Origin: Hydrogenophaga pseudoflava NBRC 102511
Lineage (GTDB): Bacteria > Pseudomonadota > Gammaproteobacteria > Burkholderiales > Burkholderiaceae_C
Reading direction: 5' to 3'
DNA: 64,000 nucleotides
Assembly (NCBI RefSeq): GCF_001592285.1
Contig: NZ_BCWQ01000018.1
Location: 1 to 64,000, forward strand
Shown: positions 1 to 64,000 of the stretch, in pieces
Layout of the letters: the number at the start of each line of letters is the position of its first letter
Numbering within the stretch: the first letter of the stretch is position 1
Notes under the pieces: generated by a model
Told to the model about the DNA's origin: nothing
The model's input: only the letters and a program-made list of their open reading frames with translations
The model's database searches: none
Position numbers and translations under genes: made by a program

Positions 1-1
1 C

Positions 2-442
2 TGGTCGGTGTCTGCCCTGCCGCAGGGCAAGGCCTGGCAAGGGCCGGCCACCTTCCTGCTCGCGCTGGTCATCAGTGCGGCGCTGGGCGCGGCCGGAGTC
101 ACCGTGCCGTACCTGGAGCACGCCATCTCTTTGAGCGTGGTGCTGTTCGGCCTGATGCTGATCGTCGCCCAGCGGGCGATGCCGGTGGTGCTGGGCCTGG
201 GGCTGATCGCCGCAGCCTCGTCGCTGCACGGCCTGGCCCACGGCGCCGAAACGCCCGAAACCGGCTTCGCGGGCTACGCCGCGGGCTTCATGCTGACCAC
301 CGCGGTGCTGCACATCAGCGGCGTCGGGGTCGGCCTGGCCATTCAGCGCTGGCTGGCCGAGCGCCGTGGCGCTGTGCTGGGCGGGCTGGGTGCCGCTGTC
401 GGCGCCGCCGGGCTCTACTTGTTCGGCCAGCTGGCCGCCTGA
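2..442 (+). CDS. hupE: HupE/UreJ-family membrane protein, 5' truncated
   Basis: The reading frame is open from the window edge, so the N-terminus is missing and 146 residues remain. It is strongly hydrophobic, with about four or five membrane segments rich in Gly, Ala and Leu. It also has a His-containing stretch (LHGLAHGAE) typical of HupE/UreJ proteins, which are proposed nickel permeases associated with hydrogenase and urease. Its stop codon is 29 bases before hoxZ, so it belongs to the same transcription unit. A GTG at base 8 could be read as a start, but the frame continues upstream of it and the family is longer. Assignment to HupE is by composition and context. Nickel as substrate is family knowledge. 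Confidence 0.75.
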   Translation, partial: WSVSALPQGKAWQGPATFLLALVISAALGAAGVTVPYLEHAISLSVVLFGLMLIVAQRAMPVVLGLGLIAAASSLHGLAHGAETPETGFAGYAAGFMLTTAVLHISGVGVGLAIQRWLAERRGAVLGGLGAAVGAAGLYLFGQLAA

Positions 443-470
443 CCGCTACCTCTTCGCACAGGAGATCACC

Positions 471-1217
471 ATGTCCTCCCTGTCTGCACAAGAACTGGCG
501 CAGCAGCGCCTGGCCGATGTCACCGGCATCGACGAGAGCGCCGTCTCGCACGGCCAGAGCACCAAGTCGGTCTATGTGTACGAAGCCCCGGTGCGCATCT
601 GGCACTGGGTCAACGTCGCGGCCATCACCGTGCTGTGCCTCACCGGCTACTTCATCGGCAAACCCCTGCCGACCATGCCCGGCGAGGCCAGCGCGAACTA
701 CCTGATGGGCTACATCCGCTTCGCGCACTTCACGGCCGGCTACATCCTGGCCATCGGTCTGCTGGGCCGCGCCTACTGGGCCATCGTGGGCAACCACCAC
801 GCGCGCGAGCTGTTCTGGGTGCCGCTGTTCCAGAAGGCCTACTGGGGCGAGATCTTCACCATGCTCAAGTGGTACGCCTTCCTGATTCCGCGGCCCGGCC
901 GCTACGTGGGCCACAACCCGCTGGCGCGGCTGGCCATGTTCTCCGGCTTCCTGGTGCTGATGGTCTTCATGATCCTGACCGGCTTCGCGCTCTACAGCGA
1001 AGGCGCCGGCGTGGGCTCGTGGCAGGACACGATGTTCGGCTGGGTCATTCCGCTGTTCGGCCAGAGCCAGGACGTGCACACCTGGCACCGCCTGGGCATG
1101 TGGGGAATGATCATGTTCATCACCCTGCACGTCTACGCCGCGATCCGTGAAGACATCATGGGCCGCCAGTCCATCGTGTCGACCATGATCTCCGGTCGCA
1201 GAACCTTCAAAGACTGA
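471..1217 (+). CDS. hoxZ: Ni,Fe-hydrogenase b-type cytochrome subunit HoxZ
   Basis: This 248-residue integral membrane diheme cytochrome b takes electrons from the membrane-bound hydrogenase small subunit to the quinone pool. Four membrane segments are visible (about 46-63, 83-103, 154-176 and 205-224). Candidate heme-ligand histidines are H45, H86, H203, H206 and H220, and the segments VRIWHWVN and HTWHRLGMW are characteristic of the HyaC/HupC/HoxZ family. The start was set at ATG 471 because an AGGAG sits at 460-464 and the open frame upstream overlaps hupE. The structural genes hoxK and hoxG, which normally precede hoxZ, are not in the window. Confidence 0.95.
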   Translation: MSSLSAQELAQQRLADVTGIDESAVSHGQSTKSVYVYEAPVRIWHWVNVAAITVLCLTGYFIGKPLPTMPGEASANYLMGYIRFAHFTAGYILAIGLLGRAYWAIVGNHHARELFWVPLFQKAYWGEIFTMLKWYAFLIPRPGRYVGHNPLARLAMFSGFLVLMVFMILTGFALYSEGAGVGSWQDTMFGWVIPLFGQSQDVHTWHRLGMWGMIMFITLHVYAAIREDIMGRQSIVSTMISGRRTFKD

Positions 1218-1221
1218 GGTC

Positions 1222-1551
1222 ATGAAGAAAGCTGCCGTCAGCTGGTCGATCCCCCCGCGCGGTGTGCCGGTGCGTGCGCCGCTGCACCCGGGTCGGCTGC
1301 TGGCGCGCACCTGCCTGGCGCCGCTCTCGCTCAACCAGAGCGAGGCGGCCCGGCTGCTGGGCCTCTCGCGCCGGCGCCTGCACGAGCTGGTGCACGGCCA
1401 GCGGGCGATGTCGCCCGACACCGCCATCCGTTGTGCTCGCCAGTTCGGCATCGACGCCGGCTTCTGGCTCGCGCAGCAGGCCGCCTGGGACAGCTTCCAC
1501 GCCTGGAAGCGCCTGTCCTCGGGTTCGGCCACGTCCCCTTTCCCCCGCTGA
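1222..1551 (+). CDS. HigA/VapI-like helix-turn-helix protein, no toxin partner
   Basis: This 109-residue protein begins four bases after the hoxZ stop. Residues about 22-95 match the layout of HigA-type antitoxins: an HPG.LL opening, an XRE helix-turn-helix (NQSEAARLLGLSRRRLHELV), then a conserved MSPDTAIRCARQFG.DAGFWL segment. No HigB-like RNase toxin is encoded on either side. The next gene is hoxM, 21 bases downstream. Cupriavidus-type clusters normally go straight from hoxZ to hoxM, so this is an insertion in the expected order. It may be a domesticated DNA-binding regulator of the operon. Function is not established. Confidence 0.8.
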   Translation: MKKAAVSWSIPPRGVPVRAPLHPGRLLARTCLAPLSLNQSEAARLLGLSRRRLHELVHGQRAMSPDTAIRCARQFGIDAGFWLAQQAAWDSFHAWKRLSSGSATSPFPR

Positions 1552-1572
1552 TTTCACACAGGCTTGCCTGCC

Positions 1573-2238
1573 ATGCGCACCACTCCGACCGAATCCACCT
1601 GTCACCCCGGTGGTGACACTCTGCCGGCCCGCATCGTCGTGCTGGGCATCGGCAACCTGCTCTGGGCCGACGAAGGCTTTGGCGTGCGCTGCATCGAAGC
1701 CCTGCAGCGCCGCTGGGAGTTCGCCGACCACGTGCAGCTCATCGACGGCGGCACCCAGGGCCTGTACCTGATCCAGCACGTGCAGGAGGCCGATGCGCTG
1801 CTGATCTTCGACGCCATCGACTACGGCCTCGAACCCGGCACGCTCAAGCAGGTGCGCGACGACGAGGTGCCGCGCTTCATGGGCGCCAAGAAGATGAGCC
1901 TGCACCAGACCGGTTTCCAGGAGGTGCTCTCGCTGGCCACGCTGACCGGCAAGTACCCGCAGCAGGTGCTGCTGATCGGCTGCCAGCCGCAGGAGCTGGA
2001 AGACTACGGCGGCAGCCTGCGCCCGGTCGTCAAGGCCGCGATGGAGGACGCACTGGCGCTGGGCGTGGCCGAACTCGAACGCTGGGGCGCACGCCCCGTC
2101 GAACGCCGGACCCCGTTGGCCCCGCGCGAGGCCGTGACGTTGGACGAGCTGGCGCTGACCGCCTACGAAGCGCAGCGACCCGCCGCGGAAGAAGCCTGCC
2201 GCATCGGCGACGACCGGTTCCTGGTGAAGGACCTCTGA
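1573..2238 (+). CDS. hoxM: Hydrogenase maturation endopeptidase HoxM
   Basis: This HyaD/HupD-family nickel-dependent protease is predicted to remove the C-terminal extension of the membrane hydrogenase large subunit after nickel insertion. It is 221 residues from ATG 1573; a TTG nine bases earlier is a weaker alternative. Family motifs are visible: GIGNLLWADEGFGVRCIEAL near the N-terminus with the metal-binding acidic residue, LIDGGTQGL, and IFDAIDYG. It has a longer C-terminal tail than HyaD. It is followed after one base by hoxL. A different protease, HoxW, serves the soluble enzyme further downstream. Confidence 0.93.
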   Translation: MRTTPTESTCHPGGDTLPARIVVLGIGNLLWADEGFGVRCIEALQRRWEFADHVQLIDGGTQGLYLIQHVQEADALLIFDAIDYGLEPGTLKQVRDDEVPRFMGAKKMSLHQTGFQEVLSLATLTGKYPQQVLLIGCQPQELEDYGGSLRPVVKAAMEDALALGVAELERWGARPVERRTPLAPREAVTLDELALTAYEAQRPAAEEACRIGDDRFLVKDL

Positions 2239-2239
2239 C

Positions 2240-2542
2240 ATGTGCATCGGCATCCCCATGCAGGTGGTCGAGGCCGATGGCCGCTTCGCCTTGTGCGAAG
2301 GCCGCGGCGAGCGCCGCCGCATCAACACCGCCCTGGTCGGCGATGTGGCGCCGGGCGACTGGTTGCTGGTGTTCCTGGACGACGCCCGCGAGGCCATCGA
2401 CGCCGACCGCGCGGCCGAGGTGAATGCGGCGCTGGACCTGGTGCTCGGTGCCATGCAGGGTCTGGAGGCGCAGGAAGACGCGGGCTTCGCCCTGCCGTCG
2501 CAGATGAGCCCGGAACAAATGCGCGCCCTGACCGGCGCCTGA
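2240..2542 (+). CDS. hoxL: HypC-family chaperone HoxL
   Basis: This 100-residue paralogue of HypC begins MCIGIP, preserving the catalytic N-terminal Cys2 that contacts the Fe(CN)2CO group and the large subunit. In Cupriavidus, HoxL is dedicated to the membrane-bound hydrogenase, whereas HypC is general. The window has both (HypC at 8238), consistent with separate delivery to different large subunits. It differs from HypC in a longer C-terminus (residues 75-100). The start codon is one base after the hoxM stop, so translation is probably coupled. Confidence 0.93.
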   Translation: MCIGIPMQVVEADGRFALCEGRGERRRINTALVGDVAPGDWLLVFLDDAREAIDADRAAEVNAALDLVLGAMQGLEAQEDAGFALPSQMSPEQMRALTGA

Positions 2543-2557
2543 ACACAAGGAGACACC

Positions 2558-3013
2558 ATGATTGAAACCACAGAAGCCCACGCCCCCCTGGTCCAGCGCC
2601 TCGCGCGCGAGTTCGGTGCCACCTGGGTCGACGAGACCAGCGTGGCCGAATGGACCGCCGGTGGCGGCGACCGCGTCGTGCTGCTGGCCGGCGACCCGGT
2701 GCGTTTTCCCGAAGGCGTGGACGTGGCGGCGGTGCTGCCCGAGCTGATGAAGTCCTTCCCAAACCGCTTCGCTGTGGCCGTGGTGCCGCGCGACAACGAG
2801 GACGCGGTGGCCAAGCGCTACGGCTCGCAGCGCTGGCCCACGCTGCTGTTCTTCCGCGACGGCCAGTACGTCACCGCCATCGCCGGCATGCAGGACTGGG
2901 ACGTGTACCTGTCCGGCGTCGCCGCCGCACTGTCCATGCCGCCCTCGCGCCCGCCCACCATCGGCATCCCCGTCGTCAGCCAGACCGGTGGCGCCGGCAG
3001 CAGCTGCCACTGA
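2558..3013 (+). CDS. hoxO: Thioredoxin-fold hydrogenase chaperone HoxO
   Basis: This 151-residue HupG/HyaE-family protein has a thioredoxin-like fold lacking the redox CxxC at the expected position; the segment is SQRWPTLLFFRDG. In the family it acts with HoxQ, binding the Tat signal of the membrane hydrogenase small subunit HoxK and preventing premature export. An AGGAG lies at 2548-2552 ahead of the ATG. The C-terminus is Gly/Ser-rich and ends SSCH. It sits between hoxL and hoxQ as in known oxygen-tolerant membrane hydrogenase operons. Confidence 0.92.
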   Translation: MIETTEAHAPLVQRLAREFGATWVDETSVAEWTAGGGDRVVLLAGDPVRFPEGVDVAAVLPELMKSFPNRFAVAVVPRDNEDAVAKRYGSQRWPTLLFFRDGQYVTAIAGMQDWDVYLSGVAAALSMPPSRPPTIGIPVVSQTGGAGSSCH

Positions 3014-3045
3014 GCCCGCCGACCGAACCCCCACCAGGAGACCGC

Positions 3046-3909
3046 ATGAAAGCCTTCCCCATCCCCGTCGTCGCCCTCGGCCCCGGCACCCAGACCGAGG
3101 ACGAGCACCTCGACTACCTGCCCATGCCCAAGGACATGGACACCTACCGCGCGCCCATGCTGCCCGAGCCGGAGGAGATTGCCGGCCGCGCGGCCGCACG
3201 CGAGGCCCTGGTCCAGGTGCTGGCGCTGCTCGACCAGGCCGCCGACGGCGGGGTGGGCGGGCAGGTGAGCCTGCAGGCCCTGCCGTCCGAAGACCGGCAG
3301 CTGATCAACCAGGTGATGGGCGAGGGCGAGGCCAGCGCCATCGTGCGCGAGGAGTCCTCGTCGCTGGAAGTGCGCATCCAGGAGTCGGTGTTCGCCGGCG
3401 TCTGGCGCCTCATGACCTTCAGCGACGGCGCCCTGGTCGACGACGTGGTCGAGGTCGGACCGGTGCCGGCCCTGCTGCGGGTGGTGGCCGAGGAAGACGC
3501 CGAGCGCGAGTACCGGCCCTGGCTCGGCCCGCTGCCGCCCAATGTGCAGAATGCGCCGCTGCTGGTCGACGAAGTGCGCGACCAGGTGGCGCGCTGGCAG
3601 CCGGGCCACACCTCGCACGTAGTCAACCTGACGCTGCTGCCGGTGACGCCCGAAGACATCGGTTTTCTGGACCACCAGCTGGGCACTGGCCGCGTGCTGC
3701 TGCTCTCACGCGGCTACGGCAACTGCCGCATCTCGAACACGCGCCTGCCGCACTGCTGGCGCGTGGTGTACTACAACTCCATGGACAAGGTGATCCTCAA
3801 CACGGTCGAGGTGGTGGACATGCCCGAGGTCGCGATGGCGGCGCCGGAGGACCTGCGCGACTCGCACGAGCGCCTGAGCGACGTGCTCGGCTACCTCGAA
3901 CAATCATGA
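3046..3909 (+). CDS. hoxQ: Hydrogenase small-subunit chaperone HoxQ
   Basis: This 287-residue HupH/HyaF-family protein works with HoxO on the small subunit of the membrane hydrogenase. The C-terminal domain (about 170-287) contains the family signature HTSHVVNLTLLPVTPEDI, then SRGYGNCRISNT and CWRVVYYNSMD. The start at ATG 3046 was chosen because an AGGAG stands at 3036-3040 and the resulting N-terminus (MKAFPIPVV.LGPG) matches the family. The stop overlaps the hoxR start as ATGA. Confidence 0.93.
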   Translation: MKAFPIPVVALGPGTQTEDEHLDYLPMPKDMDTYRAPMLPEPEEIAGRAAAREALVQVLALLDQAADGGVGGQVSLQALPSEDRQLINQVMGEGEASAIVREESSSLEVRIQESVFAGVWRLMTFSDGALVDDVVEVGPVPALLRVVAEEDAEREYRPWLGPLPPNVQNAPLLVDEVRDQVARWQPGHTSHVVNLTLLPVTPEDIGFLDHQLGTGRVLLLSRGYGNCRISNTRLPHCWRVVYYNSMDKVILNTVEVVDMPEVAMAAPEDLRDSHERLSDVLGYLEQS

Positions 3910-4136
3910 GCGGCTTCGACGGTCAGGGCTTTGAAGGCTCGTACCTCGGCAACCGCGAGGTGCTGCGGCCCGGTTCGCGCCTGGAGTGCAAGATCTGCTG
4001 GTGGGTTTACGACCCGGCCACGGGCGACCCGCAGTGGCAGATCCCGCCGGGCACGCCGTTCGCCGAGCTGCCGCCGCACTGGCGCTGCCCCAACTGCGAC
4101 TGCGACGCCGAGCAGTTTCTTCTGTTGCCGGACTGA
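3906..4136 (+). CDS. hoxR: Rubredoxin HoxR
   Basis: This is a 76-residue rubredoxin. Two iron-binding knuckles are visible, CKICWWVYDP and CPNCDCDAEQF, with the rubredoxin core between them (PPGTPFAELPPHWRCP). In oxygen-tolerant membrane hydrogenases HoxR/HupI is needed for assembly of the iron-sulfur clusters of the small subunit in air. It has an N-terminal extension of about 25 residues compared with minimal rubredoxins. It overlaps hoxQ by four bases and ends four bases before hoxT. Confidence 0.95.
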   Translation: MSGFDGQGFEGSYLGNREVLRPGSRLECKICWWVYDPATGDPQWQIPPGTPFAELPPHWRCPNCDCDAEQFLLLPD

Positions 4137-4140
4137 AGCC

Positions 4141-4632
4141 ATGGAACACCGCGTGTCCGCCCTGGTGCAGTTCTACCGCCTCGTGCAGACCGAGCGCATG
4201 CAGGGCGTGCCCATCCTCAACCCGGCGCTGTCCGTCGAGGCGGTCGGCTTCCAGTGGGGCGATGACGGGCAGACCGTGGCCGAGGGCGTGCTGATCACGC
4301 CCTGGTTCATGAGCCTGGTGCGCCTGCCGCGGGCGGTGGAAGGCCACGGCGGCCGCGTCGCGCGCAAGGCGGTGCACAGCTTCGGCAACGAACGCTTCGA
4401 GTTCATCGGCGCGCACGACCCGGCCGTGGGCTACCACGAGACCTGCGCGCTGTTCTCGCCCATGGGCGGCTTCGCCACGCAGGCGCAGGCCGTCGAAACC
4501 GCCGAGGCCTCGCTGGCCCTGCTGCGGCCGGCGCCCGCGCCCGTGCCCACACCATTGCCCGTCGCCGAGCCTGTGCCCGCGCGCCGCGCCTTCTTCACCG
4601 GCCGCCGCGGCGCGCCGGGAGCTGTGGCATGA
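4141..4632 (+). CDS. hoxT: Hydrogenase accessory protein HoxT (HupJ family)
   Basis: This 163-residue HupJ/HoxT-family protein acts with HoxR in maturation of the membrane-bound hydrogenase under aerobic conditions. The family core runs to about residue 128 (MQGVPILNPALSVEAVGF, then LITPWFMSLVRLP). The last 35 residues are rich in Pro and Ala and appear disordered. The start is ATG 4141, four bases after the hoxR stop. The stop overlaps the hoxV start as ATGA, so the two are translationally coupled. Confidence 0.88.
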   Translation: MEHRVSALVQFYRLVQTERMQGVPILNPALSVEAVGFQWGDDGQTVAEGVLITPWFMSLVRLPRAVEGHGGRVARKAVHSFGNERFEFIGAHDPAVGYHETCALFSPMGGFATQAQAVETAEASLALLRPAPAPVPTPLPVAEPVPARRAFFTGRRGAPGAVA

Positions 4633-5774
4633 ACACCGGTCCTGATCTGGCCGGCCGCCTGCGCGTGCGCCCCGGCGCACCGCTGGCGCAGGCGCTGCAC
4701 AGCAGCCGGCGCGACTGGGCCGGGCGGCTCGGCCAGGGCCAGCCGGCCACCGCGCTGCCGGGTCTGCTGGCCAGCCTGTTCAACCTCTGCAGCCACGCGC
4801 ACCGGCTCTGCGCCCAGCTCGCGATTGCGGCGGCGCGGCCCGGCGCCATGGCGATGCCCGGTGACACCGCGCAGCGCCTGCGCCACGAGACCGCGCAGGA
4901 GCATGTGCGCCGCATCGGCCTGGACTGGCCGCGCCTGCTCGGCCCCGCCGACGGCACTGCCCAGGGCGCAGCCCTGCGGTCTCTGCAGGCATGCCCGCTG
5001 CTGCGCCCGGCCACGCCCGGCGACGACCCCTGGACCGCCACACTTGACTGGCTGCAGCGCGAGTGCCTGCACATGCCTGCGGCCACCTGGCTGCGCGCCT
5101 GGCAGGCCTGCGGCGCCGACTGGCTGCTCGACTGGGGCACGCGCCACGGCGGCTGGCTGCCGGCCCTGGTGCGCGGCGCCCGCGAGGCCGACAGCGGGCG
5201 CGCGCTCGACATGGCGCGGGCCCTGCGGGTGCACGGTCAGGACGACCAGCTGCGCACGCTGGCCGCGGCGCTGGCGCTCAAGCCGGGCTTTGCCCTGCAG
5301 CCGCTCTGGCACGGCGCCTGCGCCCACACTGGCCCCTGGGCGCGCCTGCACAGCGCGGACGACGGCCTGCCGCTCACGCCCTGGGCCCTGCTGGGCAGCC
5401 GCCTGGCCGAACTGGTGCGGCTGTGCCTGCCGGATGGGCCGGGGCAGGGCGCCGGCTGGCTGCGCCATGGGGCGCTGCACACGGCCGACGGCCAGGGCCT
5501 GGCCTGGGTCGAGATGGCGCGCGGCCTGCTGGTGCACCAGGTGGAACTCGAGGACGCTGCGCCGGTGGTGCGCGCCTGCCGCGTACTGGCGCCGACCGAG
5601 TGGAACTTCCACCCGGCCGGCGAGGTGGCGCGGCGCATCTCGGCGCTGGATGCCACGCTGCCCGCCGGCCTGCGCACGCGCCAGCTGCACCTGCTGATGG
5701 CGGCGTTCGACCCCTGCGTGCCGTTTGAAGTGGACGCCGCGCCAGCGGTGGAAGGGGAGGTGGCCCATGCATGA
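4629..5774 (+). CDS. hoxV: Hydrogenase scaffold protein HoxV (HupK family)
   Basis: This 381-residue relative of the hydrogenase large subunit is thought to serve as a scaffold for the Fe(CN)2CO cofactor during membrane hydrogenase maturation. Traces of the large-subunit metal motifs remain: an L1-like LCSHAHRLC near residue 60 and an L2-like MAAFDPCVPFEV near the C-terminus, where only one Cys of the usual DPCxxC pair is kept. That degenerate motif pattern is characteristic of HupK/HoxV. It overlaps hypA by eight bases. Confidence 0.88.
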   Translation: MNTGPDLAGRLRVRPGAPLAQALHSSRRDWAGRLGQGQPATALPGLLASLFNLCSHAHRLCAQLAIAAARPGAMAMPGDTAQRLRHETAQEHVRRIGLDWPRLLGPADGTAQGAALRSLQACPLLRPATPGDDPWTATLDWLQRECLHMPAATWLRAWQACGADWLLDWGTRHGGWLPALVRGAREADSGRALDMARALRVHGQDDQLRTLAAALALKPGFALQPLWHGACAHTGPWARLHSADDGLPLTPWALLGSRLAELVRLCLPDGPGQGAGWLRHGALHTADGQGLAWVEMARGLLVHQVELEDAAPVVRACRVLAPTEWNFHPAGEVARRISALDATLPAGLRTRQLHLLMAAFDPCVPFEVDAAPAVEGEVAHA

Positions 5775-6114
5775 AGCGAGTCTGGCTGGCGGCGTGCTGC
5801 AGCTGGTGGAAGACACGGCGCGGCGCGAAGGTTTTGCGCGCCTGCTGGAACTGCGGCTCGAAGCCGGGCAACTGGCCGGTGTGGACGTGCGCGCGCTGCG
5901 TTTTGCGCTGGAGAGCCTGGCGCCCGGCACCCTGCTGGAGGGCGCGAGCATCGAGATCGACGAACCGCCCGGCCAGGCCTGGTGCATGGCCTGCGCGCAG
6001 ACCGTGGCCATCGCCCAGCGCGGCGACGCCTGCCCGGCCTGCGGCGGTTACCAGCTGCAGCCCACGGGCGGCATGGAATTGCGCGTGGTGGACATGCGCG
6101 TGAGTGATGATTGA
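5767..6114 (+). CDS. hypA: Hydrogenase nickel incorporation protein HypA
   Basis: This 115-residue nickel metallochaperone works with HypB to load nickel into the large subunit. The N-terminal MHE nickel-binding motif is present, which fixes the start at ATG 5767 rather than at the ATG four bases later. The zinc site is CMAC...CPACGG near residues 74-97. HypA begins the general maturation block that serves all three hydrogenases implied by this cluster. Confidence 0.95.
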   Translation: MHEASLAGGVLQLVEDTARREGFARLLELRLEAGQLAGVDVRALRFALESLAPGTLLEGASIEIDEPPGQAWCMACAQTVAIAQRGDACPACGGYQLQPTGGMELRVVDMRVSDD

Positions 6115-6137
6115 AGCAACGTTGAAGGAGACCGACC

Positions 6138-7100
6138 ATGTGTGTCGTGTGCGGATGCAGTGACAACAGCCCGGCCCATGCCCGGCATGTGCAACAGAAC
6201 GCGGGCAGCGAACCCGGCGTGATCACGGTCAACCCGGCCAACGGCGACTTGCACTTCGGCGCCGGTGCGGCCCGCGTGTCGGTGCCGGGAATGAGCCAGG
6301 AACGGGCCATCAAGCTGGAGACCGATATCCTGGGCGCCAACAACCGTGTGGCCCAGCAGAACCGGGCGCATTTTGAATCGCACGGTGTGACCGCGCTCAA
6401 CTTCGTCTCCAGCCCCGGTTCGGGCAAGACCACGCTGCTGTGCGCCACCATCGAGGCGCTCAAGGCGCGCAAGCCCGGCCTGCACGTGGCCGTGATCGAG
6501 GGCGACCAGCAGACCAGCTTCGACGCCGACCGCATCCGCGCCACCGGCGCGCCCGCGATCCAGGTCAACACCGGCAAGGGCTGCCACCTCGACGCGCCCA
6601 TGGTGGCCGAGGCGTTTGCGCAGCTGCACACACACCACCACTCGCACGACCACACCCACGGTCACGATCACGGGCATCACCACCACCACCACGGCGACGA
6701 CCACAGCCTGCTGTTCATCGAGAACGTGGGCAACCTGGTCTGCCCCGCCGTGTGGGACCTGGGCGAGGCCGCCAAGGTGGCCATCCTCTCGGTGACCGAG
6801 GGCGAGGACAAGCCGCTGAAGTACCCCGACATGTTCGCGGCTTCGCAGCTCATGATCCTGAACAAGACCGACCTGCTGCCGCACGTGAAGTTCGACGTGA
6901 CCCGCTGCATCGACCTGGCCCGGCGCGTGAACCCGGCGATTGAAGTCATCCAGCTGTCCGCCACCACCGGCGAAGGCATGGACGCCTGGCTGCACTGGCT
7001 GCAACACATGGTCCCCCACGCTCCGCCGCTGCGCGGGTCGCTGCCCCCCGAGGGGGCGCGTTTCGCCTTGGGGCGGCCCGGCGGCGAAACCGGCGCCTGA
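6138..7100 (+). CDS. hypB: Hydrogenase nickel incorporation GTPase HypB
   Basis: This 320-residue SIMIBI-class GTPase powers nickel delivery. It has an N-terminal CVVCGC high-affinity nickel motif (residues 2-7), a P-loop SSPGSGKTT (91-99), a metal-site GKGCHLDA (147-154), IENVGN Walker-B region (194-199) and NKTD (242-245). Two features are unusual. A His-rich loop with 16 His in 26 residues (164-189) lies inside the G domain instead of near the N-terminus. The last 28 residues (about 293-320) come from a GC-rich repeat (7013-7090) that also occurs in hypX and hoxF. An AAGGAG precedes the start at 6125-6130. Confidence 0.95.
7013..7090 (+). repeat. GC-rich structured repeat, family 1 copy A, inside hypB
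   Basis: A 45-base block (7013-7057) is identical to the block at 14711-14755 and to the reverse complement of 11954-11998. It ends in a GCCCCCCGAGGGGGC hairpin. It is followed by an 8-base arm GTTTCGCC (7060-7067), a conserved middle centred on TTGGGGCGGCCCG, and the complementary arm GGCGAAAC (7083-7090). The repeat is read in frame as the HypB C-terminus. Confidence 0.9.
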
Positions 7101-7107
7101 GAACGCG

Positions 7108-8247
7108 ATGTCCACCTCCGTGCTCGCCGTCGGCGCCTGGCTGAAAAACGCGGCCTGCCTCGTGCTGGACGGCCGCGCGCACTGGTCGCCGGTGCATGGC
7201 GACCTCAGCGACCCGGCGGCCTGCGACGCGCTGGAGCGCTCGGTGCAGGCGCTGGCGCGGCAGGCGGAAGCCGCCGGCGCACCGGTGCAGGCCATCGCAC
7301 ACGACCTGCACCCCGACTTCTTCAGCACCCAGCTGGCCATCGCCACCGCCGATGCGCTGGGCGTGCCGGCCATCGGCGTGCAACACCACCACGCGCACCT
7401 CGCGGCGGTGATCGCCGAACACGCCATCGATGGTCCTGTGGTCGGGCTCGCGCTGGATGGTGTGGGCCTGGGCACGGACGGCACGCCCTGGGGCGGCGAA
7501 CTGCTGTGGCTGGAGGGTGCGCAGTGGCAGCGCCTGGGCCACCTGCAGCCGCTGGCCCTGCCTGGCGGCGACCGCGCGGCGCGCGAACCCTGGCGCATGG
7601 CCGCGAGCGCGCTGCACGCGCTGGACCGGGCAGACGAGATCGTGCCGCGCTTCGCACCGGTGGTGGGCGAGGCCGTGGCGGCGGGCGTGCGCCAGATGCT
7701 GGACAAGCGCCTGAACTGCCCGCTGACCAGCAGCGCCGGCCGCTGGTTCGACGCCGCGGCGGGCGCGCTGGGCCTGTGCCACCACCAGCAGGACGAGGCG
7801 CAGGCGGCGATCGCGCTGGAACAGGCCGCGACCCGCGCCATCTCGGCGCTGCCCGATCTGCCGCCGCTGCCCGGCGTGGTGCAGCACACCGATGGCCGCA
7901 TCGACCCGCGCGCCGTGCTGGCCCAGCTGTTCGACGTCCCCGATGCCGACACCGCCGCCGCCGGCTTCCACCTGGCCCTGGCCGACGCGCTGGCCGAGGC
8001 ACTGATCGCCGCCGCGCACGGGCGCGGCGTCCACACCGCCGCGCTGGGCGGTGGTTGCTTTTTCAACCGCATCCTGCGCGAGCGCACGGTGCAGCGTCTG
8101 CAGGCCGCCGGCCTGCGGGTGTGCCAGACCGGCGACAAGGGTTGCGGCGACGCCGGGCTGGCCATCGGCCAGGCCTGGGTGGCGGCGCAGCAGCTTCAGA
8201 CATCACAGACAACATTCCCCGTTGAGGAGAGCACCCCATGTGCCTAG
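7108..8247 (+). CDS. hypF: Short HypF: carbamoyltransferase domain only
   Basis: HypF transfers a carbamoyl group to the HypE C-terminal Cys, a step in making the cyanide ligands. Complete HypF is about 750 residues (acylphosphatase, zinc fingers, YrdC-like and Kae1-like domains). This protein has 379 and begins directly in the Kae1-like part. The metal motif HHHAH is near residue 93, with LALDGVGLGTDGTPWGGELL following and ALGGGCFFNRIL near the end. Cupriavidus is known to have a shortened HypF1 of similar size alongside a complete HypF2, so this one is probably functional but may depend on another YrdC-type partner. It overlaps hypC by ten bases. Confidence 0.9.
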   Translation: MSTSVLAVGAWLKNAACLVLDGRAHWSPVHGDLSDPAACDALERSVQALARQAEAAGAPVQAIAHDLHPDFFSTQLAIATADALGVPAIGVQHHHAHLAAVIAEHAIDGPVVGLALDGVGLGTDGTPWGGELLWLEGAQWQRLGHLQPLALPGGDRAAREPWRMAASALHALDRADEIVPRFAPVVGEAVAAGVRQMLDKRLNCPLTSSAGRWFDAAAGALGLCHHQQDEAQAAIALEQAATRAISALPDLPPLPGVVQHTDGRIDPRAVLAQLFDVPDADTAAAGFHLALADALAEALIAAAHGRGVHTAALGGGCFFNRILRERTVQRLQAAGLRVCQTGDKGCGDAGLAIGQAWVAAQQLQTSQTTFPVEESTPCA

Positions 8248-8477
8248 CCATTCCCGCGCGCCTCGTCGAGAAGCGCGACCACGACCAGGCGGTGGTCGAC
8301 CTCGGCGGCATCCGCAAGCCCGTCTCCATCGCCCTGGTGCCCGAGGCCGAGGTCGGCGACTACGTGATCGTGCACGTGGGCCACGCCATCGGCCTGATCG
8401 ACCCCGAAGAGGCCGAAAAGACGCTGGCGCTGTTTGCCGAGATGCAGGCCATGACCGGCGCGGAGGTGCAGCAGTGA
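8238..8477 (+). CDS. hypC: Hydrogenase assembly chaperone HypC
   Basis: This 79-residue general HypC/HybG-family chaperone carries the Fe(CN)2CO unit between HypD and hydrogenase large subunits. The N-terminus MCLAIPARL keeps the essential Cys2, and the family motif VGDYVIVHVGHAIGLID follows. The start lies inside the end of hypF. It is the second HypC-type gene of the window, the other being hoxL. Confidence 0.95.
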   Translation: MCLAIPARLVEKRDHDQAVVDLGGIRKPVSIALVPEAEVGDYVIVHVGHAIGLIDPEEAEKTLALFAEMQAMTGAEVQQ

Positions 8478-9637
8478 AATACATCGACGAGTTCCGCGAT
8501 GGCGAACTGGCGAAACAGATCGGCCAACGCATCCGCGCCGAGGCCGACCCGCAGCGGTCCTACAGCTTCATGGAGTTCTGCGGCGGCCACACCCACGCCA
8601 TCAGCCGCTACGGCGTGCTCGAACTGCTGCCGTCCAACGTGCGCATGGTCCACGGCCCGGGCTGTCCGGTCTGCGTGCTGCCCATCGGCCGCATCGACCT
8701 GGCGATCCGCCTCGCGCTGGAGCGCGACGCCATCGTCTGCACCTACGGCGACACCATGCGCGTGCCGGCCAGCGACAGCCTCTCGCTGATCAAGGCCAAG
8801 GCGCGCGGTGGCGACATCCGCATGGTCTATTCGGCCGCCGACGCGCTGGCCATCGCGCGCGCGAACCCGCAGCGCGAGGTGGTGTTCTTCGCCATCGGCT
8901 TCGAGACCACCACGCCGCCCACTGCACTGGCCATCCGCGACGCGCAGCGCGAAGGCCTGGCCAACTTCAGCGTGCTGTGCTGCCACGTGCTCACGCCCTC
9001 GGCCATCACCCACATCCTCGAATCGCCCGAGGTGCGCCAGTTCGGCACCGTGCCCATCGACGGCTTTGTCGGTCCGGCGCACGTGAGCATCGTGATCGGC
9101 AGCCAGCCCTACGACCACTTCGCCGAGGAGTACCGCAAGCCGGTGGTCATCGCGGGCTTCGAGCCGCTGGACGTGATGCAGGCCATCCTGATGCTGGTGC
9201 GCCAGGTCAACCGCGGCGCCGCGCATGTGGAGAACGAGTTCACCCGCGCCGTCACGCCCGAGGGCAATCTGCGCGCCCAGGCCCTGGTGTCCGAGGTGTT
9301 CGAGTTGCGGCCCAGCTTCGAGTGGCGTGGCCTGGGCGAGGTGCCCTACAGCGCGCTCAAGATCCGCGAGGCCTTCGCGGCCTTCGACGCCGAGCGCCGC
9401 TTCGACCTGGCCTACCAGTCGGTGCCCGACAACAAGGCCTGCGAGTGCGGTGCCATCCTGCGCGGCGTGAAACGGCCGACGGACTGCAAGATCTTTGGCA
9501 CCGTCTGCACACCCGAGAACCCGGTCGGCTCCTGCATGGTGTCCAGCGAAGGCGCCTGCGCCGCGCACTACACCTATGGCCGCTTCCGCGACATCCCCAT
9601 CGTCGCCGCCACCGCCACCGAGGAGGTCACCCCATGA
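8474..9637 (+). CDS. hypD: Hydrogenase formation protein HypD
   Basis: This 387-residue [4Fe-4S] scaffold, with HypC, is where the Fe(CN)2CO unit is assembled. Conserved motifs are FCGGHTHAISRYG (about 34-46), HGPGCPVCVLP (about 62-72) and GFETTTPPTA. The C-terminal cysteine cluster is spread over CECGAILRGVKRPTDC, GTVCTPENPVGSC and EGACAAHY. The start is GTG 8474, chosen because it overlaps the hypC stop and gives the family N-terminus KYIDEFRD. Confidence 0.96.
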   Translation: MKYIDEFRDGELAKQIGQRIRAEADPQRSYSFMEFCGGHTHAISRYGVLELLPSNVRMVHGPGCPVCVLPIGRIDLAIRLALERDAIVCTYGDTMRVPASDSLSLIKAKARGGDIRMVYSAADALAIARANPQREVVFFAIGFETTTPPTALAIRDAQREGLANFSVLCCHVLTPSAITHILESPEVRQFGTVPIDGFVGPAHVSIVIGSQPYDHFAEEYRKPVVIAGFEPLDVMQAILMLVRQVNRGAAHVENEFTRAVTPEGNLRAQALVSEVFELRPSFEWRGLGEVPYSALKIREAFAAFDAERRFDLAYQSVPDNKACECGAILRGVKRPTDCKIFGTVCTPENPVGSCMVSSEGACAAHYTYGRFRDIPIVAATATEEVTP

Positions 9638-10746
9638 GAACCGAACACCACCAGGCCGGCGCTGGCGAGGCCCCCGCCCCCAAGCCCGTGAAGAAAAACT
9701 ACATCCGCCCGCTCGACATCAAACACGGCCGCATCGACATGGGCCACGGCGCGGGCGGCAAGGCCGCGGCGCAGCTGATCGAGGAGCTGTTCCTGGCCGC
9801 CTTCGACAACGAATTCCTGCGCCAGGGCGACGACGGCGCGGTGCTGGCGCTGCCGGCCTTCGACCCGGCCGAGGGGCGGCTGGTGATGGCGACCGACGGC
9901 CATGTGATCTCGCCGCTGTTCTTCCCCGGTGGCGACATCGGCTGCCTGTCGGTGCACGGCACGGTCAACGACGTGGCCATGTCGGGCGCGCGGCCGCTGT
10001 ACCTGAGCGCCAGCTTCATCATCGAAGAAGGCTTCCCGCTGATCGACCTGCAGCGCATCGTGCAGAGCATGGCCGCGGCAGCGCGCGAGGCCGGCGTGCC
10101 GGTGGTCACCGGCGACACCAAGGTGGTGGAGCAGGGCAAGGGAGACGGCGTGTTCATCAGCACCACCGGGGTGGGCGTGCTGCCGCCGGGCGTGTCCATC
10201 AGCGGCCGCCACGCGCGGCCGGGCGACGTGGTGCTGGTCTCGGGCAGCATCGGCGACCACGGCGTGGCCGTGCTCTCGCAGCGCGAGTCGCTGGCCTTCG
10301 AGACCACCATCGAGAGCGACACCGCCGCGCTGCACACCCTGGTGGCCGCCATGCTCGCGGCGGCACCCGGCGCGGTGCGCGTGCTGCGCGACCCCACGCG
10401 CGGTGGCCTGGCGACCACGCTCAACGAGGTCGCGCGCCAGTCGGGCGTGGGCATGCTGCTGCAGGAGGCCGCCATCCCGGTCAAGCCGCAGGTGGACGCC
10501 GCCTGCGAGCTGCTGGGCCTGGACCCGCTCTACGTGGCCAACGAGGGCAAGCTGATCGCAGTGGTCGCGCCCGAGGCGGCCGAGGCCGTGCTGGCCGCCA
10601 TGCGCGCCCACCCGCTGGGGCAGGACGCGGCCCGCATCGGCGAGGTCACCACCGACCCGCACCACTTCGTGCAGATGGCCACGCGCTTCGGCGGGCGGCG
10701 GGTGGTGGACTGGCTCAGTGGAGAGCAACTGCCGAGGATTTGTTGA
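9634..10746 (+). CDS. hypE: Hydrogenase expression/formation protein HypE
   Basis: This 370-residue member of the PurM/SelD/ThiL ATP-binding family dehydrates the C-terminal thiocarboxamide to thiocyanate for cyanide-ligand synthesis. The C-terminus ends in the diagnostic PRIC with the acceptor Cys. Nucleotide-binding motifs DMGHGAGGKAAAQLIEELF and GGDIGCLSVHGTVNDVAMSG are present. An N-terminal tail of about 25 residues rich in Pro, Ala and Lys precedes the conserved core. The start overlaps the hypD stop as ATGA. Confidence 0.96.
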   Translation: MRTEHHQAGAGEAPAPKPVKKNYIRPLDIKHGRIDMGHGAGGKAAAQLIEELFLAAFDNEFLRQGDDGAVLALPAFDPAEGRLVMATDGHVISPLFFPGGDIGCLSVHGTVNDVAMSGARPLYLSASFIIEEGFPLIDLQRIVQSMAAAAREAGVPVVTGDTKVVEQGKGDGVFISTTGVGVLPPGVSISGRHARPGDVVLVSGSIGDHGVAVLSQRESLAFETTIESDTAALHTLVAAMLAAAPGAVRVLRDPTRGGLATTLNEVARQSGVGMLLQEAAIPVKPQVDAACELLGLDPLYVANEGKLIAVVAPEAAEAVLAAMRAHPLGQDAARIGEVTTDPHHFVQMATRFGGRRVVDWLSGEQLPRIC

Positions 10747-10884
10747 CACCCCCCTGCGCCGCTGCGCGGCTTCCCCCCGCTCTGGCGCGCCTTCGGCGCT
10801 GGGCAGGGGGACGGCACCTGAGGCCCGGCGGAGCCGGTTCCTCGGTGCCCCTCGAAGGGGCACCTCGCTCGGGGCGGGGTCTGA
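10747..10884 (+). repeat. GC-rich structured repeat, family 2
   Basis: This non-coding stretch follows the hypE stop directly. It contains a perfect hairpin GGTGCCCCT (10844-10852), loop CGA, AGGGGCACC (10856-10864). Upstream is a second, bulged stem in which GGCACCTGAGG (from 10813) pairs with CCTCGGTGCC; the two stems share the GGTGCC segment and so could be alternative folds. It shares the 13-mer CGCCGCTGCGCGG and a terminal GGGGCGG with family 1 but is otherwise different, so it may be a diverged relative. It is the only sizeable gap in the hydrogenase block. Confidence 0.7.
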
Positions 10885-10911
10885 TGAAAACAAGAGACGA
10901 GGAGACGTGGG

Positions 10912-11418
10912 ATGTCGAGTCTGGTGTTTCGCAAGACCGAAAGCGGCAAGGCCGAGATCGCGCAGCGGCAGGCCGGGCTGGCGCCGGCCACGCGGCAGCT
11001 GCTGATCCTGGTCAACGGGGTGGACAGCGTGCAGGCCCTGCTGGCCAAGGGGCTGGGCGATGTGCGCGGGCACCTGGACACGCTGCTGTCGCTGCGCCTG
11101 ATCGAGCCGGTGCCTGCAGCGCCCAGGGTCGCTCCATCACCACCACCTGCCGCGGCGGCACCCGTCCCATCAACTGATCCGTCGCCCGCCCCCGTGGTCG
11201 AAGCGGACGACCCGCAGCGCCTGCTGGCCCTGCAGCGCCGCGCCTGGCAGACCTTGCAGCCGCACTTCGGCCCCGACACGCCCACCGTGGCGCAGGACCT
11301 GCTGGCCGCGCGCAGCATCGCGCAGTACCTCGCGTCGCTGGACGGCATCCAGGCCAAGCTGGCCATTTACATGGGACGCAAGCAGGCCGAGCGCGAGATC
11401 GACGCCCTGCGCCGCTGA
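10912..11418 (+). CDS. Unknown 168-residue protein within the hydrogenase cluster
   Basis: I do not recognise this protein. Residues 20-66 are predicted to be helical and resemble a winged-helix or helical-bundle segment (TRQLLILVNG...VQALLAKGLGDVRGHLDTLLSLRLIEPV). Residues about 68-98 form a Pro/Ala-rich linker. Residues 99-168 are helical with many Leu, Ala, Gln and Arg. There are no cysteines and no membrane segment. It starts 27 bases after the family 2 repeat, with GAGGAGACG ahead of the ATG, and ends 19 bases before hypX on the same strand. It is not part of the standard hyp set. A role in hydrogenase regulation or assembly is inferred only from position. Confidence 0.7.
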   Translation: MSSLVFRKTESGKAEIAQRQAGLAPATRQLLILVNGVDSVQALLAKGLGDVRGHLDTLLSLRLIEPVPAAPRVAPSPPPAAAAPVPSTDPSPAPVVEADDPQRLLALQRRAWQTLQPHFGPDTPTVAQDLLAARSIAQYLASLDGIQAKLAIYMGRKQAEREIDALRR

Positions 11419-11437
11419 ACACACGCACCACCACACC

Positions 11438-13242
11438 ATGTCCCTGCGCATCCTGCTGCTCTGCCACAGCTTCAACAGCCTCAGCCAGCGCCTGTACGCC
11501 GAGCTGCGCGCGCGCGGCCACCAGCTCAGTGTCGAGCTGGACATCGCCGACAGCGTGACCGAAGAGGCGGTGGCGATGGCCCGGCCCGACCTGGTGCTGG
11601 CGCCGTTCCTCAAGCGCCGCATCCCGGCCTCGGTCTGGCAGCGCGTGCCCTGTTTCGTGGTGCACCCCGGCCCGCCCGGCGACCAGGGGCCGAGCGCGCT
11701 GGACTGGGCGGTGCGCGACCGCCAGCCGCACTGGGGCGTGACCGTGCTGCAGGCCGACGGTGAGTTCGACGCCGGCCCGGTCTGGGCCCACGCGTCGTTC
11801 GACATGCGTCCGGCCACCAAGGGCAGCCTGTACCGGCGCGAGGTCACGCGCGCCGCGCTGCAGGCCACGCTGGCCGCGGTGGCGCGCTTCGCGGGCGGCG
11901 AGCGTGAGGCGCCCGCAGAACGATTCGCCGCCGGGCCGCCCCAAGGCGAATCAGCCCCCTCGGGGGGCAGCGACCCGCGCAGCGGCGGAGCGTGGGGGCG
12001 TGGCTGGAAGCCCTTGATGAAGCAAGCCGACCGAGCGGTGGATTGGTCGCGCGACGACACCGCGACCGTGCTGGCGAAGCTGCGCTGCGCCGATGGCCAG
12101 CCCGGTGTGCTGGACGCGCTCTGGGGCCAGTCCTGTTACCTGGGCGATGCCCACGAGGCCAGCGCCGCGACCCTGGCCGAATTCGCCGACCGCGCGCCGG
12201 GCGAACTGCTGGCGGTGCGCGACGGTGCGCTGCTGCGGCGCACGGTGGACGGTGGCGTGTGGATCGGCCAGGCCCGGCTCGCCGACCCGCCCGGCACCGC
12301 GCCGGGCCAGGGCCATTTCAAACAGGCGGCGGCCGAGCTGTTCGCCACCGAAGCGGCGGCGCTGCCGCAGCGCCCCGCGCCGCTGGTGCGGCCCGACGAC
12401 GAATGGGCCGAGCTGCGCTACACCGAACACGGCCCCGAGGGCGCGCGCGTGGGCTGCCTGAGCTTCGACTTCTGCAACGGCGCCATGGGCACCGGGCGCT
12501 GCGAGCGCCTGCGCGCCGCCCTGCTGGCAGTGCGCGAGCGGCCCACCCAGGTGCTGCTGCTCATGGGCGGCGAGGGCTTCTTCAGCAACGGCATCGACCT
12601 CAACCGCATCGAGGCCGCGGCGCACCGCCCCCGCGACAGCGCGGCCGACGAATCCTGGCGCAACATCCAGGCCATGGACGACGTGGCACTGGCCGTGCTG
12701 GAGACCACCGACCGCCTGACGGTGAGCGTGATGCGCGGCAACGCGGGCGCGGGTGGCGTGTTCCTCGCACTCGCGGCCGACCAGGTCTGGGCGCACGAGG
12801 GCGTGGTGCTCAACCCGCACTACAAGAACATGGGCAACCTCTACGGCTCGGAGTACTGGACCTACCTGCTGCCGCGCCGCCTGGGCGAGGCCGGCGCGCG
12901 CGAGCTGATGGCCGGGCGGCTGCCTCTGCTGGCCGCCGAAGCGCAGCGCATCGGCCTGATCGACATGTGTGACCCGGGGCCACGCGAAGGGTTGGAGGCC
13001 CGCGTGCTTGAACGCGCGCTGGCGCTGGCCGCCTCCTACAATCTGCCTGAGCAGTTGGCGGACAAGCAGGCCCGGCGCGCCGCCGACGAAGCACACTGTC
13101 CGCTGGCCCGATACCGCGAACAGGAACTGGCGCGCATGCACCGCAACTTCTACGGCTTCGACCCGAGCTACCACGTGGCCCGGCACCACTTCGTGCACAA
13201 GCTGCCGCACGCCTGGACACCGCGCCACCTCGCCACCCACCG

Positions 13243-13246
<4 letters not shown>
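11438..13246 (+). CDS. hypX: Hydrogenase CO-ligand synthesis protein HypX
   Basis: This 602-residue protein is known from aerobic hydrogen oxidisers to make the active-site CO from formyl-tetrahydrofolate. The N-terminal formyltransferase-like domain (1-160) contains HPGPPGDQGPSALDWA. The C-terminal crotonase-like domain (about 345-510) contains LMGGEGFFSNGIDLNRIE and GNAGAGGVFLALAADQVWAHE. Between them, residues about 162-187 are encoded by an inverted copy of the GC-rich repeat found in hypB and hoxF. The normal linker then resumes with LMKQADRAVDWSRDD. It overlaps hoxA as ATGA. Confidence 0.95.
11922..11998 (-). repeat. GC-rich structured repeat, family 1 copy B, inside hypX
   Basis: This is the reverse-complement orientation of the repeat at 7013-7090. 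The variable arms are GATTCGCC (11922-11929) and GGCGAATC (11945-11952), perfectly complementary and different from those of copies A and C. The 45-base conserved block occupies 11954-11998. It is translated in the opposite direction from the other copies and keeps the hypX frame open. Confidence 0.9.
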
Positions 13247-14699
<1,453 letters not shown>

Positions 14700-14703
<4 letters not shown>

Positions 14704-16607
14704 AACAGGGCCCCCACGCTCCGCCGCTGCGCGGGTCGCTGCCCCCCGAGGGGGCTGATCCGGCTTGGGGCGGCCCGGCGCCGGATCGCGCGTTGTCCTC
14801 ACACGTCGTCGCAGCCGACGCGGTGCTGGCGCGCTGGCACCACGACCCGCACGCGCTGGTGCAGGTGCTGCGCGAGACCCAGGCGCAGACCCACTGGCTG
14901 CCGCGCGAACTGCTGGCCCACATCGGCCGCGCGCTGGGCCTGACCCTGGCCCATGTCGAAGGCGTGGCCAGCTTCTACCGCTTCTTCCACCTGCGGCCTG
15001 TGGGCCGGGTGCGCGTGCTGTTCTCGGACAACATCACCGACCGCATGGCGGGCAGCGAGGCGCTGATGGCGAGGCTGTGCGAGCGCCTGGGCGTGAAGCC
15101 TGGAGCGGTCGATGCGCAGGGCCGCTTCAGCGTGGACCGCTGCTCCTGCACCGGCCTGTGCGACCAGGGGCCGGCCCTGCTGGTCAACCACCACCAGGTG
15201 GTGACGCGGCTGGACGCCGCGCGCGTGGACCAGCTGGCCGAGCGGCTGCTGGCCGGTGTGCCGCCCGAGGACTGGCCGGCCGACTGGTTCGCGGTGGAGG
15301 ACCACATCCGGCGCGCCGACGTGCTGCTGCAGGGCCTGCCCGCCGATGCCCCGTCGCTGCCCGCCGTGCTCGCCCGCACACCCGCCGAACTGCTGGCCGA
15401 GGTCGAACGTTCGGGCCTGCGTGGCCGCGGTGGCGCCGGTTTCCCGACCGCGCGCAAGTGGCGCGCCTGTGCCGAGGCCGATGCGCCTGACGGCCAGCGC
15501 TGCGTGGTCTGCAACGCCGACGAGGGCGAGCCCGGCACCTTCAAGGACCGCGTGCTGCTGAGCCGCCACGCCGACGAACTGTTCGACGGCATGACGCTGG
15601 CCGCGCGCGCCATCGGCGCGCAGACCGGTCTGGTCTACCTGCGCGGCGAGTACCGCTTCCTGCTGCCGCAGCTCGAAGCCGTGCTGCAGCGCCGCCGTGC
15701 GAACGGCCTGCTGGGGCGCAATGCCGGTGGTGTGGCCGGCTTTGATTTCGACATCGCCATCCACCTCGGCGCGGGCGCCTACGTCTGTGGCGAAGAGTCG
15801 GCGCTGATCGAGTCGCTGGAAGGCCAACGTGGCACGCCGCGCATCCGCCCGCCCTTCCCGGTGCAGCGCGGCTACCTCGGCCGCCCGACCGTGGTCAACA
15901 ACGTCGAGACCCTGGTGGCGGTGGCCCACATCGCGCGCCGCGGCGGCGCCTGGTGGGCCGGCCTCGGCACGCCCGAATCCACCGGCACCAAGATCCATTC
16001 GGTCTCGGGCGACTGCGAGCGCCCCGGCCTCTACGAATACCCGCTGGGCACGCCGCTGGCGCAGATCCTGGCCGACTGCGGCGCGCGGAATGCGCAGGCG
16101 GTTCAGGTGGGCGGTCCCTCGGGCAGTTGCGTGCCGGCCAGCGGTTTCCATCGCGCCATCGCCTTCGAAGACCTGCCCAGCGCCGGCGCCCTGATGGTGT
16201 TCGACCAGACCCGCGACCTGTTCGAGGTCGCGCGCCACTTCGCGCGCTTCTTTGCCCACGAAAGCTGCGGCCTGTGCACGCCGTGTCGCGTCGGCACCGA
16301 GCTGGTCGTGCGCCGGCTGGACAAGCTGGCCCACGAACGCGGGGCAGGGCGCGGCTCGGCCTTCGACATCGCCCGCCTGCAAGAGCTGGACGCGCTGCTG
16401 CACAGCGGCACACACTGCGGCCTGGGCGTCTCGGCCTGCAACCCGCTGCGCGACACCCTGGCCCACTTCGGTCAGGCCTACGCCCAGCGCAGCACGGCGG
16501 CGCAGTTCCAGCCCGGGATCGACCTGGATGCCGAGCTGTCGTCGGCGCGCCGGGCGACCGGACGGCAAGACCGGGGTGCACACCTGAACACGGAGCACGG
16601 CGCATGA
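14700..16607 (+). CDS. hoxF: NAD-reducing hydrogenase diaphorase subunit HoxF
   Basis: This 635-residue protein oxidises or reduces NAD(H) at FMN in the cytoplasmic hydrogenase. A NuoE-like N-terminal part (about 40-190) is fused to a NuoF-like part. Motifs are RGRGGAGFPTARKW (about 241, NADH), GAGAYVCGEESALIESLEG (about 357, FMN) and ESCGLCTPCRVG (about 520, [4Fe-4S]). In the NuoE part only one Cys pair remains (CTGLC); the other two ligands are replaced, as partly in Cupriavidus HoxF. The first residues after the start, about 4-30, are encoded by a GC-rich repeat (14711-14787), and family similarity begins near residue 40. The real start could therefore be a TTG or GTG just after the repeat, near 14793-14805. 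Confidence 0.93.
14711..14787 (+). repeat. GC-rich structured repeat, family 1 copy C, at the 5' end of hoxF
   Basis: The 45-base block 14711-14755 is identical to 7013-7057. The variable arms are GATCCGGC (14757-14764) and GCCGGATC (14780-14787), perfectly complementary. The repeat begins eleven bases after the annotated hoxF ATG. It either adds about 26 residues to HoxF or is 5' untranslated sequence separating hoxA from the true hoxF start. Confidence 0.9.
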
Positions 16608-17284
16608 CGACCTTCGACTTCGACGGCCAGCCCGTGCCGCTGCAGCCCGGCGACACCATCCTGCAGGCCGCCCAACGCGCTGGCCACGAGGTGCCGCATC
16701 TGTGCTGGCACGAAAGCGTCTCGGCCAGTGCGTCCTGCCGGCTGTGCACCGTGGTGGCCGATGGCCGGCCGGTGGCGGCCTGCGCCACGCCCGCGGTCGC
16801 GGGCCAGCGCGTGGAATGCCACACCGACGCCTTGAAAACGCGGCGCCTGCACCTGCTGCAGATGCTGTTCGTCGAGGGCAACCACTTCTGCCCCGGCTGC
16901 GAGAAAAGCGGCAACTGCCAGCTGCAGCACCAGGCCGAACGCGCCGGCATGACCGACCTGCACTACGAGCCGCTGCACCCCGAGCGCCCGGTGGACGCCA
17001 GCCACCCCGATGTCTGGTTCGAGCCCAACCGCTGCATCCTGTGCCAGCTCTGCGTGCGCGCCAGCGACGAGCTCGATGGCAAGCGCGTGTTCGCCATCGG
17101 CGGCCACGGCATCGGTGCGAAGCTGCTGATCGACAGTGAGAGTGGCCGGCTCGGCGACAGCCAGTTGTCGGTGGAGGACCGCGCGGCCCACATCTGCCCG
17201 GTGGGCGCGCTGCTGCCCAAGCGCGTCGGCTTTGCCCAGCCCTACGGACAGCGGACCTTCGACGATGCGGAGACGCGCGGATGA
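16604..17284 (+). CDS. hoxU: NAD-reducing hydrogenase subunit HoxU
   Basis: This 226-residue iron-sulfur subunit, related to the N-terminus of NuoG, wires HoxF to the hydrogenase module. The ligand sets are visible: a [2Fe-2S] site with C34, SCRLC and a Cys in ACATP; a His-Cys3 [4Fe-4S] site in HFCPGCEKSGNC (about 98-108); and a second [4Fe-4S] site in CILCQLC (about 145) completed by HICPVGA (about 197). It overlaps both neighbours by four bases. Confidence 0.95.
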   Translation: MTTFDFDGQPVPLQPGDTILQAAQRAGHEVPHLCWHESVSASASCRLCTVVADGRPVAACATPAVAGQRVECHTDALKTRRLHLLQMLFVEGNHFCPGCEKSGNCQLQHQAERAGMTDLHYEPLHPERPVDASHPDVWFEPNRCILCQLCVRASDELDGKRVFAIGGHGIGAKLLIDSESGRLGDSQLSVEDRAAHICPVGALLPKRVGFAQPYGQRTFDDAETRG

Positions 17285-17811
17285 ACACCGACAGCACCCC
17301 CCGCAAGTGGCGCGTGGCCACGGTCTCGCTGGCCGGTTGCTTCGGTTGCCACATGTCCTTCCTCGACATCGACGAGCGCCTGTTCGGCCTGATTGAGCAC
17401 GTCACATTCGATCGCTCGCCACTGACCGACATCAAGACCGTCGGCCCCTGCGACATCGGCCTGATCGAAGGCGGCCTGTGCAACGCCGAGAACGTCGAGG
17501 TGCTGCGCGCCTTCCGTGACCAGTGCCGGGTGCTGGTGGCCGTGGGCGCCTGCGCCATCACCGGTGGCCTGCCCGCGCTGCGCAACCACCTGGACGTGGG
17601 CGAGATGATGAAAGCCGTCTACGGCGAGGTGCCCAACGACCCCGAGCTACCGCTGCCGCTCAACCGCGTGCGGCCCATCCACGAAGTCGTGCAGATCGAC
17701 CACGCGTTGCCCGGCTGCCCGCCGCCGGCCGATGCCTTCTGGCAGCTGCTGCAGGATCTGATGGCCGGGCGCGAACCTGCATTGAAAAAAGGCCTGATCC
17801 GTTATGACTGA
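17281..17811 (+). CDS. hoxY: NAD-reducing hydrogenase small subunit HoxY
   Basis: This 176-residue protein is the small subunit of the cytoplasmic [NiFe] hydrogenase module. The proximal [4Fe-4S] ligands are visible in AGCFGCHMSFLDID (about 19), VGACAITGGLPALRN (about 89) and LPGCPPPADAF (about 144). It has no Tat signal, as expected for the soluble enzyme. The stop overlaps the hoxH start by eight bases. Confidence 0.96.
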   Translation: MNTDSTPRKWRVATVSLAGCFGCHMSFLDIDERLFGLIEHVTFDRSPLTDIKTVGPCDIGLIEGGLCNAENVEVLRAFRDQCRVLVAVGACAITGGLPALRNHLDVGEMMKAVYGEVPNDPELPLPLNRVRPIHEVVQIDHALPGCPPPADAFWQLLQDLMAGREPALKKGLIRYD

Positions 17812-19330
17812 CGCCGCCCGCCCGCTCGAAACCGCGGCCGACCTGCAGGGCCTGCGCCGCATCGTGATCGACCCGGTCTCGCGCGTCGAAGGCCATGGCA
17901 AGGTCACGCTGCTGCTGGACGAGCAGCAGCGCCTGCAGCAGGTGCGGCTGCACATCGTCGAGTTCCGCGGCTTCGAGCAGTTCATCGTCGGCCGGCCCTA
18001 CTGGGAGGTGCCGGTGATGGTGCAGCGCCTGTGCGGCATCTGCCCGGTCTCGCACCACCTGGCCGCGTCCAAGGCGCTGGATCGCGTGGTCGGCGGTTGG
18101 CCGGTGCCCGAGGCCGCCGACCGCATCCGCCGGCTGATGCATTACGGCCAGATCGTTCAGAGCCACGCGCTGCACTTCTTCCACCTGTCCTCGCCCGACC
18201 TGCTGTTCGGCTTCGACGCCGACGTCGCGCGGCGCAACATCGTCGGCGTCGCGGTGGCGCACCCCGAGGCGGCGCGCCAGGGCGTGCTGCTGCGCAAGTT
18301 CGGCCAGGAGGTGATCCGCATCACCTCGGGCAAGCGGGTGCACGGCACCGGCTCGGTGCCCGGCGGCATGAACCGCGCGGTGACGCGCGAGGACCGCGAC
18401 ACCTTGCGCGCGCAGTTGCCCGAGGTGCTGGCCTGGGCCGAGGCGGCGGTGGACCTGGCGCAGCGCCTGCACACCGGCCTGCCGCCCGCGTACGAACACT
18501 TCGGCGAAACGCCCGCGGCCATGATGTCGCTCATCGGCCCCGGCGGCGCGATGGAGCTGTACGACGGCGCGCTGCGCCTGCGCGAGGCCGATGGCCGCAT
18601 CGCGGTCGACGGCTTCGAGGACCAGCGCTACCGCGAGCTGATCGACGAGGCGGTCAAGCCATGGACCTACATGAAGTTCCCCTACCGCCGCGCGCTCGGG
18701 CCCGAGGCCGGCTGGTACCGCGTCGGCCCGCTGGCGCGACTGCAGAACTGCGACCACATCCCCACGCCGCGCGCCGAAGCGCGGCGCCAGGCCTTCGTGG
18801 CCGCGCACGGCGGCCAGCCGGTGCACGCCGTGCTGGCCACGCACTGGGCGCGCATGATCGAGCTGCTGCACGGCGTGGAGGTCATCGCGCAACTGCTGGA
18901 CGACCCGGCCATCCTCGGCGGCCCGCTGCAGGCCACCGGCGAGCGCCAGCGCAGCGGCGTCGGCATCATCGAGGCGCCGCGCGGCACCCTGATCCACGAG
19001 TACGAGGTGGGCGACGACGATCTGGTCAAAAGCTGCAATCTGATCGTCTCGACCACCCACAACAACCAGGCCATGAACGAGGCGGTGCGCACGGTCGCGC
19101 TGCAGTACCTGGACGGCCAGACCATCACCGAGCCACTGCTCAACCACCTCGAAGTCGCCATCCGTGCCTACGACCCCTGCCTGTCCTGCGCCACCCACGC
19201 GCTGGGCCAGATGCCGCTGTCGGTGACGCTGCGCGGCGCGGGCGGCGCCGTGCTGGACCACGTGCTGCGCTCGTCCACTGGCGAGACGCAGCGCGGCGCC
19301 ACGCCGCACCCCATGGAGCGCGCGCAATGA
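17804..19330 (+). CDS. hoxH: NAD-reducing hydrogenase large subunit HoxH
   Basis: This 508-residue large subunit binds the NiFe(CN)2CO centre. The L1 motif RLCGICPVSHHLA lies near residue 75 and the L2 motif DPCLSCATHALGQMPL near 457, supplying the four Cys ligands. Maturation cleavage is expected just after the His of CATH, which would remove 43 residues. The Cupriavidus extension is about 24, so this tail is long. HoxW is encoded immediately after, with an ATGA overlap. Confidence 0.96.
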   Translation: MTDAARPLETAADLQGLRRIVIDPVSRVEGHGKVTLLLDEQQRLQQVRLHIVEFRGFEQFIVGRPYWEVPVMVQRLCGICPVSHHLAASKALDRVVGGWPVPEAADRIRRLMHYGQIVQSHALHFFHLSSPDLLFGFDADVARRNIVGVAVAHPEAARQGVLLRKFGQEVIRITSGKRVHGTGSVPGGMNRAVTREDRDTLRAQLPEVLAWAEAAVDLAQRLHTGLPPAYEHFGETPAAMMSLIGPGGAMELYDGALRLREADGRIAVDGFEDQRYRELIDEAVKPWTYMKFPYRRALGPEAGWYRVGPLARLQNCDHIPTPRAEARRQAFVAAHGGQPVHAVLATHWARMIELLHGVEVIAQLLDDPAILGGPLQATGERQRSGVGIIEAPRGTLIHEYEVGDDDLVKSCNLIVSTTHNNQAMNEAVRTVALQYLDGQTITEPLLNHLEVAIRAYDPCLSCATHALGQMPLSVTLRGAGGAVLDHVLRSSTGETQRGATPHPMERAQ

Positions 19331-19818
19331 ACGAGCCGGTGGCGCCGCTGCTGGTGCTGGCCTGGGGCAACCCCAGCCGCGGCGACGACGCGCTCGGGCC
19401 GCTGCTGGCCGAACGCTTGCAGAACCATGCCGAAAAGGCTTCGCTCGCCGGCCGCGTGGAGGTGCTGACCGATTTCCAGCTGCAGGTCGAACACGCGCTG
19501 GACCTGTTGGGCCGGGAGCGCGTGCTGTTCGTCGACGCCGCGCTGGGTCTTGCGGAGCCGTTCACCGTGCGCCCGCTGCAGGCCGCGCGCGGCGGCGGCA
19601 TCGGCAGCCATGCGCTGGCGCCCGAGGCGGTGCTGCAGGTGTACGAGGACCTGCATGGCCACGCGCCACCGGCCTCGACCCTGCTGGCCATTCGCGCGTC
19701 CGCTTTTGAACTGGGCGCCGCGCCGAGCGTCCAAGCGTTGAGCGATCTGGATCAGGCCATCGCCTGGGTCTGCCGCTGGCTGACTGGCGAACTCGTTACG
19801 GAAGAGGTCCCCGCATGA
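19327..19818 (+). CDS. hoxW: HoxH-specific maturation protease HoxW
   Basis: This 163-residue nickel-dependent endopeptidase of the HybD/HoxW group is predicted to cut the HoxH C-terminal extension. Motifs are LAWGNPSRGDDALGPLL (about 11-27, with the Asp metal ligand), LTDFQLQVEHALDL (about 47-60) and LFVDAALG. It is clearly different from the HoxM-type protease at 1573, matching the two different large subunits. It overlaps hoxH and hoxB by four bases each. Confidence 0.92.
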   Translation: MNEPVAPLLVLAWGNPSRGDDALGPLLAERLQNHAEKASLAGRVEVLTDFQLQVEHALDLLGRERVLFVDAALGLAEPFTVRPLQAARGGGIGSHALAPEAVLQVYEDLHGHAPPASTLLAIRASAFELGAAPSVQALSDLDQAIAWVCRWLTGELVTEEVPA

Positions 19819-20810
19819 ACGTCCTGTGGCTGCAATCCGGTGGCTGCGGCGGCTGCAGCATGTCGCTGCTGTGCGCCGACACGACCGACTTCCAGGGCCA
19901 TCTGCGCGACGCGGGCATCCACATGCTCTGGCACCCCTCGCTCTCGCTGGCCAGCGGTGAGGACGTGCTGGCGCTGCTGCAGTCGGTCATGGACGGGGGC
20001 ACGCGGCTGGACGCGCTCTGCGTCGAAGGCTCGCTGCTGCGCGGCCCCAACGGCACCGGCCGCTTCCACATGCTGGCCGGCACCGGCCTGCCCATGATCC
20101 ACTGGGTGCGCGAGCTGGCGGCGAAGGCGCGCCACGTGCTGGCGGTGGGCAGCTGCGCAGCCTGGGGCGGCGTCACGGCCGGCGGTGACAACCCCACCGA
20201 CGCCTGCGGCCTGCAGTACGAGGACGACCGCCTAGGCGGCCTGCTAGGGGCGGATTTCCGCAGTGGCAGCGGCCTGCCGGTGATCAACATCGCCGGCTGC
20301 CCCACGCACCCGAGCTGGGTCATCGACACGCTCATGGCGCTGGCCGTCGACGCCTTCCACGCCGACGATCTGGACCCGCTGGCCCGCCCGCGTTTCTACG
20401 CCGACCAGCTGGTGCACCACGGCTGCACGCGCAACGAGTACTACGAGTTCAAGGCCAGCGCCGAGAAGCCGTCCGACCTGGGCTGCATGATGGAGCACAT
20501 GGGCTGCAAGGGCACGCAGGTGCACGCCGACTGCAACATCCGCCCCTGGAACGGCGAGGGCAGCTGCACCCGCGGCGGCTACGCATGCATCGCCTGCACC
20601 GAGCCGGGCTTCCAGGAGCCCGGCCACCCCTTCCACCAGACGCCCAAGATCGCCGGCATCCCGGTGGGGCTGCCGACCGACATGCCCAAGGCCTGGTTCG
20701 TGGCGCTGGCCTCGCTGTCCAAGAGCGCCACGCCGAAGCGGGTGAAACACAACGCCACCGCGGACCACCTGGTGGAAAAGCCCGCCATCCGGAGAACCCG
20801 TCTCAAATGA
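19815..20810 (+). CDS. hoxB: Regulatory (H2-sensing) hydrogenase small subunit HoxB
   Basis: This 331-residue small subunit of the sensory [NiFe] hydrogenase has no Tat signal, so it is cytoplasmic. Cluster ligands can be followed in GGCGGCSMSLL (about 10), GSCAAWGG (about 113), AGCPTHPSW (about 157), then HHGCTRNEYYEF, CMMEHMGCKG, CNIRPWN and CTRGGYACIACTEPGF. It forms the sensor with HoxC and passes the signal to HoxJ. Confidence 0.95.
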   Translation: MNVLWLQSGGCGGCSMSLLCADTTDFQGHLRDAGIHMLWHPSLSLASGEDVLALLQSVMDGGTRLDALCVEGSLLRGPNGTGRFHMLAGTGLPMIHWVRELAAKARHVLAVGSCAAWGGVTAGGDNPTDACGLQYEDDRLGGLLGADFRSGSGLPVINIAGCPTHPSWVIDTLMALAVDAFHADDLDPLARPRFYADQLVHHGCTRNEYYEFKASAEKPSDLGCMMEHMGCKGTQVHADCNIRPWNGEGSCTRGGYACIACTEPGFQEPGHPFHQTPKIAGIPVGLPTDMPKAWFVALASLSKSATPKRVKHNATADHLVEKPAIRRTRLK

Positions 20811-22267
20811 GCTCCCGCCTGCTCGTCGGCCCCTTCAACCGCGTCGAGGGTGATCTCGAAGTCGCGCTCACCATCGAGGGCGGGCGCGTGCGCGAGGCGC
20901 GCGTCAACGCCACCATGTACCGCGGCTTCGAGCAGATCCTGCAGGGCAAGGCGCCGCACGACGCGTTGGTCTACGTGCCGCGCATCTGCGGCATCTGCTC
21001 GGTCTCGCAGTCGGTCGCGTCGGCGCGTGCGCTGGCCGACCTCGGGGGCATCGTGATGCCACCCAACGGGCAGCACGCGACCAACCTGATCCTGGCGACC
21101 GAGAACCTGGCCGACCACCTGACCCACTTCTACCTGTTCTTCATGCCCGACTTCGTGCGCCCGGTGTACGCCGACCGGCCCTGGCACGCCGAGGCGGTGC
21201 GCCGCTTCGCGCCCGACACGGGGGAACGGGTGCGCGCGGCGACGGCGGCGCGCCAGCGCTGGTTCACGCTGCTGGGCACGCTGGGCGGCAAGTGGCCGCA
21301 CACGCAGTCGGTCGAGCCGGGCGGCTCCACCCGCCCCATCGACGCCGCCGAGCGCGTGCGCCTGCTGACCAAGCTGCGCGAGTTTCGCGGCTTCCTGGAA
21401 CGGCAGCTGATCGGCGACGCGCTGGAAGCCTTCACCGCGCTGGACAGCGAGGACGCGCTCTGGGCCTGGCACGCGCAGGCCCCCCTGGGTGGCGACCTGC
21501 GCTTCTTCCTCACGCTGGTGCAGGACCTGTCGCTGCAGTCGCTGGGCCCCGGGCCGGGGCGCTACCTCAGCTACGGCGCCTACGCGCAGCCGGATGGCGC
21601 CCATGCGCTGGCGCAAGGCCTGTGGCGCGGCGATGCGCGGCACCTCGCTGCGGTGGACGCGCACGCCATCACCGAAGACGCCACGCACGCCTGGCTGGCG
21701 CAGCCGCGCGAACCGCTGCATCCCCTGCACGGCCTCACCCGGCCCGAGCCCGACAAGGCCGGCGCCTACACCTGGAACAAGGCGCCGCGCCTGGGCGGCG
21801 AGGTGGTCGAGACGGGGGCCATCGCGCGCCAGCTTGCCAGCGGCCACCCGCTGCTGCGCGATGCGGTGGCGCGCCACGGTGGCACCGTGTTCACGCGCGT
21901 GCTCGGCCGCGTGCTCGAACTCGCCCGCGTGCTGCCGATGATGGAGGGCTGGTTGCAGGCCATCCGTCCGACAGAGGCCTTCTGTGTGCCGACCGAGCTG
22001 CCCGACGAAGGCCACGGTGTCGGCCTGTCCGAGGCCGCGCGCGGCGCGCTGGGCCACTGGCTGGTGGTGCGCGGCGGGCGCCTCGCGAATTACCAGATCG
22101 TCGCGCCCACGAGCTGGAACTTTTCGCCCCGCGACGCGCAGGGCACACCCGGCGCGCTGGAGCAGGCGCTGGTGGATGCGCCGGTGCGCGAGGGCGAAAA
22201 GACGCCGGTGGCGGTCCAGCACATCGTCCGCTCCTTCGACCCCTGCATGGTCTGCACGGTGCATTGA
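20807..22267 (+). CDS. hoxC: Regulatory (H2-sensing) hydrogenase large subunit HoxC
   Basis: This 486-residue large subunit has L1 RICGICSVSQSVA near residue 60 and L2 at the very C-terminus, DPCMVCTVH. It ends at the His with no extension, which is the hallmark of regulatory hydrogenases such as HupV and HoxC and means no protease is needed. Its assembly still requires the Hyp proteins encoded upstream. It is followed after one base by the kinase hoxJ. Confidence 0.96.
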   Translation: MSSRLLVGPFNRVEGDLEVALTIEGGRVREARVNATMYRGFEQILQGKAPHDALVYVPRICGICSVSQSVASARALADLGGIVMPPNGQHATNLILATENLADHLTHFYLFFMPDFVRPVYADRPWHAEAVRRFAPDTGERVRAATAARQRWFTLLGTLGGKWPHTQSVEPGGSTRPIDAAERVRLLTKLREFRGFLERQLIGDALEAFTALDSEDALWAWHAQAPLGGDLRFFLTLVQDLSLQSLGPGPGRYLSYGAYAQPDGAHALAQGLWRGDARHLAAVDAHAITEDATHAWLAQPREPLHPLHGLTRPEPDKAGAYTWNKAPRLGGEVVETGAIARQLASGHPLLRDAVARHGGTVFTRVLGRVLELARVLPMMEGWLQAIRPTEAFCVPTELPDEGHGVGLSEAARGALGHWLVVRGGRLANYQIVAPTSWNFSPRDAQGTPGALEQALVDAPVREGEKTPVAVQHIVRSFDPCMVCTVH

Positions 22268-22268
22268 G

Positions 22269-23615
<1,347 letters not shown>

Positions 23616-23640
23616 TCGGACCGGCGGCGACAATCGCCGC

Positions 23641-24399
23641 ATGGAGATCTTTCTTGTTTCGCTGGCCTCGCTGTTCGCCGGCTTCGTCGATTCGATCGTA
23701 GGCGGTGGTGGCCTGATCCTCACGCCCACCCTGTTCGCGATCTTTCCCACCACCCACCCGGCCACGCTGTTCGGCGTCAACAAGAGTGCGTCGATCTGGG
23801 GCACGGCGGCCGCCGCCGCGCAGTACGCGCAGCGCGTGCAGATGCCCTGGCATGCGCTGCTGCCCGCGGTGGCCGTGTGTTTTGCCGGGGCCATGGCGGG
23901 CGCCTGGACGGTGACGGTGATCTCGCCGGAGTTCCTGCGCAAGGCGCTGCCGCTGATCCTGCTGCTGGTGCTGGGCTACACCCTGATGCGCAAGGACCTG
24001 GGGCGTCACCACACACCGCGCTTCACGGCGCGCGGCGAGATGCTGGCGGCCTGTACGCTGGGCCTGCTGATCGGTTTCTACGATGGCTTCTTCGGCCCGG
24101 GCACCGGCAGCTTCTTCGTCTTCCTGTTCGTGCGCTGGCTGGGCTACGACTTCCTGCACGCCAGCGCCAGCGCCAAGCTGCTCAACACCGCGTCCAACCT
24201 CGCGGCGCTGATCCTGTTCTCGCTCAAGGGCCACATCTGGTGGCACTACGTGCTGCCGCTGGCGGCGGCCAACGTGATCGGCAGCCTGCTGGGCACGCGG
24301 CTGGCGCTCAAGCACGGCAGCGGCTTCGTGCGCGTGGCCTTCATCGTGGTGGTCAGCGCGCTGATCCTCAAGACCAGCTACGACGCCTGGCTCCGCTGA
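23641..24399 (+). CDS. TauE/SafE-family membrane permease
   Basis: This 252-residue integral membrane protein of the TSUP family has about eight hydrophobic segments and the duplicated family signature: GFVDSIVGGGGLILTP at the N-terminus and GFYDGFFGPGTGSFFV in the middle. The family includes sulfite, sulfoacetate and other organosulfonate exporters; the substrate here is unknown. It starts 25 bases after hoxJ, so it could be co-transcribed with the hydrogenase genes, but nothing links it functionally. It converges on mrdA. Confidence 0.88.
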   Translation: MEIFLVSLASLFAGFVDSIVGGGGLILTPTLFAIFPTTHPATLFGVNKSASIWGTAAAAAQYAQRVQMPWHALLPAVAVCFAGAMAGAWTVTVISPEFLRKALPLILLLVLGYTLMRKDLGRHHTPRFTARGEMLAACTLGLLIGFYDGFFGPGTGSFFVFLFVRWLGYDFLHASASAKLLNTASNLAALILFSLKGHIWWHYVLPLAAANVIGSLLGTRLALKHGSGFVRVAFIVVVSALILKTSYDAWLR

Positions 24400-24403
24400 A
24401 GCC

Positions 24404-26353
24404 TCAGGGGCTGTCCCAGGGCACCTCGCTGGCCTTGAGCGGCGTGCCGATGGGCGGGCCGGCTTCTCCCTTCTGCACCGCGGCCAGGTCCTGCGGGTTC
24501 GGGTACTGGTCCATCAGCAGGTAGTCGAACACGCGCCGCGCGATCGGCGCCGCAGCGGCCGCGCCGAAGCCTGCGTTCTCGACCACCACGGCCAGCGCCA
24601 CGGTGGGGTTCTCCAGGGGCGCGAAGGCCAGGTAGAGCGAGTGGTCGCGCTGGTGTTCTTCGAGTTTGCGGGCGTCGTAGCGGTCCTTCTGGCCAATGGT
24701 CACCGCCTGGGCCGTGCCGGTCTTGCCACCGCTGAGGTAGCCGGCACCGGCGAACACCCGCGTCGACGTGCCTTCGACAGTGACACCGTGCATGGCGCGC
24801 AGCACGGTGTCGATGTTCTGGCGCTTGAACCCCAGGTTGACTTCGGCGGGCGTGGGCAGGGGCGTGCGCTCGCGCGTCAGCACGTTCTCGGTGGCCAGCG
24901 TCAGGTGGGGCGTGCGCTTGATGCCGCCGCCCGCCAGCGTGGCCATGGCGTGGGCCAGCTGCAGCATGGTGAAGTTGTTGTAGCCCTGGCCGATGCCCAG
25001 CGAGATGGTTTCGCCCGGGTACCACTTCTGCTGCTCGGGCCGCTTGTAGGTCTTGCGCTTCCACTCCTGGTTGGGCAGCACGCCGCGCACCTCGCCCTTG
25101 AGGTCGATGCCGGTGATCTGGCCGAAGCCCAGCGGCGCCATGAAGTCGTGCATGGCCTCCACACCCATCTCGTTGGCCAGCGAGTAGTAGTAGACGTTGC
25201 TCGACTTGACGATGCTGCGGTGCATGTCGACCGCGCCCAGGCCGCCGTCGCCGTGGCTGCGGAAGCGGTGGTTGCCGAACATCCAGTAGCCCGGGTCGTT
25301 GATGACGGAGCTCGCGCTGCGGGTGCCGGTTTCCAGTGCGCCCAGGGCCATGAAGGGCTTGTATGTGGAGCCGGGCGGGTAGGTGCCGCGCAGGGCGCGG
25401 TTGAGCAGGGGTTTGTCCAGCGACTCGTTGAGCGCTTTCCAGCTTTCCGAGTCGATGCCTTCGACGAACAGGTTGGGGTCGAAGGTCGGTTTGGAGACGA
25501 AGGCCAGCACCTCGCCGTTGCGCGGGTCGATGGCCACCAGCGCGCCACGGCGCTCGCCGAACATGTCCTCCACCAGCTTCTGCAGCTTGATGTCGATCGA
25601 CAGGACCACGGTGTTGCCCGGGGTGGCCGGCGTGTTGGCCAGCGAGCGCACGGCGCGGCCGCCGGCCGAGGTCTCGACGCGGTCAAAACCGGTGACGCCG
25701 TGCAACTCGCGCTCGTACTGCTGCTCGGTGCCCAGCTTGCCGATGTGGTCGGTGCCGCGGTAGTTGGCCTGGTCTTCTTCCGGCCACTCCTCGATGCTTT
25801 CCTTCTCCCGCTGGTTGATGCGGCCGATGTAGCCGATCACATGGCTGGCGACCTCGCCATGGGGGTAGTGGCGGATCAGGCGCGCGCGCACATCCACCCC
25901 GGGAAAACGGTAGCGCTGCGCGGTGAAGCGGGCGACCTCGTCGTCGGTCAGGCGGGTGCGGATGGGCAGCGAATCGAAGCGCCGCGACTCTTCGAGCAGC
26001 TTGCGGAAGCGCCGCTTGTCGCGCGGCTGGATGTCGACCAACTCGCCCAGCGCCTCGATGGTGCCGTCCAGGTCCTCGACCTTGGAGGGGGTGATCTCCA
26101 GCGTGTAGGCCGAGAAGTTGGTGGCCAGCACGCGGCCGTGCCGGTCCAGGATCTGCCCGCGGTTGGGCACCACCGGCAGCACCGCGGTGCGGTTGCTCTC
26201 GGCCTGGGCGTCGAGCTCGTCGTGGCGCAGCACCTGCAGGTAGACCATGCGCGCGGCCAGCAGGCCGAACGCAAACAGCACCGCCAGCCCCGCCACCACC
26301 ACCCGGGTGCGGAACTGCGCCAGGTCGGCTTCGACATTGCGAAGTTCGGTCAT
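24404..26353 (-). CDS. mrdA: Penicillin-binding protein 2 (elongasome transpeptidase)
   Basis: This 649-residue monofunctional transpeptidase crosslinks peptidoglycan during lateral wall growth. It has an N-terminal membrane anchor (about 18-36), a dimerisation domain and a transpeptidase domain with PPGSTYKPF (catalytic S329, K332), SSN (384-386) and KTGTAQ (544-549). It ends the minus-strand mreB-mreC-mreD-mrdA operon. The usual rodA partner does not follow; the neighbouring gene is the convergent permease. Confidence 0.96.
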   Translation of the reverse strand: MTELRNVEADLAQFRTRVVVAGLAVLFAFGLLAARMVYLQVLRHDELDAQAESNRTAVLPVVPNRGQILDRHGRVLATNFSAYTLEITPSKVEDLDGTIEALGELVDIQPRDKRRFRKLLEESRRFDSLPIRTRLTDDEVARFTAQRYRFPGVDVRARLIRHYPHGEVASHVIGYIGRINQREKESIEEWPEEDQANYRGTDHIGKLGTEQQYERELHGVTGFDRVETSAGGRAVRSLANTPATPGNTVVLSIDIKLQKLVEDMFGERRGALVAIDPRNGEVLAFVSKPTFDPNLFVEGIDSESWKALNESLDKPLLNRALRGTYPPGSTYKPFMALGALETGTRSASSVINDPGYWMFGNHRFRSHGDGGLGAVDMHRSIVKSSNVYYYSLANEMGVEAMHDFMAPLGFGQITGIDLKGEVRGVLPNQEWKRKTYKRPEQQKWYPGETISLGIGQGYNNFTMLQLAHAMATLAGGGIKRTPHLTLATENVLTRERTPLPTPAEVNLGFKRQNIDTVLRAMHGVTVEGTSTRVFAGAGYLSGGKTGTAQAVTIGQKDRYDARKLEEHQRDHSLYLAFAPLENPTVALAVVVENAGFGAAAAAPIARRVFDYLLMDQYPNPQDLAAVQKGEAGPPIGTPLKASEVPWDSP

Positions 26354-26354
26354 G

Positions 26355-26885
26355 TCAGAGGGGGCGGTTGTCGTCCGGGTCCGGTGCGCGGCGCTGGGGC
26401 GCCAGCAGCAGCACCGAGGCCACTGGCCACAGCGCGGCTTCGATCACCGGCGCCAGCAGGTGGCTCCAGCTCGGAAAGCCGTCGCCGGCGATCAGCCGCA
26501 CCAGCCACTCCAGCGCGTGCACCGCGAAGAACAGCGGCAGCACCTGCACCGCCTGCGTCGGCACGTCGAACCACAGCAGGCGCCGGTGCATGAACACCGC
26601 GAAGTAGCCGAGCACGGTGTAGGCCAGGGCGTGCTGGCCCAGCAGGGCGCCCTGGTGCACGTCGATCACCAGACCGAAGAAGAAGGCCGTGCCCACACCG
26701 ATGCGCAGCGGCTGGTGCACGCTCCAGAACACCAGGGCCACGACCAGCAGGTCCGGCGTCCAGGCGGCGCGGCCCCACAGGCCCATGTTCATGAGGATGT
26801 TGATCAGCAGCGCACCGATCAGGCTGCTCCAGATGAACACCGGGTTGGCCGGCAGCAGCAGCTGCTGCCCGGGGCGCATGATCAT
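26355..26885 (-). CDS. mreD: Rod shape-determining membrane protein MreD
   Basis: This 176-residue polytopic membrane protein has five or six hydrophobic segments. It forms the elongasome with MreB, MreC and PBP2. The start ATG was placed so that it overlaps the mreC stop as ATGA. Longer upstream readings run through mreC in another frame. The stop is two bases before the mrdA start. Confidence 0.93.
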   Translation of the reverse strand: MIMRPGQQLLLPANPVFIWSSLIGALLINILMNMGLWGRAAWTPDLLVVALVFWSVHQPLRIGVGTAFFFGLVIDVHQGALLGQHALAYTVLGYFAVFMHRRLLWFDVPTQAVQVLPLFFAVHALEWLVRLIAGDGFPSWSHLLAPVIEAALWPVASVLLLAPQRRAPDPDDNRPL

Positions 26886-27829
26886 GGCGACCTCCCGCGG
26901 TCGGATGGGGTGGCCGCGACCGGGGGCGCTCCCTTGCCGGCAGCGGCCGGGCCTGCTGGCGGCGCGGGCAGCGACTGCCCCACGGGCGTGAGCACCAGCA
27001 CATGCAGCACCCCCTGCATGCGGGCCACCGGCGCGCAGTTGATGCGGGTGAACGAGGACTCGGCGCGGCGTTCGACCTTGGTGATGCGCCCCACCGGCAG
27101 GCCCGCCGGGTAGACCCCGTCGACGCCGCTGGTGGTCAGGAGGTCGCCCTCGTTGATGTCGGCGTTGGCCAGCGTGTAGCGCAGCTCCAGCCCATCGCCG
27201 TCTTCGCCGGGCTGACCATAGACCACACTGCGCACACCAGTGCGGGTGTTGAGCACCGGGATGGCCTGGTCGCGGTCGATCAGCATCGTGACCTCGGACA
27301 CCAGGGGGTAGACGCGCGTGACCTGGCCCAGCACGCCGCTGTCGTCGATCACGGGCGATCCCGGCACGATGCCATGGGTCTGGCCGCGGTCGATGACCAC
27401 CTTGCGCGAATAGGGGTCGGCGGCGTCGTAGAGCACCTGTGCGCCGGTGGCGGGCGTGGTGATGCGCTCGCGCATCACCAGCAGTTCGCGCAGGCGCTGG
27501 TTCTCCAGGGTCAGTTGCTCGACCTGCAGCGCTCGCTCGGCCTGGGTCGCGAGTTGCGTGCGTGCGTCGGACGCCACCTGCTCGGCGGCGTGCAGGCTGG
27601 TGAAGTAGCCGCCGGCCTGGCGGGCGGCGTCCACCGGCTGCATCACCAGCCACTGCACCGGGTACAGGGCCGTGGCGAGCGCCGCGCGCAGCGGCATGGT
27701 GATCTGGAAACGGGTGTCCGCGACCATCAGGAACAGCGCGACCGCGCTGAACACCATGAGCTTGGACAGGGCCGACGGCCCCTGTTTGAAAAACGGGGGC
27801 GGGGTGCGGTCCAGGGTGCCCAGTGGCAT
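26882..27829 (-). CDS. mreC: Rod shape-determining protein MreC
   Basis: This 315-residue bitopic protein has a short cytoplasmic N-terminus, one membrane segment (about 22-37), a coiled coil (about 80-117) and the periplasmic beta domains. Family segments YSRKVVIDRGQTHGI and GLPVGRITKVER are present. The last 35 residues are a Pro/Ala-rich tail. It links MreB filaments with the periplasmic synthases. Confidence 0.95.
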   Translation of the reverse strand: MPLGTLDRTPPPFFKQGPSALSKLMVFSAVALFLMVADTRFQITMPLRAALATALYPVQWLVMQPVDAARQAGGYFTSLHAAEQVASDARTQLATQAERALQVEQLTLENQRLRELLVMRERITTPATGAQVLYDAADPYSRKVVIDRGQTHGIVPGSPVIDDSGVLGQVTRVYPLVSEVTMLIDRDQAIPVLNTRTGVRSVVYGQPGEDGDGLELRYTLANADINEGDLLTTSGVDGVYPAGLPVGRITKVERRAESSFTRINCAPVARMQGVLHVLVLTPVGQSLPAPPAGPAAAGKGAPPVAATPSDRGRSP

Positions 27830-27871
27830 GGCGGGATGGGCTCTCGACGGGGCCGGTGATCCGGCGCGCGC

Positions 27872-29181
<1,310 letters not shown>

Positions 29182-29481
29182 ATGTCCCTGACCCTGACCG
29201 ACATCGGCCGCATCGCCAACCTGGCCCGGCTGGAAATGCCCCCGGCCCAGGCCGAGCGCATGCTCACCCAGCTCAATGGCTTCTTCGACATCGTCGAGCA
29301 GATGAAGGCGGTGGACACCACCGGCGTGGAGCCGCTGGCCCACCCGACCGCCGTCATCGACCACGTCAGCCTGCGGCTGCGTCCCGACGTGGCCAGCGAG
29401 CCCAACAACCGCGAGGCCAACCAGCGCAGCGCCCCTGCCGTCGAACGCGGCCTGTTCCTCGTGCCCAAGGTGATCGAATGA
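29182..29481 (+). CDS. gatC: Asp/Glu-tRNA amidotransferase subunit C
   Basis: This 99-residue GatC stabilises the GatA-GatB complex that converts misacylated Glu-tRNA(Gln) or Asp-tRNA(Asn) to the amidated form. The family segment [16 protein letters not shown] is at the N-terminus and the conserved [20 protein letters not shown] follows near residue 70. ATG 29182 was chosen because translation from further upstream has no family similarity. It overlaps gatA as ATGA. Confidence 0.95.
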
Positions 29482-30974
29482 GCTCGAAGCAGATCCATGA
29501 AATGGGCGTGGCCGAACTGGCCACCGCCATTGCCGACAAGAAGACGTCCGCCGCTGAAGCCGCTCAGGCCCTGCTCGGCCGCGCGAAGCAGCATGAGAAC
29601 CTGGGCGCCTATCTGGCCTTCAACGAAGACCTGACCCTGTCACAGGCGAAGGCCGTCGACGCGCGCATCGCGGCCGGCGAACGCGGCCCGTTGCTGGGTG
29701 TGCCGCTGGCGCACAAGGACATCTTCGTCACACAGGGCTTCCCCAGCACCGCGGGCAGCAAGATGCTGGAGGGTTACCAGAGCCCCTTCGACGCCACCGT
29801 GGTCGCCAAGCTCGCACAAGCCGGTGCCGTGACCCTGGGCAAGCTCAACTGCGACGAGTTCGCCATGGGCGGCAGCAACGAAAACTCCGCTTACGGCGTG
29901 GCCCGCAACCCCTGGGACACCGACCGTGTGCCCGGCGGTTCCTCGGGCGGCTCGGCCGTGGCGGTCGCCGCGCGCCTGGCGCCGGCCGTCACCGGCACCG
30001 ACACCGGTGGCTCCATCCGCCAGCCCGCAAGCTTCTGCAACGTGACCGGCATCAAGCCCACCTACGGCCGCTGCTCGCGCTACGGCATGATCGCCTTCGC
30101 CTCCAGTCTGGACCAGGCCGGCCCGATGGCGCGCAGCGCCGCCGACTGCGCCATGCTGCTGACGGCCATGGCCGGCCCGGACATCGACCGCGACTCCACC
30201 AGCCTGGACCACCCGGCCGAGGACTACACCCGCCTGCTCGGCACGCCGCGCGAAGGCGCCAGCGCTGCCCAGCCGCTCAAGGGCCTGCGCATCGGTCTGC
30301 CCAGGGAGTTCTTCGGCGAAGGCTGTGCGCCCGATGTGGTCGCCGCCGTGCGCGCCGCGCTGAGCGAGTACGAAAAGCTCGGTGCCACGCTGGTCGACAT
30401 CTCGCTGCCGCGCACCGAGCTCTCCATCCCGGTCTACTACATCATCGCGCCGGCCGAGGCCTCGTCCAACCTCAGCCGTTTCGACGGCGTGAAGTTCGGC
30501 CACCGCGCTGCGCAGTACGACGACCTGATCGACATGTACAAGAAGTCGCGCAGCGAGGGCTTCGGCCCCGAGGTGCAACGCCGCATCATGATCGGCACCT
30601 ACGTGCTGAGCCACGGCTACTACGATGCCTATTACCTCAAGGCGCAACAGATCCGTCGCCTGATCGCGCAGGACTTCCAGAACGCCTTCACCCAATGCGA
30701 CGTGATCGCCGGCCCGGCCGCGCCCACCACCGCCTGGAAGATCGGCGAGAAAAGCGACGACCCGGTCGCCAACTATCTGGCCGACATCTTCACGCTGCCG
30801 GCCTCGCTGGCCGGCCTGCCCGGCATGAGCGTGCCGGCGGGCTTCGGTTCGGGCCAACTGCCTGTGGGCCTGCAGCTGATCGGCAACTACTTCCAGGAAG
30901 CCGCGCTACTGCAAACCGCGCACGCTTTCCAGGAGGCCACCGACTGGCACACGAAAACGCCGGAGGGCTTCTGA
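29478..30974 (+). CDS. gatA: Asp/Glu-tRNA amidotransferase subunit A
   Basis: This 498-residue amidase-signature enzyme releases ammonia from glutamine for tRNA transamidation. The Ser-cisSer-Lys triad can be placed: Lys in VPLAHKDIF (about 76), the glycine/serine motif [15 protein letters not shown] (about 154), and the nucleophile Ser in [14 protein letters not shown] (about 178). It is second in the gatCAB operon. Confidence 0.97.
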
Positions 30975-30976
30975 AC

Positions 30977-32437
30977 ATGAGCGACAAGAAACAAGTTTCC
31001 CTGCTGGTGCAAGGCTACGAAGTCGTCATCGGCTTCGAGACCCACGCGCAGCTGGCCACGCAATCCAAAATCTTCAGCCGCGCGCCCACGGCCTTCGGTG
31101 CCGAGCCGAACACCCAGGCCTGCGCGGTGGACTTGGCGCTGCCGGGCACGCTGCCGGTGATGAACCGCGAGGCCGTGGCCTGCGCCATCCGCCTGGGTCT
31201 GGCGCTGGGCTCGCACATCGCCGAGCAGAGCGTGTTCGCACGCAAGAACTATTTCTACCCCGACCTGCCCAAGGGCTACCAGATCAGCCAGTTCGAGATC
31301 CCGGTGGTGCAGGGTGGCGAGGTCAGCTTCTTCCTCGGCGACGAGAAAAAGACCGTGCGCCTGGTGCGCGCCCACCTCGAAGAAGACGCGGGCAAGAGCC
31401 TGCACGAAGACTTCATCGGCCAGTCGGGCATCGACCTCAACCGCGCCGGCACGCCGCTGCTGGAGATCGTGACCGAGCCGGACATCCGCTCCAGCGCCGA
31501 GGCCGTGGCTTATGCGAAAGAGCTGCACAAGATCGTGACCTGGATCGGCATCTGCGACGGCAACATGCAGGAAGGTTCGTTTCGCTGCGACGCCAACGTC
31601 TCGGTGCGCAAGCCAGGCGCGCCGCTGGGCACGCGCCGCGAGATCAAGAACCTGAACTCGTTCAAGTTCATGCAGCAGGCCATCGACTACGAGGTGCGCT
31701 GGCAGATCGAACAGATCGAGGACGGCCACGCCATCCAGCAGGCCACGGTGCTGTTCGACCCCGACACCGGCGAGACGCGCGCCATGCGCACGAAGGAAGA
31801 CGCGGCCGACTACCGCTACTTCCCCGATCCTGATCTGCCGCCGCTGGTGATCGCGCGTTCGTGGGTCGATGAGGTGAAGGCCAGCATGCCCGAGCTGCCG
31901 CGCCAGATGGCCGAGCGCCTGGTGGCCGACTACGGCCTGCCGGAATACGACGCCACCACGCTGACGCAGAGCCCGGCGATGGCGGCGTATTTCGAGACCG
32001 CGGCCAAGGCATCCGGTCAGGCCAAGATGGCGAGCAACTGGATCATGGGCGAGGTCTCGCGCCGGCTGAACAACGAAGAGAAGGACATCGCCCAGGTGCC
32101 GGTGAGCGCCGACACGCTGGCCGCGCTGCTCAAACGCATCGCCGATGGCACGGTGTCGAACAACGCCGCCAAGCAGGTGATGGACGCGTTGTGGGCAGGC
32201 GAAGGCCAGGACGTGGACACCGTCATCGAAGCCAAGGGCCTCAAGCAGATGAACGACTCTGGCGCGCTGGAGAAGATCATCGACGAGGTGATGGCCGCCA
32301 ACGCCCCGATGGTCGAGCAGTTCCGCGCCGGCAAGGACAAGGCCTTCAACGCGCTGGTGGGCCTGGTCATGAAGGCCAGCAAGGGCAAGGCCAACCCGCA
32401 GCAGGCCAACGAGCTGCTCAAGCAAAAGCTGGGTTGA
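30977..32437 (+). CDS. gatB: Asp/Glu-tRNA amidotransferase subunit B
   Basis: This 486-residue kinase-transamidase subunit activates the tRNA-bound acid. The N-terminal signature [14 protein letters not shown] is followed by [18 protein letters not shown] and [12 protein letters not shown]. The C-terminal YqeY-like tail domain (about 340-486) binds tRNA. The start at ATG 30977 is two bases after gatA. It converges on the DUF4124-like gene across a short hairpin. Confidence 0.97.
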
Positions 32438-32441
32438 GAAG

Positions 32442-32465
32442 GCTGCGCCGTGTCAGCGGCGCAGC
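32442..32465. terminator. Bidirectional hairpin between gatB and the DUF4124-like gene
   Basis: GCTGCGCCG (32442-32450) pairs perfectly with CGGCGCAGC (32457-32465) over a six-base loop. It fills the 32-base gap between two convergent genes. There is no T tract on either side, so it may be a weak or factor-assisted terminator, or simply a 3'-end stabiliser. Confidence 0.5.
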
Positions 32466-32469
32466 GGAG

Positions 32470-33132
32470 TCACCGTTTCACCCAGAGCGTGCGCAGCTTG
32501 GCGAGCTCTTCGTCGAACCGGGCGTTGATTCGCTGCTTCTCCAGGTTCTGGTCGCTCAGGAAGCGGTTCTGCACCTGCACCTGCTGGGCGTTGTCTTCCA
32601 GTTTGCGCTGCAGCCAGGGCGGCGCCTTTTTGGGGTCGCCCTGATAGAACTCCAGCTCCTGGTCGATCTCCTGGCGCTGCCTGCCCAGTTCGGTCACGCG
32701 CTTTTTCACCGCCTCGATGACCTCGTCGATCTGCTTGAGCGCTTCGGCACGCTCCTTGTCGTGCATGGCCTGGTTGGGGTAGCGGATCAGCAGGGCCCGC
32801 TCGCGCCGCCGCTCTTCGGCGATCCGCGAGCGCTCCAGCTCTTCCGCCCGGCGCTGCTCCTCAAGGCGGGCCCTTTCTTCGGCCGTGTAGCTGGGCGGCA
32901 CGACCCGCCGGACCGTGCCCGAGGCGCCCAGTTCCTTCTGTTCCCGGTCCAGGCAGTCAACGATGGGGCGGTCCGAGGTGAGTCGTCGCCCCTTGCTGTC
33001 CACACAGCTGTAGATGCCGCCGCTGTTCTTTTCCTGGGCCACGGCCAGCGGGGCCGTCAGGGCCAGCAACAGCATGCCCGTACCGGCCAGGCAGTGGCAA
33101 TAAGTGGCGGCGGTGGGCACAGATCGGATCAA
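32470..33132 (-). CDS. DUF4124-like periplasmic coiled-coil protein
   Basis: This 220-residue protein has a cleavable-looking signal peptide ending near AVAQEK (about 33). A short DUF4124-type segment follows (GIYSCVDSKGRRLTSDRPIVDC). Residues about 80-215 are highly charged, predicted to be helical and rich in Glu, Arg, Gln and Leu, consistent with a long coiled coil. It sits just downstream of pyrE on the same strand with a nine-base gap, so co-transcription is likely. The cellular role is unknown. Confidence 0.75.
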   Translation of the reverse strand: MIRSVPTAATYCHCLAGTGMLLLALTAPLAVAQEKNSGGIYSCVDSKGRRLTSDRPIVDCLDREQKELGASGTVRRVVPPSYTAEERARLEEQRRAEELERSRIAEERRRERALLIRYPNQAMHDKERAEALKQIDEVIEAVKKRVTELGRQRQEIDQELEFYQGDPKKAPPWLQRKLEDNAQQVQVQNRFLSDQNLEKQRINARFDEELAKLRTLWVKR

Positions 33133-33141
33133 GGCGTTTCC

Positions 33142-33858
33142 TCAGGCAACGCCGTAGCGTTCGCGGTAGGCCAGCACGCGGTCCCGGTGCTGGTTCAGTT
33201 CGGCACCTGTATGGCCCGTCAGATACTGCAGCAAATCCTCCAACCTCGCAATGGCGCAGACCTTGAGACCGAGGGCGTTCTGCACATACTGCACGGCGCT
33301 GTGGTCCACATCCCGCACGCTGCCGTCGGCGGCTTTCTCGGTGGCTTTCTCCTGCCGGTCCAGTGCGATGGCCACGGCGTGCGCGGTGGCGCCGGCGGCC
33401 TGGATCAGGGCGATCGATTCGCGCGCGGCGGTGCCGGCGCTCATCACGTCGTCGACGATCAGCACCCGGCCCTTGAGCGGCGCACCGACCAGCGTTCCAC
33501 CCTCGCCGTGGTCCTTGGCTTCCTTGCGGTTGTAGGCAAACGGCACATTGCGACCCAGGCGGGCCAGCTCGATGGCCACGGCGGCGCCCAGCGGGATGCC
33601 CTTGTAGGCGGGGCCGAAGATCATGTCGAACTCAATGCCACTGGCGATCAGGGCCTGTGCATAGAATTGCGCGAGCCGGCCGAGCTTGGCACCGTCGTCG
33701 AACAGTCCGGCGTTGAAGAAGTAGGGCGACAGGCGGCCGGCCTTGGTCTTGAACTCGCCAAAGCGCAACACGCCCGAGTCCACGCAGAACTGCACGAAGT
33801 CCTGCGCCAGCGAATCCTTTTTTGCACCGGCGCCCACGGCGCCCGCATCCAACGACAT
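33142..33858 (-). CDS. pyrE: Orotate phosphoribosyltransferase
   Basis: This 238-residue enzyme of pyrimidine synthesis converts orotate and PRPP to OMP. The PRPP-binding motif VLIVDDVMSAGTA lies near residue 136, with FGPAYKGIPLG and FAYNRKEAKDHGEGG upstream. An AAGGA stands eight bases before the start. That start (33856-33858 on the complement) overlaps the annotated start of xth on the other strand within the palindrome CATG. Confidence 0.96.
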   Translation of the reverse strand: MSLDAGAVGAGAKKDSLAQDFVQFCVDSGVLRFGEFKTKAGRLSPYFFNAGLFDDGAKLGRLAQFYAQALIASGIEFDMIFGPAYKGIPLGAAVAIELARLGRNVPFAYNRKEAKDHGEGGTLVGAPLKGRVLIVDDVMSAGTAARESIALIQAAGATAHAVAIALDRQEKATEKAADGSVRDVDHSAVQYVQNALGLKVCAIARLEDLLQYLTGHTGAELNQHRDRVLAYRERYGVA

Positions 33859-34660
33859 GGGGAAATCCTTGTTCAAACTGACCAGCCTCAACCTCAACGG
33901 CATCCGTTCGGCCAGCAACAAAGGGCTGGAAACCTGGCTCGCCGGGCATGCGCCGGATTGTATTTGCGTGCAGGAGGTCAAGGCCCAGGCCGCCGACGTA
34001 GCCGGTCGGTTCGAAGAGATGGTCGGCCTCAAGGGGCACTTCCATTTCGCGGAGAAGAAGGGCTACTCGGGCGTGGCGGTCTACACCCGGCACGAGCCGA
34101 GTGACGTGGTCATTGGCTTCGATGGCGGCGAGTTCGACGCCGAAGGGCGTTGGGCCGAGTTGCGCTTCGACACCCCCAAGCGCAAGTTCTCGGTCATCAG
34201 CGTGTACTTTCCCAGCGGTTCGTCCGGTCCCGAGCGGCAGGAGGCCAAGTACCGCTTTCTGGACCTGGTGTACCCGCACCTGATGGCGCTGAAACAGAAG
34301 CGCGAGTTCGTGATCTGCAGCGACGTCAACATCGCGCACCAGGAAAAAGACCTGAAGAACTGGCGCAGCAACCAGAAGAACAGCGGCTTCCTCCCCGAAG
34401 AGCGCGCCTGGATGACGAAGCTGCTGAACGAAGGCGGGCTGGTCGACGTCTACCGCCGGCTGCAGCCCGATACCACCGACACCTGCTACACATGGTGGAG
34501 CAACCGGGGGCAGGCCTATGCCAACAACGTGGGGTGGCGGCTGGACTACCACCTGGCGACCCCGGCGTTCGCCGAGACCGCGCGCAGCGAGGCGATCTAC
34601 AAGGGCGAGAAGTTCAGCGACCACGCCCCGATCACCATCGAATACGACTTCCAACTCTGA
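33857..34660 (+). CDS. xth: Exodeoxyribonuclease III
   Basis: This 267-residue enzyme of the AP-endonuclease/exonuclease III family acts in base-excision repair. Visible motifs are LNLNGIRSA (metal and substrate Asn), CVQEVKAQ (metal Glu), GYSGVAVYTR, ICSDVNIAH, NVGWRLDYHLATP and the catalytic SDHAPI near the C-terminus. Two starts are possible: ATG 33857, which overlaps the pyrE start, or TTG 33869, which has a GGGGAA at a suitable distance and gives the usual N-terminus FKLTSLNLNG. Confidence 0.94.
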   Translation: MGKSLFKLTSLNLNGIRSASNKGLETWLAGHAPDCICVQEVKAQAADVAGRFEEMVGLKGHFHFAEKKGYSGVAVYTRHEPSDVVIGFDGGEFDAEGRWAELRFDTPKRKFSVISVYFPSGSSGPERQEAKYRFLDLVYPHLMALKQKREFVICSDVNIAHQEKDLKNWRSNQKNSGFLPEERAWMTKLLNEGGLVDVYRRLQPDTTDTCYTWWSNRGQAYANNVGWRLDYHLATPAFAETARSEAIYKGEKFSDHAPITIEYDFQL

Positions 34661-34804
34661 GCCGCTGCTCAAAACCCTGGGCCACACCGCCGGTGAGCGG
34701 TGCTGCGGACGACCGTGCCGGCCTGGTGGGGCGCTGACTGACCGCTTGTGGCGGGCAGGACGGTGGTCCGCTGGGGTGTGTGTATTGAACGCGGGCCAGG
34801 GTCA

Positions 34805-34819
34805 TCTGTCCAATACAGA
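34805..34819. promoter_or_regulatory. Inverted repeat upstream of the LysR gene
   Basis: TCTGT-CCAAT-ACAGA is a perfect five-base inverted repeat with a five-base spacer, 44 bases before the LysR start. Its size and T/A ends suit a LysR-type operator. A partial copy ACAGATGG occurs closer to the gene. Confidence 0.4.
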
Positions 34820-34863
34820 GCATTCACACTACCATCTCGAAAACAGATGGATTGGTGCTTGCG

Positions 34864-35805
34864 ATGGAACTCAGACAGTTGCGCTATTTCGTGGCGATCG
34901 CCGACAGTGGCAGCGTCACCAAGGCGGCCGAGCGCGTGTTCGTGGCGCAGTCGGCGCTGAGCCACCAGCTCGCGCAGCTGGAGGCGGAGCTGGGGGTCAG
35001 CCTGTTCGAGCGCTCACGCCGCGGGGTCGGCCTGACCGAGGCCGGGCAGCGGTTCTTTCCGCACGCCGTGTCGATCCTTCGTCAGGCCGAGGAAGCCGTG
35101 GCCAGTGCCCGCAGCACCCGCCAGGAGCCGGAAGGCCCGGTGGTGTTCGGCCTGCCGCACAGCGCCTCCAGCGCCTTGGCGCTGCCGCTGATGCGCGAGG
35201 TGAGGCAACGCTTTCCCCGGGTGACGCTGGAGCTGACGGAGGAGCTGACCGGGAACCTGTCGCGCCAGCTGCGCACCGGCCAGATCCAGCTGGCGGTGCT
35301 GTTTGACGATGGCCAGCTCGGCGGCTTTTCGGTCACCCCTGTGCTGAGCGAGCAGCTCTGCCTGATCGAGCCGGCCAGTGCGCCCAGGACGGGGCGCCGC
35401 GGTCGCACGCTGACCCTCCAGCAGGCCCTGGCGCAACCGCTGATCCTGCCGGCCAGCCCGCACGGTGTGCGCCCGATCATCGAGGCCGCGGCGGCTGCCG
35501 CAGGCTTGCCACCACCGCGGGTCGAGGCGGACATCAGCTCGATCAGCATCCTGCGCACCACGCTGCTGGCCGGCCTGGGCCGCACGCTGCTGCCGGTCAT
35601 GCCCCTGCAAGCCGACATCGACGCGGGCCTGCTGCGCGCCACGCCGGTGGGCCCTCCGCCCCTGGAGCGGGTGCTGGCGGTGTGCAGCTCGGCGCATATT
35701 CCCCGCTCCACCGCTTGCCAGGCGGTGGCCGCACTGGCGGTGGCGACCATGCAGCAGCTCTGTCGCCAGGGGCAATGGGTGGGTGCGCGTTCCCTGGTTG
35801 GCTGA
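34864..35805 (+). CDS. LysR-family transcriptional regulator (Nac-like)
   Basis: This 313-residue LysR protein has an N-terminal winged helix-turn-helix (MELRQLRYFVAIADSGSVTKAAERVFVAQSALSHQL in sequence order) and a periplasmic-binding-like effector domain. The first 60 residues and the QPLILPASPHGVRPIIE region resemble the nitrogen-assimilation regulator Nac and its relatives. ATG 34864 was chosen because it gives the canonical MELRQLRYF start. No divergent target gene is adjacent. The effector and target are unknown. Confidence 0.85.
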   Translation: MELRQLRYFVAIADSGSVTKAAERVFVAQSALSHQLAQLEAELGVSLFERSRRGVGLTEAGQRFFPHAVSILRQAEEAVASARSTRQEPEGPVVFGLPHSASSALALPLMREVRQRFPRVTLELTEELTGNLSRQLRTGQIQLAVLFDDGQLGGFSVTPVLSEQLCLIEPASAPRTGRRGRTLTLQQALAQPLILPASPHGVRPIIEAAAAAAGLPPPRVEADISSISILRTTLLAGLGRTLLPVMPLQADIDAGLLRATPVGPPPLERVLAVCSSAHIPRSTACQAVAALAVATMQQLCRQGQWVGARSLVG

Positions 35806-35869
35806 CCTGGGTGGTGGAGAATCCGGGGGCTGGCCACCGCCCCACCGACTTTCGCGATGCCGACCCACC

Positions 35870-36508
35870 ATGTTCCGCTACCAGACCATCCCCGTCACCG
35901 CCTTTGCCCAGAACTGCTCCATCGTCTGGTGCGATGAAACCCGCGACGCCGCCGTGATCGACCCGGGCGGCGACCTCGACCGGCTGGTCGACGCGGCGAA
36001 GCAGCTGGGTGTGCAGCTCAAGGCCATCTGGCTGACCCATGCCCACATCGACCACGCGGGCGGCACCGCCGAACTGGCCGAGCGGCTGGGCCTGCCCATC
36101 ATCGGCCCGCACCCGGGCGACCAGTTCTGGATCGACGGCCTGCCGCAGCAGAGCCGGATGTTCGGTTTTCCGCCCGCCGGGCACTTCACTCCGACGCGCT
36201 GGCTGGCCGACGGCGACACGGTGCAGATCGGGCGCTGCACGCTCCACGTGCGGCACTGCCCGGGCCACACGCCGGGCCACGTGGTGTTCCACTCGCCCGA
36301 GGCGCAGCGGGTCTTCGTCGGCGATGTTCTGTTTGCCGGCAGCATCGGCCGCACCGATTTCCCGCAGGGCAACCACGCGCAGCTGATCGCCAGCATCAGG
36401 GACCGGCTCTGGCCCATGGGGGACGACACGGTGTTCATCCCGGGGCACGGGCCGGAGGGCACGCTGGGCGAGGAGCGGCGTTTCAACCCGTATGTCCAGG
36501 TGGCCTGA
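35870..36508 (+). CDS. Metallo-beta-lactamase-fold hydrolase (glyoxalase II-like)
   Basis: This 212-residue protein is of the YcbL/GloB-like group. The metal-binding motif THAHIDHAGG is near residue 56, with further ligands in CPGHTPGH (His), FVGDVLFAGSIGRTD (Asp) and FIPGHGP (His). Such enzymes hydrolyse thioesters such as S-lactoylglutathione. It lacks the C-terminal substrate-binding domain of classical glyoxalase II, so the physiological substrate is uncertain. Confidence 0.88.
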   Translation: MFRYQTIPVTAFAQNCSIVWCDETRDAAVIDPGGDLDRLVDAAKQLGVQLKAIWLTHAHIDHAGGTAELAERLGLPIIGPHPGDQFWIDGLPQQSRMFGFPPAGHFTPTRWLADGDTVQIGRCTLHVRHCPGHTPGHVVFHSPEAQRVFVGDVLFAGSIGRTDFPQGNHAQLIASIRDRLWPMGDDTVFIPGHGPEGTLGEERRFNPYVQVA

Positions 36509-36532
36509 ACGGCCGGCCCGGACACCGCCCGC

Positions 36533-36769
36533 TCAGAGGCCGAGCAGCTTCTTCGCGTCGCCGAGGGCCTTCATGGACTCGTCGTGCTTGCCTTCCTTGT
36601 GCATCTTTTCTCCTTGCGCGCGCAAGGACTTCACCTTGTCCATGTCGGCCGCGGACAGGCTCGGGCTGGTGCCGAGCTTGGCATCGATCGCCTTCATTTC
36701 GTTGGGACAGTTGTGGGCAAAGGCCGCCGAGCAGAACAGCAGGGCGGACGCGGTCACCAGGGCTTTCAT
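36533..36769 (-). CDS. Small exported helical protein
   Basis: This 78-residue protein has a clear signal peptide (MKALVTASALLFCSAAFAH) and a mature part of about 60 residues. The mature part is Lys-, Ala- and Met-rich with one Cys (HNCPNEMKAIDAKLG) and a predicted helical hairpin. GGAGACACGCC stands ahead of the start. It lies 47 bases downstream of the M48 peptidase gene on the same strand. The function is unknown. Similar short periplasmic proteins are common in Comamonadaceae. Confidence 0.75.
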   Translation of the reverse strand: MKALVTASALLFCSAAFAHNCPNEMKAIDAKLGTSPSLSAADMDKVKSLRAQGEKMHKEGKHDESMKALGDAKKLLGL

Positions 36770-36816
36770 GGCGTGTCTCCTTCGGGTGGACGTCGGCAGT
36801 CGCCGACGGGCGGATG

Positions 36817-37671
36817 CTAGCCCCGCCGGGCCTGCTCGTACAGCCCTTGCACCTTCGGCACGTTCGCCTGCAGCTGCTTGATGCGCTCCGGTCCGCTGGG
36901 GTGGGTGGAGAGGAAGGCGATGCCATTGCCGCCGCCGGCCTTGGCCATCTTCTGCCAGAGGCTGACGCTGGCATTGGGCTGGTAGGCGCCGCGCGCCGCC
37001 AGTTCCAGGCCGACGAGGTCGGCCTCGCTCTCGTCTTCGCGGCTGAACTTGAGCGTCAGCAGCTGCGAGCCCATGTCGGCGGCGACCGCGCCCAGGTTGC
37101 CCAGACCCAGCAGTTCGGCGCCCAGGCGCAGGCCGAGGTTGGTGGCGCTGCTTTTGGCCAGGCGTTCGCGCGCGTGTTCGCGCAGCGCGTGGGCCATTTC
37201 GTGACCCATGATCATCGCGGTCTCGTCGTCGCTGAGCTGCAGCTTGTTCAGGATGCCGGTGTAGAAGGCGATCTTGCCGCCGGGCAGGCAGAAGGCGTTG
37301 ATCTGGTCGCTGTTGATCAGCGCCACCTGCCACTGCCAGTCCTTTGCGCGCGGGTTCCAGGCGGCGGTGAACGGAATGATCTTTTTCGCGATGGCGTGCA
37401 GGCGCTTGGTCTGCGGGTGGTCCACGGGCATCAGTGCGTTCTGCTTCTTCGCCTCTTGGACCGTGGCCACAAACTGCTGGGCGCCGGCTTTTTCAATCGT
37501 TTCGGCGGGCACCAGCTTGCGCATGCTCGACGCCTTGCCGACGTCGACCTGGGCCATGGCCGGTGCGGCCGCCGCCGCGGACGCGGCGAGCAGGAAGGCC
37601 CGCCGGGCCTGCCAGGGGCCGGCGGCCGGGGTCTCGGGTGAGCGCTGTTTGAGGTCGCAGAGAAAGCACAT
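36817..37671 (-). CDS. M48-family zinc metallopeptidase, Tat-exported
   Basis: This 284-residue periplasmic peptidase has the zinc-binding motif HEMAH near residue 158 and the downstream ligand Glu in EDESEADLVGLELAARG. The N-terminus contains ARRAFLLAASAAAAAPAMAQ, a twin-arginine-type signal. Relatives such as LoiP and BepA take part in outer-membrane quality control. It lacks the C-terminal TPR domain of BepA, so it is closer to LoiP. The start was set at MCFLCDLKQ, because readings further upstream overlap the divergent permease gene. Confidence 0.87.
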   Translation of the reverse strand: MCFLCDLKQRSPETPAAGPWQARRAFLLAASAAAAAPAMAQVDVGKASSMRKLVPAETIEKAGAQQFVATVQEAKKQNALMPVDHPQTKRLHAIAKKIIPFTAAWNPRAKDWQWQVALINSDQINAFCLPGGKIAFYTGILNKLQLSDDETAMIMGHEMAHALREHARERLAKSSATNLGLRLGAELLGLGNLGAVAADMGSQLLTLKFSREDESEADLVGLELAARGAYQPNASVSLWQKMAKAGGGNGIAFLSTHPSGPERIKQLQANVPKVQGLYEQARRG

Positions 37672-37741
37672 GGGCCAATAATAGGCAAAGCCCCCGTCGC
37701 CTGCCACGGGTCCGCCGCTTGGCCTCGCGCCCACCCTGTTC

Positions 37742-39169
37742 ATGAACCAGCCATCCGTCACGCCAGCGTCGCCCGACACCCACGCCGCCACCCCCCGGCC
37801 CAGCTGGGGAGAGACCCTCAGGGCCTATCTGGAACCGGCCAGCCTGCGCATGTTCGCGCTCGGATTTGCGGCCGGCCTGCCGCTGCTGCTGGTGCTGGGC
37901 ACACTGAGTTTTCGCCTGCGCGAGGCCGGGCTGGACCGCACCACCATCGGTTACCTGAGCTGGGTCGGTCTTGCATACGGTTTCAAATGGGTCTGGTCGC
38001 CGCTGGTCGACCGGCTGCCGATCCCGCTGCTGACCCGCGCGATGGGCCGCCGCCGCAGCTGGCTGCTGCTGTCGCAACTCGCGATCATGGTGGCGCTGGC
38101 GGGCATGGCGTTCGCCGACCCGCGCGCCCACCTGGACACGGTGGTCTGGTGCGCGCTCGCGGTGGCCTTCGCCTCGGCCACGCAGGACATCGCACTGGAC
38201 GCCTACCGCATCGAGTCGGCCGACGCCGCCCACCAGGGCGCGCTGGCAGCGACCTACCAGACCGGCTACCGGCTGGCCATGATCTGGGCCGGTGCCGGCG
38301 TGCTCTGGCTGGCGGCGCGGGCCGAGGTGGCGCCTGTGGCGGCGCAGGCGGCGGCTGCATTGGCGGGGACTGTCGAAGGTGCCAAACCGGCGCCCGGCGC
38401 GCTCTACCAGAACGCCGCCTGGACCACGGCCTATCTGGTGATGGCGGCGAGCATGCTGGTGGGTGTGGTCACGGTGCTTTTTTCGCGCGAGCCGGCGCAG
38501 GTGGCGCTGCCGCCCAGCCGCAACGCGGCCGAGTGGTTCCGCGGTGCCTTCGTCGAGCCGTTTGCCGATTTCCTCAAGCGCTACGGCACCCATGCCGTGC
38601 TGATCCTGGCGCTGATCGGCGTCTACCGCATCAGCGACGTGGTGATGGGCATCATGGCCAACCCGTTCTACGTGGACATGGGCTACACCAAGGACGAGGT
38701 GGCCGCGGTCACCAAGGTCTACGGCGTGATCATGACCCTGGTCGGCGCCTTCATCGGCGGTGCGCTCTCGCTGCGGCTGGGCGTGATGCGGGTGCTGATG
38801 CTCGGCGCCATTCTCTCGGCCGCCAGCAACCTGCTGTTCGCCTGGCTGGCCGGGCACGGGCACGACGTGACCGCGCTGATCGCCGTGGTCTCGGCCGACA
38901 ACCTGAGCGCGGGCGTGGCCTCGGCGGCCTTCATCGCCTACCTGTCGAGCCTGACCAACGTCAGCTACTCGGCCACGCAGTACGCGCTCTTCAGTTCCAT
39001 GATGTTGCTGGCGCCCAAGTGGCTGGCGGGCTACTCCGGTGCCTTCGTCGACGCATACGACTACCCGACCTTCTTCACCGCCACCGCGCTGCTCGGGCTG
39101 CCGGTGCTGGTGCTGATCTGGCTGGCCACCCGCGTCAGTTCGCCGGCGGCGTCTCCAGCAGCGCCTTGA
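37742..39169 (+). CDS. AmpG-like major facilitator permease
   Basis: This 475-residue MFS transporter has about twelve membrane segments. Family features of AmpG, which imports GlcNAc-anhydro-muropeptides for recycling, are visible: GFAAGLPLLLVLGTLSFRLREAG near the N-terminus, then YGFKWVWSPLVDRLP and ATQDIALDAYRIE. AmpG is the most likely assignment, but close relatives of unknown specificity exist. Its 3' end overlaps the convergent acyl-CoA ligase gene by 35 bases. Confidence 0.85.
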   Translation: MNQPSVTPASPDTHAATPRPSWGETLRAYLEPASLRMFALGFAAGLPLLLVLGTLSFRLREAGLDRTTIGYLSWVGLAYGFKWVWSPLVDRLPIPLLTRAMGRRRSWLLLSQLAIMVALAGMAFADPRAHLDTVVWCALAVAFASATQDIALDAYRIESADAAHQGALAATYQTGYRLAMIWAGAGVLWLAARAEVAPVAAQAAAALAGTVEGAKPAPGALYQNAAWTTAYLVMAASMLVGVVTVLFSREPAQVALPPSRNAAEWFRGAFVEPFADFLKRYGTHAVLILALIGVYRISDVVMGIMANPFYVDMGYTKDEVAAVTKVYGVIMTLVGAFIGGALSLRLGVMRVLMLGAILSAASNLLFAWLAGHGHDVTALIAVVSADNLSAGVASAAFIAYLSSLTNVSYSATQYALFSSMMLLAPKWLAGYSGAFVDAYDYPTFFTATALLGLPVLVLIWLATRVSSPAASPAAP

Positions 39170-40682
39170 GCGCCGCCTTCTGGACCTTGCCCAGCGCGGT
39201 GCGCGGCAGGGCCTCCAGCCGCACCCAGCGACGCGGCCACTTGTAGCGCGCCAGCCGGCCATCGAGGAAGGCGCGCAGCGGCGCGTCCCAGCCCTCCGCA
39301 GCGGCCGATGCGTCGCGCAGCACCACCACCGCCACCGCGACCTCCCCCCAGCGCGCGTCGGCCTGCCCGACCACGCTGCATTCGGCCACCGCCGGGTGGG
39401 TGGCGATCAGGTTTTCGATCTCGGCCGGGTAGATGTTCTCGCCGCCCGAAATGATCATGTCCTTGGCGCGGCCAACCACCGTGAAGCTGCCGTCCGCGGC
39501 CTGCTGCGCCAGGTCGCCGCTGTGGAAGAACCCGTCGGCGTCGAGGGCGGGCCGGTCGGGCCAGTAGGTCGCGACCACGTTGGGCGCGCGCACCGCGATC
39601 TCGCCGACCTGTCCAGCGGGCGCGGGCCGGCCGTCGAAGCCCAGCAGCCGGATGTCCACGCCCGGCGCCGGCCAGCCGCAGGAGCCGAGGTGGGTGGCGG
39701 CGTGCTCCGGTGGCAGGGCGATGGAGAACGGGCCGGTCTCGGTGCTGCCGTAGACATTGCTCACCGGCACGCCGCGCGCCATGAAGGCCTTGAGCGGCTC
39801 GGGTGGCAGCACCGAAGACCCGGCCCAGACCGTGCGCAGGCATGAGAGTTCGGTGGCGGTCCAGCCGGGGTGGGCGGTCAGCGCCTGCAGGGTGGCGGGC
39901 ACCTGCAGCGTCAGGCTGGGTCGTTCCTCGGCAATGGCACGCAGCGTGGCCGTGGGGTCGAAGCGGCTGTGCAGCAGCACGGTGGCGCCGACCGAGAGCG
40001 CTGGCAGGGTCTGGATGCACAGGCCGCCCACGTGGAACAGCGGCAGCACGGTCAGCACCGTGTCCTCCGCCGTGAGGCCCTGCACCTGCGCGGCGATGGC
40101 CATGTTCGCGAGCAGGTTGCCCTGGGTGTGTACGGCGGCCTTGGGCGTGCCGGTGGAGCCCGAGGTATAGACCAGCAGCGCCGGGCGGTCCAGCGCCTCG
40201 GTCGGGGCTTCCGGCAGCAGGGTCGACGGCGCGCACGCGAGCAGGTGGTCGAGCGTCAGGTCGACCGGGCGACCGGGGCCGTCGCAGAGCACGCCCGCCG
40301 CCTCGTTGAACGAGGTGTCGTGCACCAGCAGCTTGGGCGTGCAGTCGTCCAGCACCGCGGTCCACTCCGCCGCCGCCAGCCGGGTGTTCAGTGGCACCAG
40401 CACCGCCTCCAGGCGCCCGAGCGCGAACAGCGCGGCGATCAGCGCCGGGTGGTTCAGGCCCAGCCAGGCCACGCGGTCGCCCGGTCGCACACCCAGCACC
40501 ATGAAGCAGCGGGCCAGCGTGTCGGCGACCGCGTTGAGCCGGGCGAAGCTCCAGTCGCTGCGGGTGTCCGTCGCGGTGTCGAGCCAGCGGATGGCCGGGG
40601 CGTCGGGCTGGGTCTGCACCAGACCGTGCAGCAGACCAGGCAGCGAGCGGGCGGGCAGGGCAGGGGCGTCGGGCGTGAACAT
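39135..40682 (-). CDS. AMP-dependent acyl-CoA ligase
   Basis: This 515-residue ANL-superfamily enzyme has P-loop LLVYTSGSTGTPKAAVH (about 166), YGSTETG (about 305), GFFHSGDLAQQ, AKDMIISGGENIYPAEIE (about 412) and the catalytic Lys in PRTALGKVQK near the C-terminus. It resembles MenE and long-chain or aryl acid CoA ligases; the substrate cannot be told. The start was placed at MFTPDAPAL; a further 14 codons upstream are open but overlap the probable control region of the divergent response regulator. Confidence 0.85.
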   Translation of the reverse strand: MFTPDAPALPARSLPGLLHGLVQTQPDAPAIRWLDTATDTRSDWSFARLNAVADTLARCFMVLGVRPGDRVAWLGLNHPALIAALFALGRLEAVLVPLNTRLAAAEWTAVLDDCTPKLLVHDTSFNEAAGVLCDGPGRPVDLTLDHLLACAPSTLLPEAPTEALDRPALLVYTSGSTGTPKAAVHTQGNLLANMAIAAQVQGLTAEDTVLTVLPLFHVGGLCIQTLPALSVGATVLLHSRFDPTATLRAIAEERPSLTLQVPATLQALTAHPGWTATELSCLRTVWAGSSVLPPEPLKAFMARGVPVSNVYGSTETGPFSIALPPEHAATHLGSCGWPAPGVDIRLLGFDGRPAPAGQVGEIAVRAPNVVATYWPDRPALDADGFFHSGDLAQQAADGSFTVVGRAKDMIISGGENIYPAEIENLIATHPAVAECSVVGQADARWGEVAVAVVVLRDASAAAEGWDAPLRAFLDGRLARYKWPRRWVRLEALPRTALGKVQKAALKALLETPPAN

Positions 40683-40728
40683 GGCGGCAACTTTACGTGA
40701 GCGAGACAAACGGTTCACGCGCATGGGA

Positions 40729-40742
40729 GACCATGCATGGTC
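40729..40742. promoter_or_regulatory. Perfect 14-base palindrome before the two-component operon
   Basis: GACCATGCATGGTC lies between the divergent ligase and response-regulator genes. A TATAAA follows at 40749-40754, only nine bases before the ATG at 40763. If that is the -10, the mRNA would be nearly leaderless. The palindrome would cover the -35 region, so it is a candidate operator. Confidence 0.45.
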
Positions 40743-40762
40743 CAGGTCTATAAACTGCCTGC

Positions 40763-41494
40763 ATGAACGCCCCGACCCCCACCCGCCTCCTGATGATCGA
40801 AGACGATGCGCGCCTGGCGCAGATGGTCACCGAGTACCTGGCCCAGTCCGGCTACGAGGTGACCCACGCGCCCGACGGCGAAAAGGGTCTGGAACAGCTG
40901 CCGCTGCTGCAGCCCGAGCTGGTGATCCTGGACCTGATGATGCCGGGCATCGACGGCCTGGAGGTCTGCCGCCGCATCCGGGCCCTGCCCAATGGCAACG
41001 CCCGCGTGCCGGTGCTGATGCTGACGGCCAAGGGCGACCCGATGGACCGCATCATCGGCCTCGAACTCGGCGCCGACGACTACCTCCCCAAACCCTTCGA
41101 GCCGCGCGAACTGCTGGCGCGCATCCGCGCCGTGCTGCGACGCCGCGGTGAGGCGACTGCCGCCGCGGCCACGACGCGCGCCACACCGGTGCTGTGCTTC
41201 GGCTCGCTGGAGATCGACCGCGACGCTCGCACGGTGCAGGTGGCGGGCAAGGCCTGCGAGCTGACCTCCTACCAGTTCGATCTGCTGGTGGCGCTGGCCG
41301 AACGCGCCGGCCGCGTGCTCACGCGCGACCAGATCATGGAGGCGGTGCGCGGACGCGAGCTCGAAGCCTTCGACCGCAGCATCGACGTGCACATCGGCCG
41401 CATCCGCAACGCCATCGAGGCCGACAGCAAGGAGCCCAAGCGCATCCTCACGGTGCGCGGCGTGGGCTACGTGTTCGCGAAACAGCAAGACTGA
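40763..41494 (+). CDS. OmpR-family response regulator
   Basis: This 243-residue response regulator has a receiver domain with phosphoacceptor D57 in LVILDLMMPGIDG and Lys in YLPKPFEPREL. A winged-helix DNA-binding domain follows (about 145-240; SYQFDLLVALAERAGRVLTRDQIM). It is followed directly by its kinase (overlap TGATG). The pair resembles the RstA/RstB and CpxR/CpxA type; the signal is unknown. Confidence 0.92.
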   Translation: MNAPTPTRLLMIEDDARLAQMVTEYLAQSGYEVTHAPDGEKGLEQLPLLQPELVILDLMMPGIDGLEVCRRIRALPNGNARVPVLMLTAKGDPMDRIIGLELGADDYLPKPFEPRELLARIRAVLRRRGEATAAAATTRATPVLCFGSLEIDRDARTVQVAGKACELTSYQFDLLVALAERAGRVLTRDQIMEAVRGRELEAFDRSIDVHIGRIRNAIEADSKEPKRILTVRGVGYVFAKQQD

Positions 41495-42747
41495 TGAAAA
41501 GCCTGCTCGGTCAGAAGCTCTACCTCCGCATCTGGCTGGCCATCGTGGCCGCCGTCGCGGTGCTGACCCTGGTTGTCGGCTGGCTGTGGCAGATGGCGCT
41601 GGACCGCGACCGCGAGGAGCGCGACGCGCGGATCGCGCGCGAGATCGTGTTGCGCAATGGCGCTGGCGAGGTGCTCGGCGCGGCGCCGGCACAGGCGGTG
41701 CGGGTTCCCGGCCAGGGGCTGGAGTTCCAGGTGCAGATGAAGGATGGTCAGACCTTGTACATCCAGCTGCCGCGCCCGAACCGGCAGCCCGGCAGCCCCG
41801 CGCCGGGGCGGCGCAGCCTGTTCGGCCTGCAGTCGCCGATCGGCTTTGCCTGGCTGCTGGGCCTGGTCGGGCTGGCTGTGGCGCTGGGCGCCTACCCGAT
41901 CGTGCGGCGCCTGACCCAGCGGCTGGAACGGCTGCAGCGCGGCGTCGAGCGCTGGGGGCAGGGCGACCTCAGCGCCCGCCTGCCGGTCAGCGGGCAGGAC
42001 GAGGTGGCGTTCCTGGCCGAGCGCTTCAACGCGGCGGCCGAGCGTGTGCAGACCCTGATGCTCTCGCACAAGACCCTGCTGGCCAATGCCTCGCACGAGC
42101 TGCGCTCGCCGCTGGCCCGCATCCGCATCGGACTGGAGCTGCTGGGCAACGACCCGGCGCGCGCGCCGCAGCGGGCCGAGATCGCGCGCAACATCGACGA
42201 GCTGGACCAGCTGATCGACGAGATCCTGATGGCCAGCCGGCTGGACCTTCGCGACGCCAACGAGGCTTCGGCGCTGGGGCCGACCGAGGAGGTCGACCTG
42301 GTGGGGCTGGCGGCCGAGGAGTGCGCGCGCACCGGCGCCGACCTGGACGTGGCCGAAGGCATTTCGCCGGTGCTGGTGCAGGGGTACCCCAAGCTGCTGC
42401 GCCGACTGCTGCGCAACCTGCTGGAGAACGCACGGCGCTACGGCCACCGGCCGGAAGCGGGGGGCTCCGCCGAACCGGCCCGTCTGGGCATCGACCGGAT
42501 CACGGCGCCGGGTGGCCAGGCCCTGGTGCGGGTGAGCGTCGAGGACCGTGGTCCGGGCGTGCCGGCCGAACTGCGGGAGCGCATCTTCGAGCCGTTCTAC
42601 CGGTTGCCAGGAGCCAGCGAGAGCGTGGGTGGGGTGGGTCTGGGCTTGTCGCTGGTGCGGTCGATCGCCCAACGGCACCTGGGCAGCGTGCGCTGCGAAG
42701 ACCGCCCCGGAGGCGGTGCGCGCTTTGTCGTCGAATTGCCTCTGTAA
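41494..42747 (+). CDS. Membrane sensor histidine kinase
   Basis: This 417-residue kinase has two membrane segments (about 12-32 and 114-134) flanking an 80-residue periplasmic domain, then a HAMP domain. HisKA has phosphoacceptor His in NASHELRSPLARIR (about 203). The HATPase has NLLENARRYG, DRGPGVP and GGVGLGLSLVRSI. The partner is the response regulator just upstream. The periplasmic domain is small, polar and Pro-rich at its end, without a recognisable ligand motif. Confidence 0.92.
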   Translation: MKSLLGQKLYLRIWLAIVAAVAVLTLVVGWLWQMALDRDREERDARIAREIVLRNGAGEVLGAAPAQAVRVPGQGLEFQVQMKDGQTLYIQLPRPNRQPGSPAPGRRSLFGLQSPIGFAWLLGLVGLAVALGAYPIVRRLTQRLERLQRGVERWGQGDLSARLPVSGQDEVAFLAERFNAAAERVQTLMLSHKTLLANASHELRSPLARIRIGLELLGNDPARAPQRAEIARNIDELDQLIDEILMASRLDLRDANEASALGPTEEVDLVGLAAEECARTGADLDVAEGISPVLVQGYPKLLRRLLRNLLENARRYGHRPEAGGSAEPARLGIDRITAPGGQALVRVSVEDRGPGVPAELRERIFEPFYRLPGASESVGGVGLGLSLVRSIAQRHLGSVRCEDRPGGGARFVVELPL

Positions 42748-43012
42748 CTGGGTGTAAATATTGTTGGCTTCCCGGACGTGCGATTTGTCACGACATTGTG
42801 GGCTTGGCAGCATTTGGTGCTGATTTGCCGCCCAAGTTTTGAGCGAATTGCAACAAAGGTCCACAGTTCTCCCCCAAACAGGGGATGGTCGGAAGGTGTG
42901 CCGCAACGCACAATTCGCGGGTTGCTGTCACAACAAAGCGAGTGACGGCTCAATTCCAAACCCAAAACGTCGCTCGCACCGGTCTCCCAACGACGTCCTT
43001 CCAAGGACTTTC
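42748..43012 (+). ncRNA. Candidate small RNA or long 3' UTR
   Basis: No convincing protein is encoded in this stretch. Its GC content is visibly lower than that of the neighbouring genes. It contains several local hairpins, for example GTCCTTCCAAGGAC and CCCC-AAACA-GGGG. It ends in a strong plus-strand terminator (next entry) about 265 bases beyond the kinase stop, which is unusually far for a simple operon end. It could be an independent small RNA or the 3' UTR of the two-component operon. No promoter could be assigned with confidence and I do not recognise an RNA family. Confidence 0.35.
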
Positions 43013-43039
43013 AAAGCCACCGCAAGGTGGCTTTTTTTT
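43013..43039 (+). terminator. Rho-independent terminator
   Basis: AGCCACC-GCAA-GGTGGCT forms a perfect seven-base stem with a tetraloop, followed by a run of eight T on the plus strand. It is the clearest intrinsic terminator in the window. In the minus direction the T tract is short, so it mainly stops rightward transcription before the convergent glycosyltransferase gene. Confidence 0.92.
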
Positions 43040-43059
43040 GGTCGGTGCGCGGGGCATCG

Positions 43060-43890
43060 TCAGAGCTCGACGATGCCGTGGGTCGTGGTGGTCTTGCCTT
43101 GCCGCAGCGCCTGGCGCGCCGCCTGTTTGTTGCGCACGCGTTCGTCCGGGTGGGCATAGTCGCGCCGGTGTTCCAGGTGCAGCACGGGAGCCGTGTACCG
43201 CAGGTGGACCCCCCGGATGCCCGCGTTGTTGAGGCGGAAACCCAGTTCAATGTCCTCGGCGCCGTAGCCGAAGTTCTCGTCGAATCCGTTCACCCGGATC
43301 AGGTTGATGCGCGCGGTGGAACTGTTGCCGCCGTTCCAGGTGCGGCGAACGGTGGTCAGGCGCTCGGCCAGATGCGAGGCCCAGGGTGGGTAGAGGCCGG
43401 CCTTGAGTCGGGCGCTGGTGTTGCGCAGGGCGTCGTGTGAGGCGAGCCAGGACGGCGTGAAGACCTCGCCCGAGTCGACCCCTGGTGCCTGCACCGCCTC
43501 GCTGGCGGCCAGGGTGAGCCGGATCACCCCGCCGGTGCAGAAGCGCCGGGGTCGCGCCAGCGCGAGGTGGCGCGCCACGAAGTGCTCGGACGGCAGGCAG
43601 TCGCCATCGAGGAAGACCAAATAGTCGGCGGTCGAACTGGCGATGGCTTTGTTGAGGATGCGGTTCTTGCGAAAGCCGCGGTCTGCCTGCCAGATGTGGC
43701 GCAACCGGGGACCCAGGCGTTGCTGCCACGCCGCGATCAGTTCGGCGGTCTGCGGCCCCGAACCGTCGTCGGCGATGCAGATCCGGAAGTCCGGCTGGCT
43801 CTGCCGAAGCAGCGCGTGCAGCACCAGGTCCAGCGCACGGGGGTGGTTGTAGGTCGAGACCACCACCTCGACGCTGCCCACCGTCCCCAT
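43060..43890 (-). CDS. Family 2 glycosyltransferase
   Basis: This 276-residue GT-A fold enzyme has VEVVVSTYNHPRALDLVL at the N-terminus, then FRICIADDGSG and the metal-binding DGDCLPSE (DxD-like). A galactosyltransferase-C-type segment, GFDENFGYGAEDIELGFRL, lies near residue 205. It has no membrane segment. The start is ATG 43890, or a TTG six bases upstream that overlaps the previous stop as TTGA. The acceptor is unknown. Confidence 0.86.
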   Translation of the reverse strand: MGTVGSVEVVVSTYNHPRALDLVLHALLRQSQPDFRICIADDGSGPQTAELIAAWQQRLGPRLRHIWQADRGFRKNRILNKAIASSTADYLVFLDGDCLPSEHFVARHLALARPRRFCTGGVIRLTLAASEAVQAPGVDSGEVFTPSWLASHDALRNTSARLKAGLYPPWASHLAERLTTVRRTWNGGNSSTARINLIRVNGFDENFGYGAEDIELGFRLNNAGIRGVHLRYTAPVLHLEHRRDYAHPDERVRNKQAARQALRQGKTTTTHGIVEL

Positions 43891-43892
43891 GT

Positions 43893-44102
43893 TCAATGTC
43901 CGTGCGCCACCACTTCGCCGGCCTTGAGGGCGTACACCGTGCCGCAGTAGGGGCAGCGGGCTTCACCGGTCTTGGCCACGTCCAGGTACACCCTGGGGTG
44001 GCTGTTCCAGAGCTTCATGTCGGCCTTGGGGTTGGGACAGAACACGCCGCCCTGCGGGTTCAGGTCCTTGGCGGCCAGTTCGATCTTGGAAGAAGTGCTC
44101 AT
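43893..44102 (-). CDS. Small zinc-finger protein (zf-CHCC, NDUFS6-like)
   Basis: This 69-residue protein has the zinc ligands C22 and H35 and the pair CPYCGTVY near the C-terminus, matching the zf-CHCC family related to mitochondrial NDUFS6. It is encoded nine bases after ilvE and overlaps the glycosyltransferase start. In Burkholderiales this small gene is regularly next to ilvE. Its bacterial function is not well defined. Confidence 0.88.
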   Translation of the reverse strand: MSTSSKIELAAKDLNPQGGVFCPNPKADMKLWNSHPRVYLDVAKTGEARCPYCGTVYALKAGEVVAHGH

Positions 44103-44111
44103 GGGTGTTCC

Positions 44112-45053
44112 TCAGACCTTGGAGAGCCAGTGCGCGTATTTGGGATTGCGGCCACCCACGATGTCGAAGAACGCGTTCTGGATCTTCTCGGTGACCGGGC
44201 CGCGGCTGCCTTCGCCCAGGGTGATGCGGTCGAGTTCGCGGATCGGCGTCACTTCGGCGGCGGTGCCGGTGAAGAAGGCCTCGTCGGCGATGTAGACCTC
44301 GTCGCGGGTGATGCGCTTCTGCACGATCTCCAGGCCCAGGTCCTTGGCGATGTGGAACACCGTGTTGCGGGTGATGCCGTTGAGGGCGCCGGCCGACAGG
44401 TCGGGCGTGTAGATCACGCCGTTCTTGACCACGAAGATGTTCTCGCCCGCGCCTTCGGACACGAAGCCCGAGCTGTCCAGCAGCAGGGCCTCGTCGTAGC
44501 CCTCGTCGGTTACTTCCATGTTGGCCAGGATGGAGTTGGTGTAGTTGCTCACCGCCTTGGCCTGCGTCATGGTGATGTTGACGTGGTGGCGGGTGTAGCT
44601 GCTGGTCTTGACGCGGATGCCGCGCTTGAGACCCTCTTCACCCAGGTACGCGCCCCAGGCCCAGGCCGCGACCATCAGGTGGATGGTGTTGCCCTTGGGA
44701 GAGACGCCCAGCTTCTTGTCGCCGATCCAGGTCAGCGGGCGCAGGTAGCAGGATTCGAGCTTGTTCTCGCGCACCACGGCCTTCTGGGCCTCGTTCACCT
44801 GTTCCTTGGTGAAGGGGATGGCCATGCGCAGGATCTTGGCGCTGTTGAACAGGCGGTCGGTGTGTTCTTCCAGGCGGAAGATGGCGGTGCTGCCGTCGGC
44901 CGTCTTGTAGGCACGCACACCCTCGAAGGCGCCGCAGCCGTAGTGCAGCGTGTGGGTCAGCACGTGGATCTTGGCGTCGCGCCAGTCCACCATCTGGCCG
45001 TCCATCCAGATCTTGCCGTCGCGGTCGGACATCGAGGGAATCACGGGGCTCAT
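44112..45053 (-). CDS. ilvE: Branched-chain amino acid aminotransferase
   Basis: This 313-residue fold-type IV PLP enzyme makes Leu, Ile and Val from their keto acids. The family segments are GCGAFEGVRAYKT (about 46), SCYLRPLTWIGDKKLGVSP (about 106), the PLP Lys in QAKAVSNYTNSILANMEV (about 160) and DEALLLDSSGFVSEGAGENIF (about 186). The start was set at MSPVIPSMSDRDG. Confidence 0.96.
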   Translation of the reverse strand: MSPVIPSMSDRDGKIWMDGQMVDWRDAKIHVLTHTLHYGCGAFEGVRAYKTADGSTAIFRLEEHTDRLFNSAKILRMAIPFTKEQVNEAQKAVVRENKLESCYLRPLTWIGDKKLGVSPKGNTIHLMVAAWAWGAYLGEEGLKRGIRVKTSSYTRHHVNITMTQAKAVSNYTNSILANMEVTDEGYDEALLLDSSGFVSEGAGENIFVVKNGVIYTPDLSAGALNGITRNTVFHIAKDLGLEIVQKRITRDEVYIADEAFFTGTAAEVTPIRELDRITLGEGSRGPVTEKIQNAFFDIVGGRNPKYAHWLSKV

Positions 45054-45148
45054 GCGGGGTCCTTTGAAAATGGGGTGTCTCAGGCGCGGTCTTGCGCCGC
45101 AGAAACACGCATTTTAGGTGCCCGTCCCGGGCGCCGAACCGGGTGTGC

Positions 45149-45547
45149 TCAGTCCTCGGCCGGCGGGCGCTGCAGCTCCCAGCCGGTCACGCGGCCGCCC
45201 TGCAGGGTGACGGTGACGGTGGAGCCGCCATTGTCGGTCCAGCGGTAGCGCTCGGGTTCTTCGCCTTCGGCGCTCAGGCGCTCGCCCAGCGAGCGGGTCA
45301 TGGCGATGACGTGCATCAGGTTCACCCCGGGCTTGAGCTTGGCATTGAGCATCACCGCGCTGGCCACCCAGCCCATGGGCCGGTCGGCGGCGCGCTTCAT
45401 CACCGTCATCATCCGCGTCCAGTGCAGCAGCAGCCACATCACCAGACCTCCACCCACGGCGGCCACGCCCGCCCAGCCGTACTGGCGCCCGGCGAAGACG
45501 AGCAGACCGATGACGAGCAGGGGAACGGCGACGCGCTGGAAGTTCAT
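45149..45547 (-). CDS. Conserved two-helix membrane protein
   Basis: This 132-residue protein has two N-terminal membrane segments (about 5-22 and 27-45) and a soluble C-terminal domain of about 85 residues with a beta-rich end (GGSTVTVTLQGGRVTGWELQRP). I do not recognise a characterised family. It lies downstream of radA on the same strand, 60 bases away, and may be co-transcribed. The start at MNFQRVAVPLL was preferred because the preceding open codons lack a ribosome-binding site. Confidence 0.7.
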   Translation of the reverse strand: MNFQRVAVPLLVIGLLVFAGRQYGWAGVAAVGGGLVMWLLLHWTRMMTVMKRAADRPMGWVASAVMLNAKLKPGVNLMHVIAMTRSLGERLSAEGEEPERYRWTDNGGSTVTVTLQGGRVTGWELQRPPAED

Positions 45548-45607
45548 GGCGAGATTGTCGGGGCAGCTGTGCACGAGGCCACTGCGGAATCTGCGTAGAT
45601 CACCCCG

Positions 45608-46984
45608 TCAGGCCAGGCTGCGCGCCAGTTCCATGGCCTCTTCGATGCGGTCCACGCCGTGGATGGTCAGGCCTTCGAAGGCCTTGTCGTTTTTCTTCGG
45701 GGCGTTGGCCTTGGGCACGACCGCCACGGAGAAGCCCAGTTTGGCGGCTTCCTTCAGGCGCTCTTGTCCGCGCGGCGCGGGCCGCACCTCGCCGGCCAGG
45801 CCCACCTCGCCGAAGGCGATGAAGCCCTTGGGCAGGGCGCGGCCGCGCAGGCTGCTGGTGATGGCCAGCATGACGGCCAGGTCGGCCGCGGGTTCGCTGA
45901 TGCGCACGCCGCCGACCGCATTGACGAAGACGTCCTGGTCCATGCAGGCCACGCCCGCGTGGCGGTGCAGCACCGCCAGCAGCATGGCCAGGCGGTCGCG
46001 GTCCAGGCCCACCGACAGGCGCCGCGGCGACGGGCCACCGCTGTCCACCAGCGCCTGGATCTCCACCAGCATGGGCCGCGTGCCTTCCAGCGTCACCATC
46101 ACGCAGCTGCCGGGCACCGGCTCGCTGTGCTGGCTGAGGAAGATCGCGCTCGGGTTGCTCACGCCCTTGAGGCCCTTCTCGGTCATGGCGAACACGCCGA
46201 TCTCGTTGACCGCGCCAAAGCGGTTCTTGATGGCGCGGATCAGGCGGAAGCTGCTGTGCGTGTCGCCCTCGAAATACAGCACCGTGTCGACCATGTGCTC
46301 CAGCACACGAGGGCCGGCCAGCGCGCCTTCCTTGGTCACGTGGCCCACCAGCACGATGGCCGTGCCGCTGGCCTTGGCCGCGCGCGTGAGGTGGGCGGCG
46401 CATTCGCGCACCTGCGCCACCGAACCCGGCGCGCTGGTGAGCTGCTCGGAGTAGACGGTCTGGATCGAGTCGATCACCGCGATGGCGGGTTGGTGCGCCG
46501 ACAGCGTGGCCAGGATCTTCTCCAGCTGGATCTCGGCCAGCACCTGGACCTGCGAGCCGTCCAGGCCCAGCCGGCGCGAACGCAGCGCGACCTGGGCGCC
46601 CGACTCTTCGCCGGTGACGTAGAGGGTCTTCTGGCCGGCGCGCTGCAGCGCGTCCAGCGCCTGCAGCAGCAGCGTCGACTTGCCGATGCCTGGGTCGCCG
46701 CCGATCAGCACCACGCCGCCTTCCACCACGCCGCCGCCCAGCACGCGGTCGAGTTCGTCGTGGCCGGTGGGCGTGCGCTGCACGTCGGTGGCTTCGATGT
46801 CGGCTAGGGTGGTGACCTCGGCCGTCTTGGCCAGTGCGGCGAAGCGGTTCTTGGTCGGGGCGCTGGATTCGGCGACCGATTCGATCAGCGTGTTCCAGGC
46901 GTTGCAGTGCGGGCACTTGCCCAGCCAGCGCGGGCTGGTGCCGCCGCATTCGTTGCAGGTGTATTGGGTCTTTTCTTTGGCCAT
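45608..46984 (-). CDS. radA: DNA repair protein RadA
   Basis: This 458-residue RecA-related ATPase processes recombination intermediates. The N-terminal zinc finger is CNECGGTSPRWLGKCPHC (residues 10-27). Walker A is GGDPGIGKSTLLLQ (about 96), the RadA signature KNRFG is near 255, and the C-terminal Lon-like domain contains DVFVNAVGGVRISEPAADLA. The start at MAKEKTQYTC is set by the zinc finger; longer readings overlap the divergent gene. Confidence 0.96.
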   Translation of the reverse strand: MAKEKTQYTCNECGGTSPRWLGKCPHCNAWNTLIESVAESSAPTKNRFAALAKTAEVTTLADIEATDVQRTPTGHDELDRVLGGGVVEGGVVLIGGDPGIGKSTLLLQALDALQRAGQKTLYVTGEESGAQVALRSRRLGLDGSQVQVLAEIQLEKILATLSAHQPAIAVIDSIQTVYSEQLTSAPGSVAQVRECAAHLTRAAKASGTAIVLVGHVTKEGALAGPRVLEHMVDTVLYFEGDTHSSFRLIRAIKNRFGAVNEIGVFAMTEKGLKGVSNPSAIFLSQHSEPVPGSCVMVTLEGTRPMLVEIQALVDSGGPSPRRLSVGLDRDRLAMLLAVLHRHAGVACMDQDVFVNAVGGVRISEPAADLAVMLAITSSLRGRALPKGFIAFGEVGLAGEVRPAPRGQERLKEAAKLGFSVAVVPKANAPKKNDKAFEGLTIHGVDRIEEAMELARSLA

Positions 46985-47050
46985 GTGGCCGGCAATATAG
47001 TCGACACCCCGACGGGCCGGTCCACGCCCGGTCCTTCGCCCGCCGCCACT

Positions 47051-48202
47051 GTGTCCGCCACCCGTTCCCCTTCTTCCTCGCACCGCATCGTCCCCGCCGC
47101 CGCCCTGCAGGCCCTGGCGCCGGGCGAGCAGCCGCTGTCGGCCGCGGCCCGCGCCTTCAACCTGCAGCTGACCCGGGTCGACAAGCTGCGCGCGCAGCTG
47201 GACGAACTCGACACGCTGTGCCAGGCGCACCGGGCCGAGCGCCACCGCTGGCTCACGCCCCTACAGCAGCAGCGGCGCCAGCAGATGCGCGCCCTGGCCC
47301 TGGCGCTGGAAGCGCACCTGCAGGGCAAGGCGCTCAGCCGCCTGCAGCAGGAGACGGCGACCGAGGCGCTGTGCGCACTGGCGCAGACCCTGGCGGACGA
47401 GGGCGAGGCCGACATGGTGGCCCTGCACGACCGGCACAGCCGCCAGACCTTGGCGCAGAAGAAGCAGGCCGCGGCCGACGCGATGCGCGCTCGTCTGGAG
47501 GCCGCGTTGGGCGAGCCGCTGGCCGGTGACGATGAGGATCTGTCCATGGACGAGCTGGTGCGCGCCGGCATGGCGCGGCTGCGCGAGGCGCGCGACGAAG
47601 AGCAGGCGCGCCGCCAGGCCAGGGCACAAGCCCGCAAGGCGCGCAAACAGCCGGGCACGCAGCAGGCCGAAGCGCAGGCGCAAGCGGCCGACGCCGAGAC
47701 CCAGCTGCGCACCCTGTTCCGCCAGCTGGCCAGCGCCCTGCACCCCGACCGCGAGCCCGACGAAACCGAGCGCCAGCGCAAGACCGCGCTGATGAGCGAG
47801 GCCAACACGGCCTACGCGCGCAAGGACCTGGTGACGCTGATGCAGATCCAGCTGCGCGCCGAACTGGCCGACCCCACCGCGGTGTCGCGCCTGGCGGACG
47901 ACCGGCTGGCCGCGCTGACCCTGCTGCTCAAGCAGCAGGTGGCGGGTCTGGAGCGCGAACGTGCGGCGCGGCAGGGCCAGCTGGCGGCCGAATTCGAGCT
48001 GCCGCACGCTCAGGTGGCCAACCCGAACACGCTCAGGCAGGCGCTGCTGGCGCAGGTGGCGGGGCTGGAAGCCCAGCTGGCGCAGCTGGAGCAGGACCTG
48101 GCCGCGGCGCAGGACGCGGCGGCGCTCAAGCGCTGGCTCAACCGCCAGCGCGAAGCGCCGCGCCCGGTGCGGGCGGACCGCGACCCCGACGACTACGTCT
48201 GA
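47051..48202 (+). CDS. J-domain-like protein with coiled-coil flanks
   Basis: This 383-residue soluble protein starts at GTG 47051. It is mostly helical and extremely rich in Ala, Leu, Gln and Arg. A J-domain-like segment lies in the middle (about 215-270; LFRQLASALHPDREPDETERQRKTALMSEANTAYARKD in sequence order) with the HPD tripeptide that stimulates DnaK ATPase. Long predicted coiled coils lie on both sides. It could be a DnaK co-chaperone of unknown target. Its 3' end overlaps the convergent small monooxygenase by ten bases. Confidence 0.78.
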   Translation: MSATRSPSSSHRIVPAAALQALAPGEQPLSAAARAFNLQLTRVDKLRAQLDELDTLCQAHRAERHRWLTPLQQQRRQQMRALALALEAHLQGKALSRLQQETATEALCALAQTLADEGEADMVALHDRHSRQTLAQKKQAAADAMRARLEAALGEPLAGDDEDLSMDELVRAGMARLREARDEEQARRQARAQARKARKQPGTQQAEAQAQAADAETQLRTLFRQLASALHPDREPDETERQRKTALMSEANTAYARKDLVTLMQIQLRAELADPTAVSRLADDRLAALTLLLKQQVAGLERERAARQGQLAAEFELPHAQVANPNTLRQALLAQVAGLEAQLAQLEQDLAAAQDAAALKRWLNRQREAPRPVRADRDPDDYV

Positions 48203-48498
48203 GCGTCGGCCGGGTGGCGGTAGCGCCGCGTCACCTCGGCGATCTCCACCGAGTAGCTGGCGTACCAGCGCTCGCGGCCCAGCCGCTGCGCCATCAGGTG
48301 GTCGGTGTGCTGCTTCCAGGCGCGGATGCTGGCCTCGTCGGGCCAGTAGGACAGGGCGATCTCCTGGTCGCCCTCGGTGACGGCGGTGAAGTCCAGGCAG
48401 CCGAACTGCGTCAGCGCGAGCTGGCGCATCTGCGCGGCCATGGCGCTGTACTCGGCGTCGAGGTCGCGGGCCTTGGCGCGGAAGATCACGACGAACAT
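48193..48498 (-). CDS. Antibiotic-biosynthesis-monooxygenase-domain protein
   Basis: This 101-residue protein has a single ABM-type ferredoxin-like domain: FVVIFRAKARDLDAEYSAMA at the N-terminus, GCLDFTAVTEGDQEIALSYW in the middle and AWKQHTDHL near residue 66. Related proteins act as small oxygenases, heme-degrading enzymes or stress proteins. It is encoded two bases after the nitronate monooxygenase on the same strand, so the two are probably co-expressed. Confidence 0.8.
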   Translation of the reverse strand: MFVVIFRAKARDLDAEYSAMAAQMRQLALTQFGCLDFTAVTEGDQEIALSYWPDEASIRAWKQHTDHLMAQRLGRERWYASYSVEIAEVTRRYRHPADAQT

Positions 48499-48500
48499 GG

Positions 48501-49541
48501 TCAGAAACCTTTCAGCAGGTCGCGGGTGATCTCGGCCGCTGGCGCGCTGCGGCAACCGCTGGCGTTCTGGCCGCTCCACAGGGGGGAGAAGTCGCCGCTG
48601 CCCTGCTTTTCAAAATGCGCGCGCAGCGGCGCGATGGCGGCGGTGGCGGTGGGGAAGGCGGGTGCCTCCGGGCTGAGTGGCCCCAGCTCGCGCATCACCC
48701 GGTTGACGATGCCGCGCGCCGGCCGGCCGCTGAACAGCGTGGTCAATGCCGTGTGGCGCGCCGTTTCGCTCTGCAGTGCGGCGCGGTGGATGGGGGAGGT
48801 CAGGGCCTCGTCGCTGCACAGGTAGGCCGTGCCCACCTGCACGCCGGCCGCACCCAGCGCCAGCGCGGCGCGCACCCCGGCTGCATCGGCGATGCCACCC
48901 GCTGCGATCACCGGCACCTGCACGGTGGCCACGATCTGCGGCAGCAGGGCGAAGGTGCCGACCTGGGTTGTGAGGTCGTTGGTCAGGAACATGCCTCTAT
49001 GGCCGCCCGCCTCAGAACCCTGCGCGATCACGGCATCGACGCCTTGGGCTTCGAGCCACAGCGCCTCGTCCACCGTCGTCGCCGACGACAGCACCACGCT
49101 GCCCCAGCCCTTCACGCGCGCCAGCAGGTCGGACGCTGGCAGGCCGAAGTGAAAGCTCACGATGGGCGGCCGGAACGGCTCGACGAGGTCGGCCACCGCG
49201 TGGCTGAAGGGCACGCGCCCCGCGCCGGCCGGCACGGCGGCGATGTCCAGCCCGGCCTCGGCGTAGAACGGTGCCAGCGCCTCGCGCCAGCGGGCCTCGC
49301 GCGCCGTGTCGGGTGCGGGCGGCGTGTGGCAGAAGAAGTTGACGTTCCAGGGCCGGTTGGTGCCTTGCGAGAGGGTGGTCAGCTCTTGCACCAGCGCCTC
49401 GGGCGTGAGCAGGGCGGCGGGCAGGGCGCCGATGCCGCCGGCCTGGCAGACCGCCAGCGCCAGGGCCGAACCCTGCGAACCGGCCATGGGCGCCTGCAGC
49501 AGCAGGCGATCGACGTTCAGGCGTTGGGCGAGCGAGTTCAT
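48501..49541 (-). CDS. Nitronate monooxygenase family flavoprotein
   Basis: This 346-residue TIM-barrel FMN enzyme of the 2-nitropropane dioxygenase family has LLQAPMAGSQGSALALAVCQAGGIGALPAA at the N-terminus in sequence order, then AQGSEAGGHRG (catalytic His) near 184 and IAAGGIADAAGVRAALALGAAGVQVGTAYL for FMN phosphate binding. It oxidises alkyl nitronates such as propionate 3-nitronate. It is divergent from hpaR across the palindromic operator at 49606. Confidence 0.9.
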   Translation of the reverse strand: MNSLAQRLNVDRLLLQAPMAGSQGSALALAVCQAGGIGALPAALLTPEALVQELTTLSQGTNRPWNVNFFCHTPPAPDTAREARWREALAPFYAEAGLDIAAVPAGAGRVPFSHAVADLVEPFRPPIVSFHFGLPASDLLARVKGWGSVVLSSATTVDEALWLEAQGVDAVIAQGSEAGGHRGMFLTNDLTTQVGTFALLPQIVATVQVPVIAAGGIADAAGVRAALALGAAGVQVGTAYLCSDEALTSPIHRAALQSETARHTALTTLFSGRPARGIVNRVMRELGPLSPEAPAFPTATAAIAPLRAHFEKQGSGDFSPLWSGQNASGCRSAPAAEITRDLLKGF

Positions 49542-49605
49542 GCCGCGATTGTCGGTCGGTCCCCGGGGTGAGGGTTAACCCCTGTTTCGAGAAGGTCGGA
49601 AAAAC

Positions 49606-49621
49606 ATTTAACATATTAAAT
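49606..49621. promoter_or_regulatory. MarR-type operator candidate at hpaR
   Basis: ATTTAACATATTAAAT has perfect six-base inverted arms (ATTTAA / TTAAAT) around CATA. It is strikingly AT-rich in this high-GC DNA, lies 15 bases before the hpaR ATG, and suits autoregulation by a MarR protein. It also lies 64 bases upstream of the divergent flavoprotein start. Confidence 0.65.
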
Positions 49622-49636
49622 AAATCGCACAAACCC

Positions 49637-50125
49637 ATGGCCACCGACGACAGCACCCTTTCTTTTGTCCACCGCAACCTCCCGCGCCTGCTGCTGGAGG
49701 CGCGCGAGGCGGTCATGCAGCACACCCGCCCGAGCCTGCGCGAGCACGGCCTGTCGGACCAGCAGTGGCGCGTGCTGCGCGTGCTGGGCGAACACGCGCG
49801 CGACCCGGCCGGCGTGGAGACTGGCCGGGTGGCGCGCGAGGCGCTGCTGCTCGGCCCCAGCCTGACCGGCGTGCTCACCCGCATGGAACGCGACGGCCTG
49901 ATCACCCGCAACCGCTGCCCGCAGGACGCGCGCCGCACCGTGGTGCGCGCCACGCCCGCTGGCCTGAAGCTGGTGCGCAAGCTCTCGCAGACCATCGAAT
50001 CGCACTACCAGTGGATGGAAGCGCAGCTGGGCCCGCAGCGTCTGGCACAGCTCTACGACCTGCTGGACGACGTGATCGCGCTGGAGGCGCCGGGCGGCGT
50101 CGAGGTCGACGACATCGAGGAGTGA
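49637..50125 (+). CDS. hpaR: MarR-family repressor of homoprotocatechuate degradation HpaR
   Basis: This 162-residue MarR protein resembles HpaR, with SFVHRNLPRLLLEAREAVM and REHGLSDQQWRVLRVL at the N-terminus. The winged helix covers about 60-110 (LLLGPSLTGVLTRMERDGLITR, then RRTVVRATPAG). It stands directly before hpaG1 with a four-base gap, as in enteric hpa clusters, and probably represses the operon until an aromatic acid binds. Confidence 0.92.
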   Translation: MATDDSTLSFVHRNLPRLLLEAREAVMQHTRPSLREHGLSDQQWRVLRVLGEHARDPAGVETGRVAREALLLGPSLTGVLTRMERDGLITRNRCPQDARRTVVRATPAGLKLVRKLSQTIESHYQWMEAQLGPQRLAQLYDLLDDVIALEAPGGVEVDDIEE

Positions 50126-50129
50126 CCCC

Positions 50130-50774
50130 ATGAACCCCAATCCCTACCTGCCCGGCGGCACCGTCTACGGCACGCTGCTGAACTTCCGGCGCGAACACGC
50201 GCTCTGGGCGCCGCGCATGCACGAAGCGCCCTACAAGGCGCCGCCGGCCGCACCGGTGCTCTACATCAAGACCGCCAACACCTTCACCCGCAGCGGCCAG
50301 GCCATCGCGCTGCCGCGGGGCGTGGCCGAGGTGGAGGTGGCCGCCAGCCTGGGTCTGGTGGCGGGCGAGGGTGGCCGGGTGGCCGGCGCCGTGCTGTTCA
50401 ACGACGTGGCGATTCCGCACGAAAGCTACTACCGCCCGCCGGTGAAGTTTCGCTGTGTCGACGGCTTCCTCGGCGTGGGCGATGCGATGCGGCCTTTGAA
50501 CTCGCTGGCCGAACTGTCGTCGCTGGTGCTGGAGCTGCGCGTGGACGGCGTGATGCGCCAGCGCACCGCCCTGGCCGACCTGGTGCGCGACGCGGCCACG
50601 CTCTGGGCCGACGTGAACGCCTTCCAGTCCATGCGGCCAGGCGATGTGCTGATGGTCGGCACCGACTGCCTGGAGGACGGCTCACGACCGCGCGCCAAGG
50701 CCGGCGACTCGGTCGAGATCACCGCCACCGGCTTCGCGCCGCTGGTCAACCACTTTGTGCAGGAGACGGTATGA
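50130..50774 (+). CDS. hpaG1: HpaG N-terminal-type decarboxylase/isomerase subunit
   Basis: This 214-residue member of the fumarylacetoacetate hydrolase family corresponds to the N-terminal half of the bifunctional HpaG, which decarboxylates 5-oxo-pent-3-ene-1,2,5-tricarboxylate. It has YGTLLNFRRE near the start, LYIKTANTFTRSGQAI, then VLFNDVAIPHESYYRPPVKFRCVDGF. The stop overlaps hpaG2 as ATGA, so the two halves are separate but coupled genes. Confidence 0.9.
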   Translation: MNPNPYLPGGTVYGTLLNFRREHALWAPRMHEAPYKAPPAAPVLYIKTANTFTRSGQAIALPRGVAEVEVAASLGLVAGEGGRVAGAVLFNDVAIPHESYYRPPVKFRCVDGFLGVGDAMRPLNSLAELSSLVLELRVDGVMRQRTALADLVRDAATLWADVNAFQSMRPGDVLMVGTDCLEDGSRPRAKAGDSVEITATGFAPLVNHFVQETV

Positions 50775-51544
50775 AACACGCCCGCATCGCCTGGGCCGGC
50801 GCGGTCCACGACGCCGTCGAAGCGGACGGCCAGCTTGAACTGCTCACGCCCGCCTTCAACGGCCGCCGTGTCGGCTTCGATGAGGTGGTCTGGCTGCCGC
50901 CGCTCGCGCCCATCCACCGCCCGCGCACCGTGCTCGCGCTCGGCCTGAACTACGCCGACCACGCGAAAGAACTCGCCTTCAAGGCACCCGAGGAGCCGCT
51001 GGCCTTCGTCAAGGGTGAGGCCTCGCTCATCGGCCACCGCGCCTTCACCGTGCGACCCGACGGCGTGCAGTTCATGCACTACGAGTGCGAGCTGGCTGTG
51101 GTGATCGGCAAACCTGCGAAACGCGTGAAGAAGTCAGAAGCGCTGCAGTACGTGGCCGGCTACACGGTTGCCAACGACTACGCGATCCGCGACTACCTGG
51201 AAAACTGGTACCGACCCAACCTCAGGGTCAAGAACCGCGACACCTGCACGCCCCTGGGCCCCTGGCTGGTGGACGCCGCCGACGTGCCCGATCCCCAGGC
51301 CCTGGCGTTGCGCACGGTGGTCAACGGCAAGGTCACGCAGCAGGGCCACACGAAGGACATGATCTTCGACGTCGCCACGCTCATCGATTACTTCAGTGCC
51401 TTCATGACCCTGATGCCCGGCGACCTCATCCTCACCGGCACGCCCGACGGCGTCGTCGACTGCCAGCCCGGCGACGTGGTCGTCACCGAGATCGACGGCA
51501 TCGGCTCCCTCACGAACACCATCACTTCCGAAAGCAAGGCATGA
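50771..51544 (+). CDS. hpaG2: HpaG C-terminal-type decarboxylase/isomerase subunit
   Basis: This 257-residue FAH-family enzyme is equivalent to the C-terminal half of HpaG. Metal ligands and signature are visible in HYECELAVVIGKPAKRVKK (Glu pair, about 101) and GYTVANDYAIRDYLENWYRPNLRVKN (Asp), then LMPGDLILTGTPDGV near the C-terminus. It overlaps hpaE as ATGA. Confidence 0.92.
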   Translation: MKHARIAWAGAVHDAVEADGQLELLTPAFNGRRVGFDEVVWLPPLAPIHRPRTVLALGLNYADHAKELAFKAPEEPLAFVKGEASLIGHRAFTVRPDGVQFMHYECELAVVIGKPAKRVKKSEALQYVAGYTVANDYAIRDYLENWYRPNLRVKNRDTCTPLGPWLVDAADVPDPQALALRTVVNGKVTQQGHTKDMIFDVATLIDYFSAFMTLMPGDLILTGTPDGVVDCQPGDVVVTEIDGIGSLTNTITSESKA

Positions 51545-53016
51545 CGCAACGCATCCACCACCTCATCAACGGCAAGACCGTTGAAGGCACCGACTACTTT
51601 GAAACGATCAACCCGGCCACGCAGGGCGTGCTGGCCGAGGTCGCATCGGGCACCGAGGCCGAGGTCAACGCCGCGGTTCAGGCCGCCAAGGACGCCTTCC
51701 CGGCCTGGGCCGGCCTCCCCGCCACCGAGCGCGCCAGGAAGATCCGCGCCCTGGGTGACCTGATCGCCAAACACGTGCCCGAGATCGCGAGGACCGAGAC
51801 CGAAGACACCGGGCAGGTGATCGCGCAGACCGGCAAGCAGCTGATCCCGCGCGCCTCGGACAACTTCTACTACTTCGCCGAGATGTGCACCCGCGTCGAC
51901 GGCCACACCTACCCCACGCCCACGCACCTGAACTACACGCTGTTCCACCCGGTGGGCGTCTGCGCGCTCATCAGCCCGTGGAACGTGCCCTTCATGACCG
52001 CCACCTGGAAGGTCGCACCCTGCCTGGCCTTCGGCAACACGGCGGTGCTCAAGATGAGCGAGCTCAGCCCGCTGACCGCCGCGCGACTGGGCGAGCTGGC
52101 GCTGGAGGCCGGCATCCCGGCCGGCGTGCTCAACGTCGTGCACGGTTTCGGCAAGGAAGCGGGCGAGCCGCTGTGCGCCCACCCGGATGTGCGCGCCATC
52201 AGCTTCACCGGGTCCACCGCCACCGGCAACCGCATCGTCAAGACCGCGGGCCTGAAGAAGTTCAGCATGGAACTGGGCGGCAAGAGCCCGTTTGTCATCT
52301 TCGACGACGCCGACCTGGACCGCGCGCTCGACGCCGCGATCTTCATGATCTTCAGCAACAACGGCGAGCGCTGCACGGCGGGTTCGCGCATCCTGGTGCA
52401 GCAGAGCATCTACGCCGACTTCGTCGCGAAGTTCACCGAGCGCGCCAAGCGCATCGTGGTGGGCGACCCGCTGGATGAGAAGACCACTATCGGCCCGATG
52501 ATCAGCAAGGCGCACCTGGCCAAGGTGCGCAGTTACATCGAGCTGGGTCCGAAGGAGGGCGCGACGATGCTGTGCGGCGGGCTGGACCGTCCTTCGTATG
52601 CCGCCGAGCTGCCGTCGCATGTGGCGGGCGGCAACTACGTCTGGCCGACGGTGTTCGCCGACGTGGACAACCGCATGAAGATTGCGCAGGACGAGATCTT
52701 CGGCCCCGTGGCCTGCCTGATTCCGTTCAAGGACGAGGCGGACGCGATCCGCATCGCCAACGACATCCAGTACGGGCTGTCGAGCTATGTCTGGACGGAG
52801 AACATCGGCAAGGCGCACCGTGTGGCGGCCTCGATCGAGGCGGGCATGTGTTTCGTGAACTCGCAGAACGTGCGGGATCTGCGGCAGCCGTTTGGTGGCA
52901 CCAAGGCGTCGGGCACCGGACGCGAGGGCGGGACCTGGAGTTACGAGGTGTTCCTGGAGCCCAAGAACGTCGCGGTGTCCATGGGGTCGCATCACATTCC
53001 TCATTGGGGTGTTTGA
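51541..53016 (+). CDS. hpaE: 5-carboxymethyl-2-hydroxymuconate semialdehyde dehydrogenase
   Basis: This 491-residue NAD-dependent aldehyde dehydrogenase oxidises the ring-cleavage semialdehyde. It has ISPWNVPFMTATWKVAPCLAFGNTAV (about 140), FTGSTATGN, catalytic Glu in MELGGKSPFVIFDDADLDRALD (about 243), nucleophile Cys in NNGERCTAGSRILV (about 281) and EIFGPVACLIPF (about 385). It is separated from hpaD by 342 bases containing two structured repeats. Confidence 0.95.
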   Translation: MTQRIHHLINGKTVEGTDYFETINPATQGVLAEVASGTEAEVNAAVQAAKDAFPAWAGLPATERARKIRALGDLIAKHVPEIARTETEDTGQVIAQTGKQLIPRASDNFYYFAEMCTRVDGHTYPTPTHLNYTLFHPVGVCALISPWNVPFMTATWKVAPCLAFGNTAVLKMSELSPLTAARLGELALEAGIPAGVLNVVHGFGKEAGEPLCAHPDVRAISFTGSTATGNRIVKTAGLKKFSMELGGKSPFVIFDDADLDRALDAAIFMIFSNNGERCTAGSRILVQQSIYADFVAKFTERAKRIVVGDPLDEKTTIGPMISKAHLAKVRSYIELGPKEGATMLCGGLDRPSYAAELPSHVAGGNYVWPTVFADVDNRMKIAQDEIFGPVACLIPFKDEADAIRIANDIQYGLSSYVWTENIGKAHRVAASIEAGMCFVNSQNVRDLRQPFGGTKASGTGREGGTWSYEVFLEPKNVAVSMGSHHIPHWGV

Positions 53017-53054
53017 TTTGCGCTCCTCTGCTGTTTCGCTCGGCTACCTGGGCG

Positions 53055-53160
53055 GGCTTGGAGGACCGGGGTACCCGGTTCCGCTCATGTCCCCCGAAAC
53101 GGGCTTTGCCCGTTTCTCCTCCTTTACTTCGCTGCACCGGGTACCCCGATCCTCCAAGCC
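53055..53160 (+). repeat. Structured repeat, family 3 copy A
   Basis: The outer arms of 25 bases (53055-53079 and 53136-53160) are complementary at 24 positions. Inside are the 17-mer TCCGCTCATGTCCCCCG (53080-53096), a hairpin AAACGGGC-TTT-GCCCGTTT (53097-53115) and the 20-mer CTCCTCCTTTACTTCGCTGC (53116-53135). Both core blocks recur in copy B in the opposite orientation. It lies between hpaE and hpaD. Confidence 0.92.
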
Positions 53161-53208
53161 GGAAGTGATGCTGGCACTCCACAGTTCGAGCACCGATGCG
53201 CAGCGAGA
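53161..53208. other. Spacer between the two family 3 repeats
   Basis: These are 48 bases of ordinary sequence between the oppositely oriented repeats. No gene, promoter or terminator is evident. Together with the flanking 38 bases before copy A and 48 bases after copy B, it completes the non-coding gap 53017-53358. The only recognisable signal there is the AGGAGA at 53345-53350 ahead of hpaD. Confidence 0.6.
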
Positions 53209-53310
53209 GAAGGCGAGGTGGGTGGTGTGCCGCAGCGAAGTAAAGGAGGAGGGCTGCGCGCAGCGCAGACCGGGGGACATGAGCGGAGGTACACCACCCA
53301 CCTCGCCTTC
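53209..53310 (-). repeat. Structured repeat, family 3 copy B
   Basis: This is an inverted copy of the element at 53055. The outer arms of 23 bases (53209-53231 and 53288-53310) are complementary at 22 positions but unrelated in sequence to the arms of copy A. On the minus strand the core reads TCCGCTCATGTCCCCCG, then a different hairpin CTGCGC-TGC-GCGCAG, then CTCCTCCTTTACTTCGCTGC. Both core blocks are identical to those of copy A. Confidence 0.92.
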
Positions 53311-53358
53311 CACCACAAACGTCAGACAAGACAACGCACAAAACAGGAGACAAGCCAA

Positions 53359-54285
53359 ATGGGCAAAGTAGCACTGGTCGGCAAGATCACCCACGTCCCC
53401 TCGATGTACCTCAGCGAACTCGACGGCCCCCGCAAAGGCACGCGCCAGGACGCCATCGACGGCCACAAAGAAATCGCGCGCCGCTGCAAAGAACTGGAGG
53501 TAGACACCATCGTCGTCTTCGACACCCACTGGCTCGTCAACGCCACCTACCACCTCAACTGCGCGCCCCACTGGCAAGGCACCTACACCAGCAACGAGCT
53601 GCCCCACTTCATCAGCAACATGGGTTACGCCATCCCCGGCAACCCCGAGCTGGGCCAGTTGCTCGCCAAAGTCGCGAACGAACACGGCGTCGAAACCCTC
53701 GCCCATCACGCCACCACGCTGCAGCCCGAATACGGCACCCTCGTGCCCATGCGCTACATGAACGCCGACCAGCACTTCAAGGCGGTCTCGGTCTCGGCCC
53801 TGTGCACCTCGCACTACCTCAACGACAGCGCGCGCCTGGGCTGGGCCATGCGCAAGGCCGTCGAAGACCACTACGACGGCACCGTCGCCTTCCTCGCCAG
53901 CGGCTCGCTCAGCCACCGCTTTGCGCAGAACGGCCTGGCGCCCGAATACGCGTTCAAGGTCTGGAGCCCTTTCCTGGAGACGCTGGACCACCGCGTGGTG
54001 GAGATGTGGACCAACGGCGAGTGGAAGACCTTCTGCGAGATGCTGCCGGAGTACGCCAGCAAGGGCCATGGCGAAGGCTTCATGCACGACACGGCCATGA
54101 TGCTGGGCGTGCTGGGCTGGAGCGAATACACCGGCCAGGCCGAGATCGTCACGCCCTACTTCGGCGCCTCGGGCACCGGCCAGATCAACGCGCTGTTCCC
54201 GGTGCTGCCGGTCAGCGGCGCCGCCGTTCCTCAGCCCGTGGCCTCGCGGGCCGACGGCTATTCCAGCATTGCCACGCGCCTGTAA
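53359..54285 (+). CDS. hpaD: 3,4-dihydroxyphenylacetate 2,3-dioxygenase
   Basis: This 308-residue class III (LigB-type) extradiol dioxygenase opens the ring of homoprotocatechuate. Candidate Fe ligands are His in GKITHVPSM (residue 12) and VFDTHWLVNATYH (about 57), with SGSLSHRFAQ (about 180) contributing the acid-base His. A strong AGGAGA at 53345-53350 sets the ATG. It begins the second part of the hpa operon after the structured repeats. Confidence 0.94.
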   Translation: MGKVALVGKITHVPSMYLSELDGPRKGTRQDAIDGHKEIARRCKELEVDTIVVFDTHWLVNATYHLNCAPHWQGTYTSNELPHFISNMGYAIPGNPELGQLLAKVANEHGVETLAHHATTLQPEYGTLVPMRYMNADQHFKAVSVSALCTSHYLNDSARLGWAMRKAVEDHYDGTVAFLASGSLSHRFAQNGLAPEYAFKVWSPFLETLDHRVVEMWTNGEWKTFCEMLPEYASKGHGEGFMHDTAMMLGVLGWSEYTGQAEIVTPYFGASGTGQINALFPVLPVSGAAVPQPVASRADGYSSIATRL

Positions 54286-54299
54286 ACCGGAAGCCCACC

Positions 54300-54746
54300 A
54301 TGCCCCACCTCGTCATCCTCTACACCCCCAACCTCGACAAACCCGCCTCGCAGGGCGGCGTCGACATGGGCGGCCTCTGCCGCGCGCTGGCCGACGCCAT
54401 GCTCGCGGTGCGCGACGAGCAGGACCGCCAGGTCTTCCCCACCGGCGGCACGCGCGTGCTGGCCTACCCGGCGGCGCACTGCGCGGTGTCCGACGGCGGC
54501 GCGGCCGGCATCGCGGCCGGGCTGGGCGGCGACTACGCCTTCGTCTACATGAACGTGCGCATGGCCAGGGGCCGCAGCGCCGTGGTGCACCAGCGTGTGG
54601 GCGAGGCGCTCAACGCCGTGGTGAAAGAACGCTTTGCCGAACAGCTGGCCAGGCGTCCCATCGGCATCACCGTGCAGGTGGACGAAGGCACAGAGGTCTT
54701 CGACGCCAAGAACAGTTCCCTGCACCCGCTCTTCAACAAGGCATAA
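54300..54746 (+). CDS. hpaF: 5-carboxymethyl-2-hydroxymuconate isomerase
   Basis: This 148-residue protein is of the tautomerase superfamily HpaF/CHMI group. It starts MPHLVILYTPNL, with Pro2 available as the catalytic base. FVYMNVRMARGRSAVVHQRVGEAL near residue 80 is typical of CHMI. It acts after HpaE in the pathway and before HpaG. The gap to hpaD is 14 bases. Confidence 0.9.
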   Translation: MPHLVILYTPNLDKPASQGGVDMGGLCRALADAMLAVRDEQDRQVFPTGGTRVLAYPAAHCAVSDGGAAGIAAGLGGDYAFVYMNVRMARGRSAVVHQRVGEALNAVVKERFAEQLARRPIGITVQVDEGTEVFDAKNSSLHPLFNKA

Positions 54747-54753
54747 AACGACC

Positions 54754-55581
54754 ATGTTCGACGACGCCCTCGTTCAGCAGCTCGCCGCCGAGCTGCAACG
54801 CGCCCAGCAGACCCGCACGCAGGTCGAGCACTTCTCCAAACGCCACCCCGGCATGACCATCGAAGACGGCTACCGCATTGGCCGCGCCTGGGTGGATCTG
54901 GAAAAGGCCGCCGGCAAACAAGTCATCGGCCACAAGATCGGCCTGACCAGCCGCGCCATGCAGATCAGCAGCCAGATCGACGAGCCCGACTACGGCACCC
55001 TGCTCGACGACATGCTCTACACCGCGAGAGCGGGCGAGGTGCTGGAGATTCCGGTGAAGAACTTCATCGCCCCGCGCGTCGAGGTCGAGCTGGCCTTCGT
55101 GCTCAAGGCGCCGCTGGCCGGGCCGAATGTCACGGTCGAAGACGTGCTGGCCGCGACCGAGTACATGACCCCCGCCATCGAAATCATCGACGCGCGCATC
55201 GAGCAGTTCGACCACCACACGAAAGTGATGCGCAAGGTCTACGACACCATCAGCGACAACGCGGCCAACGCCGGCATCGTGATCGGCGCGGGCGACCCCG
55301 CGTTCAAGGCCGACCCGCGCCGCACCAACCGCCCCTGGTGCGGCGCCATCCTGCGGCAGAACGGCGCGGTCGAAGAGACGGGCCTGGCCGCCGGCGTGCA
55401 GGGCGACCCCGCCATCGGCATCGCCTGGCTGGCCAACAAGCTCGCGCCCTGGGGCGAGACGCTGCAGGCCGGCGAGATCGTGCTCGCCGGCAGCTTCACG
55501 CGGCCCGTGGCGGCCAAAGCGGGCGACCTGTTCGAGGCCGACTACGGCCCGCTCGGCAGCCTGCGCTTCCGCTTCGTCTGA
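54754..55581 (+). CDS. hpaH: 2-oxo-hept-4-ene-1,7-dioate hydratase
   Basis: This 275-residue member of the MhpD/HpaH hydratase family adds water before the final aldolase cleavage. It has [12 protein letters not shown] (about 59), metal-ligand acids in [12 protein letters not shown] (about 105), [13 protein letters not shown] (about 140) and LAGSFTRPV near the C-terminus. A distant paralogue is encoded on the minus strand at 62990. Confidence 0.94.
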
Positions 55582-55612
55582 CCGCACACACATATATAGA
55601 AGGAGACCCCTA

Positions 55613-56374
55613 ATGGCCGACGCCTTCCTCAAACCCGCCCGCTTCAGCGACGCCGAATGGCAGGCGCGCGTGCAGCTCGCCGCCTGCTACCGCATCTTTG
55701 CCCACCTGGGCTGGCAGGAGCTGATCTACAACCACATCTCGCTGCGCGTGCCGGGGCCGGACGACCACTTCCTCATCAACCCCTTCGGCCTGCACTACAC
55801 CGAGGTCACCGCGTCCAACCTGGTCAAGGTCGATGTCGACGGCAACATCATCGGCAACGACGACTGGCCCATCAACCCGGCCGGCTTCACCTTCCACGGC
55901 GCCATCCACGCCACCCTGCCCGACGCGCACTGCGTGATGCACGTGCACACCACGCCGACCATGGCCGTGTGCTGCAGCGAAGAAGGTCTGAGTTTCACCA
56001 ACTTCTACGCCGCGCAGCTGCACAACCAGGTGGCGTACCACGACTTCGAGGGCATCACCGTGCACCGCGAAGAGGGCGCGCGCATCCTCGCCAGCGCGGG
56101 CGGCAAGCGCGTGCTGCTGCTGCGCAACCACGGCCCTGTGGTCATTGGCCACACGCTGCCGCAGGCCTTCAACCTCATGTGGCTGGTGCAGCGCGCTTGC
56201 GAGATCCAGGTGGCCTCGGCCACGCTCGGCAAGCTGCGGCAGATTCCGGTGCCGGTGCTCGAAGGCTGCGTGCGCGATTCCCTCAACTTCAACCCGAAAT
56301 ACGGCGCCGGCGAAGACTCCTTTGCCGCCATGCAACGCCTGATCGACCGCATCGACCCGGGGTACCGCGCATGA
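55613..56374 (+). CDS. Class II aldolase/adducin-family protein
   Basis: This 253-residue protein has the zinc-dependent aldolase fold. Metal-binding His residues are seen in MHVHTTPT (about 106) and LLRNHGPVVIG (about 168), with TFHGAIHATLPDAH before them. AAGGAGACC precedes the start. It lies inside the hpa operon between hpaH and hpaI although the pathway needs only HpaI for the last step. The substrate is unknown; relatives act on sugar phosphates or as decarboxylases. It is coupled to the next gene by ATGA. Confidence 0.85.
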   Translation: MADAFLKPARFSDAEWQARVQLAACYRIFAHLGWQELIYNHISLRVPGPDDHFLINPFGLHYTEVTASNLVKVDVDGNIIGNDDWPINPAGFTFHGAIHATLPDAHCVMHVHTTPTMAVCCSEEGLSFTNFYAAQLHNQVAYHDFEGITVHREEGARILASAGGKRVLLLRNHGPVVIGHTLPQAFNLMWLVQRACEIQVASATLGKLRQIPVPVLEGCVRDSLNFNPKYGAGEDSFAAMQRLIDRIDPGYRA

Positions 56375-57393
56375 GTGATTCGCCCAGCTTCAAGAAGGTC
56401 GCCATCGTCGGCGTCGGCGCCATCGGCGGCCTGTTCGCCGGCTGGCTCGGTTCGCGCCTGCCGGCCGGTCAGATCCAGCTCTCGGCCGTGGCGCGCGGCG
56501 AGACCCTGCGCGCCCTGCGCGAGCGCGGCCTGGTGTGGGTCGATGCCGATGGCGCCGAACACAGCGTGGCGGTCAACGCCAGCGACGACGCGGCGAGCCT
56601 GGGCGTGCAGGACCTGGTGATCGTTTCCGTCAAGGGCCCGGCCATGCCACAGGTCGCACCCGCCGTGCGCGCCCTCATGGGCCCGCACACCACGGTGCTG
56701 GTCGCCATGAACGGCGTGCCCTGGTGGTTCTTCGACGGCCTGCCGGGCGAGGCCGCGGGCCTGCAGCTCAAGGCGGTGGACCCGCTGGGCCTGACGGCGC
56801 AGCACATCCCCACGGCGCAGGTCATCGGCTGCGTGGTGCACGCCAGCGCCGCCGCGCCGCAGCCGGCGCGCATCGAGCGCATCAAGAACAACCAGCTCAT
56901 CCTCGGCGAGCCCGCCGGCGGAACGTCTGTCCGCGTGCAGGCGCTGGGCGAACTGCTCACGCAGGCGGGCTTCGGCGTCACCGTGTCCGAGCGCATCCAG
57001 CGCGACATCTGGTTCAAGCTTTGGGGCAACATGACCATGAACCCGGTCTCGGCCATCACCGGCGCGCCGTGTGACCGCATCCTGGACGACGAACTCGTGC
57101 GCGGCTTCTGCAGCGCCGTCATGCGCGAGGCACAGACCATCGGCGCGCGCATCGGCATCCCCATCGACCAGCAACCCGACGACCGCCACGCCGTCACGCG
57201 CAAGCTGGGTTCCTTCAAGACCTCGATGCTGCAGGACGTGGAAGCGGGCCGCCCCATCGAGCTCGACGCCCTGGTGGGCGCGGTGCGCGAAATCGGGCAG
57301 CATCTGGGTGTGGCCACGCCGAACATGGACGCACTCATGGGTCTCACGCGGCTGATGGGCCAGATGAAACACCTGTACCCCGACACACCATGA
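56371..57393 (+). CDS. Ketopantoate reductase-like NADP-dependent dehydrogenase
   Basis: This 340-residue member of the PanE/ApbA family has N-terminal dinucleotide fold [35 protein letters not shown] and the C-terminal domain with [17 protein letters not shown] and [23 protein letters not shown]. Catalytic Lys and Glu of the family are present. The location within an aromatic-acid operon makes ketopantoate an unlikely substrate; a 2-keto-acid intermediate is an inference. It overlaps hpaI as ATGA. Confidence 0.87.
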
Positions 57394-58199
57394 AGATCCC
57401 GCAGAACACCTTCCGCGACGCCCTCAAGGCTGGCAAGCCCCAGATCGGCTGCTGGGTCGGTTTCGCCTCGCCCGACGTGGCCGAGGCCCTGGCCGGCTGT
57501 GGCTTCGACTGGCTGCTGATTGACGGCGAACACGCGCCCAACGACCCGCGCACCGCCCTCGACCAGCTGCGCGCCATCGCGCCGTACGGCATGACCCACG
57601 CGGTGGTGCGCGCGGTCGAGGCCGACGTCGCACTGGTCAAGCAGTACCTCGACGTCGGCGCACAGACCCTGCTGATCCCGATGATCGACACCGCCGAGCA
57701 GGCCGCGCTGATGGTGCAGGCCATGCGCTACCCGCCCGAAGGCATCCGCGGCATGGGCGCGGCGCTCGCGCGCGCCTCGCGCTGGAACCAGGTGGACGAC
57801 TACCTGAACCAGGCCAACGGCCAGATGTGCCTGTTGGTGCAGGCCGAGACCGTGACCGCGGTGAACAACCTCCAGGCCATTGCCGAGACCGAGGGCGTGG
57901 ACGGCGTGTTCTTCGGCCCGGCCGACCTCTCGGCCAGCATGGGCCACCGCGGCCAACCCGGCCACCCCGAGGTGCAGAAGGTCATCCTCGACGGCATCGC
58001 CACCGTGCGCGCCGCCGGCAAGGCCGCCGGCATCCTCGCCACCGACCCGGCACTGGCGCAGCAGTACCTGGACGCGGGCGCGTTGTTCGTGGCGGTGGGG
58101 GTGGACACGACGCTGCTGGTGAAGGCGGCGACGGGGTTGGTGCAGCGCTTTGGGGGTGGGGCGCCAAAGGCCAGGGTGGCGCCGTCCGGCGGATACTGA
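57390..58199 (+). CDS. hpaI: 4-hydroxy-2-oxoheptanedioate aldolase
   Basis: This 269-residue class II HpcH/HpaI-family aldolase splits the last intermediate to pyruvate and succinic semialdehyde. It has [11 protein letters not shown] (about 43; catalytic His), [25 protein letters not shown] (Arg-containing), [10 protein letters not shown] (metal Glu) and [15 protein letters not shown] (metal Asp). It ends the hpa operon. A hairpin just after the stop is oriented as a terminator for the opposite strand. Confidence 0.95.
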
Positions 58200-58201
58200 A
58201 C

Positions 58202-58229
58202 AAAAAAACTGGCGCGAATTGCGCCAGTT
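58202..58229 (-). terminator. Rho-independent terminator of the minus-strand operon
   Basis: On the minus strand AACTGGCGC pairs perfectly with GCGCCAGTT over a five-base loop and is followed by T residues (the A run at 58202-58208 on the plus strand). It ends transcription of the operon 60872-58274. In the plus direction the hairpin may also help stop hpaI read-through but lacks a T tract. Confidence 0.85.
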
Positions 58230-58273
58230 CATGCGGTTTCCATGTCTGCGCCCGCGAAGGGCGCACGACCCGG

Positions 58274-59308
58274 TCACCTGGATTTTTCGATCAGCTCTTT
58301 CGCGGTCTTCAACAGCGCGGCACCGTTGAGACCACGCTTGTTGATTTCCGCCACCAGCTCCTCATCCAGCTGGTCCGTGGCCTTCTTCCAGTTCTGCAGC
58401 TCGCTCACGGGCAGCGTGTGGATGGTGTTGTTGGCCTGCTGGACCAGCTTGCGTCCGGGCGCGTCGGCCTCGTGAATCATCTTGCCGATCCAGGCCGACA
58501 GGTCGGCACCACTGTTGGCATCGATGACCTTCTTCAGCTCGGGCGACATGGCGTCGTACTTGGCCTTGTTCATGGCCAGAACGAACACCTGGGCGTACAC
58601 CGCGTTGAACTTGGGATCGCTCTCGGTGGTGAACTTGGTCAGCTCGTGCATCCGGGTGGATTGAACGACCTCGTAGGGTGTCAGGGCGCCATCGATCACG
58701 CCCTTGGACAGCGCTTCCGGCACCGCAGGCAATGCCATGCCGACGGGTGTGGCGCCCAGGGCCGACAGCATCCGGGTCGTCTGCCGCGTGGCACCGCGCA
58801 TCTTCAGGCCCTTGAAGTCGGCCAGCGACTGGATGGGCTTGCTCCTGGTGTAGAAGTTGCCGGGTCCGTTCATGTGGAAGGCCAGCGGCTTCACCTCCTT
58901 GTACTCGGCCGCGTTGTGCTTGGTCTGGAACTCCCAGAGTGCGCGGCTGGTGGCCTCGGGCGTGTTCATCATGAACGGCAGTTCGAACAGCTCCGTCACG
59001 AGGAACCGGCCGGGCGTGTACCCCGGGATGGTCCAGATCATGTCCACCACGCCGTCTTTGGCCTGGTCATAGAGCTGCGGGGCCGAGCCGCCGAGCTGCA
59101 TCGACGGAAAGATCTTGCACTTGATCTGGTTGGCCGATTCCTTGGTGACCTTCTGGCACCACGGCTCCAGCACCTTGGCCTGGATCGGGGCGCCGGCGGG
59201 CAGGAAGTGGTGGATGCGCAGCGTCACTTCTTCGGCCTGGGAGGCGGTGGCAAACGCCAGGCCGGCGGCGAGCGCCGCGAGTGTGCGCAGGGAAAAACGT
59301 GGGGTCAT
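58274..59308 (-). CDS. TRAP transporter solute-binding protein (DctP family)
   Basis: This 344-residue periplasmic binding protein has a signal peptide (about 1-25, ending ATASQAEE) and a DctP fold with LRIHHFLPAGAPIQAKVLEPWCQKV, GVVDMIWTIPGYTPGRF and LADFKGLKMRGATRQTTRML. AAGGAGACC precedes the ATG. TRAP systems need the membrane partners DctQ and DctM, which are not encoded nearby. It is third in an operon with a dioxygenase-like protein and an aldolase, so an aromatic or keto acid is the likely ligand. Confidence 0.9.
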   Translation of the reverse strand: MTPRFSLRTLAALAAGLAFATASQAEEVTLRIHHFLPAGAPIQAKVLEPWCQKVTKESANQIKCKIFPSMQLGGSAPQLYDQAKDGVVDMIWTIPGYTPGRFLVTELFELPFMMNTPEATSRALWEFQTKHNAAEYKEVKPLAFHMNGPGNFYTRSKPIQSLADFKGLKMRGATRQTTRMLSALGATPVGMALPAVPEALSKGVIDGALTPYEVVQSTRMHELTKFTTESDPKFNAVYAQVFVLAMNKAKYDAMSPELKKVIDANSGADLSAWIGKMIHEADAPGRKLVQQANNTIHTLPVSELQNWKKATDQLDEELVAEINKRGLNGAALLKTAKELIEKSR

Positions 59309-59325
59309 GGAGGTCTCCTTTGTGG

Positions 59326-60015
59326 TTAGAAAGCAAGGGGTTCGGGGTCGTTCCTGAGCAGGAACTCCCACACACGTTCGGCGATGCGGCCGTTCCAGGT
59401 CGCGCGCTCGGCCGCCACATCGCCCGCCAGCACGGGGCCGGTGTCGGCCAGCCCGGCGGACAGGGCGGCGAGCTCCACGCGCGCGGCGTCTTCCAGAAAG
59501 TAGGCCAGCGCCACCGCGCGTTCCGGCGTCGCGGCGGCCGTCACGGCGCCGTTCACGTTGAGGAACAGCGCCGGCTGCTCCGCCATCAGCGCTGCGGCCT
59601 GCTCGGCCGCGGCATCGTTGCGGATCAGCGCCGCGCCGGACCACATCGGAACGCCGGCCGCGAAGTAGCTGCCGAAGCCATGACGGGCCCGGGGCGTCTT
59701 GCCGAGCGCGGCCAGGGCGGTGATCTGCGGCGAGATGAAGCGGCAGATGGCGCCCACCCCGGGCCGCCGGCGGTAGAGCTGCTGGTGGATGCGGACCTCG
59801 CCCAGCACATCGGGCGGCAGCTCACCGGCGATGTCCACGACCGTGCCGGGCTCTCCCGCCCGGATCAGGGCCATCGGCCGGGGCGCACACACCAGGAAGC
59901 GCTCATCGTCCAGCCGCACGCTGCAATGCCCGAACGGGCCGGACAGGCCGTTCTGTCCCAGCGCGCGCGCCATCCGGCGAACGGTCAGCTGTGCGTCTTC
60001 GGGTGCGGGCCTCAA
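59326..60015 (-). CDS. Class II aldolase/adducin-family protein
   Basis: This 229-residue protein is of the fuculose-aldolase type. RMARALGQNGLSGPFGHCSVRLDDERFLV near the N-terminus and the later VRIHQQLYRRRPGVGAICRF match the family, although the usual HxH is replaced by HQQ, so one metal ligand may be altered. The start is TTG 60015, overlapping the previous stop as TTGA, since ATG choices either cut into the core or run far into the upstream gene. The substrate is unknown. Confidence 0.78.
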   Translation of the reverse strand: MRPAPEDAQLTVRRMARALGQNGLSGPFGHCSVRLDDERFLVCAPRPMALIRAGEPGTVVDIAGELPPDVLGEVRIHQQLYRRRPGVGAICRFISPQITALAALGKTPRARHGFGSYFAAGVPMWSGAALIRNDAAAEQAAALMAEQPALFLNVNGAVTAAATPERAVALAYFLEDAARVELAALSAGLADTGPVLAGDVAAERATWNGRIAERVWEFLLRNDPEPLAF

Positions 60016-60872
60016 TCCCGGAACTCCGCGATGTCCGGCTTGGAACCCCACATGCAGAACGACGTGGGGTGCAGCGGGAACTGGCGGGGGCGGTAGTTCG
60101 ACAGGTCGCCGACGATGTTCCGGTCGCTGTTGGAGTATTCGAAGATGACCTCGTCGTGGCCCTCGAAGTAGACGAAGTTGCCGCCCGACGTGGGGTGGCG
60201 GCCAGGCCCGAAGACGATGCGGACGTCCTGACTCTTCAGGAAGTACCACGCCTTCATGATGTCGTCGATTTCGGCCACCTGGAAGTTGATGTGCTGGATG
60301 CCTTTGCGCTGCGATGCAAACAGCGCCATCTGGTGGTGGCGGGGGTTGACCCGCAGCAGGGGGCAGGGGCCGATCCAGTCACTGATCATGGTGTTGAAGT
60401 GACTCATCCAGAAGTTCTGGTCACGGGCGGGATCGGTGGTGCACAGCCCCACGTGTCCGAAGCCGATCAGGCCCGCATCGCGCGAAGGGAAGAAGCGCTT
60501 GCCCGCGTCGTGGGGACGGGCGACGATTTCGATGCGGTTGCCGGTGGGGTCGTTGAACCAGATGAAGGCCTCCACATGCCGGTCCGCCGCCTCTTCGGTG
60601 GTGCCCGCGCCGCAAGGCACACCCGCCGACTGCAGCCGTTCAAGCGCCGCGCCCAACTGGGTCCAGTCCTTGAGTTCAAAAGCCACCGTGTGGTCGCCGG
60701 GGTCTCCGTCGAAGTAGCAGACCGTGTGGTGGCGCGCGTCGCTCTTCAGGTAGAGGCGGTCTTTGGTGTGCTCCACGGCCTGCAGACCCACTATTTCTGT
60801 GCAGAATTTTTGTGCACCGTCCAGGTCGCGGGTTCCCACGCGCACGTAGTGAATGTCTCTGAGTTCGATCAC
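60012..60872 (-). CDS. Type I extradiol dioxygenase-like VOC protein
   Basis: This 286-residue protein has two vicinal-oxygen-chelate modules (about 5-125 and 140-270), like 2,3-dihydroxybiphenyl dioxygenases. In the second module the Fe(II) ligand set can be placed: His in GFGHVGLCTTD (about 140), His in GIQHINFQVAE (about 195) and Glu in EVIFEYSNSD (about 248). That supports a meta-cleavage enzyme for a catechol-type substrate other than homoprotocatechuate. It is first in the operon and divergent from a LysR gene. Confidence 0.85.
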   Translation of the reverse strand: MIELRDIHYVRVGTRDLDGAQKFCTEIVGLQAVEHTKDRLYLKSDARHHTVCYFDGDPGDHTVAFELKDWTQLGAALERLQSAGVPCGAGTTEEAADRHVEAFIWFNDPTGNRIEIVARPHDAGKRFFPSRDAGLIGFGHVGLCTTDPARDQNFWMSHFNTMISDWIGPCPLLRVNPRHHQMALFASQRKGIQHINFQVAEIDDIMKAWYFLKSQDVRIVFGPGRHPTSGGNFVYFEGHDEVIFEYSNSDRNIVGDLSNYRPRQFPLHPTSFCMWGSKPDIAEFRD

Positions 60873-60947
60873 TGCTGTCTCCTTGTTTTGCTCCTTTCAA
60901 ATCTACTGGCGGCTCGCGCCCGAGGCAAATGACGGACGATGATGGTG

Positions 60948-60968
60948 AGTATTTCCAGTGAAAATACT
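60948..60968. promoter_or_regulatory. LysR-type operator between divergent genes
   Basis: A perfect seven-base inverted repeat AGTATTT-N7-AAATACT lies between the LysR gene and the dioxygenase operon. It is AT-rich and ends three bases before the LysR ATG, so binding would block its own start, as in typical LysR autoregulation. Confidence 0.7.
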
Positions 60969-60971
60969 GAA

Positions 60972-61898
60972 ATGAAGCCCGAGATCGACCTGAATCTGTT
61001 GCGCGTCCTGTGTGCCGTGCACGCAACCCGGAGTGCGTCCAAGGCCGCCGAAGAACTGGGCATGACCCAGTCGGGCGTGAGCAATGCCCTGCGGCGCTTG
61101 CGCACCTCGTTCTCCGACCCGTTGTTTGTCCGTTGCGCCGACGGCATGCAGGCCACGGCCCGTGCGCAGGAACTGATCGACCTGATTGCGCCCGGCATGG
61201 CGGACATCGAATCCGCCCTGACCAGCACGACCGGGTTCGACCCGGAGCAGTCCAGCCGCCTGTTTCGCATCATGGCCAGCGACCTGGCCCAGGTGGTCCT
61301 GATGCCGCGGCTGCTGGCCCGGTTGTCACCCCTGGCGTCGAACGTGCGCTTCGAGACCGTGGATGCAAGCCCCGAGGACGGGCGCAGGGGCATGGAGGGC
61401 GGCTCGATCGATATGGTGTTCGGCAACTGGCCGGCGTTCGGTCTCGACTTTCACCGGCAGGTGCTGTTCAAAGAGACCTTTGTGGTGCTCATGCGGGAGG
61501 ACCACCCGCTGTCCCGGCGCAAGCTGACCCGCAGCGCCTACCTGAACGCGAGGCACCTCGACTACCGCCCCGGTGGTGTCAGCTACCAGCTGCTGCGCCA
61601 GGTGCTGGACAAGGTGCTGCAGACGCAGAACCAGAAGCGGCACGTCACCTTCACCGCCGCCCACGCCCTGGGTCTGGCCTCGGTGCTCAGCGAGTCCGAC
61701 CTGTTGCTGACCCTGCCAAGCCGCCTGGTGAGCGCCATCACGTTCGGGCGCACACAGCTGGTGGTGCGCCCGCTGCCCATCGACAGCCCCGAGATGGCCA
61801 TCACCCTGCAGTGGCACACCCGGGTGCACCGCGATCCCGCGGTCACCTGGCTGCGGCGCTCCATCGTGGACATCTTCAGCGCGCCCGAAGGGGGCTGA
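60972..61898 (+). CDS. LysR-family transcriptional regulator
   Basis: This 308-residue LysR protein has a winged helix near the N-terminus (IDLNLLRVLCAVHATRSASKAAEELGMTQSGVSNALRRLR in sequence order) and an effector domain of the NahR/LinR/DntR type, the group that controls aromatic degradation. ATG 60972 was chosen because the alternative at 60939 would place the inverted repeat inside the coding region. The probable targets are the divergent dioxygenase, aldolase and binding-protein genes. Confidence 0.9.
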   Translation: MKPEIDLNLLRVLCAVHATRSASKAAEELGMTQSGVSNALRRLRTSFSDPLFVRCADGMQATARAQELIDLIAPGMADIESALTSTTGFDPEQSSRLFRIMASDLAQVVLMPRLLARLSPLASNVRFETVDASPEDGRRGMEGGSIDMVFGNWPAFGLDFHRQVLFKETFVVLMREDHPLSRRKLTRSAYLNARHLDYRPGGVSYQLLRQVLDKVLQTQNQKRHVTFTAAHALGLASVLSESDLLLTLPSRLVSAITFGRTQLVVRPLPIDSPEMAITLQWHTRVHRDPAVTWLRRSIVDIFSAPEGG

Positions 61899-61910
61899 AC
61901 CCGGCGCCGC

Positions 61911-62324
61911 TCACTCCGGCAGGTGGCAGACGGCTTCGATGTTGTTGCCCTCGGGGTCGATCACGAAGGCGCCGTAGTAGTTGGGGTGGTAGTCCGGGCG
62001 CAGGCCCGGCGCGCCGTTGTCCTTGCCGCCGGCCGCCATCGCCGCCTTGTAGAAGGCGTCCACCTGTGCGCGGCTTTGTGCGCGCCACGCCAGATGGCAA
62101 CCCGAAGTGGCCGCCGGCCCGCCGTAGGGCGAAGGCCCGTCGATGAACCAGACATCGGCCTTCTTGCCGTCGGGCTCGGCGGCGTCCGGGTAGGCCAGGC
62201 CGAGGATGTTGGAACCGTAGTTCCCTTCAAAACAGACGCTGTAACCCAGCGGCGCCAAGGCCGCGCTGTAGAACGCCTTGGCCTTGGCGATGTCCGTCAC
62301 GCGAAACGTCATGTGGTCGAGCAT
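61911..62324 (-). CDS. Glyoxalase/VOC-family protein
   Basis: This 137-residue single VOC-fold protein contains LDHMTFRVTDIAKAKAFYSAALAPLGY at the N-terminus in sequence order. The metal-ligand positions are His4, a mid His in SGCHLAWRAQS and the C-terminal Glu in DPEGNNIEAVCH. Related proteins include lactoylglutathione lyase-like enzymes and resistance proteins of unknown substrate. It is convergent with the LysR gene. Confidence 0.83.
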   Translation of the reverse strand: MLDHMTFRVTDIAKAKAFYSAALAPLGYSVCFEGNYGSNILGLAYPDAAEPDGKKADVWFIDGPSPYGGPAATSGCHLAWRAQSRAQVDAFYKAAMAAGGKDNGAPGLRPDYHPNYYGAFVIDPEGNNIEAVCHLPE

Positions 62325-62508
62325 GTGGGGTCCTTGAGTGGGTGTGGCGTGCAAGATCGCACTGCGAAACTGTGCATGCATACAGTTATTTGCGAAAGGG
62401 CTTGCGCAGTCAGCTCGGCTCCGACCCGTATCAGTGCTTCATTTGATTGCGACCGATGTCCGCACAAGGCAGGTGGCAGTCACTTGGTTTCACCCCCACG
62501 AATGTCTG

Positions 62509-62847
62509 CTACGGCAGGGAGTTGCCGCCCGTAACCGCGCGCTTGCGGTTCACGTGGTAGATCGAAAGTACTTGGCTTGCCACCAGGTCCAGCGCCGGCC
62601 GCGTGTTGCCCTGCTTGTCGGTCCAGACCTTTGGCGTCAGCGCGCCGGAAACTGCCACCGTGTCTCCCTCGTCTAGCGCCAGCAAGGCGAAACGGGCTTC
62701 GGCTGCGAAGGCAATCACATTGACGATCAAGCTCTCGCCCTCGCCGGATTGAGTCTTCACTTTGACGAGCACAAAGGCACTGTCATGCTTGCCCTGTCTT
62801 TCTTCAGCACGGCCTATCAGGGTGCCGGTTACCAAGCCTTCGATCAT
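62509..62847 (-). CDS. Lone single-stranded-DNA-binding OB-fold protein
   Basis: This 112-residue OB-fold protein resembles small SSB proteins found on plasmids and integrative elements: MIEGLVTGTLIGRAEERQG at the N-terminus, FVLVKVKTQSGEGESLIVNVIAF, then GDTVAVSGALTPKVW. It lacks the acidic C-terminal tail of chromosomal SSB. The gene and its flanks (62325-62508 and 62848-62989) have visibly lower GC than the catabolic genes around it. No replication or conjugation gene accompanies it, so it looks like a remnant of transferred DNA. Confidence 0.78.
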   Translation of the reverse strand: MIEGLVTGTLIGRAEERQGKHDSAFVLVKVKTQSGEGESLIVNVIAFAAEARFALLALDEGDTVAVSGALTPKVWTDKQGNTRPALDLVASQVLSIYHVNRKRAVTGGNSLP

Positions 62848-62989
62848 TGGGGTTCCAGGAGTCGTGGGTGAATTGTCGCTGAAGGGGTCGGGTACAGGCG
62901 GAGGGCGGCTTTCGCTGCTTTGGCGTCTTTGATGGAGCTGTTCGTTGATCGGGTTGATATGCCGGCGAGCCGTGCCTATCAGGTGTCTC

Positions 62990-63781
62990 TCATGGGCGCC
63001 GCACAGGCACCTCTACCGACCACACGTCCCCCGCTGTAAACACCCCCACCAACTGCCCACCAACCTCCAGCACACAAGCCGCGGTCAGCCCACCCGTGAT
63101 CACCAGATCACCCGCCTCCAGTCGCTGACCATTCGCAGCCAGTTCCCGCACCAGCCGCGCCACCGCGTCCAGCGGGTGGCCATCGGCGTCGGCGCCCACA
63201 CCCTGGCCCAGCGTGCGGTCCCCATCGCACAGGCGCACCGCCACGGTGTCGAGCGTCATCAGGTCGGTCACGGGCAGGCGCGGCCCAACGACCACCTGGC
63301 CGGCGGACGAGTTGTCGGCGGTGTTCTGTTCGAGGTTGAAGCGGTAGCCGGTCCAGGTGGAGTGCACGACTTCGAGGCAGGCGTAGGCGCCTTCCACGGC
63401 GGCGGCCACACGGTGGCGGTCGACGGGCACGTGCCGTGCGTCGAGGGGGGTCTTCAGGCGCAGCCCGATCTCTGGTTCCACGCGCGGCTGCACCAGGCGC
63501 TCGTCCACCGCGTCGCCCGAACCGAGCAGCATCCAGTCGGTCAGCGGCCCGAAGTTGGGCCGGTCAATACCCATCTGGCGGCGCATCACCTCGGACGTGT
63601 AGCCCAGCTTCCAGCCGACCACGCGCTCGCCGGCGGCGAGGCGCAGCGCGAGCAGCGCGCGCTGGATGGCGTAGGCGGTGGCGAGGTCGGGCGAGCCGAG
63701 GGTGGCGTCGGCGTCCAGCGTGTGCCCCGCCTGGCGGGCGGCCCAGATGGCTTCGGCGAGTTGGGCGGGGGTCTGGGTCAT
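62990..63781 (-). CDS. 2-keto-4-pentenoate hydratase/HpaH-family enzyme
   Basis: This 263-residue member of the MhpD/HpaH family has VGWKLGYTSEVMRRQMGI (about 55), acidic ligands in PRVEPEIGLRL (about 100), AYACLEVVHSTW (about 133) and VITGGLTAACVLEVG near the C-terminus. It is a distant paralogue of the HpaH encoded at 54754 and may act on a different oxo-enoate. The start at MTQTPAQLAE is supported by family length. Confidence 0.87.
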   Translation of the reverse strand: MTQTPAQLAEAIWAARQAGHTLDADATLGSPDLATAYAIQRALLALRLAAGERVVGWKLGYTSEVMRRQMGIDRPNFGPLTDWMLLGSGDAVDERLVQPRVEPEIGLRLKTPLDARHVPVDRHRVAAAVEGAYACLEVVHSTWTGYRFNLEQNTADNSSAGQVVVGPRLPVTDLMTLDTVAVRLCDGDRTLGQGVGADADGHPLDAVARLVRELAANGQRLEAGDLVITGGLTAACVLEVGGQLVGVFTAGDVWSVEVPVRRP

Positions 63782-63822
63782 GGGGGCTCCGCCTGGAAGG
63801 GGTTGAGGGTGGGGCGCGCCGG

Positions 63823-64000
63823 CTACGGCAGGTCGGGCGGCGTGCCCAGCAGCGCGTGGCCCTGGCCGATCAGGGTTTCGATGCCGAGCGCGATGCCGAT
63901 CAGCCGCGCCTCGGCGTGCGGTGGCCCCATCAGCTGCAGGCCCACCGGCATGCGGTTGGCGTCGAGGCCCACGGGCATGGTCAGCGCGCACCAGCCGAAC
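63823..64000 (-). CDS. Amidase-signature protein, C-terminal fragment (window edge)
   Basis: The frame is open to the window edge and encodes the last 58 or so residues of an amidase: ALTMPVGLDANRMPVGLQLMGPP, then IGIALGIETLIGQ, in sequence order. The MPVGLQLMGPP segment is typical of the C-terminus of GatA/AtzF-type amidases. Truncation is due to the window boundary. It lies 41 bases upstream of the hydratase gene on the same strand, suggesting an operon. Confidence 0.82.
   Translation of the reverse strand, partial: FGWCALTMPVGLDANRMPVGLQLMGPPHAEARLIGIALGIETLIGQGHALLGTPPDLP

What the first reader, a model, noticed from the sequence alone, without database searches (positions are those of the whole stretch)
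53017..53358. Two large hairpin repeats with identical cores but different arms, in opposite orientation inside the hpa operon
Seen directly: copy A (53055-53160) and copy B (53209-53310, inverted) share an identical 17-mer and an identical 20-mer. The inner hairpins differ in sequence yet both fold, and the 23-25 base outer arms differ completely yet pair within each copy. Conserved core with self-complementary variable arms is not the pattern of an ordinary REP sequence or insertion sequence. Family 1 in the hydrogenase genes shows the same logic, so there may be a general mechanism that renews the arms, for example hairpin-templated synthesis or structure-dependent mobilisation.
Basis: seen in the sequence. 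Interest (0 to 1): 0.8.

Follow-up and report, generated by a model that had tools for sequence, protein, structure and literature searches.

The report
Paired structured hairpins after bacterial genes
A roughly 260-base DNA unit made of two facing hairpins, whose small inner core changes little while its stems change freely but stay matched, sits just after many genes in beta-proteobacteria and some relatives; what it does is not yet known.

Summary
The two hairpins form one unit of a dispersed family: about 260 bp, two inverted hairpins; 16 hairpins found in this Hydrogenophaga genome, exact core in 64 of 399 family genomes. In 478 pooled hairpins (179 site groups, mostly found through their core) a purine-rich internal loop hardly varies, while outer and inner stems vary freely but stay paired (covariation 0.787 against 0.203 shuffled). 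Mismatches are mainly G.U and G.A on the purine strand, so one strand's fold is preserved, in both halves. Units lie about 32 nt after stop codons, rarely between divergent genes, and persist at orthologous sites (27 of 29 hpaD upstream regions). Between close relatives stems can differ wholesale; exchange between copies is inferred, no donor proven. Y1 (RAYT) transposase is missing from several carriers and beside none of 19 loci. In Luteimonas terricola the pair rides in a TIR-bearing unit. Best reading: a BIME-like bidirectional gene-end element whose purine hairpin docks an unknown factor; RNA or ssDNA undecided. Hairpin-templated renewal is neither shown nor excluded. New variant of a known kind.

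The parts
53055..53160 (-). Hairpin A (purine strand on -): outer stem 53055-53079 / 53136-53160, inner stem 53096-53104 / 53108-53116
   Evidence: fold; CM hit 53054-53160 -, 117.5 bits
53116..53127 (-). Hairpin A core, 5' side on purine strand: GTAAAGGAGGAG
   Evidence: exact-core match; counts in 478 hairpins
53086..53096 (-). Hairpin A core, 3' side on purine strand: CGGGGGACATG
   Evidence: exact-core match
53161..53208 (.). Spacer between the inner feet of the two hairpins (48 bp)
   Evidence: family median about 44 bp by a flank-alignment estimate
53209..53310 (+). Hairpin B (purine strand on +): outer stem 53209-53231 / 53288-53310, inner stem 53251-53259 / 53263-53271 with one mismatch
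   Evidence: fold; CM hit 53207-53313 +, 106.5 bits
53240..53251 (+). Hairpin B core, 5' side: GTAAAGGAGGAG
53271..53281 (+). Hairpin B core, 3' side: CGGGGGACATG
51085..53016 (+). ORF holding hpaE (aldehyde dehydrogenase type; the true start lies inside this ORF); 38 nt lie between its stop and hairpin A
53358..54285 (+). hpaD (ring-cleavage dioxygenase type); 47 nt lie between hairpin B and its start

Best explanation
The window holds one unit of a dispersed, BIME-like family of bidirectional two-hairpin elements. Shown: each half is an outer stem, a strongly conserved purine-rich internal loop, and an inner stem often capped by a C(GNA)G triloop; stems are free in sequence but kept paired; the purine strand is the one whose fold is preserved; the halves face each other at a nearly fixed distance; units sit just downstream of genes and stay at some sites for long times. 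Inferred: the unit marks or protects the 3' boundary of transcription units, the purine-strand hairpin presenting its internal loop to a conserved but unidentified binding partner, and the inverted pair makes it work for genes arriving from either side. Inferred, without a proven donor: stem variety comes from drift under a pairing-only constraint plus exchange of halves or inner stems between copies by recombination. Whether the working form is nascent RNA or single-stranded DNA is not decided.
For: Covariation: 92.5% of cells paired against 61.2% shuffled, score 0.787 against 0.203, slid versions at most 0.149, 42 sequences, structure taken mainly from the same alignment; RNAalifold 32 of 34 pairs with a compensatory change. 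Core: pairs 39/75, 42/72, 43/71, 45/70 at 99-100% in 478 hairpins, 179 site groups (most fetched by the core itself, so partly by construction); A41.G73 swapped to G.A in 20 hairpins of 17 groups, G40.G74 to A.U in 5 hairpins of 4 groups; in 175 pairs the less conserved half has 0, 1 or 2 core changes of 21 in 80, 55 and 31. Purine-strand fold: isolated inner-stem mismatches 54 purine G.U against 5 on the other strand, 75 against 3 for G.A, 281 distinct inner stems. Arrangement: 161 of 166 neighbours closer than 400 bp are '+-'; 141 of 163 '+-' gaps are 100-129 nt. Context: 146 element gaps are 100 tandem, 42 convergent, 4 divergent, against 98/26/54 in 178 gaps of the same loci (p 5.8e-12 for divergent, orthologues not merged); stop codon to foot about 32 nt at the median (n 112, foot taken 30 nt outside the core); a terminator-like hairpin plus T run in 8 of 105 such intervals. 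By site group: 43 convergent, 69 tandem, 6 divergent. In-place retention: 18 ortholog groups; of 29 hpaD upstream regions fetched by protein, 22 have both hairpins and 5 one. No functional bias of adjacent genes.
Against: If the element worked in the mRNA, the purine-sense half should be better kept in tandem sites. Ungrouped this looked strong (77 pairs, p 1.9e-4); grouped by site it fell to Wilcoxon p 0.025 (51 groups, 25 against 15) and, with a better finder and more loci, to p 0.09 (44 groups, 17 against 13, mean changes 0.33 and 0.70; the 9 groups with newly fetched loci go the other way, 0.44 and 0.22). Purine G.U bias is similar in sense (227:24) and antisense (180:28) halves. Single hairpins in tandem sites: 11 sense, 12 antisense groups, later 23 and 14. 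Some sites lack a hairpin or the unit (G237 none, G201 remnant by eye, G222, G236, G231 one), so it is dispensable. No partner protein, transcript or phenotype is known. Gene calls were home-made.
Confidence: 0.5

Rival explanations
1. A selfish mobile element whose ssDNA purine hairpins are recognised at both ends by a trans-acting recombinase, as in REPIN/RAYT or IS200/IS605 systems; pairing is kept for transposition, not for the host.
For: Inverted pair with fixed spacing; dispersed sites; strand-specific fold in both halves regardless of transcription; C(GNA)G cap in at least 300 of 479 hairpins, recalled as an unusually stable DNA mini-hairpin (one search shows only that papers use these terms).
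Against: Y1_Tnp not found in G096 (9 exact cores) nor in 4 of 7 other carriers searched, including Luteimonas terricola, and none of 19 Y1_Tnp loci (1.5 kb either side) holds the core. Outside Luteimonas no excess of terminal inverted repeats in 140 pairs. Long retention at orthologous sites. No exact-core match in viral contigs, no similar stretch in phage records. Other recombinase families were not searched.
Confidence: 0.25
2. Classical DDE-transposon MITE: hairpins are passengers or internal parts of TIR elements.
For: L. terricola: 152 candidate places, 40 scored; in 26 units read by eye the ends carry GGTTCWTCTCCCAACT inverted repeats in most, with 8-bp duplications of A/T tracts exact in L363 (AAGAAAAA) and L377 (ACGAAAAA).
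Against: Such ends show no excess elsewhere (140 pairs; shared words of 5 nt or more at the borders in 35 of 162 pairs against 42 shuffled, Luteimonas included). No ISL3 transposase in that genome, so the TIR family is unknown.
Confidence: 0.08
3. Hairpin-templated renewal of arms: one arm is copied from the other during replication or repair.
For: Among 202 hairpin comparisons with flanks at 90% identity or more, both arms are below 0.6 identity in 36, the inner stem in 61, the inner stem alone (arms above 0.85) in 7 (comparisons not independent, at least one, L025 with itself, an artefact). In G697 copies share core and tip while their 8-bp stems differ. No donor copy is proven. I raised this from 0.07 to 0.10 after one search removed my donor case.
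Against: Only 199 of 384 inner stems are perfect and mismatches are strand-biased. L114 and L332 have similar arms while the closer relative L322 differs, by eye. In G244 the left half at L295 carries the same inner stem as its partner half 1.3 kb away, while its G000 orthologue L113 has another, which fits exchange, though that stem is common in the genus.
Confidence: 0.1
4. Ribosome-binding mimic or tiny reading frame: AAAGGAGG, stem, AUG.
For: Purine strand reads GTAAAGGAGGAG-stem-CGGGGGACATG.
Against: The AUG is not kept: its second base changes with its partner (33/79: AT 424, GC 46) and its third becomes T in 34 (32/80: AG 434, AT 34), of 478.
Confidence: 0.03

Closest known systems
REP / BIME / REPIN elements (PMC3733652: outline, abstract and one passage; PMC3116915: search listing only)
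   Same: Extragenic palindromes, often in inverted pairs, between unidirectional and convergent genes and downstream of coding regions.
   Different: Here the constant part is an internal loop and the stems are free; hairpins are about 100 nt, not 20-40 bp; the GTAG/CGTC tag was not counted; Y1 transposase not associated; at most 13 exact cores per genome in the tables (16 hairpins here), far more in L. terricola.
BRE, Beta-proteobacterial repeat element of Bordetella (PMC3110155: passages and one section read)
   Same: Beta-proteobacterial repeat, usually intergenic, 75-91 bp, Comamonadaceae among hosts.
   Different: From memory and length, Family 1 of this window is the likelier BRE.
Burkholderiales-1 motif (PMC2864571: passages, table row seen)
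   Same: Candidate structured RNA of Burkholderiales, marked doubtful, no Rfam accession in the row.
   Different: Its alignment was not readable here; it could be the same thing.
MITEs
   Same: Non-coding, dispersed; in L. terricola the unit has TIRs and 8-bp duplications.
   Different: No excess of such ends elsewhere.

Membership tests
REP/REPIN (RAYT-mobilised) | inverted pairs of palindromes outside genes | tested here: met
   (13 of 179 site groups fall inside a called ORF)
REP/REPIN (RAYT-mobilised) | cognate Y1 transposase in the genome, flanked by the repeat | tested here: not met
   absent in 5 of 23 genomes searched, all five carriers; core in 0 of 19 Y1 loci
REP/REPIN (RAYT-mobilised) | GTAG or CGTC tag at the hairpin foot | not tested
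   feet differ between copies by eye; no count made
MITE of a DDE transposon | terminal inverted repeats and target duplications | tested here: not met
   no excess in 140 pairs (inverted repeats) and 162 pairs (border words); seen in L. terricola
Known Rfam RNA | match above gathering score | tested here: not met
   0 in the window; only microRNA families below threshold in 52950-53420
Intrinsic terminator | hairpin followed by a T run | tested here: not met
   no T run after either purine hairpin in the window, read directly; not counted over the family
Structured nucleic acid under selection | compensatory base changes beyond controls | tested here: met
BRE (Bordetella) | sequence identity to BRE | not testable with these tools
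   the section read gives no sequence
Burkholderiales-1 motif | match to its alignment | not testable with these tools
   no alignment in the passages seen

The most novel reading that the evidence does not exclude
An undescribed class of bidirectional gene-end element in which a nearly invariant purine internal loop, held between exchangeable stems, is a docking site (as RNA or as extruded ssDNA) for an ancient conserved partner shared by Burkholderiales, Rhodocyclales and Xanthomonadales; stems are swapped as modules between copies, so a genome carries a set of identically docked but individually coded hairpins.
Probability: 0.3. Interest if true: 0.8.

Novelty: new variant of a known kind. 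Interest (0 to 1): 0.62.

Why it matters
A motif whose stems are free but whose internal loop hardly changes between beta- and gamma-proteobacterial carriers argues for a specific binding partner. It sits at the 3' ends of ordinary genes (in this genome beside MurB, argininosuccinate synthase, sigma-70, tRNA synthetase and RecJ family genes), and few of the intervals before it hold a terminator-like hairpin (8 of 105), so it may bear on how such genes end their transcripts. Wholesale stem change around a constant core would be a natural system for studying recombination or repair inside palindromes.

Tried and rejected
RAYT link: Y1_Tnp in 15 of 16 genomes and 3 of 7, with or without exact cores, beside a core in 0 of 19 loci. 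TIR/TSD: no excess outside Luteimonas. ISL3 transposase in L. terricola: none. Ribosome-binding reading: contradicted. Aldehyde dehydrogenase upstream, suggested by three loci: 2 of 94 adjacent genes, rejected. mrr gene between two hairpins in G244: one case; L204 has attC-like sequences between hairpins by eye. mRNA-strand test: significant ungrouped, weaker grouped, not significant in the better run; one search used a finder that lost units and is disregarded. Donor claim for L472/L470: withdrawn, because one search shows L472 is the orthologue of L468 (92% over 4.6 kb) and L470 a paralogous region (83% over 3.6 kb), so the shared half is explained by descent. Literature by sequence letters: six papers with chance matches in unrelated work. 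A4 is a sham alignment of unrelated proteins, made only to scan 94 of 144 adjacent genes in one call. A1 uses 42 of 108 hairpins that passed a diversity filter. Of 44 genomes with HpaD only the 30 most similar loci were fetched. Rows dropped: Luteimonas loci L354-L383 and L136 from context and strand counts (L187 and L192 stayed in); loci below L050 or L021 as duplicates; hairpins with short flanks. Most copies were fetched by their exact core, so core conservation in pooled counts is partly by construction.

Full report
OBSERVATION. The window (G000:C18:1-64000) holds two facing hairpins between hpaE (stop at 53016) and hpaD (start at 53358). Copy A is 53055-53160 and copy B 53209-53310. Both fold far below shuffles as DNA or RNA, on either strand.

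FAMILY. A pattern for the exact core finds 12 copies in this genome and none with the reversed control. A covariance model built from 42 hairpins chosen to be diverse finds 16 at E 0.01, after scoring 150 of 4870 candidates. The exact core is present in 31 of 60 genomes of the genus, 30 of 200 and, in a wider draw, 64 of 399 genomes of the family, 37 of 141 genera. In a phylum draw with the covariance model 6 of 299 genomes matched, all of the own class, but that search scored only 13 candidates per genome and undercounts. Viral contigs: 0 exact cores. Phage records: no stretch similar to 53030-53330. Plasmids: 2 partial matches to that stretch, none to a G104 unit; one, on a Burkholderia anthina conjugative plasmid, lies between a 2-hydroxymuconic semialdehyde dehydrogenase and an alpha/beta hydrolase gene.

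ANATOMY. Among neighbouring hairpins closer than 400 bp, 161 of 166 are in '+-' order and 5 in '-+'; 141 of 163 '+-' gaps are 100-129 nt. Foot to foot the unit measures about 261 bp (5-95%: 230-292, 162 pairs). On the purine strand each hairpin is outer stem, internal loop 5' GUAAAGGAGGA / 5' GGGGGACA, inner stem. Loop positions are 94-100% conserved in 478 hairpins at 179 site groups; since most copies were fetched by an exact core this is partly by construction. A fairer measure is the less conserved half of each pair, which need not match the search pattern: of 175 pairs it has 0, 1 or 2 changes in 21 core positions in 80, 55 and 31 (the finder allowed up to 6). A41.G73 becomes G.A in 20 hairpins (17 groups) and G40.G74 becomes A.U in 5 (4 groups), which suggests that the loop itself is a paired, non-Watson-Crick structure; below it the pairs 30/82 (CG 361, TA 52) and 33/79 (AT 424, GC 46) covary. 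The centre of the inner hairpin on the purine strand is C(GNA)G in at least 300 of 479. That this is a very stable DNA mini-hairpin is recalled; one search shows only that papers use these terms.

SELECTION ON PAIRING, AND ON WHICH STRAND. Of the cells of the structure 92.5% pair, against 61.2% shuffled; covariation score 0.787 against 0.203, and at most 0.149 when slid. RNAalifold gives 32 of 34 pairs with a compensatory change. Mismatches are one-sided: isolated inner-stem mismatches are G.U on the purine strand 54 times and on the other 5 times, G.A 75 against 3 (281 distinct inner stems); outer arms 724 against 125 for G.U (not corrected for relatedness). The bias is similar whether the purine strand is sense to tandem genes (227:24), antisense (180:28) or in convergent sites (242:34). 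So the fold of the purine strand is preserved in both halves whatever the direction of the genes. Core changes are fewer in the sense half: p 1.9e-4 ungrouped, Wilcoxon 0.025 grouped by site, 0.09 in the larger run with a better finder (44 groups, 0.33 against 0.70), and reversed in the 9 groups with newly fetched loci. RNA or ssDNA remains open.

WHERE IT SITS. With home-made gene calls, 146 element-bearing gaps are 100 tandem, 42 convergent and 4 divergent, against 98, 26 and 54 in 178 other gaps of the same loci; the distance from stop codon to the nearest foot is about 32 nt at the median (n 112); 8 of 105 stop-to-element intervals hold a terminator-like hairpin with a T run. By site group in the larger set: 43 convergent, 69 tandem, 6 divergent, 13 inside a called ORF, 48 unplaced. 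In the flanks of L310, L319 and L328 terminator-like hairpins appear on both sides, by eye. Adjacent genes are ordinary: in this genome they match MurB, argininosuccinate synthase, sigma-70, a class I tRNA synthetase, LytTR, RecJ, LigB, Usp, ankyrin and aldehyde dehydrogenase families; among 94 scanned of 144 adjacent genes no family is hit by more than 4.

LONG RETENTION, BUT STEMS CHANGE WHOLESALE. Flank homology gives 18 ortholog groups. HpaD was found in 44 of 60 genus genomes; of the 30 most similar loci fetched, 29 show the upstream region, and 22 of these have both hairpins, 5 one, 2 none (G237 empty, G201 a remnant by eye; cores with up to 4 changes per side counted, in a 420-nt stretch; L291 shows its second hairpin further upstream). 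The site group also holds three loci from two other genera (L033, L034, L043). In 22 orthologues chosen for having both cores, majority identity is 0.97-1.00 in the core blocks, 0.74-0.79 in inner stems, 0.68-0.71 in outer arms, 0.69 in the spacer, 0.61 in the hpaD leader and 0.93 in the first 120 nt of hpaD. At a site between LytTR-regulator and RecJ-type genes, G000 and G225 share flanks at 93% and hairpin A almost exactly, while hairpin B differs throughout its arms and inner stem but not in its core. Among 202 hairpin comparisons with flanks at 90% or more, both arms are below 0.6 identity in 36 and the inner stem in 61, in 7 of them with arms above 0.85; these are not independent and at least one is an artefact. 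At L468 (G697) against its orthologue L472 (G568; 92% over 4.6 kb) the arms of one half are alike while the inner stem is of another type; the tip of the L468 stem, CACTCCCGTG, and its variant CGCTCCCGCG are carried by several other G697 copies, which hints at transfer, but no identical donor stem was found. In G697 six hairpins share the tip CGCTCCCGCG and five of them the exact core while their 8-bp stems differ and pair with at most one mismatch.

MOBILITY. Y1 transposases are present in Hydrogenophaga with or without exact cores, not found in G096 and in 4 of 7 other carriers, and none of 19 such loci holds a core. In L. terricola the pair is amplified (152 candidate places, 40 scored) inside a unit with terminal inverted repeats and 8-bp duplications of A/T tracts, often at terminators, by eye in the 26 units printed; no ISL3 transposase was found there. 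In 140 pairs elsewhere inverted repeats at the borders do not exceed shuffled controls. How the unit spreads in Burkholderiales is unknown.

READING. The best account is a BIME-like, bidirectional gene-end element whose purine-strand hairpin presents a conserved internal loop to an unknown partner, with stems free to drift and, I infer, to be exchanged between copies. It resembles REP/BIME elements in place and arrangement, but it is not a RAYT REP: the transposase link was tested and not met. The core letters were not found in relevant papers of the open library (six unrelated papers) and topic searches listed no description that I recognised; only listings were seen, apart from the papers named. 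Two candidates, BRE (PMC3110155, one section read) and Burkholderiales-1 (PMC2864571, table row seen), could not be compared by sequence, so an earlier sighting is possible.

WHAT THE CHECK CHANGED. On holding the first version against the calls I withdrew a claimed donor case, corrected gap lengths to neighbouring genes, the statement that G697 stems pair perfectly, and the account of the AUG, added the construction bias of the core counts, and raised the odds of hairpin-templated renewal from 0.07 to 0.10.

Noticed in passing
window 7010-7095, 11921-11999, 14708-14792: Family 1: constant core CTTGGGGCGGCCCGGC with different complementary arms of about 8 bp next to a second GC-rich hairpin, three copies; possibly the Bordetella BRE, from memory.
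   Followed up: partly
L295 4208-5609 (G244:C12): A gene with Mrr_N and Mrr_cat domains lies between two inverted hairpins with identical inner stems, 1.3 kb apart; hairpins with matching arms in G000 lie near contig ends (C1, C15).
   Followed up: partly
L204 4729-7337: Two inverted hairpins 2.5 kb apart enclose ORFs with attC-like sequences and repeats containing GGTCAGGTCTTGCCTTTT, by eye.
   Followed up: no
L354-L383 (Luteimonas terricola): High-copy unit with terminal inverted repeats and 8-bp duplications in A/T tracts, carrying the hairpin pair; transposase not identified.
   Followed up: partly
L386 / L118 (G000:C14:45010-45116): One hairpin is missing compared with orthologues (for example L300), leaving a foot sequence CCCGCGAGGT, by eye.
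   Followed up: no
L486 (Burkholderia anthina plasmid NZ_CP071828.1, 178062-178117): Element between 2-hydroxymuconic semialdehyde dehydrogenase and an alpha/beta hydrolase on a conjugative plasmid.
   Followed up: partly
L073-L075 (G009): Copies lie downstream of another repeat, a GCTATTGAAAAGATAGCTG-like hairpin, by eye.
   Followed up: no
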